DNA from: Oricola sp.
Lineage (GTDB): Bacteria > Pseudomonadota > Alphaproteobacteria > Rhizobiales > Rhizobiaceae
Direction of reading: 5' to 3'
Length of the DNA: 64,000 nucleotides
Assembly (NCBI RefSeq): GCF_022763245.1
Contig: NZ_JALEGV010000043.1
Coordinates: 124,001 to 188,000, forward strand
Below, piece by piece: positions 1-64,000 of this stretch (its first letter is position 1; the number at the start of each line of letters is the position of its first letter). The translations under genes and the position numbers were made by a program. The notes beneath the pieces are model-generated. The model saw only the letters and a list, made by a program, of their open reading frames with translations, ran no database searches and was not told the origin of the DNA.

Positions 1-321
1 CGCAAGCTCGCCCGCGCGGCGACGCTGTTGCGCACCAAGGTCGACGTCGCGGTGGAAAAGCAGAACCGCGACCTGCTGCATTCCATGAACACCCGCGCCA
101 AGCTGCAATTGCGGCTGCAGCAGACGGTCGAGGGCCTCTCGGTCGCCGCTGTTTCCTATTACGTGGTGGGGCTGATCGCCTATGTGGTGAAGGGATTGGA
201 GCCGAAGCGCTTCGGCATTCCCGACACCGCGGTCACGGCTGTCGCCGTGCCCTTCGTTGTGCTTGCGATCTGGGCTGTGGTGCGCCGTATTCGCCGGTCA
301 CACAGCGACGGCGCACACTGA
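1..321 (+). CDS. DUF3422 family membrane-anchored protein, C-terminal fragment
   Basis: The reading frame is open from base 1 to the TGA at 319-321, so the gene starts outside the window. About 106 residues are visible: a charged helical stretch (RTKVDVAVEKQNRDLLHSMN) followed by two hydrophobic segments, roughly codons 51-66 and 77-91, and a basic tail. This is the layout of the C-terminus of the DUF3422 family, whose members have a long cytosolic part and a C-terminal two-helix membrane anchor. The biochemical role of the family is not known. Its last 24 bases overlap the end of the convergent LysR gene. Family assignment is from memory of the C-terminal pattern. Confidence 0.72.
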   Translation, partial: RKLARAATLLRTKVDVAVEKQNRDLLHSMNTRAKLQLRLQQTVEGLSVAAVSYYVVGLIAYVVKGLEPKRFGIPDTAVTAVAVPFVVLAIWAVVRRIRRSHSDGAH

Positions 322-1287
322 GCCTGTCAGCGGGCGGCTGCCACCGCGGCGGGGGGCGTCCTCGTTCTCGATGCCGGCCTCGCCCGCCAGCCCGGCTTCC
401 CAGTAGGGCACGCCGGCGTAGAGATCGGCCAGGTAGTCGATGAACAGCCGCACCTTGACCGGCAGGAACTGGCGCGAGGGATAGATCGCGTGGACGGCGA
501 TGCTGCGCGATCCCTCGTGGTCGGGAAGCACCTGGACGAGCCTGCCTTCGGCGAGTTCCGGCCCGACGTCCCATGTGGAGCGGAGGCCGATGCCGATGCC
601 GGCGAGCACCGCCTCGCGCACCACTTCCGACGAATTCGTGGTCAGGCCGCCATTCGGCCGGAAGGCGACGAGGCCCTGCGGGCCTTCCAGGCGCCAGGCC
701 TCGCCGGCCAGATGCGTCAGGCAGTTGTGCCGCTCGAGGTCGTGCAGGTCGCGCGGCGCGCCGTGTCGTTCGATGTAATGCGGCGATGCACACAGGATGC
801 GGCGCACCGGCGCGATCTTGCGGGCGACCAGGCTGGAGTCCGCCAGTTCCGCGATGCGGATCGCGACGTCATAGCCTTCGCCGACGATGTCGACGAATTC
901 GTCGGACAGGACCAGGTTGATCGAAAGGTCGGCATTGGCCTCCATGAACGCGCCGAGATGCGGCGCGATATGCATGCGGGCAAACGATGTGGGCGCGGCG
1001 ATCTTCAGCGTGCCGCGCGCGGTCGCCGACCGGCGGGCGACGAAAGCCTCCGCCTCCTCGATGCCGGCGAGGATCGCCACGACCCGCTCATAATAGCCCT
1101 GACCGGCCTCCGTCAGCGCGATCTGCCGCGTCGTGCGCTGCAGAAGCCGGGACCCCAGACGGTCCTCGAGGCGGCGTAGCCGCTTGGAGACAACGGCCGG
1201 CGACAGGCCGAGCTCGCGCCCTGCCGCTGACATGGAACCGGCCGAAACCACGCGGGAGAAAATTTCGAGATCGCCAAAATTGCTCAT
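298..1287 (-). CDS. LysR family transcriptional regulator
   Basis: A 329-residue protein with the LysR layout: an N-terminal winged helix-turn-helix at about residues 4-62 (FSRVVSAGSMSAAGRELGLS, then VVSKRLRRLEDRLG) and an effector-binding domain at about 90-295. The start at 1287 gives the usual MSNFGDLEIF opening and follows a very purine-rich leader. It ends inside the convergent DUF3422 gene (24-bp overlap). It is divergent from the TRAP transporter and glycolate oxidase block that begins at 1610, so it is a candidate regulator of those genes, as LysR proteins often control the divergent operon. The residues after about 300 are proline- and arginine-rich and read like an extension beyond the usual domain end. 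The inducer cannot be read from sequence. Confidence 0.9.
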   Translation of the reverse strand: MSNFGDLEIFSRVVSAGSMSAAGRELGLSPAVVSKRLRRLEDRLGSRLLQRTTRQIALTEAGQGYYERVVAILAGIEEAEAFVARRSATARGTLKIAAPTSFARMHIAPHLGAFMEANADLSINLVLSDEFVDIVGEGYDVAIRIAELADSSLVARKIAPVRRILCASPHYIERHGAPRDLHDLERHNCLTHLAGEAWRLEGPQGLVAFRPNGGLTTNSSEVVREAVLAGIGIGLRSTWDVGPELAEGRLVQVLPDHEGSRSIAVHAIYPSRQFLPVKVRLFIDYLADLYAGVPYWEAGLAGEAGIENEDAPRRGGSRPLTGSVCAVAV

Positions 1288-1330
1288 TCTTTTTCTTCTT
1301 CTTCTTGAATGTTCTTCTTCTTCTTTTTCG
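1288..1330 (-). repeat. GAA-rich purine tract in the LysR leader
   Basis: Read on the minus strand, the leader just before the LysR start codon is almost pure purine: two blocks of GAA/AAG triplet repeats separated by a short CATTC-type interruption. The tract covers the position of the ribosome binding site, and no canonical GGAGG is present. Triplet tracts of this kind can vary in length by slippage, but that is inference only. Confidence 0.6.
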
Positions 1331-1609
1331 AACGCTTGCGATCGCAGTGACCTAGCGTCACTTTAACCGGTAAACCCATCCGGGCGCAAATGGGAAGCTA
1401 TTTTTTCCCGTTTGTCGAAAACTCCTACGAGATAGCGCCTGACTGGATCAGTCCCAACTGGAAAATCGTCTTCCGGCGATCGCGCTGCGTCCGGCCATGC
1501 GCCGGACTGCAACTTTCGGATGATGTGAAGTCTTGTTGCTTTATCGCCCGTATTCATTAGCCTGTCTTCCGTTGAGGAGTATGCGGAACTTACCCAAGGG
1601 AGGAAATCT
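1288..1609. promoter_or_regulatory. Divergent control region between lysR and the TRAP operon
   Basis: This 322-base stretch has no convincing gene. Besides the purine tract it holds two perfect inverted repeats: GACTG-GAT-CAGTC at 1441-1453 and GTCCGGC-CATGC-GCCGGAC at 1489-1507. Both are 100-170 bases upstream of dctP and are possible binding sites for the divergent LysR protein. A strong ribosome binding site (GGGAGGAAATCT) precedes the dctP start at 1610. I could not place a convincing -35/-10 pair. Confidence 0.45.
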
Positions 1610-2641
1610 ATGCTGAAGAAACTGCTTCTTGCAGGCGCCGCCTGCATGTTGACGGCCGGTCTTGCCGTCGCCGAACCCGTGCGTCTGAAGATGGCTTCGA
1701 CATATCCGTCGAGCCTGACCCAGCTCGGCACGCTCGGCAAGCTTCTCGAGACGAACATCACCGAAGCGTCTGGAGGAGACGTGCAGGTGAAGTTCTTCGA
1801 GCCGGGCGCCCTGGTGCCGGCCCTCGAGGTCTTCGACGCCGTCAAGAACGGCTCGGTGGACGCGGCATGGTCGACGCCGGGCTACTGGCAGGGCAAGGAG
1901 CCCGCGCTGGCGCTGTTTGCGGCCGTGCCCTTCGGTCCGTCGGCGGGCGAGTTCCTCGCATGGCTGCTCTATGGCGGCGGCGAGGACCAGGTGCAGGAGA
2001 TCTATGCCAAGCACAACATCCATTCGATCATCTGCGCCGTCATCGCACCGGAAGCCTCCGGCTGGTTCCGCGAGGAGATCACGTCGCTCGACCAGCTCAA
2101 GGGCAAGAAGATGCGCTTCTTCGGGCTCGGCGCGAAGGTCATGCAGAAGATCGGCGTGGACACCCAGCTTCTGGCCGGCGCCGACATCTACCCGGCGCTG
2201 GAACGCGGCACGATCGACGCGACCGAGTTCTCCATGCCGGCGATCGATCTCAATCTCGGCTTCTACCAGGTCGCCAAGCATTACTACTTCCCCGGCTGGC
2301 ACCAGCAATCGACGATGTTCGAGTTGATGATCAACAAGGACAAGTGGGACGCGATGAGCGACGCGCAGCAGAGCCTCGTGACCATGGCTTGCCGCGCCAA
2401 CATCGCGCTCGGTCTGGCCGAGGGTGAGGCGATCCAGGGCAAGGCGCTAGCCGAGCTGCAGGAGAACGGCGTCCAGATCCACCGCTGGCCGCAGGAGATT
2501 CTGGATCAGCTCGAATCCACCTGGAACGAGGTCGCAGCCGAGCAGGCCGCAGCCGACGCCTCGTTCAAGGCCTCTTGGGATTCGCTCCAGGAATTCCGCA
2601 AGGAATACAAGGTCTGGGCCGATCTCGGCTACCTTAAGTAA
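1610..2641 (+). CDS. dctP: TRAP transporter substrate-binding protein, DctP family
   Basis: Periplasmic solute-binding subunit of a tripartite ATP-independent transporter. The 343-residue product has a cleavable signal peptide (MLKKLLLAGAACML, cut near AVA-E at residue 22) and the family's core: GPSAGEFLAWLL at about 110, GLGAKVMQKIG with the conserved middle helix near 175-185, and YYFPGWHQQSTMFELMIN near 225-242. Length is normal for DctP proteins of the 2-hydroxy/keto-acid type. The ligand is unknown. The position directly before a glycolate-oxidase operon suggests a small hydroxycarboxylate such as glycolate or lactate, which is an inference from context. The start has a strong GGGAGG ribosome binding site. 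Confidence 0.93.
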   Translation: MLKKLLLAGAACMLTAGLAVAEPVRLKMASTYPSSLTQLGTLGKLLETNITEASGGDVQVKFFEPGALVPALEVFDAVKNGSVDAAWSTPGYWQGKEPALALFAAVPFGPSAGEFLAWLLYGGGEDQVQEIYAKHNIHSIICAVIAPEASGWFREEITSLDQLKGKKMRFFGLGAKVMQKIGVDTQLLAGADIYPALERGTIDATEFSMPAIDLNLGFYQVAKHYYFPGWHQQSTMFELMINKDKWDAMSDAQQSLVTMACRANIALGLAEGEAIQGKALAELQENGVQIHRWPQEILDQLESTWNEVAAEQAAADASFKASWDSLQEFRKEYKVWADLGYLK

Positions 2642-2789
2642 GCCCCTTTCATCAAACGCGGGGTCCGGCGCATGAGCGCCGGGCCCCGGCTTGTCGGCTG
2701 CCCGTTCCTGCGTAACGGGCAAGCGTCTTCGCGATCGGGGAGGACCGGGGCAGAAGCCCGGCGGGTCGCGGACGGGGAGGAGAACATCC

Positions 2790-3353
2790 ATGCAATCTTT
2801 GCTCGGCGTCAGCGCGGCCATCGACAAGCTGCTCGCCTTTTTCGGCCGGCTTGGCGCCTGGGCCGGTTTCGTCCTGATCATCGCCGTCTGCGTCGATGTC
2901 GCGACGCGCTATTTCGGCGTGCCCAAGCCCTTCGGCTGGAACTCCACCCAGCTTCAGGAATCGGAATACTGGCTGCACACCTTCCTGTTCACGCTGATGA
3001 TCGGCTACGCCTACAAGCGGCAGGCCCATGTGCGCATCGACCTTTTGCGCGACAGCTTCCCCATCAAGGTGAAATATCTCGTCGAGATGGTCGGTATCGC
3101 GCTGTTCCTGTTCACCTACGCCCTGCTGGGCGCCTGGTATTGCTACAAATACGCGCTGTCCTCCTTCCTCGAGCACGAGATGTCGAAATCGACGATCGGG
3201 CTGTCGCATATCTGGATCGTCAAATCGGCGCTCGTCGCCATGTTCGTGCTGATGGGCTTTGCGGCCGTCTCCCAATTCATCAAGGCGCTGGCCGGTTTCA
3301 GGGGCGTCCTGCCCGATGACATGGTCGCCGAGACGCTGGGGAGCGAACAATAA
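2790..3353 (+). CDS. dctQ: TRAP transporter small permease, DctQ family
   Basis: Small membrane subunit of the TRAP transporter, 187 residues with four hydrophobic segments at about 18-37, 60-75, 98-118 and 144-165. The motif CVDVATRYFG after helix 1 and YKRQAHVRIDLLRD after helix 2 are typical of DctQ proteins. The frame is open further upstream (to 2691), but the ATG at 2790 follows GGGGAGGAGAACATCC, a good ribosome binding site, and gives the normal length. Its TAA stop overlaps the ATG of dctM by one base (TAATG), so the two permease subunits are translationally coupled. It pairs with DctP and DctM for sodium- or proton-driven uptake. Confidence 0.92.
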   Translation: MQSLLGVSAAIDKLLAFFGRLGAWAGFVLIIAVCVDVATRYFGVPKPFGWNSTQLQESEYWLHTFLFTLMIGYAYKRQAHVRIDLLRDSFPIKVKYLVEMVGIALFLFTYALLGAWYCYKYALSSFLEHEMSKSTIGLSHIWIVKSALVAMFVLMGFAAVSQFIKALAGFRGVLPDDMVAETLGSEQ

Positions 3354-4828
3354 TGGAGTGGCTCGGTCCCTATCTGCCGGCGCTGATGTTCGCGTCGCTG
3401 GCAATACTTCTGTTTTCGGGGTTCCCGGTCGCCTTCGTCCTCGGTGGCATCGGCCTCGGTTTCGGCTTCATCGCCTATATGGTCGATCCCTGGCTGTTCG
3501 ACCTCGCCCAGTTCGGGGCGCTGCCGTCGCGCATTTTCGGCGCGATCGCGGAGAACCTGATCCTCACCGCGATTCCGATGTTCATCTTCATGGGCACGAT
3601 GCTGGAGAAGTCCGGCGTCGCGCGTGATCTGCTGAACTGCCTGCAGGTGCTGCTGCGCCGCGTGCCGGGCGGGCTGGCGCTCGCCGTGACACTGATGGGC
3701 ACGATCCTCGCCGCGACGACGGGCATCATTGGTGCGTCGGTTGTGATGATGAGCCTGCTGGCGCTGCCGGTGATGATCCAGCGCGGCTATGCGCAGACGC
3801 TTTCGACCGGCACGATCGCCGCCTCCGGCACGCTGGGCATTCTGATTCCGCCGTCGATCATGCTGGTGATCATGGCGGACCTCCTGTCGCGGTCGGTCGG
3901 CAATCTCTTTGTCGCCGCCGTCATTCCGGGCTTCATGCTGTCGGCCATGTATGTGGTCTACATCATCGTCATCACGATCCTGCGGCCGCATCTCGCGCCC
4001 AAGCTGCCGCCCGAACTGGGGCCGCAAACGGCCGGCGCCTACGGGCTCATGCTGGCGCGGTCCTTCCTGCCGCCGGTCTTCCTGATCGTCTGCGTGCTCG
4101 GCTCGATCCTCGGCGGGCTGGCGACACCCACCGAAGCGGCCGGCGTCGGCGCGGCGGGCGCCGTCCTGCTCGCCTTCATCAACCTGGTGCTGCTGCCGAC
4201 CCTCAAGGTCCCCGAATTCCATTTCGAGGGTGAGGCGAAGGCAGATTTCGGCGATCACGCCACCGGCAGGGGCATCGGCGCCGATCTCGCCCATTTCTGG
4301 GACGTGTTGAAAGACGTCATCATCCGCACCGGCCTGACCAACGCGATGCTGTTCGGCATCTTCGTCGGCGCAACGCTCTTTTCCTACATGTTCCGGGCGC
4401 TGGGCGGCGAGGCGCAGGTCGACAATTTCATCGAGCATCTGGGTTTCGGCCCTTGGGGCCTGCTCCTGATGATCATGGCGATCGTCTTCGTGCTCGGCTT
4501 CTTCCTCGACTGGATCGAGATCACGCTGATCGTGTTGCCGGTCTTCGCGCCGGTGATCGCCGGGCTCGATTTCGGCGACCACGTGATGCGCAACGAGGTG
4601 ACCTACTGGTTTGCGATCCTTCTCGCGGTGAACCTGCAGACGTCGTTCCTGACGCCGCCTTTCGGCTTCGCGCTGTTCTACATGAAGGCGGTGGCGCCAC
4701 CCGAGATCAAGATCCAGCAGATCTATCTCGGCATCATCCCCTTCGTGCTGATCCAGCTTGCCGCGCTCGGCTTGGTCATCGCCTTCCCGGACATCGCCCT
4801 GTGGCTCCCGCGGGTGTTGCTCGACTGA
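3353..4828 (+). CDS. dctM: TRAP transporter large permease, DctM family
   Basis: The 491-residue large membrane subunit, which carries the transport path and couples uptake to an ion gradient. It has about 12 hydrophobic segments and DctM signatures such as IPMFIFMGTMLEKSG near residue 78-92, GTLGILIPPSIMLV near 159-172 and PTEAAGVGAAGA near 260-271. A hydrophilic stretch at about 285-320, before ILIRTGLTNAM-like sequence, is a common loop in this subtype. The start codon overlaps the dctQ stop by one base. The gene ends 130 bases before glcD, with a hairpin and a palindrome in the gap. Confidence 0.95.
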   Translation: MEWLGPYLPALMFASLAILLFSGFPVAFVLGGIGLGFGFIAYMVDPWLFDLAQFGALPSRIFGAIAENLILTAIPMFIFMGTMLEKSGVARDLLNCLQVLLRRVPGGLALAVTLMGTILAATTGIIGASVVMMSLLALPVMIQRGYAQTLSTGTIAASGTLGILIPPSIMLVIMADLLSRSVGNLFVAAVIPGFMLSAMYVVYIIVITILRPHLAPKLPPELGPQTAGAYGLMLARSFLPPVFLIVCVLGSILGGLATPTEAAGVGAAGAVLLAFINLVLLPTLKVPEFHFEGEAKADFGDHATGRGIGADLAHFWDVLKDVIIRTGLTNAMLFGIFVGATLFSYMFRALGGEAQVDNFIEHLGFGPWGLLLMIMAIVFVLGFFLDWIEITLIVLPVFAPVIAGLDFGDHVMRNEVTYWFAILLAVNLQTSFLTPPFGFALFYMKAVAPPEIKIQQIYLGIIPFVLIQLAALGLVIAFPDIALWLPRVLLD

Positions 4829-4841
4829 CGGGGCATTTTCG

Positions 4842-4871
4842 CCGTCCGGGCAAAACGCCTTGTCCGGACGG
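4842..4871 (+). terminator. Hairpin after dctM, possible weak terminator
   Basis: A perfect 8-bp inverted repeat, CCGTCCGG and CCGGACGG, encloses a 14-base loop 14 bases after the dctM stop. The following bases (TTGCTCGCCTTTT) hold only a weak, delayed T-run, so termination may be partial. Partial readthrough would set transporter expression above that of the oxidase genes. Confidence 0.4.
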
Positions 4872-4904
4872 TTGCTCGCCTTTTGATTGCAACGGCTGGT
4901 CTGA

Positions 4905-4927
4905 ACTGGTAAGATTTCTTTACCAGT
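4905..4927. promoter_or_regulatory. 23-bp palindrome upstream of glcD, candidate operator
   Basis: ACTGGTAA-GATTTCT-TTACCAGT is a perfect 8-bp inverted repeat with a 7-base spacer, ending 30 bases before the glcD ATG. The TGGT/ACCA half-sites resemble those bound by GntR/FadR-type regulators, which commonly control lactate and glycolate oxidation genes, but the spacing is wider than the classical FadR site. It could also act as a hairpin in the leader RNA. No GntR gene is in the window. Confidence 0.5.
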
Positions 4928-4957
4928 CGTTCCGGCTGGGTGTCAGGGAGGGCCTGC

Positions 4958-6400
4958 ATGACCGCTATTCGCTTTTTGGAGCCGCGCGCCGAGCTGCTCG
5001 CCAGGCGTGATGCGATCCGCGCGGGCCTCGCCGACCTCGTCGCGGCCGATTGCTTGGTGACCGATGAGCGTGAACTCGTTCCCTTCGAGACCGACGCCTT
5101 CACCGCTTATCGCCGCGTGCCCCTGGCGGTGGTCCTGCCGCAAACGACCGAACAGGTCGCGGCCGTCATGAAATACTGTTCCGACAACGGCGTTCCGATA
5201 GTACCGCGCGGGGCAGGCACGTCGCTCGCTGGAGGCGCGATCCCGCAGGAGGATGCCGTGGTGATCGGCGTCTCCAAGATGGCGCATATCCTGGAGGTCG
5301 ATTACGAGAACCGGACCGCCCGGGTCCAGGCCGGCGTCACCAATCTGCGCATTTCCGACGAGGTCTCAGCCGACGGCTTCTTCTATGCGCCCGACCCGTC
5401 CTCGCAGCTCGCCTGCACGATCGGCGGCAATATCGGCATGAATTCCGGCGGCGCCCATTGCCTGAAATACGGAGTGACCACCAACAATCTGCTCGGCGTC
5501 ACCATGGTGCTGCATGACGGCACGGTGATCGAGCTCGGCGGCAAGGCGCTGGACGCCGAAGGCTACGATCTCCTCGGCCTCGTCTGTGGCTCGGAAGGCC
5601 AGCTCGGCATCGTCACCGAGGCCACCGTGCGGCTGATCGCCAAGCCGGAGGGCGCGCGTCCGGTGCTGTTCGGCTTCGATTCCTCCGAAGTCGCAGGCGC
5701 CTGCGTCGCCGACATCATCGGCGCGGGCATCATCCCCGTCGCCATCGAATTCATGGACAAGCCGGCCATCGACATCTGCGAGGCCTTCGCCCAGGCCGGC
5801 TATCCGATGGATGTCGCCGCGCTGCTGATCGTCGAGGTGGAAGGCTCCGACGACGAGATGGACGCGATGCTCGCCAAGATCATCGAGATCGCGCGGCGCC
5901 ACAACGTCAAGCGCGTCAAGGAAAGCCAGTCGGCTCTCGAGGCGGCGACGATCTGGAAGGGACGCAAATCCGCCTTCGGCGCCACCGGCCGCGTCGCCGA
6001 CTACATCTGCATGGACGGCACGGTGCCGCTCGGTCAGCTCTCTCACGTGCTGCGCGAGACGTCCGTCATCGTCGAGAAATATGGCCTCAGGGTCGCCAAT
6101 GTGTTCCACGCCGGCGACGGCAACATGCATCCGCTGATCCTCTACAACGTCAACGATCCGGTCGAGGCGGAGAAGGCGGAAGCCGCGGGCATGGAGATCC
6201 TGAAACTCTGCGTCGATGCCGGCGGTTGCCTGACCGGTGAGCACGGCGTCGGCATCGAGAAGCGCGACCTGATGCTGCACCAGTTCACCGAGACCGATCT
6301 GAACCAGCAGATGCGCGTGCGCGCCGCCTTCGACCCGGGGTGGCTGCTCAACCCGTCCAAGGTCTTCCCGCTCGACCTCGAAATGCGCAAGGCGGGGTGA
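4958..6400 (+). CDS. glcD: Glycolate oxidase FAD-binding subunit GlcD
   Basis: FAD-linked subunit of the membrane-associated glycolate/2-hydroxyacid oxidase that converts glycolate to glyoxylate and passes electrons on to the quinone pool. The 480-residue protein has the PCMH-type FAD domain (PRGAGTSLAGGAIPQ near residue 84-98, GGNIGMNSGGAHCLKYG near 155-171) and the C-terminal FAD-oxidase domain ending with HAGDGNMHP and TGEHGVGIEKRD. The ATG at 4958 is preferred over the upstream GTG at 4940 because it follows GGGAGGGCCTGC. It is two bases from glcE, so the subunits are co-translated. D-lactate dehydrogenases share this fold, so the exact hydroxyacid is uncertain. Confidence 0.94.
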   Translation: MTAIRFLEPRAELLARRDAIRAGLADLVAADCLVTDERELVPFETDAFTAYRRVPLAVVLPQTTEQVAAVMKYCSDNGVPIVPRGAGTSLAGGAIPQEDAVVIGVSKMAHILEVDYENRTARVQAGVTNLRISDEVSADGFFYAPDPSSQLACTIGGNIGMNSGGAHCLKYGVTTNNLLGVTMVLHDGTVIELGGKALDAEGYDLLGLVCGSEGQLGIVTEATVRLIAKPEGARPVLFGFDSSEVAGACVADIIGAGIIPVAIEFMDKPAIDICEAFAQAGYPMDVAALLIVEVEGSDDEMDAMLAKIIEIARRHNVKRVKESQSALEAATIWKGRKSAFGATGRVADYICMDGTVPLGQLSHVLRETSVIVEKYGLRVANVFHAGDGNMHPLILYNVNDPVEAEKAEAAGMEILKLCVDAGGCLTGEHGVGIEKRDLMLHQFTETDLNQQMRVRAAFDPGWLLNPSKVFPLDLEMRKAG

Positions 6401-6402
6401 TC

Positions 6403-7629
6403 ATGACGACCATGGAAACGATCATGCCCGCCTCGGAGGACGAGGCGGCCGACATCATCCGCGACGCGGCATCGGCCGGCACGACGCTGGAGATCGCCGG
6501 TGGCGGCACGAAGCGGGGGATCGGTCAGCCCTTAGCGGCCGACCGCGTCCTCTCGACGGCCGCGCTTTCCGGCATCACGGAATACAATCCGGGCGAGCTG
6601 GTGCTGACGGCCAGGGCTGGGACGCCGGTCGCCGACATCGCCGCCGCGCTCGACGAGAACAACCAGATGCTGGCCTTCGAGCCGGGCGACTGGCGCGGCC
6701 TCTTTGGCGCCAATGGCGTGCCCACCATCGGCGCCATCGCCGCCGCCAACATCGCCGGCCCACGCCGCATCACTGTCGGCGCCGCGCGCGACGCGCTGAT
6801 CGGCGCGCGCTTCGTCAACGGGGCGGGCGAGGTGATCCGGAATGGCGGCAAGGTGATGAAAAACGTCACCGGCCTCGACCTCGTCAAGCTCATGGCCGGG
6901 AGCTGGGGCACGCTCGGATTGCTGACCGAAGTCTCGTTCAAGCTGCTGCCGCGGCCGCAGACCGAGACGACGCTCGTCCTGCGCGGACTGTCCGACGGCG
7001 AGGGCGCAAATCTGATGGCCGCCGCGCTTGGCACGAGCGCGGAGGTGTCCGGCGCGGCGCATCTGCCGGAGGGCGTGGCCGCACGGACCGGGCTCGACGG
7101 AGGCGCGGCGACGCTTCTGCGGCTGGAGGGATTTGCCGAATCCGTCGACGCTCGGTTGCAGCGCCTGCGTGACACGCTCACCGGCGCCCCGGACATGGAG
7201 ACGCTCGATGTGTCCGCCTCGCGTGACCTGTGGTCCGGCCTGCGCGACGTCGCTCCCTTCGCCGGGGGCACGCGACCGCTCTGGAAGATCTCGGTCGCGC
7301 CGATGGCGGGCCATGACGTCGCGGCGCTGATCCTGCGCGAGACCGCCGGAGAGGCCTTCTACGACTGGCAGGGCGGCCTCGTCTGGCTGCAGCTCGATGA
7401 CGAAACCGATGCGGCGGCCGAGGCGGTGCGCGCGGCGGTGGCGAAATGCGGCGGCGGTCACGCGACGCTGATCCGGGCCGGCGACGAAATCCGCCGCTCG
7501 GTTCCGGTGTTCCAGCCGCAGGCGCCGGCCGTGGCGGCCCTGGCGGAGCGCGTTCGCGCGTCGCTTGACCCCAGGGGAGTTTTCAATCCGGGACGGATGG
7601 TGTGGAATGACGGGCGCAAGGCCGCCTGA
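6403..7629 (+). CDS. glcE: Glycolate oxidase subunit GlcE
   Basis: Second FAD-type subunit of the glycolate oxidase complex, 408 residues. It has a shorter PCMH FAD domain than GlcD, with the GlcE signatures LEIAGGGTKRGIGQP near residue 28-42, FGANGVPTIGAIAAANIAGP near 102-121 and GGKVMKNVTGLDLVKLMAGS near 147-166. The C-terminus FNPGRM matches the end of FAD-oxidase proteins. The start at 6403 lies two bases after the glcD stop. The frame is also open upstream inside glcD, but that would only add an overlap. GlcD, GlcE and GlcF are all needed for activity in the E. coli system. Confidence 0.93.
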   Translation: MTTMETIMPASEDEAADIIRDAASAGTTLEIAGGGTKRGIGQPLAADRVLSTAALSGITEYNPGELVLTARAGTPVADIAAALDENNQMLAFEPGDWRGLFGANGVPTIGAIAAANIAGPRRITVGAARDALIGARFVNGAGEVIRNGGKVMKNVTGLDLVKLMAGSWGTLGLLTEVSFKLLPRPQTETTLVLRGLSDGEGANLMAAALGTSAEVSGAAHLPEGVAARTGLDGGAATLLRLEGFAESVDARLQRLRDTLTGAPDMETLDVSASRDLWSGLRDVAPFAGGTRPLWKISVAPMAGHDVAALILRETAGEAFYDWQGGLVWLQLDDETDAAAEAVRAAVAKCGGGHATLIRAGDEIRRSVPVFQPQAPAVAALAERVRASLDPRGVFNPGRMVWNDGRKAA

Positions 7630-7650
7630 CCCATCCAACGGAGAACCCCC

Positions 7651-8037
7651 ATGACCGATCCCCAGAACACGGCTCCTTCACCCGCTCCGCGTGAGACCGA
7701 CAAATGGCTTGAAGCGGGCCCGCAAAATGCGCTCGCGATCTACATCCTCTATCTCGTCGGCTTCGTTGTCGGCATCACCGCCATCGTCGGCATCGTGATG
7801 GCCTACATCAACCGCGGCAAGGCCGGCGGCTTCGTCGAATCCCACTACACTTGGCAGATCCGGACCTTCTGGATCGGCCTGCTCTACTCCTTCATTTCAG
7901 CGCTGCTGTTCATCGTCGGGATCGGTTTCCTGCTGATGCTGGCCGTCGGCGTCTGGGTCATCGTGCGCGTCGTCAAGGGCATGATGGCGCTCAACAAGAA
8001 CGAACCGATCTCCGATCCGGCCACCTGGTGGATCTGA
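7651..8037 (+). CDS. DUF4870-like small membrane protein inside the glc operon
   Basis: A 128-residue protein with a polar N-terminus of about 25 residues and three hydrophobic segments at about 29-52, 73-92 and 91-112. The phrase FVESHYTWQIRTFWIGLL is typical of the DUF4870/Tic20-like small membrane family. Its position between glcE and glcF, with 21- and 22-base gaps, makes it part of the operon. Its function is unknown. It could help the soluble oxidase subunits sit at the membrane, but nothing in the sequence proves that. A GGAGAACCCCC leader precedes the ATG. Confidence 0.85.
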   Translation: MTDPQNTAPSPAPRETDKWLEAGPQNALAIYILYLVGFVVGITAIVGIVMAYINRGKAGGFVESHYTWQIRTFWIGLLYSFISALLFIVGIGFLLMLAVGVWVIVRVVKGMMALNKNEPISDPATWWI

Positions 8038-8059
8038 CGGTTCAGAAAAGCGAGTTGCC

Positions 8060-9403
8060 GTGCAGACCAATTTCACCACCGAGCAGTTGCGCGATCCCGG
8101 CGTCGCGGCGGCGGAGAAGATTCTGCGCACCTGCGTGCATTGCGGTTTCTGCACGGCGACCTGCCCGACCTATGTGACGCTCGGCAACGAGCTCGACAGT
8201 CCGCGCGGGCGCATCTACCTGATCAAGGACATGCTGGAAAACGACCGGCCCGCCGACAAGCAGGTCGTGACCCATATCGACAGGTGCCTGTCCTGCCTCG
8301 CCTGCATGACGACCTGCCCGTCGGGCGTGCACTACATGCATCTGGTCGATCACGCCCGCGCCCATATCGAAAAAACCTACCGCCGGCCGCTCTTCGACCG
8401 GATCACCCGCAACGTGCTGGCGCTGGTGTTGCCCTATCCGGGCCGGTTCCGCGCCTCGCTCGCCGCCGCCCGGCTCGGCCGGCCCTTCGCCGGCCTTCTG
8501 AAGGCGATCCCGCCGCTGAAACCCTTCGGCGCGATGCTCGACCTCGCGCCGAAGGCGGTCGAAAAGCCGTCGCCCTTCGCCATGCCGGGCAGCCATGCGC
8601 CCGCCACGGAGAAACGCGGCCGCGTGGCCATCCTCACCGGCTGCGCCCAGCCGGTGCTGAAGCCCGGCATCAACGAGGCGACGATCCGCCTCCTGACCCG
8701 GCTCGGCGTCGAGGTCGTCGTTCCCCAGGGCGAGGGCTGCTGCGGCGCGCTGGTCCATCACATGGGCCGCGAGGAAAAGGCGCTCGACGACGCGCGCCGC
8801 AATGTCGACGCCTGGACGCGCGAAATCGACAACGGCGGATTGGACGCCATCATCGTCACCGCTTCTGGCTGCGGCACCACCATCAAGGACTATGGCTGGA
8901 TGCTGCGCGAAGACCTCGCATATGCCGACAAGGCGGCGCGGGTGTCGCAGCTCGCCAAGGACGTGACGGAGTATCTCGCCTCCATCGAGCGGCCCGAACC
9001 GGCGCTCAAGCCGAACCTGACGGTCGCCTACCACTCCGCCTGCTCGATGCAGCACGGCCAGAAGATCACGACCGCGCCGAAAACGCTGCTGAAAGCAGCC
9101 GGGTTCAGCGTGAAGGATCCGGCCGAGGGGCATCTGTGCTGCGGGTCGGCGGGCACCTACAACATCATGCAGCCGGAGATCTCGGCGCAGCTGAAGGCGC
9201 GCAAGGTGCGCAACATCGAGGCGACGAAGCCGGACATCGTCGCCACGGGCAATATCGGCTGCATCACCCAGATCGCCACCGGCACGGACATCCCGATCCT
9301 GCACACGGTCGAACTCCTCGACTGGGCCTATGGAGGCCCGAAGCCCACAGGGGTGCCTGAGCCGCGGCCCTCGCGCCTTGACGCGCTGTTGGCGGTCGAG
9401 TAA
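8060..9403 (+). CDS. glcF: Glycolate oxidase iron-sulfur subunit GlcF
   Basis: Iron-sulfur subunit that takes electrons from the FAD subunits of glycolate oxidase. The 447-residue product has two 4Fe-4S ferredoxin motifs, CVHCGFCTATCP (residues about 31-42) and CLSCLACMTTCP (about 80-91), followed by two CCG domains with GEGCCGAL near 226 and GHLCCGSAGTY near 357. This is the full GlcF/LutA-like layout. Translation starts at a GTG with only a weak ribosome binding site, so it may depend on coupling with the upstream small membrane gene. It ends 12 bases before the convergent DUF454 gene. Confidence 0.94.
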   Translation: MQTNFTTEQLRDPGVAAAEKILRTCVHCGFCTATCPTYVTLGNELDSPRGRIYLIKDMLENDRPADKQVVTHIDRCLSCLACMTTCPSGVHYMHLVDHARAHIEKTYRRPLFDRITRNVLALVLPYPGRFRASLAAARLGRPFAGLLKAIPPLKPFGAMLDLAPKAVEKPSPFAMPGSHAPATEKRGRVAILTGCAQPVLKPGINEATIRLLTRLGVEVVVPQGEGCCGALVHHMGREEKALDDARRNVDAWTREIDNGGLDAIIVTASGCGTTIKDYGWMLREDLAYADKAARVSQLAKDVTEYLASIERPEPALKPNLTVAYHSACSMQHGQKITTAPKTLLKAAGFSVKDPAEGHLCCGSAGTYNIMQPEISAQLKARKVRNIEATKPDIVATGNIGCITQIATGTDIPILHTVELLDWAYGGPKPTGVPEPRPSRLDALLAVE

Positions 9404-9415
9404 TCGTCGGCGAAA

Positions 9416-9778
9416 TCACCGACCCGACGGTTCAGGCCGGGTGAGCACGAAGAGCGCGGCGACCGACAACACGACGATCTGGACCGACAAGACGGTCGCG
9501 TTCGCCCCGATCGCCCAGGTGACGGCCGGTGTTGCGGCCATCGTCGTCACGGCGACGGCCTTGGAGCGGCGCCCGATCGCACCTTCCATCCGCCAATCGA
9601 CGATCAGCGGGCCGAAACGCGGGTGATTGAGCAGCCACGCCTCCAGCCGGGGCGAACTGCGGGCAAAGGCGAAGGCGGCAAGCAGCAGGAAGGGCGTCGT
9701 CGGCACGAGCGGCAGCACGACGCCGGCGACAGCCGCGCCGACGGCGAGAAGACCCAGAATCATCCAGACGAGTTTCAT
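9416..9778 (-). CDS. YbaN family (DUF454) inner membrane protein
   Basis: A 120-residue protein with three hydrophobic segments. The N-terminal motif GVVLPLVPTTPFLLLAAFAF and the following arginine/histidine-rich loop (RSSPRLEAWLLNHPRFG) are the hallmark of the DUF454/YbaN family. Members are small inner membrane proteins of unknown role. It is convergent with glcF and divergent from the aldo/keto reductase gene, with 135 bases between the two starts. Nothing ties it to glycolate metabolism beyond its position. Confidence 0.88.
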   Translation of the reverse strand: MKLVWMILGLLAVGAAVAGVVLPLVPTTPFLLLAAFAFARSSPRLEAWLLNHPRFGPLIVDWRMEGAIGRRSKAVAVTTMAATPAVTWAIGANATVLSVQIVVLSVAALFVLTRPEPSGR

Positions 9779-9913
9779 CGCATCTTATCCGTTCACCTCT
9801 TACATAGGATCGCCCGGGCGCGATTGCATCGTCGGGCCGCCGGGGTCTCGTCATGACCGGCTCCATCGGCTAGACCACGCCTGTCATCGATTTGGAATTC
9901 TGGAGAGGCAGTC

Positions 9914-10897
9914 ATGCAACAACGAAAACTCGGCACGGACGGACCCTCGGTCGGCGCCATCGGGCTCGGCTGCATGAGCTTCGCCGGCGCCTACGGCAAG
10001 ATCGAGGAGGCCGAGGCCCACAAGACGCTGGCCGCCGCGCTGGATCTCGGCGTCACCCATCTGGACACGGCGCTGATCTATGGCGGCGGCGTCTCGGAAA
10101 GCTATATCGGTTCCTTCATCAAGGACCATCCGAACCGTTTCACCATTGCCACCAAGGGCGGGATCATCACCAAGCCGGTGCGTCGTCACGACAACACCGA
10201 AGCGAGCCTGCGCGAACAGCTCGAAGGCTCGTTGAAGCGGCTCGGCGTCGAACATGTCGACCTCTACTACATTCACCGCCGTCAGCCTGAGATCCCGATC
10301 GAGGACGTGATGGCCACGATGGTGAAGTTCAAGGAAGAGGGAAAGATCGGCGGTATCGGCCTTTCGGAGATCGCGCCCTACACGTTGCGCCGCGCGGTTG
10401 CCGTGCATCCCGTCATGGCCGTGCAGAACGAATACTCTTTGTGGACGCGGCTGCCGGAACTGGGTCTCTTGCAGGCCTGCGCCGAGTTGGGCACCACTTT
10501 CGTTTCCTTTTCCTCGGTCGGCCGCGGCATCTTCGCCGACACGATGCCGGTCATCGACGAACTCTCGCAAGGCGATTTCCGGCGCTCCAATCCGCGCTTC
10601 CAGGAACCGAACTACTCCGCCAACAAGGCGATCGTCGCCAAGTTCAACGCCTACGCCAGGAGCCAGGGCATGTCCCCGGCGACGATGGCCAATGCCTGGG
10701 TGTTGCAGAAGGGCGACCACGTCATCGCCATTCCGGGGACGCGCTCGCCCGAGCATCTGGCGGAGAACGCCGCTGCCGCCGACACGGTCTTGAGCCAGGA
10801 GCAACTCGCCGAGATCGACCTCCTGCTGCCGGTCGGCTTCGCCTATGGCGACCGCTATTCCGACGAACAGTCGGTCGGTCCGGAGCGCTACTGCTGA
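9914..10897 (+). CDS. Aldo/keto reductase
   Basis: NADPH-dependent oxidoreductase of the aldo/keto reductase superfamily, 327 residues, a (beta/alpha)8 barrel. Visible features are GLGCMSFAGAYG near residue 17-28, the catalytic Asp and Tyr in HLDTALIYGGG (about 50-60), the catalytic Lys in TIATKGG (about 77-83), VDLYYIHR near 116-123 with the catalytic His, and IPGTRSPEHLAEN near 274-286 for cofactor phosphate binding. This pattern fits the AKR13/YajO-like group acting on aldehydes or ketones. The substrate is unknown. A GGAGAGGCAGTC leader precedes the start. Confidence 0.93.
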   Translation: MQQRKLGTDGPSVGAIGLGCMSFAGAYGKIEEAEAHKTLAAALDLGVTHLDTALIYGGGVSESYIGSFIKDHPNRFTIATKGGIITKPVRRHDNTEASLREQLEGSLKRLGVEHVDLYYIHRRQPEIPIEDVMATMVKFKEEGKIGGIGLSEIAPYTLRRAVAVHPVMAVQNEYSLWTRLPELGLLQACAELGTTFVSFSSVGRGIFADTMPVIDELSQGDFRRSNPRFQEPNYSANKAIVAKFNAYARSQGMSPATMANAWVLQKGDHVIAIPGTRSPEHLAENAAAADTVLSQEQLAEIDLLLPVGFAYGDRYSDEQSVGPERYC

Positions 10898-10990
10898 CGG
10901 TTTCCGGCTTGTCCGGCCGTATGATTGACATCAATGTGACGGTTCGCGCGCCGTGCGAAGGTGTGCGGCCAGATAGAACGGGAGAACAGC

Positions 10991-11425
10991 ATGTTTGAGA
11001 AGATTGTCGTGGCCACCGACGGGTCCGACCACGCGCGCGAGGCCATCAAGGTCGCCTGCGACCTCGCCAAGAAATACGGTTCCAAGCTGCATATCGTTCA
11101 CACCCCGCAGGCGGTGGGCGACACGCTGATCGTCGGATACACGGCCGTTCCGGTGCCGCCGACGAAGGAAGAGATCGAAAAGGAAGGCCGCGAAGTCATC
11201 GGCGCCGCCGAGGCCGAGGTGCGCGAATGGGGCGTGTCCGATTTCACCAGCGTGCTGGTGTCGGGCGACCCGGCCCACGCCATCGTCGAGGAAGCAAAGA
11301 GCCACAAGGCCGACCTGATCGTCATGGGCCGCCGCGGGCTTGGCTCACTGACCGGTCTCTTGGTCGGCTCGACGACGACCAAGGTGTCCCAGCTCGCCCC
11401 CTGCGCGGTGCTCACCGTCAAGTAA
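10991..11425 (+). CDS. Universal stress protein, UspA family
   Basis: A 144-residue single-domain Usp protein. It begins MFEKIVVATDGSDHAREA, the nucleotide-binding start of the fold, and ends with GRRGLGSLTGLLVGS, which matches the ATP-binding motif G-2X-G-9X-G-(S/T), followed by ApCAVLTVK. It is therefore likely the ATP-binding type. The ATG at 10991 has a GGGAGAACAGC ribosome binding site. The frame is open 30 bases further upstream, without a better start. Members of this family bind nucleotides and help cells survive stress. A specific role is not indicated here. Confidence 0.94.
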   Translation: MFEKIVVATDGSDHAREAIKVACDLAKKYGSKLHIVHTPQAVGDTLIVGYTAVPVPPTKEEIEKEGREVIGAAEAEVREWGVSDFTSVLVSGDPAHAIVEEAKSHKADLIVMGRRGLGSLTGLLVGSTTTKVSQLAPCAVLTVK

Positions 11426-11487
11426 GCCCCGTTCGCGCGGACGACGAGCCTGGCGGGGCAAGCCCAGCCAGGCCATCGCGCCCGAAT

Positions 11488-11508
11488 GCGGCCCGTCTTT
11501 CGGGCCGC
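11488..11508 (+). terminator. GC-rich hairpin after the usp gene
   Basis: GCGGCCCG-TCTTT-CGGGCCGC is a perfect 8-bp stem with a 5-base loop, 63 bases after the usp stop and before the end of the convergent small gene. No T-run follows on either strand, so it is only a possible terminator or RNA-stability element. Confidence 0.35.
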
Positions 11509-11548
11509 CCGGGCCTGCGTCCTCAGACACAGGACGAGGCGGATCGCC

Positions 11549-11770
11549 TCATCGCAGGAGCCGCCGCAGGCGGGCGACGAATCCGGTGCCTGCGTGCGCT
11601 GCTCGGTCGCGCGTTGCTTCGCGAAAACGCCGCCCAGGCGGCTCTGATGACGGCATGCGCATGCCGAGCCCGAGCATGAGGGCGCGATATCTGTCGTGGT
11701 CGTGGAGCGGCGTGTCCGCGCGCATGAACGTGTCGCGGCATAGAGGCCGCCCGGTGTTCCGGTTTTGCAT
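11549..11770 (-). CDS. Small basic hypothetical protein
   Basis: A 73-residue arginine-rich protein (MQNRNTGRPLCRDTFMRA at the start, a helical DRYRALMLGLGM segment at about 27-38, basic C-terminus). I do not recognise the family. It is called because a good ribosome binding site (GAAGGAATTCCACC) precedes the ATG and no better gene occupies the region between usp and fumC. Overlapping frames in this GC-rich stretch are also open, so it may be spurious. Confidence 0.45.
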   Translation of the reverse strand: MQNRNTGRPLCRDTFMRADTPLHDHDRYRALMLGLGMRMPSSEPPGRRFREATRDRAAHAGTGFVARLRRLLR

Positions 11771-12098
11771 GGTGGAATTCCTTCAGGGACGAAAAGAGCG
11801 TTCCCGGCGGAAGTCGAAGCGATGCTTGTGATTGTGTCTGAAAACTAAGCGTCGAGCCGCGTCCGCCGTTATGCCGTCAGGCATGGGGCGAGGGAAATGC
11901 GATAGCTTTTTATCATCTCGTCCTCGGGCGGTTCGCGTTGCAGATGGCTCGCCTTTACGTCCGGGCCGTCCGCTTGGCCAGTCCGTTTTCGCCGATCGGT
12001 TGAATGCCGGGCCGACTGTAGCGCATCGGTAACAGGTGCCGCTTGGGCATGTTGGCAGCCGCTGGGTCACGCCCCATATCGGGGCAAAGGAGACGACC
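11771..12098. other. Gene-free region upstream of fumC
   Basis: This stretch of about 330 bases separates the small minus-strand gene from fumC and probably holds the promoters of both. Short open frames here show no recognisable protein and lack ribosome binding sites. A GATAGCTTTTTATC near 11910-11925 is an imperfect AT-rich inverted repeat. A good AAAGGAGACGACC ribosome binding site lies at its right end, before the fumC ATG. No RNA gene was recognised. Confidence 0.4.
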
Positions 12099-13484
<1,386 letters not shown>

Positions 13485-13601
13485 TGAACGTGCTACGACA
13501 AGTCGTTTCATATTGATGAACGAATTGTCGCCGCTTCCCCGGATTGTTGCGCCGCAGCAGACGCTTATGTTGCGCGGCATACAACAACCGAGGAACAGTC
13601 A

Positions 13602-14006
13602 ATGTCCAACTCCATCATCCTTCTCGCCGCCCGCGTGCTGCTGGCCTACATCTTCATCGTTTCCGGCTGGGGCAAGTTCTTCGCCATCGAAGGCACCGCC
13701 GGCTACATTTCGTCGGTCGGCCTTCCGGCGGCGACGCTGCTCGCCTGGGGCGCGGCGATCTTCGAACTGGTAGCCGGCCTTGCCATCCTGGTCGGCTTCC
13801 GCACCCGCGAATCGGCCTGGGCGCTTGCCGCTTTCACCGTGTTCGCCGGTTTCATGTTCCACTATCAGCCGGCCGACCAGATGCAGATGATCATGTTCAT
13901 GAAGAACATCGCCATCGCCGGCGGCTTCCTGGCGCTCGCCGTCACCGGCGCGGGTTCGCTCTCCGTCGACGAGCGGATCGGCACGGCGAAGCCTGCTCTG
14001 GCCTGA
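13602..14006 (+). CDS. DoxX family membrane protein
   Basis: A 134-residue protein with four hydrophobic segments, matching the DoxX/YqjF fold. The opening SIILLAARVLLAYIFIVSGW followed by GKFF, and the middle WGAAIFELVAGLAILVGF-RTR, are characteristic. DoxX-like proteins are often linked to redox or thiol homeostasis, but most, including this one, are of unknown function. The start has a GAGGAACAGTCA leader. A strong intrinsic terminator follows 24 bases after the stop, so it is probably transcribed as a single gene. Confidence 0.9.
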   Translation: MSNSIILLAARVLLAYIFIVSGWGKFFAIEGTAGYISSVGLPAATLLAWGAAIFELVAGLAILVGFRTRESAWALAAFTVFAGFMFHYQPADQMQMIMFMKNIAIAGGFLALAVTGAGSLSVDERIGTAKPALA

Positions 14007-14029
14007 TCGGCCAATCCATTCGATGTTCA

Positions 14030-14061
14030 GCGCGGGGCCTCGGTCCCGCGCTTTTCTTTTT
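14030..14061 (+). terminator. Intrinsic terminator of the doxX gene
   Basis: GCGCGGG (14030-14036) pairs with CCCGCGC (14045-14051) around an 8-base loop and is followed at once by TTTTCTTTTT. This is a textbook rho-independent terminator on the plus strand. Confidence 0.9.
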
Positions 14062-14082
14062 GCCATTCCGCAGCGGAATGGC
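14062..14082. repeat. Perfect hairpin directly after the doxX terminator
   Basis: GCCATTCC (14062-14069) and GGAATGGC (14075-14082) form a 9-bp stem, counting the inner G-C pair, with a 3-base loop, starting right after the terminator T-run. It lies about 95 bases before the DUF4405 gene. It could be part of a repeat family or a protein-binding site; nothing decides this. Confidence 0.45.
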
Positions 14083-14175
14083 AGGCATGCGGTCAGCGCA
14101 GCCTTACGGATTTGTAACGGGACTTGGCGCGGCGGCGTGACTAGCGTTCGGCTGTTTCCTCTGGAGAAAAGCCCG

Positions 14176-14688
14176 ATGCCCACCCTACTTTCACGCTACG
14201 CGACACCGCTGACGACAGGCCTCTTCATCGTCTCGCTCGTTTCCGGCGTGGCGCTGTTCTTCCATCTCGGCTCGGCCACCTTCCATTCGATGCATGAATG
14301 GCTGTCGATGGTGCTGATCGCGCCCTTCGTGCTGCATCTGTGGAAGAACTGGCGCGCCTTTTCCAACTATTTCAAGCGTCCGGCCATGGCCGTCGCACTG
14401 GCTGTGTCGCTGGTCGGCGCGGTGGCCTTCGCCTATCCGGCACTGACCGCGGATCCGGCTGCCGGCCGGGGCGGACGGCCCGAATTCGCCGTGTTGCGCG
14501 CCATGCAAGAGGCACCGATCGCGGCGGTCGCCCCGGTCTTCGGCCAGGACGGCGAGGGCCTGGCGGAACGGCTGCGCGCACAGGGCTTTGCGGTGGCGTC
14601 GACGGATGAGACGGTCAGCACGATCGCGGCGGCGTCCGGCAAGTCCGCCACCGAGATCCTCGCCGCACTGCCCGCGCAAGCCAATTGA
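14176..14688 (+). CDS. DUF4405-like membrane protein with a periplasm-facing C-terminal domain
   Basis: A 170-residue protein. The N-terminal half has three hydrophobic segments (about 9-30, 38-56 and 72-92) with His residues in FHLGSATFHSMHEWLS and FVLHLWKNW, the pattern of DUF4405 and related cytochrome-b-like small membrane proteins. The paired histidines could bind heme, which is inference. The C-terminal 75 residues are soluble and contain an ERLRAQGFAVASTDETVSTI-like helical repeat of unknown role. The ATG at 14176 follows CTGGAGAAAAGCCCG. A strong terminator lies between it and the convergent hisG gene. Confidence 0.75.
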   Translation: MPTLLSRYATPLTTGLFIVSLVSGVALFFHLGSATFHSMHEWLSMVLIAPFVLHLWKNWRAFSNYFKRPAMAVALAVSLVGAVAFAYPALTADPAAGRGGRPEFAVLRAMQEAPIAAVAPVFGQDGEGLAERLRAQGFAVASTDETVSTIAAASGKSATEILAALPAQAN

Positions 14689-14803
14689 AGGCCGGCTGAT
14701 CCGATTGGACCAGCATGACGTAGAAAGATCACAGCCGGTCGGTCACCCCTCTCGATCGTCCGGATGGATCGGGCGGAATATCCCCCCTCTTTTCGCCGAT
14801 CAG

Positions 14804-14837
14804 GCCGCGCCGTGGAGCCCTCCCGGCGCGGCTTTTT
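14804..14837 (+). terminator. Intrinsic terminator between the DUF4405 gene and hisG
   Basis: GCCGCGCC (14804-14811) pairs with GGCGCGGC (14825-14832) and is followed by TTTTT, ending exactly at the hisG stop codon. It serves the plus-strand gene. Confidence 0.85.
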
Positions 14838-15538
14838 CATGCGCCGAGCGCGGCGGCGAGGCCGTCGACCGTCCGCCTGCGTTCGGCGTCGACCGCACGC
14901 GGCGTCGGCGCGAACAGGCAGGCCTGCGACTGAAGGATCACGCCGTCCTTCAGCACTTTCAGATGGTTGGCGCGTAGCGTGGAGCCGGTGGAGGTGATGT
15001 CGACGATGATGTCGGCCTGGCCTGCCGCCGGCGCGCCCTCGGTCGCGCCGAGGCTCTCGATGATCCGATAGAGCTGGATGCCGTGCGTCTGCGAGAAATG
15101 GCGCTGGGTCAGCCGCCAGTATTTCGTCGCGATGCGCAGCCGCCGGCCGTGGCGATGGCGGAAATCGGCGGCCACGAGGGCGAGATCGGCCATGGTGTCG
15201 ACGTCGAACCACGCTTCCGGCACGGCGACGATGACGTCGGCATGGCCGAAACCGAGTTGCGCCAGCCGCTCGACGCGGTTCTCGCTGTCCGGCAGTCCCT
15301 CGCGCACCAGATCCTCGCCGGTGACGCCCAGATCGATCGAGCCCTTGCCCAGTTCGCGGGCGATCTCGGAGGCCGACAGGAAGGCGACCTCGACATTCGG
15401 ATGGCTGGGGACGACGGCGCGATAGGTGCGCGCGTCCTTCGGCGGCTCGACGGCATAGCCGGCCGTGTCCATGCGGCTGAGCGCCTCTTCCTTCAGGCGG
15501 CCCTTGGAGGGCACCGCGATGGTGATCGTCGCGCTCAT
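14837..15538 (-). CDS. hisG: ATP phosphoribosyltransferase catalytic subunit (short form)
   Basis: First enzyme of histidine biosynthesis, joining ATP and PRPP to give phosphoribosyl-ATP. The product has 233 residues and lacks the C-terminal regulatory domain of the long form, so it needs HisZ for activity. Visible motifs are [13 protein letters not shown] at the N-terminus, [10 protein letters not shown] near 74-83, and the PRPP-binding loop [18 protein letters not shown] near 175-192. Its start overlaps the hisZ stop by four bases (ATGA), which fits equimolar production of the HisG/HisZ complex. The last residues are alanine-rich. Confidence 0.95.
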
Positions 15539-16656
15539 GCGTCGCCTCCCGTCAGCGGGCCGATGCGGTCGAGCCAGACGGAAAATCCGACGCCGGGGAT
15601 CGCGCCTTGGGCGCCGAGCATCGTCAGCAGCCGGTCATAGCGCCCGCCGCCGGCGAGCACGAGCCCGTCGGGCAGGGTGATCTCGTAGACCAGCGCGGTG
15701 TAGTAATCGAGAGCTCGGCCGAAAGCCGCGTCGTAGAATATGGCGGTGGTGTCGACGTTGGCGGCGGTCATTTGAGCCTCGCGCGCGGCGAAGGCGGCGA
15801 CGGCCGCGTCGAGGTCCAGACCGTTGTTGGCGGCGAAATCGCGCAAAGCCGCGGCGGCCGCGTTCAGCGGCGTGCGGATGGCCAGAAACGCGCGCAGCGT
15901 GGCGAGCGCGGTCTCGTCGGGCGCGATCTCGACGGCGTCGAACCTGGCGATCAACCGGTCGGCGATCTCGTCGGCGTCGCGGCCGCCGGAATTCTCAAGC
16001 CCGGCCTCGCGCAGGCGCAGATTCAGCGCCTCGACCAGCGCGGCCCGGTCGCGGGCTTTCGCCGGTGCGCCGATGTCGTCGGGCAGGTCGGGCAGGGGCG
16101 GCGGAACGGCCAGCGCGCTCAGCGTCGCGTCCAGCGTGTCGCGGTCGCCGAAGGCGTGGCTCAGCCGCACGGCCCAGCCCTGCGGCAGGCCGAGGCCGGT
16201 GACGACGGCGTTGAACACCGCCTGGTCGCCAAGCGTGGTCACGGTCGGCGCGGTGACACCGAGTTCGTCGAGAAAGGTCAGCGCGTCGGCGAGCGAGCGC
16301 GCGTCGGCCGCAGCGCTGTCTTCGTCGCCGATATCCTCGATGCCGGCCTGCAGGAATTCATTGCCGCCCGCGCGCCGCTGCCGGAACACGGTGCCGACAT
16401 AGCCGTAGCGGCGATGGCCGGCCTGGTCCGCGCTAAGATGGTGCAGGCAGACGGGAATGGTGAATTCCGGCCGCAGGCACAGCGTCTCGCCGGTCTCGCT
16501 TTCCGACAGGAAGATGCGCCGGCGCAATTCCTCGCCCGCCGTGTCGAGAAACGGATCGGCCGGCTGCATCACCGGCACGTCCAACCGCTCCGCGCCCAGC
16601 CGGGCAAGGATCGTCTCGATGTCGGCGCGCGCCGAAAAGGAGCGGAGTGCGTTCAT
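15535..16656 (-). CDS. hisZ: ATP phosphoribosyltransferase regulatory subunit HisZ
   Basis: A 373-residue paralogue of the histidyl-tRNA synthetase catalytic core that binds and activates short-form HisG and mediates histidine feedback. It shows class II synthetase-like pieces, [15 protein letters not shown] near 68-82 and [13 protein letters not shown] near 93-105, and the late [15 protein letters not shown] near 334-348. It lacks the anticodon-binding domain. The ATG at 16656 is chosen because the upstream extension (to 16770) is encoded by repeat DNA. It is downstream of hisS on the same strand, separated by a pair of inverted repeats. Confidence 0.93.
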
Positions 16657-16681
16657 GCGGCCGTCTCCGGTGCGTGGGAGA

Positions 16682-16726
16682 CCCCCCTCTGTCGCTGCGC
16701 GACATCTCCCCCACAAGGGGGGAGAG
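16682..16726 (+). repeat. Palindromic intergenic repeat, copy 1
   Basis: A 45-bp element starting CCCCCCTCTGTCG and ending in the CTCCCCCACAAGGGGGGAG hairpin. Its reverse complement occurs at 16794-16838 with few differences, mainly two extra bases' worth of change in the central GTCG..CGAC stem. Elements of this type are scattered between genes in Mesorhizobium-like genomes, as far as I recall; they resemble REP/RIME repeats. Confidence 0.8.
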
Positions 16727-16793
16727 GGGAGTGTGCGGATCCCTGACGGCAAATGGCGGAAGCCGGCCAATCGCGGCGAAACCCGCGCCCATT

Positions 16794-16838
16794 CTCCCCC
16801 CTTGTGGGGGAGATGTCGGCGCAGCCGACAGAGGGGGG
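16794..16838 (-). repeat. Palindromic intergenic repeat, copy 2 (inverted)
   Basis: Inverted copy of the element at 16682-16726. It contains the GTCGG-CGCAG-CCGAC stem intact, while copy 1 has a shorter GTCG-CTGCG-CGAC version, so the two differ but keep base pairing. The two copies together could form a long cruciform or RNA stem between hisS and hisZ. Confidence 0.8.
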
Positions 16839-16863
16839 CCTTCGCGCGCCGACGGTCAGCACG

Positions 16864-18414
16864 TCAGGCACCCTTCGCCCGGTCCTCGGCCTGGGCGGCG
16901 AGCATGCGGATGACGGCGGGGACGAGGTCGGACTGGTCGACTTCCTCCTGTGCCGGGCGGCTTTCGCGCCACGTGACATTGTCCTCGATCTCGCCCGACA
17001 GGCGCTTGCCCTCGATCAGGTCCTTGATCTGCACGACACCGCGATCACGTTCGTCGGACCCCTGAATGATCGCGAGCGGACAGCCGCGCCGGTCGGCATA
17101 TTTGAGCTGGTTGCCGAATTTCTTCCAGTTGCCCTGGTACATCTCGGCGCGGATGCCGGCCGCGCGCAGGGTCTGGACCATCTGCTGATAGGCGCCGAGC
17201 GCGGCCGTGTCGCCGTCCATGACGGTGACGAGCACCGGCTCGACCACATCGGCCTGGCCGAGCTTGCCGAGGTTCTTCAAGGCCGTCATCAGGCGCGAGA
17301 CGCCGATGGAGAACCCGGTCGCCGGCACGTCCTGCCCGGTGAAGCGCTTGACGAGGCCGTCATAACGCCCGCCGCCGCCGACCGAGCCGAACTGCACCGT
17401 CTCGCCCTTCTCGTTGGTGACGTCGAAGAGCAGTTCTGCCTCGTAGACCGGGCCGGTGTAGTATTCGAGGCCGCGGACGACGGAGGGGTCGAACCAAATT
17501 CGATCCTGATCGTAACCCGCAGCCCTTACCATATCCCGGATTTGAACGAGTTCGTTCACTCCCTCGGTAGAGACACCATCGGACGACAGAGCGTCTTCAA
17601 GATTGCCGAGAGTCAGGCCATCGGAGACATCGCTGTTCGCACCCGAGCCTTGTTCTTTCCATCCGGTTGCGTTGACGATGCGGGTGATCTGCCAGTCGTC
17701 AAGGCCGGCGCCTTTCGTATGGTCGCCGCTCTCGTCGGTTCGTCCGCTTTTGCTCAGAAGCTGGATCACACCTTCGAGGCCGAACTTATCGAACTTGTCC
17801 AAAGAGCGGAGTACGGCTAGCCGCTGAAAGCCGCCGTCGTCCTCGGCAACCTTGGCGGACGCCATGATTGCATCCAGCACCTTCCGGTTGTTCACCCGGA
17901 TCACATAGTCGCCGCGTGCGATGCCGAGAGCTTCCATCGTGTCGGCCATCATCATGCACATCTCGGCATCCGCCTGGACGCCGGGGGCGCCGACCGTGTC
18001 GGCGTCGAACTGCATGAACTGGCGGAATCGGCCGGGGCCGGGCTTCTCGTTGCGGAACACCCAGCCGGCGCGATAGGTGCGGTAGGGAAGCTGGATCGTG
18101 TTGATGTTCTCGGCGACGTGGCGCGCCAGCGGCGCGGTCAGGTCGTAGCGCAGGCTCATCCACTGCTCGTCGTCGTCCTGCACGGAGAACACGCCCTCGT
18201 TGGGGCGGTCCTGGTCGGGCAGGAACTTGCCGAGGCAGTCGGTATATTCGAAGATCGGCGTTTCGACGGGGTCGAAGCCGTAGCGCTCATAGACGGACTT
18301 GATCTTGGCGACCATCTCGTCGGTGGCGCGGATGTCGGCCGGCGAACGGTCGACGAAGCCGCGGGGCAGCCGCGCTTTGAGCTTTTGCGGTTTTTTCTTC
18401 TTCTTGTCGGACAT
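16864..18414 (-). CDS. hisS: Histidyl-tRNA synthetase
   Basis: Class II aminoacyl-tRNA synthetase charging tRNA-His. The 516-residue protein is long for HisRS, which fits the alphaproteobacterial type with a larger middle insertion (about residues 205-300). Motif 2 is [20 protein letters not shown] (about 118-137), the histidine-A region is [16 protein letters not shown] (about 311-326), and motif 3 is near [12 protein letters not shown] (about 367-378). A lysine-rich start ([20 protein letters not shown]) precedes motif 1. The DNA for the middle insertion, 17521-17820, is about 57% GC, clearly lower than its flanks. It is next to hisZ/hisG, as in many relatives. Confidence 0.95.
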
Positions 18415-18501
18415 GAGAGGGCCTGTCGGGCGGGCAAGTGCGAAATCGCGCCTTCCCTACAAGACAGGCCCGCTTGTCGCAAGCGGAGCGAGCCGCTCGC
18501 G

Positions 18502-19101
18502 TCAGCTTGCGCGGTGCATGCCCGAGAGGCACTTCACCGGCGCATGGTAGATCAGCGACTTGCGCTCATGCGACGAGCTCTTCGGATAGGGGCGCTGCGC
18601 CATGACGTCGAACTGGAAGAACACCAGCGTGCTGGCGTTCCATTCCTTGGACAGCACCTGCGCCTTGGTCATGCCCTCGCTGGTCTTCTTGGCCATGAGG
18701 TTCTTGCAGACCTGCACCGGATCGGCGCCGTACCACCGGATCTGCGAGATCGGGATGACCGGCTCGATGTGCTTCTTGTAGGTGCGGTCGGCGCTCTGGA
18801 AGCTGTATTTCCAGCCGGCGACCGGCTGGCCGAAGCGGACGCCGTCATACATGCCGACCACGCCGCCATAGACGATGGCCCGCTTGCGCGCCTGCGCCTC
18901 GAGCCTGAGCAGGAAGCGGTGTTTTTCGGATTTGACACCGGTGTAGCCCGAGGCGTTGGCCGAGACCTTGATGGAGACGGCGTCGATGCCGTCGGTCGTG
19001 ATGGCGACCTTCTCGACCCAGTCCTTGGCGGCGGCCGGCTGGGCGGCGAGCGAAAGCGTGAGCGTGGCCGCGAGAGCGGCCATGATGGATGCGATTTTCA
19101 T
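18502..19101 (-). CDS. Secreted hypothetical protein
   Basis: A 199-residue protein with a clear signal peptide (MKIASIMAALAATLTLSLAA, cut near AAA-K at about residue 25). The mature part contains only two cysteines, near CKNL and VKCLSGM, which could form a disulfide. The sequence is otherwise beta-rich and mixed (DAVSIKVSANASGYTGV, IPISQIRWYGADPVQVCKNL). I do not recognise a named domain. It follows 138 bases after the BA14K gene on the same strand and ends before hisS, so it may be transcribed with either. It probably acts in the periplasm. Confidence 0.8.
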   Translation of the reverse strand: MKIASIMAALAATLTLSLAAQPAAAKDWVEKVAITTDGIDAVSIKVSANASGYTGVKSEKHRFLLRLEAQARKRAIVYGGVVGMYDGVRFGQPVAGWKYSFQSADRTYKKHIEPVIPISQIRWYGADPVQVCKNLMAKKTSEGMTKAQVLSKEWNASTLVFFQFDVMAQRPYPKSSSHERKSLIYHAPVKCLSGMHRAS

Positions 19102-19239
19102 GTTGGTTTCCCGTCGATTGGAGGTTGGGAGGCGGCGGTCGCCGCCGTGTTGGCCTCCGATTATCGACGGGATGCATGCCCTGCTGTGCGCTGGCGCACA
19201 GGCCCGGGCAGGCGCGCGCCGCCCGGGTCGTTCGCGCGG

Positions 19240-19650
19240 TCAGCGCAGATAGGGCGACACGCAAGCCTTGCGCGGCTTGTAGTAGGGCTTGAACGTGTTG
19301 TCCCAGCGCCGGTAGCTGACATATTTGTGCTCGCACCAGCGGTAATGCGACTCGGACAGGTGGTAGGTCCGGCCAGTCGCCTGCGACCCGATGATGATGC
19401 CGAAGGCAAGCGCCGGGAACCAGTAGCCGTTATGGTAGCGATAGCCCGGCCGTTTGTGCCGATAGCCGCGATGACCCTTGTAGTAGGGGTGCTTCTTCTT
19501 CCATCTGATGCCGTCCTTGACCTGGGTCACGAGCGGTGCCGGCGTGTCGATGGCAAGCGGTGCGCCTGGCATGGCCATTCCCGCCTGCGGTGCGGCCGCG
19601 ACGGTGGCAAGCACCAGAATCGAGGCCGTGAATGCTGTCTTGAGTCCCAT
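19240..19650 (-). CDS. BA14K family secreted protein
   Basis: A 136-residue protein with a signal peptide (MGLKTAFTASILVLATVAAA) and a strongly basic, tyrosine/histidine-rich middle (HPYYKGHRGYRHKRPGYRYH). The C-terminal part, HYRWCEHKYVSYRRWDNTF then KACVSPYLR, is the BA14K domain, named after the immunoreactive 14-kDa Brucella protein and common in rhizobia. The two cysteines of this domain are present. The ATG at 19650 is preferred over the longer open frame because it starts the signal peptide and is preceded by CGGGAGAATCC. The family is linked to envelope properties, but its exact role is not settled. Confidence 0.87.
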   Translation of the reverse strand: MGLKTAFTASILVLATVAAAPQAGMAMPGAPLAIDTPAPLVTQVKDGIRWKKKHPYYKGHRGYRHKRPGYRYHNGYWFPALAFGIIIGSQATGRTYHLSESHYRWCEHKYVSYRRWDNTFKPYYKPRKACVSPYLR

Positions 19651-19781
19651 CTGGATTCTCCCGAGCAATATGCAGTCCCTTCTGTTAGAAAAATAGGTCA
19701 GTTCAGCCCGGAATTCGAGGTCCCTTTGCAGGGTTTTTCGACACGCGGGACAGAAAATAGACGTGACGTCAGGGAAAGAAC

Positions 19782-20330
19782 ATGCGCGAAACCTTCGCCA
19801 TACTGTTCGATACGGCCATCGGCCGCTGCGGCCTGGCCTGGGCCGGCAGCGGCATTCTGGCGGCCAGTTTTCCCGAGGCCGACGACGAGCGGACGCTCGC
19901 ACGCCTCCGCCGCCGCGCGCCGGACGCCCGGCAGGTGCATCACGCGCCCGCCGACATCGAAAGGACCGTTGCCGTCATCCGGGCGCTGGCGAAGGGCGAG
20001 GCGGCAGGGTTCTACGACGCCCGGCTCGACCTGGATGGCGTCGGCGCGTTCGAGCGCGGCGTCTATGCGGCGACCAGCCGGATCGGACCGGGCGAAACGC
20101 GCACCTATGGCGAGATCGCGCGCGAACTGGGCGACGTTTCCCTGTCGCGGCGGGTCGGACAGGCGCTCGGCGCCAACCCGATCCCGATCGTCATACCCTG
20201 CCACCGCGTCGTCGGCGCAGGCGGCGCCATGACCGGCTTTTCCGCCCCCGGCGGAACCGAAATGAAGCGCCGCCTCCTGAAGATCGAGGGCGCGATCGGC
20301 CCGGACCTGTTCGATTTCATGGACGGCTAG
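19782..20330 (+). CDS. ogt: Methylated-DNA--protein-cysteine methyltransferase
   Basis: Suicidal repair protein that moves methyl groups from O6-methylguanine in DNA to its own cysteine. The 182-residue product has the acceptor motif IPCHRVVGAGGAMTGFSAP with the active cysteine at residue 140, and the recognition-helix region SLSRRVGQALGANPIPIV just before it. The N-terminal domain is the smaller Ogt type, without the Ada zinc/DNA-binding domain. The start follows AGGGAAAGAAC. It lies near the tag gene for another alkylation-repair enzyme, although on the opposite strand. Confidence 0.94.
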   Translation: MRETFAILFDTAIGRCGLAWAGSGILAASFPEADDERTLARLRRRAPDARQVHHAPADIERTVAVIRALAKGEAAGFYDARLDLDGVGAFERGVYAATSRIGPGETRTYGEIARELGDVSLSRRVGQALGANPIPIVIPCHRVVGAGGAMTGFSAPGGTEMKRRLLKIEGAIGPDLFDFMDG

Positions 20331-20361
20331 CCGTCGATCGCCCAGGAAATACGTCGGCTGC

Positions 20362-21177
20362 CTAGGCGCGCGCCTCGACCACGTTCGACACATGCGGAAA
20401 CCGGATCGCCTGACCGTCGAAACAGTCGCCGAGACCTGCAAGGAAATCGTCGATGCATTGCTGCTGCTGGTCTTGCGAAATGCGAGACAGCTTGTCTCCG
20501 GTGTGCATGCCGCCCATCGCGCCGGCCGCGAAGCGCCTGCCGTCGGGATGGTGCAGGTCCAGCGACACGGTTTCCACCGCGATGTCACGGAACCCCGCCT
20601 CCTCGAACAGGGCCCGGATCTCCTCGGCGTCCGGCAGGCCGCAGATGGCCCGGACGGCCTCGCCGGCTTTGGTGCCGACATGCGCATCGAGCGCCGCGGC
20701 CTGCGACCGCAGCAGCGGGTTGATGTCCAGCTCGCGCTGCACGCAGAAGACTGCGCGTCCCGACGGCCTGAGCACCCGGTGAAGTTCCCGCAGGGCGCGC
20801 GGGCGGTCGGGGAAGAATTGCAGCGCCTGCTGACAGAATGCGAGGTCGAAACGGTCGTCGGAAAAGGGGAGGTCGCCCGCATCGGCTTCCAGCCACTCGG
20901 CCTCGATCCCCGCTTCGGCGGCGCGGTGCCGGGCCACCGCAAGCATATCGGCATTGTGATCGACGCCCGTCAGGCTGCCCGGCGTCACGCCTGACTGCAC
21001 GACTTGCCGCGTCACCACGCCGGTCCCGCAGGCGAGATCGAGAATGTCTTCGCCGTCAGCCGGCGCTGCCCGTTCGACGATCTCTCGTGCCCAGGGCTGG
21101 AAGATCACCGGCAAAAGGACGGATTCATAGCGTTCCGCGAAGTTCGCCGGCGCGGTGTTCTCGACATCGACAGTCAT
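20362..21177 (-). CDS. Class I SAM-dependent methyltransferase
   Basis: A 271-residue methyltransferase with motif I ILDLACGTGVVTRQ (about 45-58), the acidic loop GVDHNADMLAVARHRA (about 71-86), motif II GDLPFSDDRFDLAFCQQALQ (about 102-121) and a post-motif ALRELHRVLRPSGRAVF (about 129-145), as in the UbiE/COQ5-like group. The substrate is unknown. The ATG at 21177 is preferred over 21192 because GCGGGAGGCGGAC directly precedes it. A phrase such as HHPDGRRFAAGAMGGMHTGD near the C-terminus is specific to a subgroup I cannot name. Confidence 0.9.
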   Translation of the reverse strand: MTVDVENTAPANFAERYESVLLPVIFQPWAREIVERAAPADGEDILDLACGTGVVTRQVVQSGVTPGSLTGVDHNADMLAVARHRAAEAGIEAEWLEADAGDLPFSDDRFDLAFCQQALQFFPDRPRALRELHRVLRPSGRAVFCVQRELDINPLLRSQAAALDAHVGTKAGEAVRAICGLPDAEEIRALFEEAGFRDIAVETVSLDLHHPDGRRFAAGAMGGMHTGDKLSRISQDQQQQCIDDFLAGLGDCFDGQAIRFPHVSNVVEARA

Positions 21178-21253
21178 GTCCGCCTCCCGCAATAGCTTCC
21201 CCTACGTTACCACGATGCGCGGGAGTTCGCCATCAAGCGGGGGCAGTCGCCGG

Positions 21254-21610
21254 TCAGCGCTGGAAATAGGTGAGCGCCAGGGCGATGCAGTGTTTCGTCT
21301 CCGCGACCGGAACTGCCTCGCCCGGCCGGAAGACGAGCGCGCGGTTGCCTTCGAAGGCGAAGGTGTCGGGATAGAGCTCGCGAAACCGGTCGACGAGGTT
21401 CGTATGGCAGATGAACAGCATCGCCACGGTGTCGTCCTTGCGCGTGGCGAGGCGCACCGAACTGCCGATGCGCGGCCGGGCCGGCGTGAAGCTGGGTTCG
21501 CCCCATTTGAGGCTCTCGGCCAGTTCGCCGACGCCCTCCGTCTCGCGCGCGGTCTCGAAGATCAGCGCGCGCAATGTCTCGTGGAGCGCCTGGACGGGCG
21601 CGCCGGTCAC
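21254..21610 (-). CDS. DUF1801 domain protein
   Basis: A 118-residue protein matching the DUF1801/YdhG-like fold: ALHETLRALIFETA at the start, SLKWGEPSFTPAR near 33-45 and LVDRFRELYPDTFAFEGNRAL near 71-91, ending ALTYFQR. The family has an unknown but frataxin/phosphate-transport-like fold with no settled function. Its GTG start overlaps the tag stop (GTGA), so it is translationally coupled to the DNA glycosylase gene. The coupling hints at a role near DNA repair or nucleotide handling, which is only inference. Confidence 0.85.
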   Translation of the reverse strand: MTGAPVQALHETLRALIFETARETEGVGELAESLKWGEPSFTPARPRIGSSVRLATRKDDTVAMLFICHTNLVDRFRELYPDTFAFEGNRALVFRPGEAVPVAETKHCIALALTYFQR

Positions 21611-22233
21611 GCGGGCCTCGTGAAGGCGTCGCGGGCGGCCTCGACCTCAGGCCGGCAGCAGCAGCCTTCCACGTGGTCGTTGACGAGCCCCATCGCCTGC
21701 ATGAAGGCATAGACCGTGGTCGGGCCGACGAAGGACCAGCCGCGCTTCTTCAGATCCTTGGAGATCGCGGTCGACGTGGCCGTCTTCGGCATCGCCCGCA
21801 GCGTCGCCCAGTCGAGCGTGGCGGGCCGCTCGGAGGCCGGCGGCTCATGCGCCCAGAAATAGGCGGCAAGCGAGCCGTGGGCGTCCCGCAATTCCAGCGC
21901 CCGCTTGGCGTTGTTGATGGTCGATTCGATCTTGCCGCGATGGCGGATGATGCCGGCGTCCTGCACGAGGCGTTCGACGTCGGCGTCGGTGAAGCGCGCC
22001 ACCTTTTCGAAATCGAAGCCGGCGAAACCGGCGCGGAAATTCTCGCGCTTGCGCAGGATCGTCAGCCAGGACAGGCCCGACTGGAAGCCTTCCAGGCAGA
22101 TCTTCTCGAACAGGCGGATGTCGTTGTCGACCGGCCGGCCCCACTCATTGTCGTGATAGGCGAGGTAGTCGTCCTGGTTGCCGTGCCAGGCGCAGCGCAC
22201 CTTGCCGTCCGGTCCCTCGATCAAGCCATCCAT
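21607..22233 (-). CDS. tag: DNA-3-methyladenine glycosylase I
   Basis: Base-excision repair enzyme that removes 3-methyladenine from alkylated DNA. The 208-residue protein begins with the zinc-site region KVRCAWHGNQDDYLAYHDNE (Cys and His ligands) and continues EWGRPVDNDIRLFEKICLEG, SGLSWLTILRKRENFR and late the HVEGCCCR cluster that supplies the other zinc ligands. This matches Tag throughout, and the length is normal. It is the first gene of a two-gene unit with the DUF1801 gene and sits close to ogt, giving a small cluster of alkylation-repair functions. Confidence 0.95.
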   Translation of the reverse strand: MDGLIEGPDGKVRCAWHGNQDDYLAYHDNEWGRPVDNDIRLFEKICLEGFQSGLSWLTILRKRENFRAGFAGFDFEKVARFTDADVERLVQDAGIIRHRGKIESTINNAKRALELRDAHGSLAAYFWAHEPPASERPATLDWATLRAMPKTATSTAISKDLKKRGWSFVGPTTVYAFMQAMGLVNDHVEGCCCRPEVEAARDAFTRPA

Positions 22234-22439
22234 CGGATCCGCCTTTCGCCCCCCGATTCACCATTGATTCACCACGCGTCGCAACCGGGGGGTAACCTTG
22301 ACGACAGATTGCCGCGGCCGAACGCATTTTAGCGGCCCGTGATTCATAATTGGCTGGGACGTCCGAGTCATGCTTGCCGGCGAAACCTGCTGACAATGTC
22401 GTGTCAGCAGGCGTTGACGATCGTGTGGAGAGTACGTCG

Positions 22440-23180
22440 ATGAAACCTGCAAGCCTTCGCGCGGCCCTTGTCGCCGCCGCCTGCCTCACCATGGCCGTGT
22501 CTGCCGGAGCGCAGGAGCGCTACGCCACCCCGCCGCCGGTCGTGCTCAGCCCCGACCTGGCCGCGCCTTGGGTCATGCAGTTGCAGCCCCGGCCGATCGC
22601 CGGCTCGTCGGTGCGTTCCAACGCCCGCAAGGTGATCTTCCGCGACGCGCCGGCGGCGACCGCGCCACGCGCGCAGCCCGTCTCGGTGCAGCGCCCGGCC
22701 AATCCCGCCAAGACCCGCGGCATGGACCCGATTTACCTGCCGCAGACGGTCGCATATCACGGGCCGGAAGCGCCCGGCACGATCGTCATCGATACGATCG
22801 ACCGCTTCCTTTACCTGGTGCTGGGCAACGGTTCCGCGCAGCGCTACGGCGTCGGCGTCGGCAAGCCGGGCTTCGAATGGGCCGGCTCGCACAAGATCAC
22901 GCGCAAGGCCGAATGGCCGTCCTGGCATCCGCCGGCGGAGATGATCGAGCGCGAGAAGGCCAAGGGCCGCATCCTGCCGATCATGATGGAAGGCGGACCG
23001 AACAATCCGCTCGGCGCGCGCGCGCTCTACCTGGGATCCACGCTCTACCGCATCCACGGCACCAACCAGCCCTGGACGATCGGCATGGCGGTGTCGTCGG
23101 GCTGCATCCGCATGCGCAACGAGGACGTGATGGACCTCTACGCCCGCGTCGGTGTTGGCACGAAGGTCATCGTGCGCTAA
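22440..23180 (+). CDS. L,D-transpeptidase, YkuD family
   Basis: Periplasmic enzyme that forms 3-3 crosslinks in peptidoglycan or attaches proteins to it. The 246-residue product has a signal peptide (MKPASLRAALVAAACLTMAV, cut near AGA-Q at about 24), a proline-rich linker, and the YkuD domain from about residue 110: TIVIDTIDRFLYLVLGNG, then YRIHGTNQPW and the catalytic SSGCIRMRNEDV with the nucleophilic cysteine at about 223. The ATG at 22440 starts the signal peptide. It has its own strong terminator and upstream gap, so it is likely a single transcription unit. Paralogues are numerous in rhizobia. Confidence 0.94.
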   Translation: MKPASLRAALVAAACLTMAVSAGAQERYATPPPVVLSPDLAAPWVMQLQPRPIAGSSVRSNARKVIFRDAPAATAPRAQPVSVQRPANPAKTRGMDPIYLPQTVAYHGPEAPGTIVIDTIDRFLYLVLGNGSAQRYGVGVGKPGFEWAGSHKITRKAEWPSWHPPAEMIEREKAKGRILPIMMEGGPNNPLGARALYLGSTLYRIHGTNQPWTIGMAVSSGCIRMRNEDVMDLYARVGVGTKVIVR

Positions 23181-23208
23181 TCAGCTTTTTTCCGTGGGGG
23201 AGCGGGCA

Positions 23209-23247
23209 ACGGCCGGCGTCATTCGTGACGGCGGCCGTTTTCATTTT
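23209..23247 (+). terminator. Intrinsic terminator of the L,D-transpeptidase gene
   Basis: A 13-position stem (23209-23221 with 23226-23238, one G-G mismatch) closed by a TTCG tetraloop is followed by a TTT-CATTTT run. The structure lies 29 bases after the stop codon. Confidence 0.9.
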
Positions 23248-23313
23248 CGCGGTCAGTCCGGTCCGAGAGTTGTTTTCTTTGTGCAAGGCCCTGGGGCGGG
23301 TTAACGATGTCGA

Positions 23314-23667
23314 ATGGCAGCGCTGAAAACAAGTTGTGATGGTTCGAGTAACTCAGTGGCCATACCAAGAAAAGGCTCTCGCAAGATCACGGTCAAAGGA
23401 GAAGAGTATCGCTGGTTGGTGAGAAGGAAGGCGACTCATTCACAAACGGATTACGGGGCCGGGAAGATTCACGTTGCGATTGAACATGCCAGGGAAAAGG
23501 GCGCTACCCTGCATGTCGAAACAGACCGCCCACATCCAAAAGACTGGAATACTGTTGAGGTAGCGCCAGTCACCCCCGCCGATATCGCCCTTTGGATAGA
23601 AACGGCGATCCAGAAGGGATGGGACTCCAAGAAACCAGGGCCAACCTGTCGAATTTGCGAAGAATGA
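23314..23667 (+). CDS. Small hypothetical protein in a low-GC patch
   Basis: A 117-residue soluble protein. From residue 15 the sequence reads AIPRKGSRKITVKGEEYRWL and ends ADIALWIETAIQKGWDSKKP, a layout I associate with a small family of about 100 residues of unknown function (start 'I.V.G..Y.W', end 'P..I..WI..A...GW'). The ATG at 23314 lacks a clear ribosome binding site; an in-frame GTG at 23356 starts closer to the conserved part. The DNA is about 50% GC in a 60-base sample, far below its neighbours, and codon use differs, which suggests recent acquisition. No partner gene is next to it. Confidence 0.6.
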   Translation: MAALKTSCDGSSNSVAIPRKGSRKITVKGEEYRWLVRRKATHSQTDYGAGKIHVAIEHAREKGATLHVETDRPHPKDWNTVEVAPVTPADIALWIETAIQKGWDSKKPGPTCRICEE

Positions 23668-23936
23668 CCTTCTGGGATCGCACTAATGTATGAGCGCAGG
23701 GTATGCGGCATCTGAACTCGATCTAGGCTGATCACTCAGTCAAAGCATCAAGAACACCGACGTCCGCATAGCTGAGACTCTACCCGCTGCACCAGCCTCA
23801 CGAGTGGTTCCGACAGCGCGCAGTAGCTATCCAACGCTCGTGAGCGCACGGCCTGGTGGGGAAACCCTGATCGACAACGCCGAAATGCACGCGCATGCGC
23901 CGATCCCGTCTGCAGTTCAGGCGTTATTGACCCTAG
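23668..23936. other. Gene-free low-GC stretch
   Basis: These 269 bases after the small hypothetical gene hold no open frame of note, no clear repeat and no recognisable RNA gene. Composition resembles that of the preceding gene rather than the chromosome, so the two together look like the remnant of an inserted segment. It ends directly at the SulP stop codon. Confidence 0.5.
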
Positions 23937-25547
23937 CTAGTGTCCCCCGCCAAAGACGCCGGTCTTGACCGAGTAGTTCACGGCCAGCCCGTAATCGGGA
24001 TCGTCGTCGGAATCGACCATCAGCTGGCCGGCCCGGTTCAGGAGGCGGTGGCAGTCATGTGACAGGTGCCGCAGCACCAGCGTTTTGCCCTGTGCCTCGA
24101 ACTTGGCGGCCAGGTCCTCGATCGCCTGCAGCGCGGACTGGTCGGCGACGCGACTGTTCATGAAATCGACGATCACGGTCTGCGGGTCGGCGATCGGGTC
24201 GAACAGCTCGGCGAAACCGTCGGTCGAGCCGAAGAACAGCGGACCCTCGATCTGGTAGACCTTCGCGCCCTCCGGCGTGATGTGCGACTTGGCGTGGATG
24301 CGCGTGGCGTTGTTCCAGGCATAGGCCAGCGCCGAGACGATCACGCCGACGACGACGGCGACGGCAAGGTCGCTCATCACGGTGACGACGGTCACGAGCA
24401 CGATGACCAGTGCGTCGGTCAGCGGAATGCGCCGCATGATCTTCAGCGTCTGCCAGGCGAACGTGCCGATGACGACCATGAACATCACGCCGACCAGCGC
24501 GGCCAGCGGGATCTGCTCGATCAAGGACGAGCCGACAAGGATGAAGACGAGCAGGAACAGCGCCGCCGAAATGCCGGAGAGCCGCGTGCGCCCGCCCGAT
24601 TTCACATTGATCATCGACTGGCCGATCATGGCGCAGCCGCCCATGCCGCCGAAGAAGCCGGTCACCAGATTGGCCGTGCCCTGGGCGACGCATTCCTTCG
24701 ACGCGCCGCCACGCTTTCCGGTGATCTCGCCGACGAGGTTCAGCGTCAGCAGGCTTTCGATCAGGCCGATGGCGGCGAGGATGACGGCGTAGGGCACGAT
24801 CACCTCGAGCGTCTCGAAGGTCAGCGGCACGGTCGGGACGTGGAATTGCGGCAGGCCGCCCTCGATGGAGGCCATGTCGCCGACGCGCGGCACGTCGATG
24901 CCGAAGACGATGACGATCGCCGCGACGATCGCGATGCCGGCGAGCGGCGCGGGAAAGGCGCTGGTCAGCTTCGGCATGCCCCAGATGATCGCCATGGTCA
25001 GCGCGACGAGGCCGAGCATCACGACGAGCGGCCAGCCGCTCATCCAGTGCATCGCGCCGGTCGCGTCCGGCGTCTTGAACTGGGTGAGCTGGGCCAGGAA
25101 GATCACGATCGCCAGCCCGTTGACGAAGCCGAGCATGACCGGATGCGGCACCAGCCGGATGAACTTGCCGAGCCGCAGCACGCCCGCCAGGATCTGCAGG
25201 ATGCCCATCAGCACCACGGTCGCGAACAGATATTCGACGCCATGCTCCGCCACCAGCGCCACCATGACGACCGCCAAAGCACCCGTCGCGCCGGAAATCA
25301 TGCCCGGCCGGCCGCCGAACACGGCGGTGATCAGGCCCACCATGAACGCGGCGTAGAGGCCGACCAGCGGATGCACGCCCGCCACGAAGGCGAAGGCCAC
25401 CGCCTCCGGCACCAGCGCCAAGGCGACCGTCAGGCCGGACAGCAACTCGGTCTTCAGGGTGAGGGGATTGAGGAGGGCAAAGGCGCCCGGCTCGCGGCGG
25501 GCAAGAGGTAGCCGCCCTGCGAGCGCGGCGAGCGTCGCTCGTGTCAT
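23937..25547 (-). CDS. SulP family inorganic anion transporter with STAS domain
   Basis: Membrane transporter for inorganic anions such as sulfate or bicarbonate, 536 residues. The first 400 residues are hydrophobic with 10-12 membrane segments and SulP motifs: LTVALALVPEAVAFAFVAGV near residue 38-57, GLYAAFMVGLITAVFGGRPG near 62-81, and GFFGGMGGCAMIGQSMINV near 297-315. A cytoplasmic STAS domain follows at about 420-520 (YQIEGPLFFGSTDGFAELF, VIVDFMNSRVADQSAL). The ATG at 25547 is preferred over the longer frame because CAGGACCAAGATTAC precedes it and it begins the normal N-terminus. It is divergent from the PhnD-LuxR regulator gene (152-base gap), which probably controls it. The anion cannot be told from sequence. 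Confidence 0.93.
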   Translation of the reverse strand: MTRATLAALAGRLPLARREPGAFALLNPLTLKTELLSGLTVALALVPEAVAFAFVAGVHPLVGLYAAFMVGLITAVFGGRPGMISGATGALAVVMVALVAEHGVEYLFATVVLMGILQILAGVLRLGKFIRLVPHPVMLGFVNGLAIVIFLAQLTQFKTPDATGAMHWMSGWPLVVMLGLVALTMAIIWGMPKLTSAFPAPLAGIAIVAAIVIVFGIDVPRVGDMASIEGGLPQFHVPTVPLTFETLEVIVPYAVILAAIGLIESLLTLNLVGEITGKRGGASKECVAQGTANLVTGFFGGMGGCAMIGQSMINVKSGGRTRLSGISAALFLLVFILVGSSLIEQIPLAALVGVMFMVVIGTFAWQTLKIMRRIPLTDALVIVLVTVVTVMSDLAVAVVVGVIVSALAYAWNNATRIHAKSHITPEGAKVYQIEGPLFFGSTDGFAELFDPIADPQTVIVDFMNSRVADQSALQAIEDLAAKFEAQGKTLVLRHLSHDCHRLLNRAGQLMVDSDDDPDYGLAVNYSVKTGVFGGGH

Positions 25548-25699
25548 GTAATCTTGGTCCTGTTGTGGGTGTTTTTCTTTTGAACTGAACTGATGCTGCG
25601 ATGCAACAGAAAACTCCGCATGGCAGGGGTGAAGATTCGCGGCCGTCTGGACTTCTTCCGCCGCCGCGCGCAAAACTCGCGTCGGGAGGAAATACCGGG
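25548..25699. promoter_or_regulatory. Divergent promoter region between sulP and the PhnD-LuxR regulator
   Basis: The 152 bases between the two start codons must hold both promoters. The regulator start is preceded by GGGAGGAAATACCGGG. I saw no copy of the CCCAGGGTAT repeat found downstream of the regulator. An upstream in-frame ATG at 25601 would place the regulator start inside this region, but it lacks a comparable ribosome binding site. Confidence 0.45.
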
Positions 25700-26962
25700 A
25701 TGCAGGGACTGGCGCGAAGGGCGCTGCTCTCGATCATGGCCCTTGCCGGCCTGATCGTCGCAGCCGCCGCGCAGGACGGAATGGTCGTGTCGCGCAGGGT
25801 GGGCGTGCTTGCCTATCGTGGTGACGAAGCCGCGCTGACCCGCTGGCAACCCACCTTCGACGCGCTGGGCAAGGCCGTCGACGGTGTCCGCTTCGAGGTG
25901 CTGCCGCTTTCCCTGGACGGGGTGCGGTCGGCGCTGTCGCGTGGCGAGATCGACTATCTCTTCACCAATCCCGGCCATCTCCACCGGCTTGCCGAGGACA
26001 ACCGCCTGTTTCCCATGGTCGGGCTGCGCTCCGACCGTGAGGGCGCGCCGGTGACGGGAAACCGCTTCGGCGCCGTGATCTTCGTGCGTGCCGACAATCC
26101 CGACATCGAGACGCTCGCCGACCTGAAGGGGCGGCGCTTCGCGGCCATCGCGCCGGACGCTTTCGGCGGCTTCGAACTTGCCGCCGCGACCCTGGTGCGC
26201 AACGGCGTCAACCCGTGGCGGGACCTGGAATCGGTCTCCTTTCTCGGCTTTCCGCACGACGCCGTCATAGAGGCGGTGATGAGCGGCAAGGCCGATGCCG
26301 GCACCGTGCGCACCGGCATGCTGGAGGCCGCGGTGATGGCAGGCAAGGTGGAAGCCTACCAGCTGCGCATCCTCAATCCGTTGCGCGTGCCCGGGTTCGA
26401 GCCGGCGCTGTCGACCGAGCTCCTGCCGGAATGGACCTTGTGCGCCACCGCCAATGTGCCCGAACCCGAACGCCGGGCCGTGACGGTCGCCATGCTCGCC
26501 TTCGAGGACGACCATCCCGCCGTGGTGGCGGGTGGCTATGGCGGCTGGACTACCGTCTCGCCCGACGCGCCGGTGCGCCATCTGCTCGAAACGGTCGATG
26601 CCGCGCGGCCGGGCGACGCCTCGCCCGCCATCGCGCTGTCGGGCCTGATGATCGCGGCCGCCGGCGCCGTGCCGATCGGCATCGCCATGCTGATCTATTG
26701 GCGCGGCCGTCACGCGGCTCACACGCCGCCGGAGGCGGCAGCAGCGGGGCCTGCGGAAGACACGGCGGATGTGCGCCTGACGCCGCGCGAACTGGAGATC
26801 CTGCAACTCGTCGGCAACGGCATGACGACGAAGCAGATCGCCCGCGACCTGGGGATCAGTCCGAAAACGGTCGAGTTTCACCGCGGCCACCTGATGCGTA
26901 AATACGAGGCCAGCAACATGGCCGAGCTGGTACGCAAGGCCGGGCCTGCGCTCGCCGGCTGA
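25700..26962 (+). CDS. Membrane one-component regulator: PhnD-like sensor, TM helix, LuxR HTH
   Basis: A 420-residue protein with an unusual domain order. Residues 1-25 are a signal peptide or signal anchor (MQGLARRALLSIMALAGLIV). Residues about 32-300 are a PhnD/type 2 periplasmic-binding domain: RVGVLAYRGDEAALTRWQPT, IDYLFTNPGHLHRL, ETLADLKGRRFAAIAPDAFG, SGKADAGTVRTGMLE. One transmembrane helix lies at about 310-334, then a 25-residue linker, then a GerE/LuxR helix-turn-helix at 360-420 (LTPRELEILQLVGNGMTTKQ, IARDLGISPKTVEFHRGHLM). No kinase or receiver domain is present. The likely role is direct transmembrane control of transcription in response to an extracytoplasmic anion; the sensor half resembles that of TtrS tetrathionate kinases. 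The neighbours are a SulP transporter and a DsrE-like protein. Confidence 0.88.
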   Translation: MQGLARRALLSIMALAGLIVAAAAQDGMVVSRRVGVLAYRGDEAALTRWQPTFDALGKAVDGVRFEVLPLSLDGVRSALSRGEIDYLFTNPGHLHRLAEDNRLFPMVGLRSDREGAPVTGNRFGAVIFVRADNPDIETLADLKGRRFAAIAPDAFGGFELAAATLVRNGVNPWRDLESVSFLGFPHDAVIEAVMSGKADAGTVRTGMLEAAVMAGKVEAYQLRILNPLRVPGFEPALSTELLPEWTLCATANVPEPERRAVTVAMLAFEDDHPAVVAGGYGGWTTVSPDAPVRHLLETVDAARPGDASPAIALSGLMIAAAGAVPIGIAMLIYWRGRHAAHTPPEAAAAGPAEDTADVRLTPRELEILQLVGNGMTTKQIARDLGISPKTVEFHRGHLMRKYEASNMAELVRKAGPALAG

Positions 26963-26980
26963 AGGCGTTCGCGTCCCGAT

Positions 26981-27002
26981 CCCAGGGTATACCCCAGGGT
27001 AT
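26981..27002. promoter_or_regulatory. Direct repeat CCCAGGGTAT, candidate operator
   Basis: CCCAGGGTAT occurs at 26981-26990 and again at 26993-27002, a 12-base period, about 100 bases before the dsrE-like gene and just after the regulator stop. The extended core GGTATACC is also partly palindromic. The site could bind the LuxR domain of the upstream gene product, which is inference from position. Confidence 0.45.
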
Positions 27003-27101
27003 TCAGATGGTCCGCCCAGCTAGGCAGCAGCGGGGTTTTCCGACGAGCATGACGGCAATGCCGCCAGGAGGGTGCGGCAGAGCCCGACAGGAGGAAAACA
27101 C

Positions 27102-27566
27102 ATGAAAATCTTCGCAAGACTGGCCGTCATCATGGCCTCGCTCGCCGTCGCCGCCGCATCCCTGACGGGGGCCGCGAGCGCCAATGAGCGCTACGGCCAG
27201 CAGAAGGTCGTCTACCATATCAATTACAAGGGCGGCGAAGACGACGCGGCCTATCGCGGCGCGCTGCGCAACATCCAGAACCACATCAACGCGGTCGGCA
27301 AGGACCAGATGGAGATCAAGGTCGTCCTGCACGGAAACGGCGTCGGCCTGCTTCAGGACGCCAAGACCAACGAGAAGCTGCAGATGGACGTCACCAGCCT
27401 GAAGACGCAGAACGTCGTCTTCAACGTCTGCAACAACACGCTGGTCGGCCGCAAGATCGACTACCAGAACGATCTCTTCGAGGTGTTCGAAGACGAGATC
27501 GTGCCCTCCGGCGTCGCGGAACTGAGCCGTCTGCAGATGATGGGATACACCTACATCAAGCCCTGA
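27102..27566 (+). CDS. Secreted DsrE/DsrF-like protein
   Basis: A 154-residue protein with a signal peptide (MKIFARLAVIMASLAVAAAS, cut near ASA-N at 27). The mature part has the DsrE-like flavodoxin-type fold: QKVVYHINYKGG at 34-45, IKVVLHGNGVGLL at 72-84 and VVFNVCNNTLVGRKI at 105-119. The single cysteine, C110, sits where intracellular DsrE/TusD proteins carry their sulfur-transfer cysteine, so sulfur or thiol handling in the periplasm is plausible but unproven. GACAGGAGGAAAACAC precedes the ATG. It follows the PhnD-LuxR regulator on the same strand and has its own terminator. Confidence 0.87.
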   Translation: MKIFARLAVIMASLAVAAASLTGAASANERYGQQKVVYHINYKGGEDDAAYRGALRNIQNHINAVGKDQMEIKVVLHGNGVGLLQDAKTNEKLQMDVTSLKTQNVVFNVCNNTLVGRKIDYQNDLFEVFEDEIVPSGVAELSRLQMMGYTYIKP

Positions 27567-27589
27567 GCTGAAACGGCAGTCACGGAAGC

Positions 27590-27618
27590 CGGCCGGTGCG
27601 TCTCGCGCCGGCCGTTTT
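27590..27618 (+). terminator. Intrinsic terminator of the dsrE-like gene
   Basis: CGGCCGGTGCG (27590-27600) pairs with CGCGCCGGCCG (27604-27614), one T-G wobble, around a 3-base loop, followed by TTTT. It separates this gene from the convergent ugp operon. Confidence 0.9.
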
Positions 27619-27623
27619 CACGT

Positions 27624-28679
27624 CTAGAGGCGCTGACCGCTGGCCGCGTCGAACAGGTGAAGCCGCTCGCGGTCGAAGATCAGCCCCAGCCGGTCGGAGA
27701 GCGGCCCGCCGGAGTGCAGCGACACGGCAAGCCGCGCCTCGCCGACATGGCCGTGCACGAGACGGCCGGACCCCAGTTCCTCGACATAGCTGACCGTCAG
27801 TTCGAGATCCGGCGTCTCGCCCGTTTCGGAGAGGCGGATGTCCTCGGCACGCACGCCGAGCGTCAGCGGACCCTCCGGCGCGCCGTGGCCGTTGGTCAGC
27901 GTCACCGTCTGGTCGCCGATGACGAGGTTGCCGTTTTCGCCGCGCGCCGTGATCAGGTTCATGGCCGGCGACCCGATGAAGCCCGCCACGAAGGCGGATT
28001 GCGGCATGCGGTAGACGTCCAGCGGGCTGCCGATCTGCTCAATGCGGCCGGCGTTCAGAACGACGATGCGGTCGGCCATGGTCATGGCTTCGAGCTGGTC
28101 GTGGGTGACGTAGATCGACGTCGTGCCGAGCCGTTTCTGCAACTGCTTGATCTCGCCGCGCATGTCGACGCGCAGCTTGGCGTCGAGATTGGAGAGCGGT
28201 TCGTCGAACAGGAAGGCCGCCGGCTCGCGCACGATGGCGCGGCCCATGGCGACGCGCTGGCGCTGCCCGCCGGAAAGCTGCTTCGGCTTGCGGTCGAGGT
28301 ATTCTTCCAGCCGCAGGATGGCGGCGGCCTCGGCGACGCGCTCGGCGATCTCGGGCTTGTTCATGCCGCGGTTCTTCAGCCCGTAAGCCATGTTGTTGCG
28401 CACCGACATGTGCGGGTAGAGCGCGTAGTTCTGGAACACCATGGCGATGTCGCGGTCGGCGGGATCGACATGGTTGATGATCCGGTCGCCGATGCCGATC
28501 TCGCCCTCGGTGATCGTCTCCAGCCCCGCGACCATGCGCAGGAGCGTGGACTTGCCGCAGCCCGACGGTCCGACGAGGACGATGAACTCGCCGGCGCGGA
28601 TGTTGACGGACACGTCGTTCACGGCGCGCAGGCCGCTCTGGTATTCCTTGCTTACGCTGTCGATGTTCACATGCGCCAT
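27624..28679 (-). CDS. ugpC: Glycerol-3-phosphate ABC transporter ATP-binding protein
   Basis: ATPase of the Ugp importer, 351 residues. It has Walker [10 protein letters not shown] at 38-46, the signature [14 protein letters not shown] near 134-147, Walker [16 protein letters not shown] near 154-168, the H-loop VTHDQLEAM, and a C-terminal TOBE domain from about 235 (RAEDIRLSE at about 275). This is the MalK/UgpC type, which drives both permease subunits. It is the last gene of ugpB-ugpA-ugpE-ugpC, eight bases-scale gaps apart, the usual order. MalK-type ATPases of other sugar transporters look similar; the operon decides the name. Confidence 0.93.
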
Positions 28680-28686
28680 GGGTGTC

Positions 28687-29598
28687 TCACTTGTCGCTTT
28701 CGGTCAGGCCCTTGACGAACCAGCTCTGGAAGAAGATCACGATCGCGACCGGCGGCAGCACCGCCAGGATCGCCAGAAGGTTGGAGCGTCCGAATTCGGG
28801 GATGTGGTTGCCTTCCAGGCCCTGCGTGATCTGCTTGATGCCCTGAACGAGGGTGAACTTGCCCTCTTCGGTGACGATCATCGTCGGCCACAGATACTGG
28901 TTCCAGCCATAGACGAACATGATGATGAAGATCGCCGCGATCATCGTGCGCGAGAGCGGGATCAGGATGTCGATGAAGAACTTCACCGGCCCCGCGCCGT
29001 CGATGCGCGCCGCTTCAACCAATTCGTCGGGCACCGACATGAAGAACTGCCGGAAGAAGAAGGTCGCCGTCGCCGACGCGATCAGCGGCACGATCAGGCC
29101 GGTATAGGTGTTGAGCAGCCCGAGCTTCTGCGTGACCTCGTAGGAGGGCACGATGCGCACCTCCAGCGGCAGCAGCAGCGTGGTGAAGATCAGCCAGAAG
29201 GCGAGCGTCGCGAAGCGCATCCGGAAATAGACGATCGCATAAGCCGCGCACATCGAGATGACGATCTTGCCGATCGCGAAGCCGAGGCCGAGGATCAGCG
29301 AATTCATGAACATGGTCAGCCCGGAATTGCTGCCCGAAAAGCTCATCGAGCCGAACAGCGCCTTGTCCAGGTTCGAGCCGAACTGGTCGCCGATCACCAG
29401 CGACGGGCCGTGCTTCATGATCTCGGTGTCGGCGATGGTGCTCATCTGCAGCAGCATCGCGATCGGCGCCATCATGAACAGCGCGCCGAGGATCAGGATC
29501 GTGTGGTCGAGGACGGCGCCCCAGCGAAAGCGCCTTTGCGCCGGTCTGGCTGCGGCGGCCGGGGCGGCCACGGGGTGTGAGGACGATATCTCTGCCAT
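28687..29598 (-). CDS. ugpE: Glycerol-3-phosphate ABC transporter permease UgpE
   Basis: Inner membrane permease of the MalG type, 303 residues with six membrane segments. The ATPase-contact EAA loop is [20 protein letters not shown] (about 194-213), followed by [18 protein letters not shown]. The N-terminus has an alanine-rich cytoplasmic tail of about 25 residues. The C-terminus [15 protein letters not shown] is close to the ...KGLT-GAVKG ending of MalG-like permeases. It is 7 bases from ugpC and 13 from ugpA, so the operon is tight. Confidence 0.93.
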
Positions 29599-29611
29599 GG
29601 CGTTCGCTCGC

Positions 29612-30493
29612 TCAGGAATAGTGGATGCGCCGCTCGATCAGGCGGAACTGGAAGATCGTGAGAATGAGGACCAGCACCATCAGCACGACGGATTGCGCCG
29701 ACGAACCGCCGATGTCCTGGCCGCGGAACCCGTCGAGATAGACCTTGTAGACAAGGGTGATCGGGTTATCGCCGACATTGTTGCGCAGGATCGTGTCGAT
29801 CATCCCGAACGTGTCGAACAGCGAATAGGTGATGTTGATGATCAGCAGGAAGAAGCCGGTCGGCGCGAGCAGCGGAAACGTGACCGTGAAGAAACGCCGC
29901 AGGCCCGACTTGCAGTCGATCAGGGACGCCTCGCGGATGGCGCGCGGAATGCTCTGAAGGCCGGACAGGAAGAAGATGAAATTGACCGGGATCTGCTTCC
30001 AGACCGACGCGACCACCATCGCGAAGGCGGTGTCGAAATAGTCGAGCCGCACCCGCAGCGACCAGCCGAACAGCGCGAAGAACTCGGTGAGCGGGCCCCA
30101 GCGCTGGTTGAAAACGATCAGCGTGATGAAGCCGGCCACCGGCGGCGCCACGGCATAGACCCACATCAGAAGCGTCCGGTAGCTCCGGGCGCCGCGGATC
30201 ACGCCGTCGGCCTTGACCGCGAGCAGAAGCGCGATGGCCAGCGAGAAGAAGGTGACGAGCACGGTGAAGATCACCGTGAACCAGGCCGTCTTGAGGTATT
30301 CGCTGCTGCGGAAGAGGCGCAGATAGTTCTCCAGGCCGACGAAGGTCGAGCCGAAGCCGAACGGGTCCTCCAGGTAGAAGGACGACCGCAGCGCCTGCAG
30401 GGCGGGCCAGTAGAAGAACAGCGTGATGATCGAAAGCTGCGGCAGGAGCAGCAGGACCGGCAGCCACCGTGTCGAGAATGCAGCGCGTTTCAA
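29612..30493 (-). CDS. ugpA: Glycerol-3-phosphate ABC transporter permease UgpA
   Basis: The MalF-type permease partner, 293 residues with six membrane segments. The EAA loop reads REASLIDCKSGLRRFFTVTF near 185-204, and WKQIPVNFIFFLSGLQSIPR just before it is typical of UgpA. The start at 30493 is a TTG, giving KRAAFSTRWLPVLLLLPQLS; no in-frame ATG nearby gives the conserved N-terminus. GCGAGG lies seven bases upstream as a ribosome binding site. The loop residue Cys in place of the usual Asp/Glu-Gly (IDCKSG) is a small deviation from the EAA consensus. Confidence 0.9.
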   Translation of the reverse strand: MKRAAFSTRWLPVLLLLPQLSIITLFFYWPALQALRSSFYLEDPFGFGSTFVGLENYLRLFRSSEYLKTAWFTVIFTVLVTFFSLAIALLLAVKADGVIRGARSYRTLLMWVYAVAPPVAGFITLIVFNQRWGPLTEFFALFGWSLRVRLDYFDTAFAMVVASVWKQIPVNFIFFLSGLQSIPRAIREASLIDCKSGLRRFFTVTFPLLAPTGFFLLIINITYSLFDTFGMIDTILRNNVGDNPITLVYKVYLDGFRGQDIGGSSAQSVVLMVLVLILTIFQFRLIERRIHYS

Positions 30494-30579
30494 GGGAGGG
30501 CCTCGCTTGGCGGAAGCCGGCGGCCGCGAAGGGCGGCCGCCGGCAGGGGTTCGCGAAAGGCGATCGCTGACGCGGTCGC

Positions 30580-31881
30580 TTAGTTGAGCGTCTTGGAGAA
30601 GCGGCCCAGAAGCTCGTTGCCTTCCTTCTCGATGGCGGCGAGCGCGTCATCGATGGTGGTTTCACCGTTCAGGAAGCGGGCGAGTTCGCGGTTCTCGACG
30701 TCGCGGATCTGGACGTAGAAGCCCATGCGGTAGCCGCGGGTGTTCTCGCCGGCGCGCAGCGACAGCTGCTTGACGCCCGTTTCGGCGGCCGGGAAACGCT
30801 CGTAGTGACCGTCCTGCTTGGCCAGTTCGTAGGCGGCCTGCGTGATCGGCACATAGCCGGTCTCGCGGTGCCACATGTACTGGACTTCCGGCGAGGTCAG
30901 ATATTCGAAGAACTTCGCGGTGGCCGCGTTTTCCTCGTCCGGATGACCCGCCATGGCAAACAGCGAAGCGCCGCCGATGAAGGTCTGGTAGCCTTCGCCG
31001 CCGGTGATCGAGGACCAGTAGGGCAGCTCGGTGTTCGACCACTCGAACGGCAGGTCGAGAGCGGTCAGGCCGCCGAAGTCACCCGAAGAGCCGATATACA
31101 TGGCGGCCTTCTGGTCCACGAACTGGGCCTTGTTGTCGTCCCAGCCGGTGCCGAAGAAGCCGAACAGGCCCTCGTCGAGCCAGCCCTTCACCTTGGTGAA
31201 GTGCATCTTCATTTCCGGCGAGTTGATGAGGATCTTGGTGCCCTCGGCGCCCTTGTAGCCATTGTCGTTGGAGGCGAACGGCAGGTTGTGGCGCGAATGG
31301 AAGTTCTCGACGAATTCCCACGGCAGGTGGGTCTGCACGAGCGGGATGTAGCCGGCTTCCTTCAGCTTCGGCGCGATCTGCTCGAACTCCTCATAGGTCT
31401 TCGGAGCTTCGACGCCGGCCTTCTTGAAGGCGTCGACATTGTAGTAGGTGACCGGCGAGGAGGAGTTGAACGGCATGCCGATCATCTTGCCGTCGGCGTC
31501 GGCGTAGAAATAGCGCACGCCCGGGATGTAGTCCTCGATGTCGAAGTTCACGCCGTTGGCCAGCAGGAGGTCCTGGACCGGAACGGCCGCGCCCTTGGCG
31601 CCGATGACGGTCGCCGCACCGGCGTCGAAGACCTGCACGATGTTCGGCTGTTCGCCGGCACGGAAGGCGGCGATGGCGGCGGTCAGGGTTTCTTCATAGG
31701 AGCCCTTGAAGACCGGGGTGATGGTGTATTCGTCCTGGCTTTCGTTGAAGCCTTCGGCGATCTGGTTGACGACGTCACCGAGATGGCCGCCCATGCCGTG
31801 CCACCATTCGATCTGGGTCTCGGCAGCGGCAAGCGCGGTCGAGGACAGCAGGATGCCTGCTGCGAGCAATTGACGGATCAT
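30580..31881 (-). CDS. ugpB: sn-glycerol-3-phosphate-binding periplasmic protein
   Basis: Periplasmic receptor of the Ugp importer, 433 residues with a signal peptide (MIRQLLAAGILLSSTALAAA, cut near residue 20). The family motifs are IEWWHGMGGHLGDVVNQIAE near 24-43, FKGSYEETLTAAIAAFRAG near 58-76, FNSSSPVTYYN near 139-149 and GGASLFAMAGHP near 303-314; the W-H-G-M-G segment is typical of glycerol-phosphate binders. The start has a strong CAGGAGGGAATC ribosome binding site. It is the first gene of ugpBAEC. In many bacteria this operon is induced by phosphate starvation through PhoB; a possible Pho box lies upstream. Confidence 0.94.
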   Translation of the reverse strand: MIRQLLAAGILLSSTALAAAETQIEWWHGMGGHLGDVVNQIAEGFNESQDEYTITPVFKGSYEETLTAAIAAFRAGEQPNIVQVFDAGAATVIGAKGAAVPVQDLLLANGVNFDIEDYIPGVRYFYADADGKMIGMPFNSSSPVTYYNVDAFKKAGVEAPKTYEEFEQIAPKLKEAGYIPLVQTHLPWEFVENFHSRHNLPFASNDNGYKGAEGTKILINSPEMKMHFTKVKGWLDEGLFGFFGTGWDDNKAQFVDQKAAMYIGSSGDFGGLTALDLPFEWSNTELPYWSSITGGEGYQTFIGGASLFAMAGHPDEENAATAKFFEYLTSPEVQYMWHRETGYVPITQAAYELAKQDGHYERFPAAETGVKQLSLRAGENTRGYRMGFYVQIRDVENRELARFLNGETTIDDALAAIEKEGNELLGRFSKTLN

Positions 31882-31964
31882 GATTCCCTCCTGAAGGACG
31901 CCCCGAGGATCGGGACGCTTCGGCGGGGCCTAGGGGCTTCCGTTGAAGCTTTCTTGACCGGTTG

Positions 31965-31982
31965 GTGAAATTTGTGTGACGC
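31965..31982 (-). promoter_or_regulatory. Candidate Pho box upstream of ugpB
   Basis: On the minus strand GCGTCAC-ACAA-ATTTCAC gives two 7-base half-sites 11 bases apart, the spacing of PhoB direct repeats (consensus CTGTCAY). Each half matches five of seven positions. A further TCAC lies 10 bases upstream. It sits 84-101 bases before the ugpB start. Confidence 0.4.
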
Positions 31983-32058
31983 GACGTGAGGACATGTGGA
32001 TTGTCGCAAATGCGTCATCGACCGCGGCGGGTTCGGAAAGCGTCCGGCCGACCTCCCG

Positions 32059-33444
32059 TCACGGCGTGTGCCTGAACACGCCGAAACGGTGGCCGGTGGT
32101 CATCCGGGCGCGGGCCAGCACCGCGGCGGCCGTTGCCACGGCGAGGATCTCGGCTGCGGGCGCCGCAAGCCAGATGCCGGTCTCGCCCAGCGCGAAGGGA
32201 AGCAGCAGGGTCAGCGGCAGCGCGTAGAGATAGGTCCGCGTCAGGCTCAGCACCGCCGCGCGGGCCGGCTCGCCGATCGCCTGGAAATAGGACGAGAGCA
32301 CGGCGATCGGTCCGGCGGCGAACAGCATCAGCGTCATCAGCGGCAGGATCCGCGCGACCTCAGCGGCCGTCGCGGGATCGTCGACGAAGAGGAAGCCGAT
32401 CCGGTGCCGGAACGCGAACAGGAGCAGCTGGGCGGCGCTGTTGTAGACGAGGCCGATCACGGCGGCGAGACGCAGGCTCGCATCGGAGCGGTGCCACAGC
32501 GACGCGCCGAAATTGTTGCCCGTGATCGTCTGCATCGCCATCGTCAGTCCGAGCAGCGGCAGGTAGATGAAGGTCATGATGCGCGTGACGATGCCATAGG
32601 CCGCGACCGTCAGCGCGTAATGATCACCGCTCCAGTGGTGAACCGCCGCGATGATCGCGCCCGAACCGAGCGAGATGCCGAGAAAGGTCAGGCTTTGCGG
32701 CGCGCCGAGCGCGAGGAACTCCGGCCAGCGGCGCGTCCAGCCGCGTGCCGGCAGGCCGCGCATGTGAACCGCCGTCTCGCCGAACACGCGGAAGGCGAGC
32801 ACCGCGATCAGCGCCAGACCCTGCGCGATGACCGTTCCCCACGCCGAACCGGCGACGCCCTGGTCCAGCACCGCGATCAGCACGAAGTTGAAGCCGATAT
32901 TGGCCAGCGAGGTGGCAAGCGCGATGAGCGCCATCAGGCCCATCCGTCCCTCGCAGCGCAACGCGTCGGAGTTGAGGGACAGGAAGAACATCACCGGCGA
33001 GCAGAAGACGAGGATGGAGATGTAGTCGTAGCCCATCTGAGACAGGTCGTCGGAGCCGGCGGCGAGGCCGACCAGCGCCCGGCCGCCCGCAAGGAAGCCC
33101 GCGATCATGATCAGGCAGACCAGGAGCGCCAGCATGTGCGCCCCGGCGAAGGCCTCGCGCGCGGTCTCGTGCTCGCCGGCGCCAAGCAGCCGCGCCATGA
33201 GGCTGGCCATGCCGCCGGCGACAAGCGTCGCGAGTGCCACCAGCAGCATGTAGGCCGGAAACATCAGCGTGACGGCCGTCAGCGCGTCGGCGCCGACATA
33301 GGCGCCGAGGAAGAAGGCGTCGATGACGGTCAGCAGGCCGTTCATGCCCATGATGAAGATGATCGGCGTCGCCGTGCGGGCATAGAGGCCCGGCAAGGGG
33401 CGCGTCAGGAACGGATTGCGAGGCTCGTGAGCGGATGTGGGCAT
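32059..33444 (-). CDS. MATE family efflux transporter
   Basis: A 461-residue multidrug and toxin extrusion protein with twelve hydrophobic segments. Conserved pieces are IMGMNGLLTVIDAFFLGAYV near residue 31-50, GMASLMARLLGAGEHETARE near 79-98 and the later SGAIIAAVHHWSGD near 256-268. It exports organic cations or drugs in exchange for protons or sodium. It lies 177 bases downstream-wise of the ugpB start but on the same strand, so it could be read into ugp, although the candidate Pho box sits between them. The substrate is unknown. Confidence 0.92.
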   Translation of the reverse strand: MPTSAHEPRNPFLTRPLPGLYARTATPIIFIMGMNGLLTVIDAFFLGAYVGADALTAVTLMFPAYMLLVALATLVAGGMASLMARLLGAGEHETAREAFAGAHMLALLVCLIMIAGFLAGGRALVGLAAGSDDLSQMGYDYISILVFCSPVMFFLSLNSDALRCEGRMGLMALIALATSLANIGFNFVLIAVLDQGVAGSAWGTVIAQGLALIAVLAFRVFGETAVHMRGLPARGWTRRWPEFLALGAPQSLTFLGISLGSGAIIAAVHHWSGDHYALTVAAYGIVTRIMTFIYLPLLGLTMAMQTITGNNFGASLWHRSDASLRLAAVIGLVYNSAAQLLLFAFRHRIGFLFVDDPATAAEVARILPLMTLMLFAAGPIAVLSSYFQAIGEPARAAVLSLTRTYLYALPLTLLLPFALGETGIWLAAPAAEILAVATAAAVLARARMTTGHRFGVFRHTP

Positions 33445-33625
33445 CCCGGGTCTCCCGGCGCATCGGAGGCACTGAATGGGGTCCGCTTTGCCATCGTTCC
33501 GATGCTGGGTCGGATCGGGAGTGTCAGGGAGGCTTCACCAGAGCTTTCGCTTGCGGACGGCCGGCGCCTCGAACCGATGGCGCAGATATGGCTTTGCGGG
33601 GCGGGTGTCAATCTGCCGCGGGGAC

Positions 33626-33652
33626 AAAAGGGCCGAGCGCAATGCCCGGCCC
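33626..33652 (-). terminator. Intrinsic terminator of the DUF2798 gene
   Basis: On the minus strand GGGCCG pairs with CGGCCC around an 11-base loop and is followed by TTTT, seven bases after the DUF2798 stop. Confidence 0.75.
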
Positions 33653-33658
33653 GTTGCG

Positions 33659-33883
33659 TCAGAGGCCGGATATGCGCGCCGCGACGCGGCGAATGGGCCC
33701 CGCGATGAGCATGGCGAGTGCGAAGGCGATCGGCCAGCCGACCGCGAAACTGCCAAGCCACGCCTTCAGCCAATCGGCCGACAGGCCCACATGCAGCGCG
33801 GTGAAGAAACCGGACAGCAGCAGCGACATCGAAAGCGACATCAGGAAGACCGTGACGATCTGCATTTTCAGGTGAGGGTTCAT
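33659..33883 (-). CDS. DUF2798 family small membrane protein
   Basis: A 74-residue protein with two hydrophobic helices at about 8-30 and 43-63. The text MSLSMSLLLSGFFTALHVG and FAVGWPIAFALAMLIAGPIR match the DUF2798 family, whose members are two-helix inner membrane proteins of unknown role. GAAAGTGAA precedes the ATG. It has its own terminator and lies alone between the MATE gene and groEL. Confidence 0.87.
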   Translation of the reverse strand: MNPHLKMQIVTVFLMSLSMSLLLSGFFTALHVGLSADWLKAWLGSFAVGWPIAFALAMLIAGPIRRVAARISGL

Positions 33884-34100
33884 TTCACTTTCTCCGAGTT
33901 GTCCGCAATCGGCAAAGGGAGAAGCGCGAAAGGATGATGCATATCCAAGCGTCCCCGTTCGCGATTGCGAAAGGTTGACGCCGTGGGATCGCCAGGGGCG
34001 ATACGGATACGCGGATATGCGGGGCCGGCATTACCGTTCCGGCCAAGTCCTTCTCGGCAGTCGCTTCTTGCGCGAGGCGGCGGCTGCCGTCAAGCGCAAC

Positions 34101-34129
34101 GAAAAAGGCCGGGCGTTTGCCCGGCCTTT
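34101..34129 (-). terminator. Intrinsic terminator of groEL
   Basis: AAAGGCCGGGC (34104-34114) and GCCCGGCCTTT (34119-34129) form an 11-bp perfect stem with a 4-base loop; on the minus strand it ends in CCTTTTTC, a strong terminator 28 bases after the groEL stop. Confidence 0.93.
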
Positions 34130-34157
34130 CCCAAAGAGTGGCGTGTAAGCGCGTGGC

Positions 34158-35798
<1,641 letters not shown>

Positions 35799-35862
35799 TC
35801 AAAACTCCCGGGCTGAAACGCCCATTGTCTGATTTAGGGGTTTTCGGATGATGGGCGCGGTG

Positions 35863-36159
35863 TTAGCCGACGATGCCCATGATGTCGGATTCCTTCATGA
35901 TCAGGAGATCCTGGCCGTTGACCTTGACTTCGGTGCCGGACCACTTGCCGAAAAGGACGCGATCGCCGGCCTTGACGTCGAGCGGCTGAACCTTGCCGTT
36001 TTCGTCACGGGCGCCGGGGCCCACGGAAACGACTTCGCCTTCCGACGGCTTTTCCTTGGCGGTGTCGGGGATGATGATGCCGCCTGCGGTCTTCTCCTCG
36101 GATTCGACGCGGCGAACGACAACACGGTCGTGCAGCGGACGGAAATTCATCTCTGCCAT
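35863..36159 (-). CDS. groES: Co-chaperonin GroES
   Basis: The 10-kDa lid of the GroEL chamber, 98 residues. It shows [15 protein letters not shown] at 4-18, the mobile-loop region [20 protein letters not shown] at 19-38 that contacts GroEL, and the end [13 protein letters not shown]. The ATG at 36159 has AAAGG nine bases upstream; the alternative ATG three codons later would also give a full GroES core. It is the first gene of the heat-shock operon, with the CIRCE operator 36-62 bases upstream. Confidence 0.97.
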
Positions 36160-36194
36160 TGACTTGAACCTTTGAAACGTTGGCTTTGGTTGGG

Positions 36195-36221
36195 TTAGCA
36201 CTCACCTCCGACGAGTGCTAG
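36195..36221 (-). promoter_or_regulatory. CIRCE operator (HrcA-binding site)
   Basis: TTAGCACTC at 36195-36203, a 9-base spacer, and GAGTGCTAG at 36213-36221 match the CIRCE consensus in all but the last base. HrcA bound here represses groES-groEL until heat shock. It lies just downstream of the -10 box of the promoter at 36229-36257. Confidence 0.96.
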
Positions 36222-36228
36222 CGGGGCG

Positions 36229-36257
36229 GACATAGTGATGCCTCCCAGCCGTGTCAA
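36229..36257 (-). promoter_or_regulatory. Sigma-70 type promoter of groES-groEL
   Basis: On the minus strand a perfect -35 TTGACA (36252-36257), a 17-base spacer and the -10 TATGTC (36229-36234) precede CIRCE. Transcription would start in or next to the CIRCE element, the usual arrangement for HrcA control. Confidence 0.8.
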
Positions 36258-36283
36258 GGCGCGCCGGGCCAATGCCGGAGAGG

Positions 36284-36667
36284 TCAGGTCGGAAAAATGC
36301 GGGTCGCGGAAATCGAGATCGGACCGAATGCGAGGCCGGTGCCGAGATCGATCCGGTAGGACACCTGCGCCTTGACGAAATCCACCCCGCCGGACGAACC
36401 GCGCTGCAGCGACAGGGTCAGCTTGTCGGGGTCGTAGGTGGTCAGCCGGGCGCGGATGATCTCCTTGATCTTGGCGTCCGTCTCGTCGTTGATCAGCGCG
36501 TAGCGCTCGGCGACCGCGATCGAATTCTCGATGTCGGCCTTGATCACCATGGTGAAACCGACGCCGAAGACGCCGACAAGCACGGCCATGAAGATGCCGC
36601 TCACGATGGCGGCCTCGACGGCCGTCGCGCCGGCGCGGCAGCGAAGGAAGGCGAGGATCATGCCCAT
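36284..36667 (-). CDS. TadE-like pseudopilin-type protein
   Basis: A 127-residue protein that starts LAFLRCRAGATAVEAAIVSG, the TadE layout of a short basic cytoplasmic end followed by a glutamate (E19) inside a hydrophobic helix. The remaining 85 residues are soluble and extracytoplasmic. Two start codons (36667 and 36661) are equally good. It is the last and shortest of six same-strand TadE/TadG-type genes between 36284 and 41220. TadE proteins are minor pseudopilins of Flp/Tad pili; here the rest of the machinery is not in the window. Confidence 0.8.
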   Translation of the reverse strand: MGMILAFLRCRAGATAVEAAIVSGIFMAVLVGVFGVGFTMVIKADIENSIAVAERYALINDETDAKIKEIIRARLTTYDPDKLTLSLQRGSSGGVDFVKAQVSYRIDLGTGLAFGPISISATRIFPT

Positions 36668-36692
36668 TGCGAATGCCGTCCCGGTCTCACGG

Positions 36693-37199
36693 TCAGTCCA
36701 CCATGACGTCGGCGGTCGTGCTCAGGTCGAACGACTTGCCGAACATGCCGGTGTAGGAGCGGGTGACGGTGATCGTGTACCAGGTCTCGTAGTCCAGGCA
36801 TTGCACGTCGTCGATGGTGTCGTAGCTCGTCGCGGTCAGGTCGTCGGCGCGGCACAGATAGGACATCGACAGCGAAAGCGTGGCGGGATTGGTCGCGACG
36901 TCGTTCTGCCCGTTGAAGGCGGCATTGCCGTCGGCATTGGCGAAGGCGACGACGCTGTCGCTGTCGATGCCGTGGCGCTCGATGCCTTCGATCGCCAGGC
37001 GCATTTTCCGCTCCACGTCATATTTCATGTAGACCGCGTTGCCGACGTCGACCATCGAGATCAGCGCCGCGGTGATGAAGGGCAGCAAGATGCCCAGTTC
37101 GATCGCGGCCGCGCCGGAGCGGTCGGACCGAAACGAGACCGAAAGGGGACCCAGCCTCCTGCGCGGGGCGGGCGGGCGATTGCGGTGCATGGGGATCAT
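36693..37199 (-). CDS. TadE family pseudopilin-type protein
   Basis: A 168-residue protein with the TadE signature RSDRSGAAAIELGILLPFIT (about 24-43), including the conserved glutamate in the helix, then a soluble domain with two cysteines (SYLCRADD, VQCLDYETWYTITV) that could form a disulfide. Its start overlaps the stop of the TadG-like gene by four bases (ATGA), so the two are translated together. The N-terminus carries about 20 basic residues before the pilin-like motif. Confidence 0.85.
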   Translation of the reverse strand: MIPMHRNRPPAPRRRLGPLSVSFRSDRSGAAAIELGILLPFITAALISMVDVGNAVYMKYDVERKMRLAIEGIERHGIDSDSVVAFANADGNAAFNGQNDVATNPATLSLSMSYLCRADDLTATSYDTIDDVQCLDYETWYTITVTRSYTGMFGKSFDLSTTADVMVD

Positions 37200-38419
37200 T
37201 CCACGATGATGACCGTCTGCGCGGTCGACAGGTCATAGGCGCCGAGTTCGTCGGAGCAGTCGGTTTCGAAACCGGTGTTGCCGGAGAGCGTGATCGTGTC
37301 GGCGACGACCCGCGTGCAGGCCGAATCCATGCCCGACGAGCCGGTGAATTCCACCGCGTCGTCCGGCATGTAGATCGCGCCGGCAAACACCGAAGAGGCG
37401 TCGCCATTGATCTTGTGCGACGCGTTGTTGGTGTCCGACCCCCAAAACAGGATGCCGGGATAGGGTTCGGCCGATCCGGCTTCGGGCGCGGTGAGATTGA
37501 TCGTCGCCCCGCCGTTGAAGTTGAGCTCCGCGCCGTTCTTCAGGACGAAGGTCACGTCCGTGCCGGTCACGATGGCGCTGGAATTGATCTTCAGGTCGGC
37601 CCCGTCGAGAATGTAGACGCCGCTGCCGAAGGTCACGGTCCCCTTGACGTCGAAATCGTGGTCGTAGCAGCCGGCGCTGACCGAGTAGGTTCCCGTCGGG
37701 TTGAAATTCGGCGGGTTGTGGCAGTGGCCGGGTGTCGCGGGTTGCGTCAGGTCCGCGAAGGGGTCGGGCGTCGGTCGCCGGTAGGTCCGGTTCTTCTGGC
37801 ACTGCGTCGTCGCATGGGCTTCGCCGTTGATGCCGCCCGACGAGATGATGCATTCCGTGGTCAAAGTGGACGAGCCGCCCATGTAGACCGAACTGGTGGA
37901 TGACGAGTTCGAGGCGACGACGCAACCCGTCAGCGACATGGTCGCCGACCCGCCGACCGTCACGGCGCCGGACGCCGTCGGATTGAGCGCCAGAACGCAG
38001 GCCTCGTCCCCCTCCATCACGGCCACGGTCCGTGCCCGGATGACGACCGCTCCGTCCCAGATCGCCTGGGCGAAATATTTGTCCGGACTGTAGGAGATCT
38101 CCGCCGTGATCTGATCGGAGGCGGCGTCGGGATAGGTGAGGTTCAGCGCGAGCGACGCGTCCGGATAACCGTCGGCGACGAGCTTGGCGCGCAGGATCGT
38201 CGCGATCTGCGCTTCGGTCTTGCCGCGATTGTAGAGCTGTCCGGCCGACAGAACGGTCGCGTCCGCGACGAAACTGAGTTTCGTCTTCTCGACCAGCCAG
38301 TCCCCGGCCTCAGTGCCGAAGGCGATGCCGCCGATGAGGATCGGAAGCGCAAGCGCCCCGATGACCGCGACGTGACCGCGATCGTCACGAACGAAATGTC
38401 TCAGCAGTCCCAATCCCAT
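37196..38419 (-). CDS. TadG-like surface protein with a beta-helix-like middle
   Basis: A 407-residue protein. The N-terminal RDDRGHVAVIGALALPILIG (about 10-29) is the Tad-like Flp-assembly helix with the region DWLVEKTKLSFVADATVLSA after it. Residues about 150-400 are rich in Gly, Ser, Thr and Asn with repeated short strands (TVTFGSGVYILDGADLKINS, TFVLKNGAELNFNGGATINL), which fits a right-handed beta-helix or adhesin-like fold, and seven or eight cysteines occur in the outer part. The ATG at 38419 is preferred over the longer frame because it starts the basic end before the helix. It is coupled to the next TadE gene by a four-base overlap. Confidence 0.8.
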   Translation of the reverse strand: MGLGLLRHFVRDDRGHVAVIGALALPILIGGIAFGTEAGDWLVEKTKLSFVADATVLSAGQLYNRGKTEAQIATILRAKLVADGYPDASLALNLTYPDAASDQITAEISYSPDKYFAQAIWDGAVVIRARTVAVMEGDEACVLALNPTASGAVTVGGSATMSLTGCVVASNSSSTSSVYMGGSSTLTTECIISSGGINGEAHATTQCQKNRTYRRPTPDPFADLTQPATPGHCHNPPNFNPTGTYSVSAGCYDHDFDVKGTVTFGSGVYILDGADLKINSSAIVTGTDVTFVLKNGAELNFNGGATINLTAPEAGSAEPYPGILFWGSDTNNASHKINGDASSVFAGAIYMPDDAVEFTGSSGMDSACTRVVADTITLSGNTGFETDCSDELGAYDLSTAQTVIIVE

Positions 38420-38557
38420 GCGCTCCGCTGTGGCGATGCTCCCCTTGTGACCTAGGGTAAGACGCGGGTGCTTATCGTCCCGTTCATGCGGATCGCACAG
38501 TTTGAGCATGCGCGGTTACGCATGATTAACGATTGCTTGCGGCAGCCCGCGGGCGGG

Positions 38558-40048
38558 CTATTTGATGATGCGCAGCTTGGACAGTTCCGCGCCGATGACG
38601 CCGAAAATGTTCTCCAGTTCGGTCTTGCTCGGCGCATGGTAGTATTTGCCCGGATCGGACGCGCAATCCTGGAAGATCTGCTTGGTACTGGAACTCGGGC
38701 TGGAGCCGAACGTCACCGTGTAGATGATGATGTCCTGGTTCTTGGCGTTCGTGCAAAGCGACTTCAGCCGGTTGTCGACGATGCCCTTGGCGGTGTTCGT
38801 GTTGCTGGTGTTGAAGATCGCGTTGGCCTGGCTCTCGCCGAGCCGGCCGTAGCCGGTGTAGTCGGACTTGCCGGGATGCGCCGAGTTGGGGCCGGCATTG
38901 CCCGGCAGGTCGTAGAAGACGTTGTCGCCGTCGGTCATCATCATGATCGCCTTACGCCACCGCGGGCTGTCCCACAGTGTCGCGCCGGTCTTGGGGTCGA
39001 TCTCGGTGCTTTCGTCGAAAGGAAGGCCGGGCGACAGGGTCCGGATGCCCCAGGCCATGCCGATGTCGCCGAGCGTGCCGCCGCGGTTCCACGCCGTCAG
39101 GGCGTCGACGGCCGCGTCGACGGCAGCGTAGGACTTGGTCAGCGGCAGGATTGGCGTCGGGCAGCCGATATTCGGCCCGGTGATCGCGTTGGAATCGTAG
39201 GCTCCGCCCGGCGCGATCGTTGAGGGATTGTCGAGATCGTAGTCGTTGTCGACGGACGGCTCCCAGAAGAAGGGACGCCATTTGGCCACGTCCGGTCCGG
39301 TGTCGGCGATGGAGTCCGCGCCGTCGCGCTCCATCACGCAGCCCTTCCACCGGTCCTTGTGGTCCGACCGCAAGCCGTAGCTGTGCGGGCCGACGAGGCT
39401 GTCGGCGACGGAGCCGGGATTGACGGTCGCCGCATAGGGCACGATCGACATGCGCAGGTCCTTCGGTTCCGGGTCGTCGTCGAACAGGGCGTCCACGAGA
39501 ATGTCGGAAGCGCTGCGCAGGGCCGAGATCTTCGACGGGCTGCCGCTCCACATCGACCCCGTATTGTCGAGCACCAGGCTCACCAGCAGGCCGCCGCCCG
39601 CGCGCTTGACCGTCGTGGAGACCGAGACCTTCACCTCGCTGACCTGCAGGATCGACATGAACAGCGTCTGCATCGTTGCCGTCCCGCTCACTTTCACGGT
39701 GTCGCCGCTGACCACGGTCGAGACCGAATCGAGCGAGGCGTCCGCCAGCGAGAAATTCTTGGCGACGAAGGTGTCGCCCAGCGAGTCGAGCGTCGCCTGG
39801 TCCTCGTAGACCGTGCCGAGCGCCAGCGCGGCCGCGTCCACGGCCGCCTGCAGGTGATAGCGCGTCAGGAGGAAGCGCGAGCCGTCGATGGAAAGCCCGA
39901 CGGAGGCGAGAAGCGGGATCAGAAGCAGCGCGAAATTGACCGCCATCGCGCCCCGGCGGTTGTCGCGCCATGCGCCCATACGGGCCGCGACCGTTGCGAA
40001 GGCGCCGGTGAATTTCTGCGTGATGGATGTCGTCTTTCGGTTGCTCAT
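38558..40048 (-). CDS. TadG family protein with von Willebrand factor A domain
   Basis: A 496-residue protein. The Tad-like N-terminal helix is RRGAMAVNFALLLIPLLASV (about 31-50), then LTRYHLQAAVDAAALALGTV. A von Willebrand A domain begins at about residue 155 with VSLVLDNTGSM, a metal-site motif of the D-x-T-x-S form, and continues with AIMMMTDGDNVFYDL near 380. Two long insertions with cysteines lie inside it. TadG proteins sit in the outer envelope and are thought to tether or assemble Tad pili. The start at 40048 follows the pilin-like TadE gene by 25 bases. The open frame upstream is longer only by chance. Confidence 0.88.
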   Translation of the reverse strand: MSNRKTTSITQKFTGAFATVAARMGAWRDNRRGAMAVNFALLLIPLLASVGLSIDGSRFLLTRYHLQAAVDAAALALGTVYEDQATLDSLGDTFVAKNFSLADASLDSVSTVVSGDTVKVSGTATMQTLFMSILQVSEVKVSVSTTVKRAGGGLLVSLVLDNTGSMWSGSPSKISALRSASDILVDALFDDDPEPKDLRMSIVPYAATVNPGSVADSLVGPHSYGLRSDHKDRWKGCVMERDGADSIADTGPDVAKWRPFFWEPSVDNDYDLDNPSTIAPGGAYDSNAITGPNIGCPTPILPLTKSYAAVDAAVDALTAWNRGGTLGDIGMAWGIRTLSPGLPFDESTEIDPKTGATLWDSPRWRKAIMMMTDGDNVFYDLPGNAGPNSAHPGKSDYTGYGRLGESQANAIFNTSNTNTAKGIVDNRLKSLCTNAKNQDIIIYTVTFGSSPSSSTKQIFQDCASDPGKYYHAPSKTELENIFGVIGAELSKLRIIK

Positions 40049-40073
40049 GGCAATCGCTTCGGATTGGTGCGGT

Positions 40074-40679
40074 TCATTCGCTCGGGATGTAGTCCCAGTT
40101 CTGGTCGTATTCGGAGATCGCGCCGTCCATCGCGATCGCGCGTGTCTCGCGCGGCCGGAACCAGGCCACCGACGAGATCGAGCGGCTTGTCGAGGTCCAG
40201 ACGAAGTTGAACGGGCTGGTGTAATCCATCCTGGCCGCGAACCGCAGCACAGTGTCGGCCGGAAGGCCCATGCCGGCCGCGCCGGCGGTGTCGGGCGACA
40301 GCGCGGATCCGCCCGCCGAGCGCGTCCACAAGAGCACCGGCGTGTTGTCGGCCTTGAAGCCGACGCTGGAGACGTTGATCTGCAGCGAACGGTTCGCGTC
40401 GAAGCCGATGACCATCTGGTCGGCCGCCGACAGGATGCTGGAAATCGACGCGCTGGTGAGCTTAGGTTCGCGGGAGAGGAGATCGCCGGCCTGATGCACG
40501 TAGCGCAGGAACTGGTCCTCGGTCGCGTGCTCGACATAGACCTCGGCAACGCCGAGCGCGAGCACCAGCATGATCGGCGAGAACAGGATGAATTCCATCG
40601 CCGCCACGCCCTGCCGGTCGGCGAGGAGGCGGCGACCCGCGGCAACGATCCGGACTATGGAGGGGGCGTGCGTCCTCAT
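40074..40679 (-). CDS. TadE/TadF-like pseudopilin-type protein
   Basis: A 201-residue protein with LADRQGVAAMEFILFSPIML (about 19-38), the TadE helix with its conserved glutamate, and a soluble domain of about 150 residues ending EYDQNWDYIPSE. No cysteines are visible in the mature part. It starts one base after the stop of the upstream TadE gene and is 25 bases before the TadG gene, so the three are one translation block. Confidence 0.85.
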   Translation of the reverse strand: MRTHAPSIVRIVAAGRRLLADRQGVAAMEFILFSPIMLVLALGVAEVYVEHATEDQFLRYVHQAGDLLSREPKLTSASISSILSAADQMVIGFDANRSLQINVSSVGFKADNTPVLLWTRSAGGSALSPDTAGAAGMGLPADTVLRFAARMDYTSPFNFVWTSTSRSISSVAWFRPRETRAIAMDGAISEYDQNWDYIPSE

Positions 40680-40680
40680 C

Positions 40681-41220
40681 TCAAAACGGCTCGTTCTTGA
40701 AGATGGAAAACCCGACCACGATCACCGGCTTGCCCGTCGGCTGCAGGATGTCGGCGAGGAATGGCGTGACGAAATTGTGGGTCGCGGCGGCCCGCATGGC
40801 GGTGATCTTCGCCGATCCGCCGGGCTGGAACACGAAATTGGTCGGCTTGCCCGCCGAATCGAACCGGGCCTTTGGAAAGGACACCGCCGCGATCGTGTCG
40901 AAGTTGCGCACATCGATATAGACGTCGGAGCAGTCGAAGATCAGCGCGGCGTCGTCGCAGACGCCGGCGTCGAAACTGGCCTTGGGGTACTGGCTCTTCT
41001 GGATCGCGCCGGTCTGCAGGCCGCGGCCGGCCTGGTGCAGCACGAATTTCAGGTGGCTCTGCTTGTAGTAGAAGATCGACGTTTCGACGATCGCGAAGAC
41101 GAGCAGCAGGAAAACCGGCATGATCAGGCCGAATTCCAGCGCGGTGGCGCCGGACGCACAAGCGCGATACCCGCTCGCGTTACGGCGAGCGACCCCAGAC
41201 AGGCCTGGACGGCGTGTCAT
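40681..41220 (-). CDS. TadE family pseudopilin-type protein
   Basis: First gene of the Tad-like cluster, 179 residues from the ATG at 41220. It has ACASGATALEFGLIMPVFLL (about 20-39), the TadE helix with the conserved glutamate, then FAIVETSIFYYKQSHLKFVL. The soluble part holds two cysteines (AGVCDDAALIFDCSDVYIDV), likely a disulfide. An upstream ATG at 41241 is possible. The gene is divergent from the HAD phosphatase gene at 41439, and the 218-base gap should hold the cluster promoter. Confidence 0.85.
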   Translation of the reverse strand: MTRRPGLSGVARRNASGYRACASGATALEFGLIMPVFLLLVFAIVETSIFYYKQSHLKFVLHQAGRGLQTGAIQKSQYPKASFDAGVCDDAALIFDCSDVYIDVRNFDTIAAVSFPKARFDSAGKPTNFVFQPGGSAKITAMRAAATHNFVTPFLADILQPTGKPVIVVGFSIFKNEPF

Positions 41221-41438
41221 GCTGCAAACCCCAAATTGCATTTTCGGACCAGGAACGAATTCTAACAACCGCTGATTTGCACCCGGTTCACGCATTCGCG
41301 CGTATTTTTGCCGGCCGGTTTACCGATCCTTAGCGATGTGACGGCGGGCCATGAGCGTCAGCGTTGCGCGGCACGACTTTTCTTTGTCGCCGAAACCTTC
41401 TAGGACCGGCCGGCCGCGATGCAATCGGGAACGCTTAC

Positions 41439-42293
41439 TTGGCCATTCGAGAGATAAACGCGCTGGCGGACATCGCCGCCGACTACGATGCGATCTTCTG
41501 CGACGTCTGGGGCGTGCTCCACAACGGCGTCCGCTCCTGGACGCCCGCATGGAAGGCGCTCGCCCGCGAGCGCGAGGCCGGCCGCGCGGTCGTGCTGATC
41601 ACCAATGCGCCGCGCCCGAAAGGGCCGGTTTGCGAACAGCTTGCGCTGCTCGGCGTGCCTGACGAGGCCTTTGACGATGTTGTCACCTCCGGCGACGTCA
41701 CCCGCGCGCTGATCAGCCAGAACGCGCGCATGATCTTCCACATCGGCCCGGACCGCGACATGTCGCTCTATGACGGCATCGACGTAGAAATGGCCGAGGA
41801 GCGCGAGGCCTCCGCCGTCGTCTGCACCGGCCTCTTCGACGACGACACCGAATCGCCGGCCGACTATCACGAGATACTGCGCCGCCTGCGCGCCCGCGAC
41901 CTGCCCTTCATCTGCGCCAATCCCGACATAGTCGTCGAGCGCGGCGACAGGCTGGTCTACTGCGCCGGCGCGCTCGCCAAGGATTATGGCCAGCTCGGCG
42001 GCCGCACGCTGATCGCCGGCAAGCCGCACGCGCCGATCTATCGCGAGGCGATGGCCCGCGCGGCATCCGTGCTCGGCCGCGAGCCCGACAGTTCCAGGGT
42101 GCTGGCGATCGGCGACGGCATGACCACCGACGTCAAGGGCGCGATGGATTTCGGCCTTGATCTCCTGTTCATTTCCGACGGCATCCATTCGCGGGAATAC
42201 GGCGAGCCGGGCAAGCCCGATCCGCAGCGGCTGGCCGACCACCTCGACGGTTTCGGCGCCCATCCCGTCGCCACGATGACGAAACTGCGCTGA
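41439..42293 (+). CDS. HAD family hydrolase, class IIA (TIGR01459-like)
   Basis: A 284-residue phosphatase of the haloacid dehalogenase superfamily. Motif I is FCDVWGVLHNG (about 19-29) with the nucleophilic Asp, motif II is VLITNAPRPKGPV (about 51-63), and the C-terminal motif is AGKPHAPIYREAM and IGDGMTTDVKGAMD (about 194-206 and 226-239). This is the NagD-like group whose alphaproteobacterial members are annotated as TIGR01459. The TTG at 41439, preceded by CGGGAACGCTTAC, gives the family N-terminus MAIREINALADIAADYD; an ATG at 41364 is also open. It is 11 bases before ribF, so a role in flavin or cofactor phosphate removal is possible. Confidence 0.87.
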   Translation: MAIREINALADIAADYDAIFCDVWGVLHNGVRSWTPAWKALAREREAGRAVVLITNAPRPKGPVCEQLALLGVPDEAFDDVVTSGDVTRALISQNARMIFHIGPDRDMSLYDGIDVEMAEEREASAVVCTGLFDDDTESPADYHEILRRLRARDLPFICANPDIVVERGDRLVYCAGALAKDYGQLGGRTLIAGKPHAPIYREAMARAASVLGREPDSSRVLAIGDGMTTDVKGAMDFGLDLLFISDGIHSREYGEPGKPDPQRLADHLDGFGAHPVATMTKLR

Positions 42294-42303
42294 GCGAAGC
42301 ACG

Positions 42304-43296
42304 ATGGAGCAATTCAGGTTCCAGTCGCTGGAGCAACTTCCCGAAACGCTGCGCGGAGCGGTCGTCGCCATCGGCAATTTCGACGGCGTCCATCGCGGTC
42401 ACCAGGCGGTGCTGAACACGGCGCTCGGCTACGCCCGCGACCATGACTGCCCGGCGATGGTGCTGACGTTTGAGCCGCATCCGCGCCAGCTGTTCCGTCC
42501 CGACGTACCGCTGTTCCGCATCACGCCCGCCGCGATGAAGGCCGACATCCTGCGCTCGATGGGCTTCGACGGCGTCATCGAGATGCCGTTTACCCGCGAT
42601 TTTGCGCAGCTGACGGCCGATGAGTTCGTCGACCGCGTGCTGGTCGGCGGGCTTGCCGCCCGGCAGGTGGTCACCGGCTTCGACTTTCATTTCGGCAAGA
42701 ACCGCCAGGGCGGCCCGGCCTTCCTGATGGAGGCGGGCGAGACGCGCGGCTTCCATGTCACGCTGGTCGACGCCTTCCGCGACGCGGATGCCGAGGTCGT
42801 CTCCTCGAGCCGCGTGCGCGCAAGGCTGCATGACGGCGATCTCGCCGGCGCCAACGTCCTTCTGGGATATCGCTATCGCGTCGAGGCCGAGGTCGTGCGC
42901 GGCAAGCAGCTCGGCCGCACGCTCGGCTTTCCCACCGCCAACATGGCGCTGGCCGACGACGCCGTCCTGCGCCACGGCATCTACGCGGTCCGCTTCATCC
43001 GCGCCGACGGGTCGATCCATGACGGGGTCGCCAGCTTCGGCCGCCGCCCCACCGTCGACGAAGACGGCGCGGCGCTTCTGGAAACCTATGTCTTCGGCCT
43101 CGACGAGGAAATCTACGGAGAGACCTGCACGGTCGCGATCTGCGCCTTCCTGCGCGGCGAGGAGAAATTCGAGAGCCTGGACGCCCTGACCGCTCAGATG
43201 AAGGCCGACGAGGCCGAGGCCCGCGCCATCCTCGCCGATCTCGAGCCGATCGGCGCGCTCGACGCCGCGCTGATCTTCGGCGCCAGGGACGGCTGA
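42304..43296 (+). CDS. ribF: Bifunctional riboflavin kinase / FAD synthetase
   Basis: Makes FMN from riboflavin and then FAD from FMN. The 330-residue protein has the FAD-synthetase nucleotidyl domain AIGNFDGVHRGHQAVL (23-38) with the H-x-G-H motif, then the kinase domain with GRTLGFPTANM (about 205-215) and GIYAVRFI near 224-231. Length and both domains are complete. It follows the HAD phosphatase gene by 11 bases and precedes the SDR genes by 3, so these four are likely co-transcribed. Confidence 0.96.
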   Translation: MEQFRFQSLEQLPETLRGAVVAIGNFDGVHRGHQAVLNTALGYARDHDCPAMVLTFEPHPRQLFRPDVPLFRITPAAMKADILRSMGFDGVIEMPFTRDFAQLTADEFVDRVLVGGLAARQVVTGFDFHFGKNRQGGPAFLMEAGETRGFHVTLVDAFRDADAEVVSSSRVRARLHDGDLAGANVLLGYRYRVEAEVVRGKQLGRTLGFPTANMALADDAVLRHGIYAVRFIRADGSIHDGVASFGRRPTVDEDGAALLETYVFGLDEEIYGETCTVAICAFLRGEEKFESLDALTAQMKADEAEARAILADLEPIGALDAALIFGARDG

Positions 43297-43298
43297 GC

Positions 43299-44015
43299 GT
43301 GGCGCGCCGCAAGATCCTCGTGACCGGCGGAACCGACGGCATCGGGCTGGAACTCGTGCGCCGTCTGGCCGACCGCCACGACGTGATCGCCACCGGGCGC
43401 CGCCCGCGTGGCCAGGTGGCGGCGTCGCTGCCGGAAGACGTCATCTACCTGCAGGCCGATCAGTCGGCGCCCGAGGAGGCGGCCCAGGCGATCGTGCGCG
43501 GGCTGTTGGAACACAATCAGTCGCGGCTCGACCACGCCATCCTGAACGCCGGAACCGGATATGCGGTCGCGCCGCAGACCGAGACCGCCGAGGCGATCCG
43601 GCGCACGCTCGACGTCAATGTCGTTTCCGCGATCGCACTGGCGCACGCCCTGTTCCCCTTCCTGGAGCGCGCCGAAGGCCAGCTCACCTTCATCGGATCG
43701 GTGGCCGCGCGACGCGGGTCGTCGCGTTTTTCAAGCTACGCCGCGTCCAAGGCGGCGCTCGACGGGCTCGCCCGCGCCCTCGGCGCGGAATGGCGCGGCA
43801 CGGTGCGCGTGCAGGTCCTGCATCCGGGACCGACCAGGACCGCCATCCACGCCAAGGCGGGACTTGAACTGGGCTGGATTGAACGCTTCTTCCTGCCGCC
43901 CGAAACGATGGCCGCGATGCTGGAGACGGCAATCCAGCGCGGGCGCTCGCCGGAAACGCTGTCGCTGCGCCGCTACCTGGCCGGCGGGTCGATGTTCGGG
44001 AGCCGGATCCAGTGA
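43299..44015 (+). CDS. Short-chain dehydrogenase/reductase
   Basis: A 238-residue SDR. The cofactor motif is VTGGTDGIGLELVRRLA (7-23) and the catalytic pair is in FSSYAASKAALDGLARALG (about 145-163, Tyr and Lys of Y-x3-K); the active serine is in IGSVAARRG. The start is a GTG. NADPH preference is suggested by the following RHDVIATGRRPRG (basic residues). The substrate is unknown. The last bases overlap the start of the next SDR gene (GTGA), so the two similar enzymes are translated as a pair. Confidence 0.9.
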   Translation: MARRKILVTGGTDGIGLELVRRLADRHDVIATGRRPRGQVAASLPEDVIYLQADQSAPEEAAQAIVRGLLEHNQSRLDHAILNAGTGYAVAPQTETAEAIRRTLDVNVVSAIALAHALFPFLERAEGQLTFIGSVAARRGSSRFSSYAASKAALDGLARALGAEWRGTVRVQVLHPGPTRTAIHAKAGLELGWIERFFLPPETMAAMLETAIQRGRSPETLSLRRYLAGGSMFGSRIQ

Positions 44016-44770
44016 CGCGGGCGAAACGCGCGCTCGTCACCGGCGGGCATGCCGGCCTCGGCGAGGCGTTCTGCCGCGCGCTGACGGCTGCCGGCTACGA
44101 GGTCACGGCGCTCGACCGCTCCGCCCCCGACAGCGCGGTGCCGTGGACACCGCTCATCTGCGATCTTGCGGACCGCTCGCAGCGCGATGCGGCGATCGTC
44201 AATTTGTGCGCCGGCGCGCCCTTCGATCTCGTCATCCTGAATGCCGGGGTCTCGGCGACCGGCCGTTTCGAGGCGATCCCGATGGAGGCGCATCGCCGGG
44301 TGATCGCGGTCAATCTGGAGGCGCCGATGGTGCTGTGCTCGGCGCTAGCGGCGCGCGGCGCGCTCGCCAAGGGCGGCAATCTCGTCTTCATATCCTCGCT
44401 GTCGCACTGGACGGGCTATCCCGGCGCGGCCAGCTACGCCGCCTCCAAGGACGCGATCGCGATCTATGCGCGCTCGATCCGCAAACCCTTCCGCCGCGCC
44501 CTCGGCGTCACCGTCTCCTGCGCCTTTCCCGGCCCGATGCGCACCGCCCATGCCGAGCGCCACGCGCCGGAAGGCGCCAAAGCCGGTCGCCGCATGCCGC
44601 CCGAAGAGGCGGCAAGGCGCATCATCGCCGGTATGACCGCGGGCAAGTCGGTCATCGTGCCGGGCCTGCGCGCCAAGCTGGTCGCGGCCTACGCCCGGCT
44701 TTTCCCGCAACGCGCGACCCGCGCCATGCGCAAGCGGATATTCGACCGGCTCGACGGCGAGGTTTGGTGA
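44012..44770 (+). CDS. Short-chain dehydrogenase/reductase
   Basis: A 252-residue SDR starting at a GTG that overlaps the stop of the preceding SDR. The cofactor motif is VTGGHAGLGEAFCRALT (9-25), the active serine is in FISSLSHWTG and the catalytic Tyr and Lys are in ASYAASKDAIAIYARSI (about 146-162). The GHAG-type loop differs from the GTDG of its neighbour. It ends next to the convergent RES toxin gene. Substrate unknown; the two SDRs may form a heteromer or act in sequence. Confidence 0.9.
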   Translation: MTRAKRALVTGGHAGLGEAFCRALTAAGYEVTALDRSAPDSAVPWTPLICDLADRSQRDAAIVNLCAGAPFDLVILNAGVSATGRFEAIPMEAHRRVIAVNLEAPMVLCSALAARGALAKGGNLVFISSLSHWTGYPGAASYAASKDAIAIYARSIRKPFRRALGVTVSCAFPGPMRTAHAERHAPEGAKAGRRMPPEEAARRIIAGMTAGKSVIVPGLRAKLVAAYARLFPQRATRAMRKRIFDRLDGEVW

Positions 44771-45205
44771 TCAGGTCAGGAAGCGCGGATCGAGCGGATG
44801 CTCGATGGCGCTCGTGATGGTGATTGCTCCGGCGTCCGGATGCCGCGGATTGATCAGATGGTTGAAGGCGTGCGGCATGATCACGCTCGGCACAACCATG
44901 ACAGGCGAAGCCGCCTCCGCGCAAAATGCGTCGAACAGGTCGCGCATCACCTGCATGTCGTCGCGCCAGGTATCCGGCAGATCGGGTGCGACGGGCGTGA
45001 TGGCGTGCGGAACCTCGATTTCAAGCAGCTTGTAGCTTTCCGGCATGGTCCACGGGTCGAAATGGACAAGGACTTCCAGCATCGCGGTCGAGGGATGGTC
45101 GGTGCAATAGACGATCGGCGTGCCGCGATTGTTCCAACGTCCCGCCATGCTCTCGCCGCCCCGTCCCGAAAGGTCGGCATAGTTGGAAATGCGCCAGATG
45201 CGCAC
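44771..45205 (-). CDS. RES domain toxin
   Basis: Toxin of a RES-Xre type II toxin-antitoxin pair, 144 residues. It begins with a GTG two bases after the antitoxin stop: RIWRISNYADLSGRGGESMA, GRWNNRGTPIVYCTDHPSTA and MLEVLVH carry the Arg, Tyr, and Glu residues typical of RES proteins, which degrade NAD+ (as in MbcT and P. putida Res). C-terminal phrases NPRHPDAGAI and LDPRFL are usual for the family. The end is directly adjacent to the convergent SDR gene. No truncation is seen, so it is probably active. Confidence 0.9.
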   Translation of the reverse strand: MRIWRISNYADLSGRGGESMAGRWNNRGTPIVYCTDHPSTAMLEVLVHFDPWTMPESYKLLEIEVPHAITPVAPDLPDTWRDDMQVMRDLFDAFCAEAASPVMVVPSVIMPHAFNHLINPRHPDAGAITITSAIEHPLDPRFLT

Positions 45206-45207
45206 GG

Positions 45208-45573
45208 CTACACGAACATGCCGTAGTCGATGGCATTGAGTTCGTCCTCGACGATCTGCGCACCCGTTTCCGATTCCAGCAGATCGATCGGCACGGCCTT
45301 GTCGAGCGCGCGGCTGGGTTCGCGCAGCCAGCGATTGGCCTTCTCCTCGTTGCCGAACACCCGGTGGGCGTGTTTCACGATCCGCTCCAGCCGGTGCACG
45401 CGGTCGGACTCGGCGAGGGTCAGCAGTTCCTCGTTCTTCTTGCGCCGGTCGAGCGTTCGACGCGGCGCGACGATGCGGTAGATTTCCTCTGACGAAAAGC
45501 CGAGCCCGACGAGGTCGGCTGCGCGCTGCGGCGATACGCGGAACTGTTCGGCAGTCGGGCTGTGAACGCTCAT
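45208..45573 (-). CDS. Xre/MbcA/ParS-type antitoxin (DUF2384)
   Basis: Antitoxin of the RES toxin, 121 residues. The N-terminal half is helical with a helix-turn-helix-like region (SPQRAADLVGLGFSSEEIYR, IVAPRRTLDRRKK). The C-terminal DUF2384 part RVFGNEEKANRWLREPSRAL and the end ETGAQIVEDELNAIDYG bind and block the RES active site in known pairs. The ATG at 45573 follows AAGGAGCCCATC. The gene precedes the toxin, the common order for these systems, and the pair probably represses its own promoter in 45574-45845. Confidence 0.91.
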   Translation of the reverse strand: MSVHSPTAEQFRVSPQRAADLVGLGFSSEEIYRIVAPRRTLDRRKKNEELLTLAESDRVHRLERIVKHAHRVFGNEEKANRWLREPSRALDKAVPIDLLESETGAQIVEDELNAIDYGMFV

Positions 45574-45845
45574 GATGGGCTCCTTCGCCAGATGCCGGCA
45601 AATATATGCGCAAATGGCCAAAATCTCAACCGAGGCGATTTGGCGCTTTATTCGCGCCGCCGCCATTGCTAAAAGCCCGGTCATGACTCCGGCCCGTTTC
45701 GCCATCATCCGAATTATTGGCCCGGCCTGCCGCTAGCACAGCGCCGCAGGACCGGGAACTCGCGCATATTTTCCGCGCACCCCAACCGATTTTCCGCTAA
45801 TGACCGCTGCAACTCCTTTCGCAGCCCTTCAACGAATGCAGACGA
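45574..45845. promoter_or_regulatory. Divergent region between the antitoxin gene and ileS
   Basis: This 272-base stretch separates two divergent genes and contains no convincing gene. It should hold the autoregulated toxin-antitoxin promoter and the ileS promoter. I saw no T-box or other riboswitch-like structure. A loose AT-rich block near 45600-45655 is the lowest-GC part. Confidence 0.4.
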
Positions 45846-48833
45846 ATGACCGATTCCGCTGACAATTCCGCGCTGGATTATTCCAAGACGCTCTATCTGC
45901 CCCAGACCGATTTCCCAATGCGCGCCGGCCTTCCCAAGAAGGAACCGGAGATCGTCGCCCGCTGGCAGGAGATGAACCTCTACAAGAAGCTGCGCGAGGA
46001 CGCCAAGGACCGTCCGCGCTACGTGCTGCATGACGGTCCGCCCTATGCCAACGGCAACATCCATATCGGCCACGCGCTGAACAAGATCCTCAAGGACGTC
46101 ATCACGCGCTCCTTCCAGATGCGCGGCCACGATTCCAACTACGTGCCCGGCTGGGACTGCCACGGCCTGCCGATCGAATGGAAGATCGAGGAACAGTACC
46201 GCGCCAAGGGCAAGAACAAGGACGAGGTGCCGGTCAACGAGTTCCGCCAGGAATGCCGCGACTTCGCGAGCAACTGGATCAAGGTCCAGTCGGAGGAGTT
46301 CAAGCGTCTCGGCATCGAGGGCGATTTCGACAAGCCCTACACGACGATGGATTTCCACGCCGAGGCGCGCATCGCAGGCGAACTCCTGAAATTCGCCATG
46401 TCCGGCCAGCTCTATCGCGGCTCCAAGCCGGTCATGTGGTCGGTCGTCGAGCGCACCGCGCTGGCCGAAGCCGAGGTCGAGTACCAGGAATACGAGTCCG
46501 ACACGATCTGGGTGGAGTTCCCGGTCGTGAACGGCGCGCCGGACCTGCTCGACGCCTTTGTCGTCATCTGGACGACCACGCCCTGGACGATCCCCGGCAA
46601 CCGCGCGGTCTCCTATTCCTCGCGCATCGCCTACGGCCTCTATGAGGTGACGGCGGCGGAGAACGATTTCGGCCCGCAGCCGGGCGACAAGCTGATCTTC
46701 GCGGATGCGTTGGCCGAGGAATCCTTCGCCAAGGCGAAGCTGCAGTTCAAGCGCGCGCGCACCGTCACGCCCGACGAACTCGGCGCGATGATCTGCGCCC
46801 ATCCGCTGGCCGGCTACGGCGACGGCTACCAGTTCGCCGTGCCGCTGATCGACGGCGACCACGTGACCGACGACGCCGGTACCGGTTTCGTCCACACCGC
46901 GCCGGGCCATGGCCGTGAGGACTTTGACGCCTGGATGGACTTCACCGGCGACCTGATGCGCAAATCCGCCTCGGGCAAGGAGCATTTCTTCTTCGACGCG
47001 GCGCGCGAATGTTTCGTCGTCGCCGGCAAGGATTTCCACACGGTGATCCCGTTCACGGTCGACGACGCCGGCTTCTTCACCAAGGACGCGCCGGGCTTCG
47101 GCCCGGATCGTGACGGCGGGCCGGCGCGCGTCATCGACGACAAGGGCAAGAAGGGCGACGCCAACAAGGCCGTCATCGAGGCGCTGATCGCCGCCGATCG
47201 GCTGTTCGCGCGCGGCCGCCTGAAGCATGACTATCCGCATTCCTGGCGCTCCAAGAAGCCGGTCATCTTCCGCAACACGCCGCAATGGTTCGTCCACATG
47301 GACATGGATCTCGGCGACGACACGACGCTTCGCTCCCGCGCCCTGAAGGCGATCGAAGAGACCCGCTTTGTGCCGAAGGCCGGCCAGACGCGGCTGCGCT
47401 CCATGATCGAGGACCGTCCCGACTGGGTGCTGTCGCGCCAGCGCGCCTGGGGCGTGCCGATCTGCGTCTTCGCCGACGCGGAGGGCAACGTCCTGAAGGA
47501 CGAGGCGGTCAACAAGCGCATCCTCGACGCCTTCGAGGAAGAGGGGGCCGACGCCTGGTTCGCCGACGGCGCCGCCGAGCGCTTCCTCGGCAACGACCAC
47601 GATCCGGCGACATGGCGCCAGGTCACCGACATCCTCGACGTCTGGTTCGATTCCGGTTCCACCCACACCTTCACGCTGGAGGACCGCCCGGATCTCAAAT
47701 GGCCGGCCGACGTCTATCTGGAAGGTTCCGACCAGCATCGCGGTTGGTTCCATTCCTCGCTGCTGGAAAGCTGCGGCACGCGCGGCCGCGCGCCCTACGA
47801 CACCGTCATCACCCATGGCTTCACCATGGCCGAGGACGGCAAGAAGATGTCGAAGTCGCTCGGCAACCAGGTCTTCCCGCAGGACGTGATGAAGGAATCG
47901 GGCGCCGACATCCTGCGCCTGTGGGTGATGAACACCGACTACTGGGAAGACCAGCGCCTCGGCAAGACGATCATCCAGACCAACATCGACGCCTATCGCA
48001 AGATGCGCAACACGATACGCTGGATGCTCGGCACGCTCGCCCATGACGAGGGCGACAACGTGGAGCTTTCGGCGATGCCGGAACTGGAGCGGCTGATGCT
48101 GCACCGGCTCTGGGAGCTCGATGCGGTGGTCAACAAGGGCTATGACGATTTCGACTTCAAGCGCATCGCCCGCACCCTGCTCGACTTCATGGTGATCGAG
48201 CTGTCGGCGTTCTATTTCGACATCCGCAAGGACGCGCTTTACTGCGACGCCCCGTCGAGCCCGCGCCGCAAGGCCGCGCTGCAGGTCGTGCGCCAGATCT
48301 TCGACCGGCTCGTCACCTGGCTTGCCCCGATGCTGCCCTTCACCACGGAAGAGGCCTGGCTGTCGCGCCATCCCGAGGCCGTGTCGGTGCATCTCGAGCA
48401 GTTCCGCGACTGCCCGGACACGTGGCGCAACGACGCGCTGTCGGAAAAATGGAAGAAGGTGCGCCAGGTGCGCCGCGTCGTCACCGGCGCGCTCGAGATC
48501 GAGCGCAAGGAGAAGCGGATCGGCTCGTCGCTGGAGGCGGCGCCCTTCGTGCATGTCACCGACGACGCGTTGCGCGCGGCGATCGAGGATCTCGACATGG
48601 CCGAGATCTGCATCACCTCGGCCATCTCGGTCTCGCCGAAGCCGGCGCCGAGCGGTGCCTTCACGCTGCCGGAAGTCGCCGGCGTGGCGGTCGTGCCGGA
48701 ACTGGCGATGGGCAACAAATGCGCACGCTCCTGGCGGGTGACCGAGGATATCGGCTCCGATGCTGAATTCCCGGAGGTTTCGGCGCGCGATGCGGCGGCC
48801 CTGCGTGAATTGCGCGCGCTCGGCCGTCTGTGA
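45846..48833 (+). CDS. ileS: Isoleucyl-tRNA synthetase
   Basis: Class I synthetase charging tRNA-Ile, 995 residues, a normal length for the alphaproteobacterial enzyme. The HIGH motif is [10 protein letters not shown] with H73-H76, and KMSKS is at 667-671 ([10 protein letters not shown]). The editing-domain landmark [19 protein letters not shown] lies near 240-258. The C-terminal anticodon domain ends at LRALGRL. The start at 45846 has no strong Shine-Dalgarno, but [19 protein letters not shown] matches the family. It is divergent from the toxin-antitoxin operon. Confidence 0.97.
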
Positions 48834-48981
48834 CGAAGAGGTGGTCGAGCGGCGGCGATGACGTGGTGCATTGCCGATTTCGGTGTTTTTCGCTAGACCA
48901 TCATGAATTCGCCGGATTTTCCGGTCAGCCCGAAGGCGGAGCGGCGGTGACGCCTTCGACCATGGATATGGCAGAGCAGTG

Positions 48982-49554
48982 ATGACAGACAGCAACCGAC
49001 CGGCGCGGATCGCCGCTTACGGCACGCTCGCAGCGAGCGCCCTTGTCCTTTCCGGTTGCCTCGGCCCCACCTACGGGACGGACAAGCCGGCCATGACCCA
49101 GTTCATGGAAGACATCGGCAGCTCGATGACGCTGGGTGGCGGAAAGCGCACCCGGATCGACTACAAGCCGCGCCCCGGCCTGGTCGAGCCGAGCGACACG
49201 AGCGTCCTGCCGCCGCCGCAGCAGAACATCGCCGAAGCGTCGCAGGAATGGCCCGAATCGCCTGAAGAGCGCCTGCAGCGCATCAAGAAGGAGATCGACG
49301 AGGGCCGCGAGCTTCCCGCCCTGACCGACATCGACGATCCGGACGTGACTGTGCAGACGACGAGCCGCCAGGTGGCGACCGCCAATCAGCGCGTCTATCT
49401 GACCGATCCGCCGACGGAATATCGTCAGCCGGCCCAGACCGCGGCCTATGGCGAACTCGGCGAGACCGAAGCCACCAAGGAACGCCGCCGCAAGAAGGCG
49501 GCCGAGGCCGGCGAGAAGCCGGGCGGCTGGCGCCGTTTCGTTCCCTGGCTCTGA
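48982..49554 (+). CDS. Putative lipoprotein
   Basis: A 190-residue protein with a lipoprotein signal: a basic start and hydrophobic stretch ending in the lipobox LVLSGC (Cys at about 25), followed by LGPTYGTDKPAMTQFMEDI. The mature part is hydrophilic, charged and low in aromatic residues, and ends GGWRRFVPWL, an aromatic tail that may contact the membrane. The ATG at 48982 is chosen over an adjacent GTG. I do not recognise a named family, although similar ileS-linked lipoproteins occur in rhizobia as far as I recall. It is convergent with tadA. Confidence 0.82.
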   Translation: MTDSNRPARIAAYGTLAASALVLSGCLGPTYGTDKPAMTQFMEDIGSSMTLGGGKRTRIDYKPRPGLVEPSDTSVLPPPQQNIAEASQEWPESPEERLQRIKKEIDEGRELPALTDIDDPDVTVQTTSRQVATANQRVYLTDPPTEYRQPAQTAAYGELGETEATKERRRKKAAEAGEKPGGWRRFVPWL

Positions 49555-49575
49555 CGCTTGGCTGACGCCCGGGGC

Positions 49576-50007
49576 CTATTGGCGCCGTTCTGAGAAAAAG
49601 GACTTCAGCAGGCTCGCCGCCGCCGCTTCGCCGATGCCCGGATAGATTTCCGGGGCGTGGTGGCAGGTCGGGCTTGCAAAGAAGCGCACGCCGGACGTGA
49701 CGGCGCCGCCCTTGGCGTCTTCCGCCGCGAAGTAGAGCCGTCGGATGCGCGCGAAGGATATCGCCGCGGCGCACATGGTGCAGGGCTCCAGCGTGACATA
49801 GAGGTCGCATCCCTCCAGGCGTTCCTGCTGCAGGTTGCCGCAGGCTTCCCGGATGGCCAGGATTTCGGCATGGGCCGTGGGGTCGTTGAATTCGCGTGTC
49901 CGGTTGCCGGCCGCTCCGACGATCGTCGCGCCGCGCACCACGATCGCGCCGACCGGCACCTCGCCGCGCTGTGCGGCGGCGTGGGCCTCGCTCAGCGCCC
50001 GATCCAT
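49576..50007 (-). CDS. tadA: tRNA-specific adenosine deaminase TadA
   Basis: Converts adenosine 34 of tRNA-Arg(ACG) to inosine. The zinc-deaminase motifs are complete: TAHAEILAIREA with the HAE and LEPCTMCAAAI with PCxxC (about residues 44-55 and 73-83 from the ATG at 50007). The start EVPVGAIVV near residue 16 is typical of TadA. The frame also opens with a TTG at 50049, adding MSEIPAATAKFPDF; either start gives a full enzyme. It is divergent from the pseudouridine synthase gene, so two RNA-modification genes share this region. Confidence 0.92.
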   Translation of the reverse strand: MDRALSEAHAAAQRGEVPVGAIVVRGATIVGAAGNRTREFNDPTAHAEILAIREACGNLQQERLEGCDLYVTLEPCTMCAAAISFARIRRLYFAAEDAKGGAVTSGVRFFASPTCHHAPEIYPGIGEAAAASLLKSFFSERRQ

Positions 50008-50112
50008 GAAGTCCGGAAATTTGGCGGTTGCGGCTGGAATTTCGGACAAGGTTTCTCTCGCATGACCGGCCCCTGACTGCTAGGGGAGCCGTCGAATGAA
50101 GGCAAACAGCAA

Positions 50113-51810
50113 ATGACGAACGAAGACAAGCCTGGCGGGCGCTCCGGCAAACCCGCGGGCGGCGGACAGAAGGGACGTGGCGGCAAATCCGGCGAGCTGC
50201 GCTCCAGGGGATTCAAGGGCAGCCCGGCCGGCGCCCGGGGCGGCAAGGGCGAAGGACGCTCGCGCGGCTTCAAGGACCGGCCTGACGGCGGCGCCCCGCG
50301 ACGCGAGGGTGACGACAAGCCGCGCCCCTATCGCGAGCGCCCGGCGCGTGACGGCGACAAGCCCCGCGCATTCCGCGAGCGGCCGCAGCGCGACGGCGAC
50401 GACAAGCCGCGCGCGCCGCGGGACGGCGACAGGTCGCGCGGTTTTCGCGATCGCCCGCAACGCGACGGCGACAGGCCGCGCAGTTTCGGCGGCAGACCGG
50501 ATCGCGATCGCGATCGGCCTTCGCGCCCGCCCCGGGAAGATCGCCGTGACGATCGCCGGGCCGCACCCGACGCCCGTGACGATGCGCAGGCGGATTCGTC
50601 GGCCGAGGCCGAAGGCGAACGCATCTCCAAATATCTGGCGCGCGCCGGCGTCGCCTCGCGCCGCGACGCCGAACGCATGATCGAATCCGGTCGCGTCACG
50701 CTCAACGGCGTGAAGCTCGAAACGCCGGCCGTCAACGTCACGGCGTCCGACGTCATCCTGGTCGACGGCGAACCGATCCCCGAGATCGAGCGCACCCGTC
50801 TCTGGCTCTATCACAAGCCCGCCGGCCTGGTGACGACGAACCGCGATCCGCAGGGCCGTCCGACCGTGTTCGACAAGCTGCCCGGCGACATGCCGCGCGT
50901 GCTCTCCGTCGGCCGTCTCGACATCAACACCGAGGGCCTGCTGCTGCTCACCAACGACGGCGGCGTGGCGCGGATGCTGGAACTGCCGCAGACCGGCTGG
51001 CTGCGCCGCTACCGCGTGCGCGCCCACGGCAAGGTGGACCAGAAGCAGCTCGACGGATTGAAGAACGGCATCGCCGTCGACGGCGTCTTCTACGGCGCGG
51101 TGGAAGCCGAGCTCGAGCGCGAGCAGGGCTCCAACGTCTGGCTCACCGTCGGCCTGCGCGAAGGCAAGAACCGCGAGGTCAAGAACGTCCTCGGCGCGCT
51201 CGGCCTCGAGGTGAACCGCCTCATCCGCATTTCCTTCGGGCCCTTCCAGCTCGGCGAACTGCCGGAGGGCGCTGTTCTGGAAATCCGCGGCAAGACGCTG
51301 CGCGACCAGCTCGGCGACCGGCTGATCGCCGAAGCCGGCGCGAATTTCGACGCGCCGGTGCGCAAGCCTTTCTCCAACAAGCCGGTCAGCGGCACGGAAG
51401 GCGAGACGCGGCTGGTCAAGGTGAAGAAACACGGCGACTGGGTCAGCGCCTCGCCGGAGAGCGGCGCGCCACGTCGCGGCAAGAAGGGCGTCGAGCGCGA
51501 CGAGGCGCTGTCGCGCCTGGACACGCGCAAGCCCGAGCGTCGCAAGGCCCCGTCGGCCGCCGGCGGCGAATCCGACAAGCAGCGTCACGGGCGTTCCTCC
51601 AATGTCTGGATGGCCCCCGGCGCCCGCCCGATGGGCAAGAAGCCGAAGCCGGCGCCCGAGGGCGCGCCGCGCGGCGGCAAATCCGCCGGTCCCGGCAAAA
51701 CCGGCGGCCCGCGCAAGCCCGGCGGTCCCGGCAAACCGTCAGGCCCCGGCAAATCCGGCCGGCCCGGATCGTTCTCTCGACCCGGCAAGGGGCCGAAAGG
51801 GAAGGGATAG
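50113..51810 (+). CDS. rluB: RluB/RsuA-type rRNA pseudouridine synthase with long disordered arms
   Basis: Isomerises a uridine in 23S rRNA (U2605 for RluB of E. coli). The 565-residue protein is about twice the usual size. The S4 domain is at about 171-230 ([20 protein letters not shown]), and the catalytic domain follows, with [18 protein letters not shown] at 267-284 and catalytic D270. The first 170 residues are a repetitive Arg/Asp/Gly-rich arm and the last 120 are Gly/Pro/Lys-rich with repeated G-P-G-K units. These arms are low-complexity and likely bind RNA or are disordered. Rhizobial relatives carry similar arms. It is four bases before rsmD. Confidence 0.93.
50290..50545 (+). repeat. 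Degenerate in-gene repeat coding for RDGD/RERP units
   Basis: GCGCGACGGCGACAAGCC-like units recur about eight times inside the N-terminal arm of the pseudouridine synthase gene, coding for repeats such as [19 protein letters not shown]. Copies differ, so the array is old rather than freshly expanded. Length changes between strains are expected. Confidence 0.7.
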
Positions 51811-51813
51811 GTC

Positions 51814-52392
51814 GTGCGCGTCGTCGGCGGGAGTTTTCGCGGGCGAACGCTCGCTTCGCCGAAAGCCGGCTCGTCGGCGATTCGTCCGACGACCGACCGC
51901 ACGCGCGAGAGCCTGTTCAACATCCTCGCCCATGCCTGGCCGGAGAAGCTCGACGGAAGCCGCGTGCTCGACCTCTTCGCCGGCACCGGCGCCGTCGGCG
52001 TCGAGGCGCTGTCGCGCGGCGCGGCGTCCGCCTTGTTCATCGAGCAGTCGGTGGAAGGCCGCGGCCTGATCCGCTCCAATGTCGAGGCCCTGGGTCTGCA
52101 GGGGCGCACCAAGCTGTTTCGCCGCGACGCCACGCGCATGGGCGAGGTCGGCACGATGGAGCCCTTCGATCTGGTCTTCGCCGATCCGCCCTATGGTAAG
52201 GGACTGGCCGAGCGCGCGCTCGCCTCCCTGCGCGACGGCGGCTGGCTGAAGCCGGACGCGCTCGTCATCGTGGAGGAGGCGGCGTCGGCCGGGTTCACCG
52301 TGCCGCAGGGGTTTCACCTTGCCGAAACGCGTGATTTCGGCGAAACCCGTATGTACTTCATGACTGGCGGCGACCATGACCGGACCGAGTGA
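51814..52392 (+). CDS. rsmD: 16S rRNA (guanine(966)-N2)-methyltransferase RsmD
   Basis: Methylates G966 of 16S rRNA. The 192-residue product starts at a GTG: MRVVGGSFRGRTLASPKA, IRPTTDRTRESLFNIL (about 23-38), the SAM motif VLDLFAGTGAVGVEALSRGA (about 51-70) and the catalytic DPPY at 124-127. It is four bases after the pseudouridine synthase gene and overlaps the patatin gene by 17 bases, so the three are one operon. Confidence 0.95.
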   Translation: MRVVGGSFRGRTLASPKAGSSAIRPTTDRTRESLFNILAHAWPEKLDGSRVLDLFAGTGAVGVEALSRGAASALFIEQSVEGRGLIRSNVEALGLQGRTKLFRRDATRMGEVGTMEPFDLVFADPPYGKGLAERALASLRDGGWLKPDALVIVEEAASAGFTVPQGFHLAETRDFGETRMYFMTGGDHDRTE

Positions 52393-53266
52393 AACCAGGG
52401 TGAAACCGCAACCGTCGCGATCTTCGGATCCGACGGTGGCCGTCGCCTTCGGCGGTGGCGGGGCGCGGGGCCTGGCGCATACCCACATCATTCGCGCGCT
52501 CGACGACATGGGCATCCGGCCCGTCGCGATCAGCGGCTCCTCCATCGGCGCCATCATGGGCGCGGCCATGGCCAGCGGCATGACGGGCGAGGAGATCAGC
52601 GACTACACGCTCGGTCTCGTCGGCAACACGACCGACATCGTCGCCCGCCTGTTCCGCCGCCCGGCCTCGATTGCCGCCGCGACCGACCGCGGTTTCCGCA
52701 TCGGCCAGTTCGACGTGCAGCGCATCGTGCAGAACTTCATGCCGGATTCGGTTCCCCATGAGTTCGACCGGCTGCAGATCCCGCTCTCCGTCATCGCCAC
52801 CGACTATTACGGCCATCACGAGACCGTCTTCGAGGAAGGCGACCTGTGGTCCGCGCTGGCGGCATCGGCGGCCATCCCGGCGCTGTTTCGCCCGGTGCGC
52901 CGCGACGGCCGCATCTTCATCGACGGCGGCATTTTCAACCCGGTGCCCTACGACCACATCCTCGGCAAGGCCGACATCGTGCTGGCCATCGACGTCGTCG
53001 GCACGCCGCGCGGCGACTCGCGCCGCATCCCCCGGCCGATCGACAGCCTCTACGGCACGTCGCAGCTTATGATGCGCTCGATCCTGAAGCTGAAGCTGAA
53101 GGTGCAGCCGCCGGACGTCTTCATCCAGCCGCCGGTCTCCAATTTCCGGGTGATGGATTTCCTCAAGGCGCGGCAGATCGTCGAGGTCACCGCACCCGTC
53201 TATGACGAGGTCCGGCGCAAGCTCGAACGCGCGCTCGAGGATCGGGTCCGGGAGCCGGCCGGCTAA
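52376..53266 (+). CDS. Patatin-like phospholipase family protein
   Basis: A 296-residue patatin-type lipid acyl hydrolase. The oxyanion loop is AFGGGGARGLAH (about 24-35), the nucleophile elbow is GSSIG with Ser56, and the catalytic Asp is D183 in FIDGGIFNPV. Both halves of the Ser-Asp dyad are present, so it should be active. There is no signal peptide, which suggests a cytosolic or peripheral membrane protein. The RssA/NTE-like C-terminus (RQIVEVTAPVYDEVRRKLER) is typical of the proteobacterial group. The substrate is unknown. Its start lies inside the end of rsmD. Confidence 0.93.
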   Translation: MTGPSETRVKPQPSRSSDPTVAVAFGGGGARGLAHTHIIRALDDMGIRPVAISGSSIGAIMGAAMASGMTGEEISDYTLGLVGNTTDIVARLFRRPASIAAATDRGFRIGQFDVQRIVQNFMPDSVPHEFDRLQIPLSVIATDYYGHHETVFEEGDLWSALAASAAIPALFRPVRRDGRIFIDGGIFNPVPYDHILGKADIVLAIDVVGTPRGDSRRIPRPIDSLYGTSQLMMRSILKLKLKVQPPDVFIQPPVSNFRVMDFLKARQIVEVTAPVYDEVRRKLERALEDRVREPAG

Positions 53267-54690
53267 CCCAGCGTCGCCGCCTTGCCCGTCGAGAAGGGCG
53301 ATTGCGCCGTCGGCGGCGGGCTCGGCAGGTTGTCGTCATGGTCGCGGCGGTCGCGCTGCTCGATCGAGGCGATGACGCGAAAACACGCAAACACCGCCGC
53401 CACGCCGAACACCACCGCTCCCAGCGCCCAGCCGGCGATCACCCCGATCGCGCCGTACCATTGCGCGCCGAGCCAGACGAAGGGGATGACGCCGAGGGTT
53501 GAGCGGCCCCAGTTCAGCACAGTCGAATAGAGCGCGAAGCCGAGATTGTTGAAGGCGGCGTTGGCGACGAACAGCGCGCCATTGAACAGGAAGCTTGCGG
53601 CGGCGAAGAGGCAGAAGAACACCACCAGCTCGCGCGCCTCGCCCTCGGCGCGGAAGACGTCCGCTACCAGTCCGGAGGAAAGCGCCAGCAGCCCCCAGAT
53701 GACAAGCACGTAGATCGTCGTGAAGATCAGCGCGTCGCGCATCGTCTCGAACAGGCGGTGATAGAGCTTGGCGCCGTAATTCTGGCCGAGGATCGGCCCG
53801 ACCGCGCCCGACAGCGAGAAGATCACCCCGAAGGCGACCGGGATCAGCCGGCCGATGATCGCCCATCCGGCCACGGCGCCGTCGCCGAAGGAGGCGATCT
53901 GCGCCGTCACATAGGCGTTGCCCACGGGTGTGGCGAGCTGGGTCATCACCGCCGGCCCGCCAATGTTGAAGAACGGCCGCATCGCCTCGCGCAGCACCGC
54001 GATGTCCGGCCGGGCGATCAGCTTGTGCACGACCACGGCCCCATGCAGCCCGACCGCCAGCAGGACGATGCGCGACAGCACGGTGGAAATCGCCGCGCCC
54101 TGCAGGCCGAGATCGAGGCCGAAGATCAGCAGCGGATCGAGCACCGCGGCCGCCGCGCCGCCGGCCAGCGTCACATACATGGCGCGCCGCGCGTCGCCGA
54201 CGCCGCGCAGGATGCCCGTCGTGCACATGCCGAGCGCCATCACGGGAATGGAGGGAAACACGATGCGCAGGAAACTGTCGGCCAGCGCCTTCGTCTCGCC
54301 CTGCGCGCCGATCAGCCCGAGCAGTTGCGGGATGAGCAGCCAGGCGGAGACCGAGATCACCGTCGTCACCACGGCCATGAACAGCATCGCCGCCCCGCCC
54401 CGCCGCGCCGCTTCGGCGCGATTGCCGGCGCCGAGCGCGCGCGACACCATCGCCCCGGTCGCGATCGTCAGTCCGATCGCCGCCGAGATGGTGAAGAACA
54501 TCAGCGTGCCGGCATAGCCGATCGCCGCGGCCAGCTCGGCCTGGCCGAGCAGCGAGATGTAGAAAAGGTTGAGCGCGTCGACCGCGAAGATCGCCACAAG
54601 GCCGATCGAGCCTGTCATCGTCATCACCACCACATGGCGCATGGTCGAGCCGGAGGTGAATTTCGCCTTGTCGCCAGCGGGTGGGGCCAT
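53263..54690 (-). CDS. MATE family efflux transporter
   Basis: A 475-residue multidrug/toxin extrusion protein with twelve hydrophobic segments. Conserved pieces are FAVDALNLFYISLLGQAELA near 36-55, GAMVSRALGAGNRAEAARRG near 80-99 and GPILGQNYGAKLYHRLFETM near 300-319. The C-terminus is a proline-rich tail (NLPSPPPTAQSPFS) and the gene overlaps the end of the convergent patatin gene by 4 bases. It is ten bases after the VOC gene. Its sequence is clearly different from the other MATE protein at 32059-33444. Confidence 0.93.
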   Translation of the reverse strand: MAPPAGDKAKFTSGSTMRHVVVMTMTGSIGLVAIFAVDALNLFYISLLGQAELAAAIGYAGTLMFFTISAAIGLTIATGAMVSRALGAGNRAEAARRGGAAMLFMAVVTTVISVSAWLLIPQLLGLIGAQGETKALADSFLRIVFPSIPVMALGMCTTGILRGVGDARRAMYVTLAGGAAAAVLDPLLIFGLDLGLQGAAISTVLSRIVLLAVGLHGAVVVHKLIARPDIAVLREAMRPFFNIGGPAVMTQLATPVGNAYVTAQIASFGDGAVAGWAIIGRLIPVAFGVIFSLSGAVGPILGQNYGAKLYHRLFETMRDALIFTTIYVLVIWGLLALSSGLVADVFRAEGEARELVVFFCLFAAASFLFNGALFVANAAFNNLGFALYSTVLNWGRSTLGVIPFVWLGAQWYGAIGVIAGWALGAVVFGVAAVFACFRVIASIEQRDRRDHDDNLPSPPPTAQSPFSTGKAATLG

Positions 54691-54699
54691 CAATCGATC

Positions 54700-55122
54700 C
54701 TATTGCGCAAAGACTGCGTCGAGCGAGGCGAACCCCTTGAACTCCAGCGCGTTGCCGGAGGGGTCGCGGATGAACAGGGTCGCCTGTTCGCCGGGCTCGC
54801 CGGCAAAGCGGACCATCGGCCGGTGGATCCAGTCGATCCCGGGCGCCGCCTCCAGCCGCGCCGCCAGCGCCTTCCAGTCGGCCATCTGCAGGACGACGCC
54901 GAAATGCGGAATAGGCACGGCCTTGCCGTCGACCGCGCCGCTGGCCGCCGCCTGGCCCGTCCCGCCGCGCAGATGCGCCGACATCTGGTGTCCGAACAGG
55001 CTGAAATCGACCCAGCTTTCCGACGACCGGCCGGGCGCGCAGCCCATCACGTCGCAATAGAAGGCGCGGGTCGTCTCCAGGTCGTCGACCGGGAAGGCGA
55101 GGTGGAAGGGTGTGAGCGTCAT
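54700..55122 (-). CDS. VOC (glyoxalase/bleomycin-resistance fold) protein
   Basis: A 140-residue protein with the vicinal-oxygen-chelate fold: LTPFHLAFPVDDLETTRAFY at 3-22, SWVDFSLFGHQMSAHL near 36-51, IPHFGVVLQMADWKALAARL near 71-90 and ATLFIRDPSGNALEFKGF near 114-131. His7, His73 and Glu128 sit at usual metal positions. The reaction is unknown; glyoxalase- or dioxygenase-type activity is possible. Its start overlaps the Kef-type gene stop (ATGA), so it is translationally coupled to a potassium-efflux antiporter. Confidence 0.91.
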   Translation of the reverse strand: MTLTPFHLAFPVDDLETTRAFYCDVMGCAPGRSSESWVDFSLFGHQMSAHLRGGTGQAAASGAVDGKAVPIPHFGVVLQMADWKALAARLEAAPGIDWIHRPMVRFAGEPGEQATLFIRDPSGNALEFKGFASLDAVFAQ

Positions 55123-56942
55123 GAATGGTCCTTTTCGAGGAGCGATTCCGCGCCGGCGCCGTCGGTCGTGTCGATCACCTTGGCTTCGCGCAGCGGCTTG
55201 GTCAGGGGTTCGGGCACCACCGGCCGCGTGTGCAGCATGTGCCCGCCGGCATAGATCCCGTCGGCCTGCTGGATGCGCAGCCGCTCGGCGTCGCGCTTCT
55301 CGACATCCTCGGCGATGTCGGCGGCGGCGCTTTCGGAGCGGCCGAGCGCTTCCAGCGTCTTCTTGCCGAATTCCAGACCGGACTTGAAGGTTTCGCGGAT
55401 CTCGTAATCGATGGCGCGCGCCCGCAGTTCCAGCGTGTGGGCGCGGTCATAGGAGCGCGCGAAGACCTTGGCGTCGGGATATTCCGACTGCACGAGGTCG
55501 ACGATCCGGTCGGTGATCTCCTTCCTCTGGGTGCAGACCGCGACGATCTTGGCCCGCTTGATGCCGGCGGCCTCAAGCACGTCCTTGCGGGTGCCGTCGC
55601 CGAAATAGACGCGGAAGCCGAATTTCTGCGCCGCGCGCACACGGTCGGCGGAATGGTCGATCATGGTGATGTCGGACCCGCCGGCCAGCAGCACCTGCGA
55701 GGCGATCTGGCCGAAGCGCGAAAAGCCGACCATCAGCACGTCGGCGCCGGCGCCCTCGAAATCCTCGTCCATGTCCTCCGGCTCGTCTTCGCGCACCAGC
55801 CGGTTGCCGAGCATGACGCTCAGCGGCGTCAGCGCCATGGAGAGCGTGACCACGGAGACGAGCATCGAGGCGGTGTCGTCGTCGAAGATGCCCATCGCGA
55901 CGGCCGTCGAGAACAGGACGAAGCCGAACTCGCCGCCCTGCGGCAGGATGAGCGCGGTGCGCACCGACACGTCGTGCTCGGTGCCGAACAGCCGGCACAG
56001 CGCATAGATGATCGCCGCCTTCACCGCCATCAGCACCGGCACGGCGAGCAGGATCGTCAGCCAGTTGGCGTAGATCACGGGCAGTTTCAGCGACATGCCG
56101 ATCGCCATGAAGAACAGGCCGAGCAGCAGGCCGCGGAACGGCTCGATGTCGGCCTCCAGTTCGTGGCGGTAGGAGGATTCGGCCAGCATCACGCCGGCGA
56201 GGAACGCGCCCATCGCCATCGACAGGCCGGCGACCTGCATCAGGAGCGCCGATCCGAGCACGACCAGCAGCGCCGCGGCGATCATTGCCTCGCGCGCGCC
56301 GGACCTGGCGATCACCTGGAACAGCGGGTTGAGGACGTAGCGCCCGGCGAAGACGAGGACCGCGACCGCGCCGACCGCCTTCGCCAGGTCGATCCAGTGA
56401 TTGCCGCCGCTTTCGGCCGCCGCCGGAGCGAGGAAGGGCAGCAGCGCCAGGAGCGGCACGATGGCGAGGTCCTGGAACAGCAGGATCGCGAAGGACTTGC
56501 GGCCATGCCGGCGGTTGATCTCGCCGCGTTCCTCCAGCACCTGCAGCGCGAACGCGGTCGAGGACAGGGCGAGGCCGAAGCCGATGGCGACGGCCGCTCC
56601 GGTGTCGAACATCAGCGTCGCCAGCGCGGTCAGCGCCGCGCCGGTGACGATCACCTGCGCCAGGCCGAGGCCGAAAATGTCGCGTCGAAGCGACCACAGC
56701 CGCGCCGGTTTCAGCTCCAGCCCGATGATGAAGAGCAGGAACACGACCCCCAGCTCCGCGACATGCAGGATCTCCTCGCCGTCGCTGATCATCCGGCCGA
56801 TCGGCCCGATGATCAGGCCCGCCGCCAGATAGCCGAGCACGGTGCCCAGCCCGATGCGCTTGAACAGCGGCGCGGCGATCACCGCACCGCCCAGAAGCAT
56901 CACGGCTTCGACATAAAGTTCCGGCGTCGTGCCGCCCGCCAT
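55119..56942 (-). CDS. kefB: CPA2 family potassium/proton antiporter, Kef type
   Basis: A 607-residue monovalent cation:proton antiporter. The first 380 residues are the sodium/proton exchanger fold with LKRIGLGTVLGYLAAGLIIG near residue 25-40 and ALSSTAFALQVLEERGE near 120-136. An RCK/TrkA-N domain starts at about 400: VLMVGFSRFGQIASQVLLAG, SADRVRAAQKFGFRVYFGDG, then VCTQRKEITDRIV. Kef channels are gated by glutathione adducts; the RCK domain here has the NAD-type glycine motif with F-S-R-F-G. The ATG at 56942 has GGGAAGGAAATGAGGCC upstream. It leads an operon with a VOC protein and a MATE exporter. Confidence 0.9.
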   Translation of the reverse strand: MAGGTTPELYVEAVMLLGGAVIAAPLFKRIGLGTVLGYLAAGLIIGPIGRMISDGEEILHVAELGVVFLLFIIGLELKPARLWSLRRDIFGLGLAQVIVTGAALTALATLMFDTGAAVAIGFGLALSSTAFALQVLEERGEINRRHGRKSFAILLFQDLAIVPLLALLPFLAPAAAESGGNHWIDLAKAVGAVAVLVFAGRYVLNPLFQVIARSGAREAMIAAALLVVLGSALLMQVAGLSMAMGAFLAGVMLAESSYRHELEADIEPFRGLLLGLFFMAIGMSLKLPVIYANWLTILLAVPVLMAVKAAIIYALCRLFGTEHDVSVRTALILPQGGEFGFVLFSTAVAMGIFDDDTASMLVSVVTLSMALTPLSVMLGNRLVREDEPEDMDEDFEGAGADVLMVGFSRFGQIASQVLLAGGSDITMIDHSADRVRAAQKFGFRVYFGDGTRKDVLEAAGIKRAKIVAVCTQRKEITDRIVDLVQSEYPDAKVFARSYDRAHTLELRARAIDYEIRETFKSGLEFGKKTLEALGRSESAAADIAEDVEKRDAERLRIQQADGIYAGGHMLHTRPVVPEPLTKPLREAKVIDTTDGAGAESLLEKDHS

Positions 56943-57151
56943 GGCCTCATTTCCTTCCCGTCTTGTTGCCGTCGCGGCCGGCGCGACTTGATGCGGCGCC
57001 CGGTGGACAATAGATGATTGTCCGAACCCGTTGCGCCAACAGCGTTTCATCAAGTCCGTTTCGCCAAACCCGATCGACCGGGCCCGTCACGGTTCTGCCC
57101 TATCTATAGGCATTTTGCCGCCCGGCAAACCGGCCTGACATCGGAGACACA

Positions 57152-58489
57152 ATGCAAGATCAAACTCAAACCCTGATCGACCGCGCCGCCTCTCTCGTCG
57201 AGGCCGCAAAGCGCGCCGGCGCGGACGCCGCGGACGCGGTCGTCGTGCGTTCGCGCTCCAAGAGCGTCTCCGTGCGTCTCGGCAAGGTCGAGGGAACCGA
57301 CGCGTCGGAAAGCGACGATTTCTCGCTTCGGGTCTTCGTCGGCCAGAAGGTCGCCAGCGTGTCGGCCAATCTCGCCGGCGATGTCGGCGCACTGGCCGGC
57401 CGCGCCGTCGCCATGGCGAAGGTCTCGCCGGAGGACCGCTTCAACACGCTGGCGCCGGAAGAGAAGCTGGCGCGCGACTTTCCCGATCTCGACCTCTTCG
57501 ACGACACGGAGATCTCCGCCGAGCAGATGACGGCGGACGCGCTGGCCATGGAAGAGGCGGCGCGCGCGGTTCCGGGCGTCACCAATTCGTCGGGCGCGGG
57601 CGTCTCGGCGGGATCCGGCGGGCTGGTCCTCGTCACCTCGCACGGCTTTTCCGGCGCCTATCGCCGGTCGCGCTACTCGCGCTCGGTCAGCGTGATCGCG
57701 GGCGAGGGCACCAAGATGGAGCGCGATTACGATTTCTCCTCCAAGCTGTTTTTCGCCGACCTGCGCGCGCCCGAGGAAATCGGCCGCGAGGCGGGCGAAC
57801 GCGCCGCGCGCCGCGTCAATCCGCGCAAGGTCGGCACGCGCGACGTGACCTGCGTCTTCGACCCGCGCGTCGCGCGCGGCATGCTCGGCCATCTGGCCGG
57901 CGCCATCAACGGCGCGTCGGTGGCCCGCAAGACCTCCTTCCTGAAGGATCGGATGGGCGAGCAGGTCGCCCATGCCGGGATCACGGTGATCGACGAACCG
58001 ATGCGCCGCCGCGGCCAGGGCTCGCGGCCCTTCGACGGCGAGGGCGTGGGCGGCGACACGCTGACCATGGTCGGCGAGGGCGTCCTCAACCACTGGTTCC
58101 TGTCGACCTCGATCGCCAACGAACTTGGGCTGGAAACCAACGGCCGCGGCGCGCGCAGCGGCACCTCGGTCTCGGCCTCCTCCACCAATCTCTCGCTCGA
58201 GCCGGGCGACAAGACGCCCGAGGAACTGATGCGCGAACTCGGCGACGGCTTCTACGTCACCGAAGTCTTCGGCCAGGGCGTCAACATGGTGACGGGCGAG
58301 TATTCCCGCGGCGCTTCCGGCTTCTGGATCGAGAATGGTGAGATCACGCATCCCGTCTCCGAGGTGACCGTCGCGTCCAACCTCAAGGACATGTTCATGC
58401 GCATGGTTCCGGCCAGCGATCTCGACCGCGATTTCGGCATGGCCGCGCCGACGCTCGTCATCGAGGGCATGACCCTGGCCGGGCAGTAG
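57152..58489 (+). CDS. pmbA: TldD/PmbA family metalloprotease PmbA
   Basis: A 445-residue protein of the TldD/PmbA family, which forms a metallopeptidase with TldD and matures small peptides such as microcin B17. Signatures are GKVEGTDASESDDFSLRVFV near 48-67, GVTNSSGAGVSAGSGGLVLV near 141-160, and PSDLDRDFG-like end with GAAPTLVIEGMTLAGQ. PmbA lacks the HExxH zinc site of TldD, and none is visible here. The gene opens the conserved block pmbA-cysQ-DUF4170 and is divergent from the Kef-type antiporter. Confidence 0.94.
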   Translation: MQDQTQTLIDRAASLVEAAKRAGADAADAVVVRSRSKSVSVRLGKVEGTDASESDDFSLRVFVGQKVASVSANLAGDVGALAGRAVAMAKVSPEDRFNTLAPEEKLARDFPDLDLFDDTEISAEQMTADALAMEEAARAVPGVTNSSGAGVSAGSGGLVLVTSHGFSGAYRRSRYSRSVSVIAGEGTKMERDYDFSSKLFFADLRAPEEIGREAGERAARRVNPRKVGTRDVTCVFDPRVARGMLGHLAGAINGASVARKTSFLKDRMGEQVAHAGITVIDEPMRRRGQGSRPFDGEGVGGDTLTMVGEGVLNHWFLSTSIANELGLETNGRGARSGTSVSASSTNLSLEPGDKTPEELMRELGDGFYVTEVFGQGVNMVTGEYSRGASGFWIENGEITHPVSEVTVASNLKDMFMRMVPASDLDRDFGMAAPTLVIEGMTLAGQ

Positions 58490-58497
58490 GCGCGACC

Positions 58498-59325
58498 GTG
58501 CCGCAGCCCCCCGCCACCGCCGCCGAGCGGACCTCCGTCGAACACGACCTCGCGCTGATCCGCGTCGCCGCCGAGAAGGCCGGGCGCATCGCGCTCGCCT
58601 ATTTCCGCGGCAAGAAGGACCTGGACGTGCGCATGAAGGGCGGCACCTCGCCGGTGAGCGCCGGCGACATGGCCGCCGACGCCTTCCTGCGCGAATTCCT
58701 GATGGCGGCGCGGCCGGACTATGGCTGGCTGTCGGAGGAAAGCATCGACGTCCAGCGCGACAAGCGCCGGACCGCCCCGCGCAGCTTCATCATCGACCCG
58801 ATCGACGGCACCCGCGCCTTCATCGACGGGCGCAAGGTCTGGTGCGTGTCGGTCGCGGTGGTCGAGGGCGACGCGCCGGTGGCCGGCGTGCTGGAATGCC
58901 CGGCGCTCAAGTCGCGCTACTGGGCCTCGGCCGGCGGCGGCGCCTTCAAGGACGGAGAACGGCTGACGGTCGCGCCGCGCCGCGAGACGCCGGTGGTCGC
59001 CGGGCCGGCCAAGGCCGTCACGCAGCTCGATCGCGCGTTCCCCGGCGGCTTCAAGCGGCACGGTCACATCCCCTCGCTCGCCTACCGTCTCGCCATGGTC
59101 GCCGACGGCTCGCTGGACGCGACCCTGGTCAGGCCGAATTCGCATGACTGGGACATCGCCGCCGCGCTGCTGATCCTGCGCGAGGCGGGCGCCCGCCTGG
59201 CCGGGCTCGACGGGTCCGAGGTCGCGCTGAACGGCGCCGACGTCGTCAAGCCGGCGATGCTGGCCGGATCGGATGACACCTTGCAGGCGATGTTCGGTGT
59301 TGTGACCGCGAATGCATTCGGTTAA
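58498..59325 (+). CDS. cysQ: 3'(2'),5'-bisphosphate nucleotidase CysQ (inositol monophosphatase family)
   Basis: Hydrolyses 3'-phosphoadenosine 5'-phosphate to AMP in sulfate assimilation; inositol monophosphatase is the alternative name. The 275-residue protein has the metal motif IDPIDGTRAFIDG (99-111), WLSEESIDV near 76-84 with the conserved Glu pair, and SHDWDIAAALLILREAGA near 214-231. The start is a GTG eight bases after pmbA. The Lys-rich region FRGKKDLDVRMKGGTSPVSA near 36-55 is normal for this family. It belongs to the conserved pmbA block. Confidence 0.93.
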   Translation: MPQPPATAAERTSVEHDLALIRVAAEKAGRIALAYFRGKKDLDVRMKGGTSPVSAGDMAADAFLREFLMAARPDYGWLSEESIDVQRDKRRTAPRSFIIDPIDGTRAFIDGRKVWCVSVAVVEGDAPVAGVLECPALKSRYWASAGGGAFKDGERLTVAPRRETPVVAGPAKAVTQLDRAFPGGFKRHGHIPSLAYRLAMVADGSLDATLVRPNSHDWDIAAALLILREAGARLAGLDGSEVALNGADVVKPAMLAGSDDTLQAMFGVVTANAFG

Positions 59326-59372
59326 GCGTCGCTTGACTCGCAGGAATCTCATATTTGGAAGGTTGTGCAGCC

Positions 59373-59615
59373 ATGGCTGAGAGCGACGACGACAAGCAAC
59401 TCTTGCATCTCGTGTTCGGCGGCGAACTGGAATCGCTGAAAGGCATGAAGTTCCGCGACCTGAACGCGCTGGACATCGTCGGGGTCTACCCCAACTACAA
59501 GACGGCCCAGGCCGCCTGGAAGGCCAAGGCGCAGCAGACCGTCGACAACGCCCACATGCGGTATTTCGTGGTGCATCTCCACCGGCTGCTGGACCCCGAG
59601 AAAGACGAGCAATAA
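59373..59615 (+). CDS. DUF4170 family protein
   Basis: An 80-residue protein from the ATG at 59373: LHLVFGGELESLKGMKFRDL, then ALDIVGVYPNYKTAQAAWKA and DNAHMRYFVVHLHRLLDPE. This is the DUF4170 pattern found in alphaproteobacteria between cysQ and the lipid A acyltransferase-like gene. Its function is unknown. An upstream TTG at 59355 is possible. It is directly adjacent to the next gene (TAA then ATG). Confidence 0.9.
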   Translation: MAESDDDKQLLHLVFGGELESLKGMKFRDLNALDIVGVYPNYKTAQAAWKAKAQQTVDNAHMRYFVVHLHRLLDPEKDEQ

Positions 59616-60500
59616 ATGAACCCCGAACCGGCGGGAGCCAGGCGGACGAGCGACATGGTCGCTACGATCTCTCCGCCAGGCGAACGCCACGGCGGCGGAT
59701 ATGGAGTCCCGATCCGGCAGCAGATGACAGGCAGCGACAAGACCACGAAGCCGGCAAAACGGCCCAGCCCGCGTCTGACAAAACGGATATGGAGGAAAAT
59801 CCGAAAGCCGTTGACCGAGTCCGACTTCGCGACGGATTTGGTGTCGCGCCTGTTCGTGGCCTGGGTGCTCTTCGTCCAGCGGACCAACCGCCTTGTTGAA
59901 TTCGACGAGCAGCGCGCCGACCATATCATGCAGGACGAGGGCCCGGTGATCGTGACCTGCTGGCACGGCCAGCATTTCATGGCGCCCCTGTTCACGCGCA
60001 ACGGCCAGCCTTCGGTCGCGATGGTGTCGCGCAGCCGCGACGCCGAGCTCAATGCCCGCATCATCGAGCGGCTCGGTTTCAGCACCGTGCGCGCCTCCGG
60101 CGGACGCAGTGCCGGCCGGGCGGTCGAGAAGGGCGCCATTCGCGGCGTCCTTGAACTGCGCAAGCACATCAGGGCCGGGCAGTCCGTCTTCATGATGGCC
60201 GACATTCCGCATGGCACGCCGCGCAAGGCCGGCATGGGAATCGTCTCGGTCGCCCGCCTGTCCGGCGCGCCGATCGTGCCGGTCGCCTATGCGTCGTCAC
60301 GCCGCCGTGTTTTTCAGAAATCATGGGACAAGGCGGTTCTCAATCTGCCCTTCGGTCGTGCCGCCTTCTGTTTCGGCGATCCGATCGCGGTGGCCGCCGA
60401 CGCGGATGACGAAACCATGGAGCGCTGCCGGCTGACCCTGCAGGACGAACTCAACCGGGTCCTCGACGAGGCCCATGCGATCGTGGACGCCGACGCATGA
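59616..60500 (+). CDS. DUF374 family lysophospholipid acyltransferase-like protein
   Basis: A 294-residue protein of the DUF374/LpxL-like acyltransferase group. Conserved parts are VIVTCWHGQHFMAPLFTRNG near 110-129 with the catalytic-type H, VRASGGRSAGRAVEKGAIRG near 156-175, FMMADIPHGTPRKAGMGIVS near 192-211 and PIVPVAYASS. The first 36 residues look unlike the family, so the ATG at 59724 (MTGSDKTTKPAKRPSPRL) may be the real start. It overlaps waaA by four bases (ATGA), which points to a role in lipid A or other lipopolysaccharide lipid assembly. Confidence 0.87.
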   Translation: MNPEPAGARRTSDMVATISPPGERHGGGYGVPIRQQMTGSDKTTKPAKRPSPRLTKRIWRKIRKPLTESDFATDLVSRLFVAWVLFVQRTNRLVEFDEQRADHIMQDEGPVIVTCWHGQHFMAPLFTRNGQPSVAMVSRSRDAELNARIIERLGFSTVRASGGRSAGRAVEKGAIRGVLELRKHIRAGQSVFMMADIPHGTPRKAGMGIVSVARLSGAPIVPVAYASSRRRVFQKSWDKAVLNLPFGRAAFCFGDPIAVAADADDETMERCRLTLQDELNRVLDEAHAIVDADA

Positions 60501-61876
60501 GCGAGCTTTGGGCCAGGACCGCGTTGCAGACCTATCGCTGGCTCGGCGCGGCGATCTATCCCTTCATGGGCACCTATGTCGCCGTGCGCCTGTCGCGCGG
60601 CAAGGAGGAGCGCGGCCGCCGGCGCGAGCGCTACGGCCGCAGCACGCTGAGCCGTCCCGACGGTCCGATGATCTGGATCCATGCGGCGAGCGTCGGCGAG
60701 ACCGGGGCCGTGGCCGCGCTGATCGAGCGCATCCGCGCGCTCGGCATCAACGTGATCCTCACCACCGGCACCGTCACCTCGGCGAATTTCGCGCGTGACC
60801 GTCTCGGGCCGGACATGCTGCACCAATATGTGCCGCTCGACCTGAAGCCGGCCGTCAGCCGCTTCCTCGACCACTGGCGTCCGGATCTCGCGATCTTCGC
60901 GGAATCCGAACTCTGGCCGATGACGATCCTGGAACTCGGCGCGCGGCGCATCCCGCAGGTGCTCATCAACGGCCGCATGTCGGACCGCTCCTACAAGCGC
61001 TGGGCCAAGCGCATGGCGGTCGCCGAATCCCTGTTCGAGCACCTGTCGCATGTGGCGGTGCAGACGGAGATGGACGGCGAGCGCTTCAGCGCGCTCGGCG
61101 CGCGACCTGTGACCGTCACCGGCAATCTGAAGGCCGATGTCGACATGCCGCCGGTCGACGAGCGCGAGCTGCGCCGCCTGGCGATCGCGATCGGCAACCG
61201 GCCCCGCTGGGCCGCGATCTCCACCCATGAGGGCGAGGAGGTCGTCGCCGCGCGCGTCCACAAGGCACTGCAGAAATTCAGGCCCGACCTGATCACCATC
61301 GTCGTCCCGCGCCATCCCAGCAGGGCCACCGCGCTGCGCCGCACGCTGGAGGAACGGGGCCTCACCGTGACATGCCGCAGCCTGCGCGAGCCGGTGACGC
61401 CGAAGACGGACATCTATCTCGGCGACACGATCGGCGAGATGGGCCTCTATCTGCGGCTGACCGACATCGCCTTCGTCGGCAAGTCGCTGTTGGGCGAGGG
61501 CGGTCAGAACCCGCTGGAGCCGGCCATGCTCGGCACCGCCGTCCTCAGCGGCCCGCACGTCTCCGCCTTCACCGAAGCCTATCAGCGCCTGGTCGACGCC
61601 CGCGCCGCGCGCCTCGTCGACGACGAGACGGCGCTGGCCAAGATGGTGCACCATCTCCTGTCGCAGCCCAAGGCCTGCGAGGCGATGGGCCGGGCCGGCG
61701 CGCGCGTCGTGGCCGAGATGGGCGGCGCGCTCGACCGGACGTGGCAGGCGCTCGACCCCTACATCCACCCCCTGCGCGTCCAGGCCGCCCTGCGCGGTGA
61801 GGGATCGAAGTCGCACCATGCGCTCGGCGCCGCTGGGCCGGGACATCCGGGAAGGAGCGCTCTTGGCTGGAAGTGA
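60497..61876 (+). CDS. waaA: 3-deoxy-D-manno-octulosonic acid transferase
   Basis: Adds Kdo residues from CMP-Kdo to lipid A precursor. The 459-residue protein has an N-terminal membrane anchor region (LQTYRWLGAAIYPFMGTYVA) and the GT30 motifs IWIHAASVGETGAVAALIER (about 56-75), TTGTVTSANFARDRL (about 88-102), DHWRPDLAIFAESELWPMTI (about 126-145) and GGQNPLEPAMLGTAVLSGPH (about 335-354). Length is slightly above the usual 420-440 because of a basic C-terminal tail. It sits between the acyltransferase-like gene and lpxK, all on the same strand. Confidence 0.95.
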   Translation: MSELWARTALQTYRWLGAAIYPFMGTYVAVRLSRGKEERGRRRERYGRSTLSRPDGPMIWIHAASVGETGAVAALIERIRALGINVILTTGTVTSANFARDRLGPDMLHQYVPLDLKPAVSRFLDHWRPDLAIFAESELWPMTILELGARRIPQVLINGRMSDRSYKRWAKRMAVAESLFEHLSHVAVQTEMDGERFSALGARPVTVTGNLKADVDMPPVDERELRRLAIAIGNRPRWAAISTHEGEEVVAARVHKALQKFRPDLITIVVPRHPSRATALRRTLEERGLTVTCRSLREPVTPKTDIYLGDTIGEMGLYLRLTDIAFVGKSLLGEGGQNPLEPAMLGTAVLSGPHVSAFTEAYQRLVDARAARLVDDETALAKMVHHLLSQPKACEAMGRAGARVVAEMGGALDRTWQALDPYIHPLRVQAALRGEGSKSHHALGAAGPGHPGRSALGWK

Positions 61877-62894
61877 GGCGCCGCCTTTCTGGTATCAGCA
61901 GCGAAGCTTCGGGCGCTACGCGCTTGCGCCGGTGAGCTGGCTCTACGGCGCGGTGGCGCGCTGGCGCATGGACAGGGCCCGCCCGCCCGCGGTGATGGCG
62001 CCGGTCCTGTGCATCGGAAACCTGACAGTCGGCGGCTCCGGCAAGACCCCGACCGCGATCGCCATGGCCAAGGCGGTGCGCGCGGCGGGCTATTCTCCGG
62101 GCTTTCTCACACGCGGTTACGGCGGTTCGCATGCCGGGCCGCACATGGTCGATCTGGAGGCCGACACGGCCATGGCGGTCGGCGACGAGCCCCTGCTGCT
62201 TGCCCGCGTGGCGCCGACGGTGGTCGCGCACAACCGCGCCGCCGGGGCGCAGTATCTTGTTGATCGCGGCATCGACTTCATGATCATGGATGACGGGTTC
62301 CAGAGCCGGCGCGTGCATTTCGACTACGCCCTGATCGCGCTCGACGCCCGCCGCGGCATCGGCAACGGCGCGGTCATCCCCGCCGGGCCGCTACGCGCGC
62401 CGTTGATCGACCAGATGCGCCACGCCGACGCCCTGCTCAGGATCGGGGACGGACCGGGCGGCATCGCCGTGGTCCGAGCCGCCTCGCGCGCCGCCAAGCC
62501 GATCCTGCGCGCCGACTTCGTGCCCGAGCCGCTGGAAGGGCTGGAGGGCCGGTCCGTGCTGGCCTATTCGGGCATCGCCGACCCGTCGAAATTCTACGAA
62601 ACGCTGACCGCGGCCGGTTACACGATCGGCGCGAAACGCAGTTTCGGCGACCACCACGTCTTCACCGAAGGGGAAGCCGCGGAACTGCTCGCCATGGCCC
62701 GCGCCGAAAACCTTGTGCCCGTGACGACCGAGAAGGACATCGTGCGCCTGACCCGGCTGGAAGGCCCCGTGGCGGAACTGCGCGCGATCAGCAAGGCGCT
62801 CCCCGTCGACCTCGTCTTCGAGAACCAGGTGGTGCTCGCCTCTCTGATCGAAGACGTCGCGAAACGCTACCACAAGCGCCGCATCACCGGCTGA
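61863..62894 (+). CDS. lpxK: Tetraacyldisaccharide 4'-kinase LpxK
   Basis: Phosphorylates the 4' position of the lipid A disaccharide. The 343-residue form starts at a TTG (61863) preceded by GGAAGGAGCGCTC and gives MAGSEAPPFWYQQRSFGRYA, the family N-terminus. ATGs at 61797 and 61818 are also open but would lie inside waaA. The P-loop is GNLTVGGSGKTPTAIAMAKA, and MIMDDGFQSRRVHFDYALIA carries the conserved Asp-Asp-Gly-Phe-Gln, with TTEKDIVRL later. It overlaps the last codons of waaA. Confidence 0.94.
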   Translation: MAGSEAPPFWYQQRSFGRYALAPVSWLYGAVARWRMDRARPPAVMAPVLCIGNLTVGGSGKTPTAIAMAKAVRAAGYSPGFLTRGYGGSHAGPHMVDLEADTAMAVGDEPLLLARVAPTVVAHNRAAGAQYLVDRGIDFMIMDDGFQSRRVHFDYALIALDARRGIGNGAVIPAGPLRAPLIDQMRHADALLRIGDGPGGIAVVRAASRAAKPILRADFVPEPLEGLEGRSVLAYSGIADPSKFYETLTAAGYTIGAKRSFGDHHVFTEGEAAELLAMARAENLVPVTTEKDIVRLTRLEGPVAELRAISKALPVDLVFENQVVLASLIEDVAKRYHKRRITG

Positions 62895-62955
62895 AGCGGT
62901 TCAGGCCCCGCTCGCCGGCAAGGCACGCAATCGAAAAGTCTGAAAAGGTCGGGTG

Positions 62956-63174
62956 TCAGCCGCGCTGCATGAATTCGAGCTCGCGCTTCAGCGAGGTCTC
63001 GGCGTCGGCATAGGCTTCCTGGCGCGCGACGCTCCAGTATTTCAGTTCGTCGAGCGGGATCGGCTTGCCGGTGACGGCGCAACGCACGAAGGCTCCGGGC
63101 GAGAGCACCTGATAGTCGGCGTCCAGATAGCGAAGCTTGGCTTCCGACGCGTTTGCCATGTCGAAAATGTTCAT
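62956..63174 (-). CDS. DUF2093 family protein
   Basis: A 72-residue protein: MANASEAKLRYLDADYQVLS, then PGAFVRCAVTGKPIPLDELK and YWSVARQEAYADAETSLKRE. This matches DUF2093, a short alphaproteobacterial family with one conserved Cys in the VRCAVTG motif. Function is unknown. It lies between lpxK and mutL, on the same strand as mutL, which is its usual place. Confidence 0.92.
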   Translation of the reverse strand: MNIFDMANASEAKLRYLDADYQVLSPGAFVRCAVTGKPIPLDELKYWSVARQEAYADAETSLKRELEFMQRG

Positions 63175-63219
63175 GCGCCCTTAGCGCCACAAAATGACGT
63201 AAACGTCAACGCCGTAAGC

Positions 63220-64000
63220 TTACCGGCGGCCGAAAAGCCGCTCGATATCGGTCAGTTTCAGCTCGATGAAGGTCGGCCGGCCATGGTTGCAGGTGCCCGA
63301 TCCGGGCGTCGCCTCCATCTGCCGAAGAAGCGCGTTCATCTCCTCGGCGCGCATGCGCCGGCCGGAGCGCACCGACCCGTGGCACGCCATGGTCGAGGCG
63401 ACCTTCTCGATATTGTCGCGGATGCGCAGCGCGCCGTTGCCGTCGGCAAGGTCGTCGGCGAGATCGCGCATCAGGCCCTGCGCGTCCACCTCGCCGAGCA
63501 TGGCCGGCGTCGCGCGCACCGCGACCGCACCCGGCCCGAACCGCTCGATCTCCAGCCCGAACCGCGCCAGCGTCTCGTGCTCGGCCACCAGCCGCTCGAC
63601 ATCCTCCACCGGCAGGTCGACGATGTCGGGCACCAGCAGCATCTGCGAGGGCAGGGTGCGCCGCGACAGCGCGTCCTTCAGCGCCTCGAACACCAGCCGC
63701 TCATGGGCGGCGTGCTGGTCGACGATCACCAGGCTGTCGGCGGTCTGCGCGACGATGTAGTTCTCGTGGATCTGCGCCCGTGCCGCGCCCAGCGGATGGT
63801 CCGCCGCCGGTTCGGTCTCCGGGGCCGCCATGGCCGGCTCCGCGATCGCGGCCGACGGCGTGAAACCGGCGAAATCCGATTGTCGCTTCTCGGCCATGCC
63901 GGGCGCGAAATCGAGCGGCCGGTTGACCGACGGGGCCGCTGCGCCGCCGTGGTGTTGCGGCGCGCCGTGCGTCGAATAACCGGGCCGGAAGGCGGCCGTC
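63220..64000 (-). CDS. mutL: DNA mismatch repair protein MutL, C-terminal part
   Basis: The frame is open to the window edge, so only the linker and C-terminal domain (260 codons) are present. The linker is Pro/Ala-rich ([18 protein letters not shown]). The C-terminal domain contains [15 protein letters not shown], which fits the endonuclease motif D-Q-H-A-2X-E-4X-E, then [12 protein letters not shown] and TCNHGRPTF. This marks it as the nicking MutL type found in bacteria without MutH. MutL links MutS recognition to strand removal. The ATP-binding half lies beyond the window. Confidence 0.95.

Follow-up and report, generated by a model that had tools for sequence, protein, structure and literature searches.

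A kinase-free, predicted membrane-anchored relative of TtrS/TtrR-type sensors with a candidate operator ahead of a neighbouring dsrE gene

TtrS is described as sensing tetrathionate, likely through its PhnD-like domain, and ThsS as sensing thiosulfate, in the excerpt of PMC5408782 considered here. TtrS/TtrR and ThsS/ThsR share this PhnD-like sensor domain with a protein encoded in the 64,000-nucleotide stretch of Oricola sp. DNA that was analysed (the window; contig NZ_JALEGV010000043.1, positions 124,001 to 188,000), but in the latter sensor and output form one protein, kinase and receiver are absent, and the neighbour is dsrE instead of a tetrathionate or thiosulfate reductase gene. The best NCBIfam match of the window protein is the sensor half of TtrS (NF040750), with residues 33-272 aligning on profile positions 8-243 at 140.7 bits, as corresponds to the presence of the PhnD-like half; the score is well below the 750-bit cut-off, HisKA and HATPase_c are missing, and neither a response regulator nor a tetrathionate reductase gene occurs among the window neighbours scanned (SulP, DsrE, YkuD, UgpC, UgpB and one open reading frame without a match). 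Having no kinase domain, the protein is not a TtrS kinase. In the TtrS-like relatives analysed, the GerE output resides in a partner regulator, the neighbours are related to sulfur and, in some, the same palindrome is found.

ToxR and CadC also combine a periplasmic sensor, one membrane helix and a cytoplasmic DNA-binding domain without any phosphoacceptor, their DNA-binding domain being N-terminal, as the preliminary description had stated, according to a review that also counts TfoS among the ToxR-family regulators of this layout (PMC5936718). In the window protein this order is reversed, the sensor is different, and a GerE domain replaces the winged helix; by analogy it would work like CadC, but it is not a ToxR-family member, since both domain order and DNA-binding fold differ. 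Contrary to that placement, TfoS of Vibrio may have an N-terminal outer sensor, a membrane helix and a C-terminal AraC-type DNA-binding domain, a layout that would make it a precedent for the domain order of the window protein, with a different sensor and an AraC-type output. NarL/FixJ-type response regulators have the GerE domain in common with it (Pfam PF00196, residues 360-414, 71 bits against a cut-off of 23.5), whereas their receiver is absent. The two-lobed fold of the sensor domain is shared with the PhnD and PtxB substrate-binding proteins (41.4 bits for PhnD, TIGR03431, against a cut-off of 261.1). PtxB, ArrX, AioX and PhnD serve transporters or separate kinases and, unlike the window protein, carry neither a membrane helix nor a DNA-binding domain as a fused part. 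Among the open-licence papers listed in literature searches, titles and abstract openings contained no account of the fused protein or of its tie to DsrE. The features of the locus are as follows.

25685..25689, + strand: GGAGG ribosome-binding site of the regulator gene (seen in sequence)
25700..26962, + strand: membrane one-component regulator, 420 aa, with PhnD/TtrS-type domain, membrane helix and GerE/LuxR domain (Pfam, AlphaFold2)
25703..25771, + strand: N-terminal hydrophobic helix, residues 2-24, predicted signal sequence or anchor (hydropathy, AlphaFold2)
25787..26605, + strand: type 2 periplasmic-binding domain, residues 30-302
26624..26716, + strand: single predicted membrane helix, residues 309-339 (hydropathy, AlphaFold2)
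26717..26770, + strand: flexible linker, predicted cytoplasmic, residues 340-357, pLDDT <50 at 340-354 (AlphaFold2)
26777..26941, + strand: GerE/LuxR helix-turn-helix domain, residues 360-414 (Pfam)
26981..26998, no strand: predicted operator CCCAGGGTATACCCCAGG, near-perfect palindrome, 18 bp (motif finding, held-out tests, genome search)
27090..27094, + strand: GGAGG ribosome-binding site of dsrE (seen in sequence)
27102..27566, + strand: predicted target gene, DsrE family, 154 aa, hydrophobic leader by eye, predicted exported (Pfam)

Architecture and distribution of the fused protein

The sensor reading frame is open from an ATG at 25601, and its well-placed start is the ATG at 25700, 10 bases downstream of the GGAGG at 25685-25689, which with a stop ending at 26962 gives 420 residues. 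Pfam detects PF12974 (Phosphonate-bd) at residues 35-288 with 133 bits against a cut-off of 27, and no HisKA, HATPase_c, HAMP or Response_reg at E 0.001. The AlphaFold2 model (mean pLDDT 92.1, pTM 0.70) shows, in this order, a helix at residues 2-24, a two-lobed domain at ~30-302, a helix at 309-339, disorder at 340-354 and a DNA-binding fold. These results are in agreement with the preliminary description, which had read from the letters a signal sequence, a PhnD-type domain, one membrane helix and a LuxR helix-turn-helix, with neither kinase nor HAMP nor receiver, and had proposed a structure prediction as a check; helix 309-339 does separate the two domains in the model, the topology being a predicted one.

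An alignment of the window protein with 98 of the 120 listed proteins of the search given below also bears on this topology. A linker stretch with mean hydropathy >=1.6 over 19 residues is present in 98 of the 99 sequences, and the eight residues that follow it contain on average 2.6 Arg/Lys against 0.2 Asp/Glu, so that the C-terminus is predicted to be cytoplasmic. An N-terminal hydrophobic stretch exceeds the same limit in only 67/99, start sites being possibly wrong in the rest. We take the protein to be a membrane-anchored one-component regulator that unites sensor, predicted helix and DNA-binding domain in a single polypeptide and has no phosphoacceptor.

The search for further periplasmic-binding plus GerE proteins lacking a kinase, also suggested at the outset, revealed a family. 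A protein search in which only the 7997 candidates with most words in common were scored gave 144 matches, and each of the 120 listed has both PF12974 and PF00196 according to precomputed domain assignments. In a species-genome scan, of which the best 80 of 284 loci were kept, 62 are fused, understood as one open reading frame aligning beyond residue 400 of the window protein, and 18 are unfused; three fused proteins were Pfam-scanned (window, L022, L113), and the fused loci are not all independent, L068 and L069 being the same match and L014 and L015 close kin. Because the fusion recurs in these 62 loci of other genomes, the reading of two separate proteins joined by a sequencing error is ruled out. 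By record titles, and with genus names assigned to the classes to which we take them to belong, fused loci are alphaproteobacterial with the single exception of L068, an unverified "Flavobacteriia" bin whose match coordinates are identical to those of the Roseobacter bin L069, and among the unfused ones are alpha-, beta- and gammaproteobacteria. Among the matches listed for 150 genomes of the window's order, four genomes contain a full-length fused match (G000, G022, G046, G057) and 11 others kinase-length matches.

The palindrome and the genes around the sensor

De novo motif discovery in the region where the sensor gene ends yielded a palindrome, CCTAGGGTATACCCTAGG, with an EM score of 527.6 against 110-153 for 12 shuffled sets. 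The window copy at 26981-26998 begins 121 bases upstream of the dsrE start. At >=12 bits the palindrome is found in 58 of 63 loci (the 62 fused ones and the window) against 11 of 2364 control windows, with a matrix trained mostly on those same loci; the exceptions are L024, L027, L030, L035 and L052. In separate held-out tests, the matrix derived from the window's clade (16 loci) recovers 42/47 sites in the other clade, and that derived from the other clade recovers 16/16 in the window's, in both cases above the 99.5% null. Site location ranges from within the last codons of the sensor to ~100 bases beyond, positions being approximate and offsets differing by 3 between window and loci because the stop codon was counted as in-gene for the former and not for the latter. 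A second, weaker palindrome (>=3 bits, within 95 bases) appears in 22 of the 58 loci, in 12 of them at offset 33-35; L036, L038, L055 and L061 are among those carrying it 33-35 bases after the start of the first, possibly as a tandem site. As for an autoregulatory copy, none reaches 12 bits upstream of the sensor, the window having the one match.

Within the host genome (5.63 Mb) the pattern occurs without mismatch at one place, the window site, and with two mismatches at one other, the reversed control pattern occurring at one place. Among 23 genomes hand-picked from the fused loci, 15 have a match at <=1 mismatch and eight have none with this strict pattern; these matches amount to 17 distinct places, of which 13 lie at the sensor gene and four elsewhere by coordinate arithmetic, against two places for the reversed control. 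By these counts, with the palindrome nearly unique in the host genome, the regulator appears close to dedicated to its neighbour, with a regulon that would consist essentially of one operon.

The palindrome could also form a 7-bp stem with a 4-base loop, as would suit an RNA hairpin or terminator in place of a DNA operator. Considering that (i) among 45 distinct sites the 73 departures from the consensus pair comprise 49 that break the pair, 19 G-U and just five compensated, (ii) both terminator-like predictions fall elsewhere, on the - strand, (iii) the RNA fold of the window is unremarkable (z -1.6, 14/200 shuffles being as good), and (iv) the position shifts between loci as indicated above, the RNA reading was rejected on the first three of these grounds and is extremely improbable. 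Judged by the compared sites, the palindrome is conserved as a sequence and not as an RNA structure.

In at least 53 of the 62 fused loci, the 2.5 kb downstream of the sensor include a DsrE-family gene, DsrE counts being lower bounds because some loci stop soon after the sensor (in L029, L039 and L043, before 2.1 kb). Twelve of the 62 contain a ModA/CysP-like binding-protein gene, six together with DsrE and six in its place, and three contain neither (L030, L035, L045); in L030 and L045 the sequence ends within 0.5 kb, whereas L035 is not at a contig end. Cys110 of the window DsrE is kept in 49 of 51 aligned sequences. Some DsrE matches in relatives are just 27-30% identical to the window protein, and the DsrE-like protein of L033 has no Pfam match. 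The ModA/CysP-like protein at L019:11408-12370, and those of L021, L028, L029, L034, L039 and L043, stand as candidate alternative or extra targets behind the same palindrome, and the four such sequences inspected (L019, L021, L056, L064) show a CxxC-containing motif.

Other neighbours are less constant. A SulP-family anion transporter gene (PF00916 + STAS; 23937-25547, - strand) is divergent from the window sensor; SulP was rejected as the main partner, as genes 71-89% identical are next to the module in just the close relatives L009-L012, that of L012 being on its far side, those of L014 and L015 are ~5.5 kb away, and L017, L019 and L033 give weak matches (24-28%). Downstream of the module in the window, Ugp-like ABC transporter genes occupy 27624-31881 (- strand), with UgpC above its NCBIfam cut-off and UgpB below. 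Chemotaxis-receptor-like genes, recognised by eye, are placed directly upstream of the sensor in L021 (8105-9850), L025 (8406-9755) and L033 (7267-9777).

Predicted mechanism and ligand

Taken together, we consider it probable that the locus is a TtrSR/ThsSR-like system reduced to a single membrane-anchored regulator of dsrE, whose outer domain likely binds a sulfur oxyanion and whose LuxR-type domain would then bind 26981-26998, with no kinase or phosphate relay involved. Binding of the oxyanion would close the two lobes, lobe closure would shift the membrane helices of a dimer, and helix movement would bring two GerE domains onto the two half-sites of the palindrome, by which dsrE would be controlled directly, without a phosphorelay. 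The effect on dsrE is likely activation, in line with GerE-domain proteins of the NarL/FixJ type mostly being activators. That the protein is instead a repressor, or is released from the membrane by proteolysis rather than acting as an anchored activator, has a low probability in our estimate, this habit of the NarL/FixJ type speaking against it, although the promoter search found no sigma-70-like promoter by which the palindrome could be placed relative to the transcription start.

The signal is likely a sulfur oxyanion, for instance thiosulfate or tetrathionate, owing to the ligands of TtrS and ThsS, to the sox genes of the host (SoxX, SoxY, SoxA, SoxB and SoxC, all above NCBIfam cut-offs) and to the sulfur-related neighbours of the relatives, with flavocytochrome c sulfide dehydrogenase (L017) and SoxYZ near the module. 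The host genes form a cluster at L124, on contig C12 (SoxC, SoxB, SoxA, SoxY, SoxX), and in L017 the flavocytochrome flavoprotein gene (7874-9543, - strand) and a small cytochrome gene are oriented divergently to the gene of the fused sensor. The solved fold neighbours of the sensor domain bind phosphite, arsenate, phosphonates and other anions, the nearest being PtxB (phosphite), ArrX (arsenate) and PhnD (phosphonate), and the same anatomy might thus serve a non-sulfur anion (phosphite, phosphonate, phosphate or arsenate). This we regard as rather unlikely, given that the NCBIfam scores put the protein much nearer to TtrS (140.7 bits) than to PhnD (41.4 bits) and that the relatives' neighbours include DsrE, SoxYZ, flavocytochrome c sulfide dehydrogenase and molybdate/sulfate/thiosulfate-binding-like proteins. 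A comparably small chance is assigned to the outer domain reading a soluble partner, for example the adjacent ModA/CysP-like protein, in place of the signal itself: AioX and ArrX, which are soluble partners of sensor kinases, are among its fold neighbours, and a binding-protein gene follows the sensor in the 12 fused loci mentioned above. Nonetheless, 50 of the 62 fused loci, and the window, have no binding-protein-cluster gene in the next 2.5 kb (some loci ending earlier), and T89-G92, A154, G156-G157 and R204 are invariant across the 99 aligned sequences, as expected of a putative ligand site.

Two-component twins and the origin of the fusion

Of the 31 kinase rows in the sensor tree, 15 were scanned with Pfam and all 15 contain HisKA, HATPase_c and PF12974. 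A sensor domain of this kind adjoins a DsrE or binding-protein gene in eight loci (L047, L056, L059, L064, L078, L098, L102, L104), with kinase domains confirmed by Pfam in seven, the sensor of L078 being cut by the contig end; the next gene encodes a Response_reg-GerE regulator in L047, L064, L098, L102 and L104. A copy of the palindrome precedes the target gene in L056, L059, L078 (where there are two) and L098; in L047 and L064 the preceding copy is weaker, and the matrix scan detected none in L102, L104 and L105, kinase loci with a DsrE gene, L104 having a related inverted repeat. L105 combines SoxYZ with a DsrE-like gene, and SoxY adjoins L047. Matches of >=12 bits also occur away from DsrE and binding-protein genes, in L047, L053, L060, L082, L084, L107 and L108. 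Near the end of the regulator gene, the tetrathionate reductase loci L109 and L110 exhibit the inverted repeat TTAGGGG-N4-CCCC(C)TAA, possibly a TtrR operator related to the palindrome of the window.

An operator and a target common to a phosphorelay and to a kinase-free form are the surprising part of the analysis. The preliminary description had viewed the protein as standalone and had noted neither the palindrome nor the adjacent predicted target nor these two-component twins; that view falls, while its architecture, predicted topology, absence of a kinase and kinship with TtrS stand.

In a tree of 95 sensor domains, one branch with support 99/97 parts 64 fused from the 31 kinase rows (the 18 unfused kept loci and 13 fetched later), and the kinase rows form one side of a branch both in trees without an outgroup and in the outgroup-rooted tree. 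The sole outgroup used, the host's own PhnD-like protein L001, has a very long branch (9.7) and joins inside the fused rows, which would then require two changes, an attachment that would make the kinase form the younger; this one outgroup tried lends no support to a kinase-to-fusion direction. A GerE tree of 62 columns does not resolve the branching order. The kinase form is spread over more taxa, which suggests that it is the older. We infer one merger of the sensor of a TtrSR/ThsSR-like system with the output domain belonging to its response regulator, operator and target being kept. The full scenario, in which a two-component system collapsed once into a kinase-free membrane regulator by joining a TtrS-like sensor to the output domain of its own regulator while retaining operator and target, a phosphorelay and direct transmembrane contact thus acting on one promoter in different lineages, is given slightly less than an even chance.

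Regarding its meaning, the locus would represent a compact, apparently near single-target module of one sensor, one operator and one gene. Because it has natural two-component twins, the contribution of kinase and receiver to signalling can be probed by swaps at the same promoter. The regulator might moreover serve as a one-gene biosensor for sulfur oxyanions, and the module offers a starting point for learning what exported DsrE proteins do.
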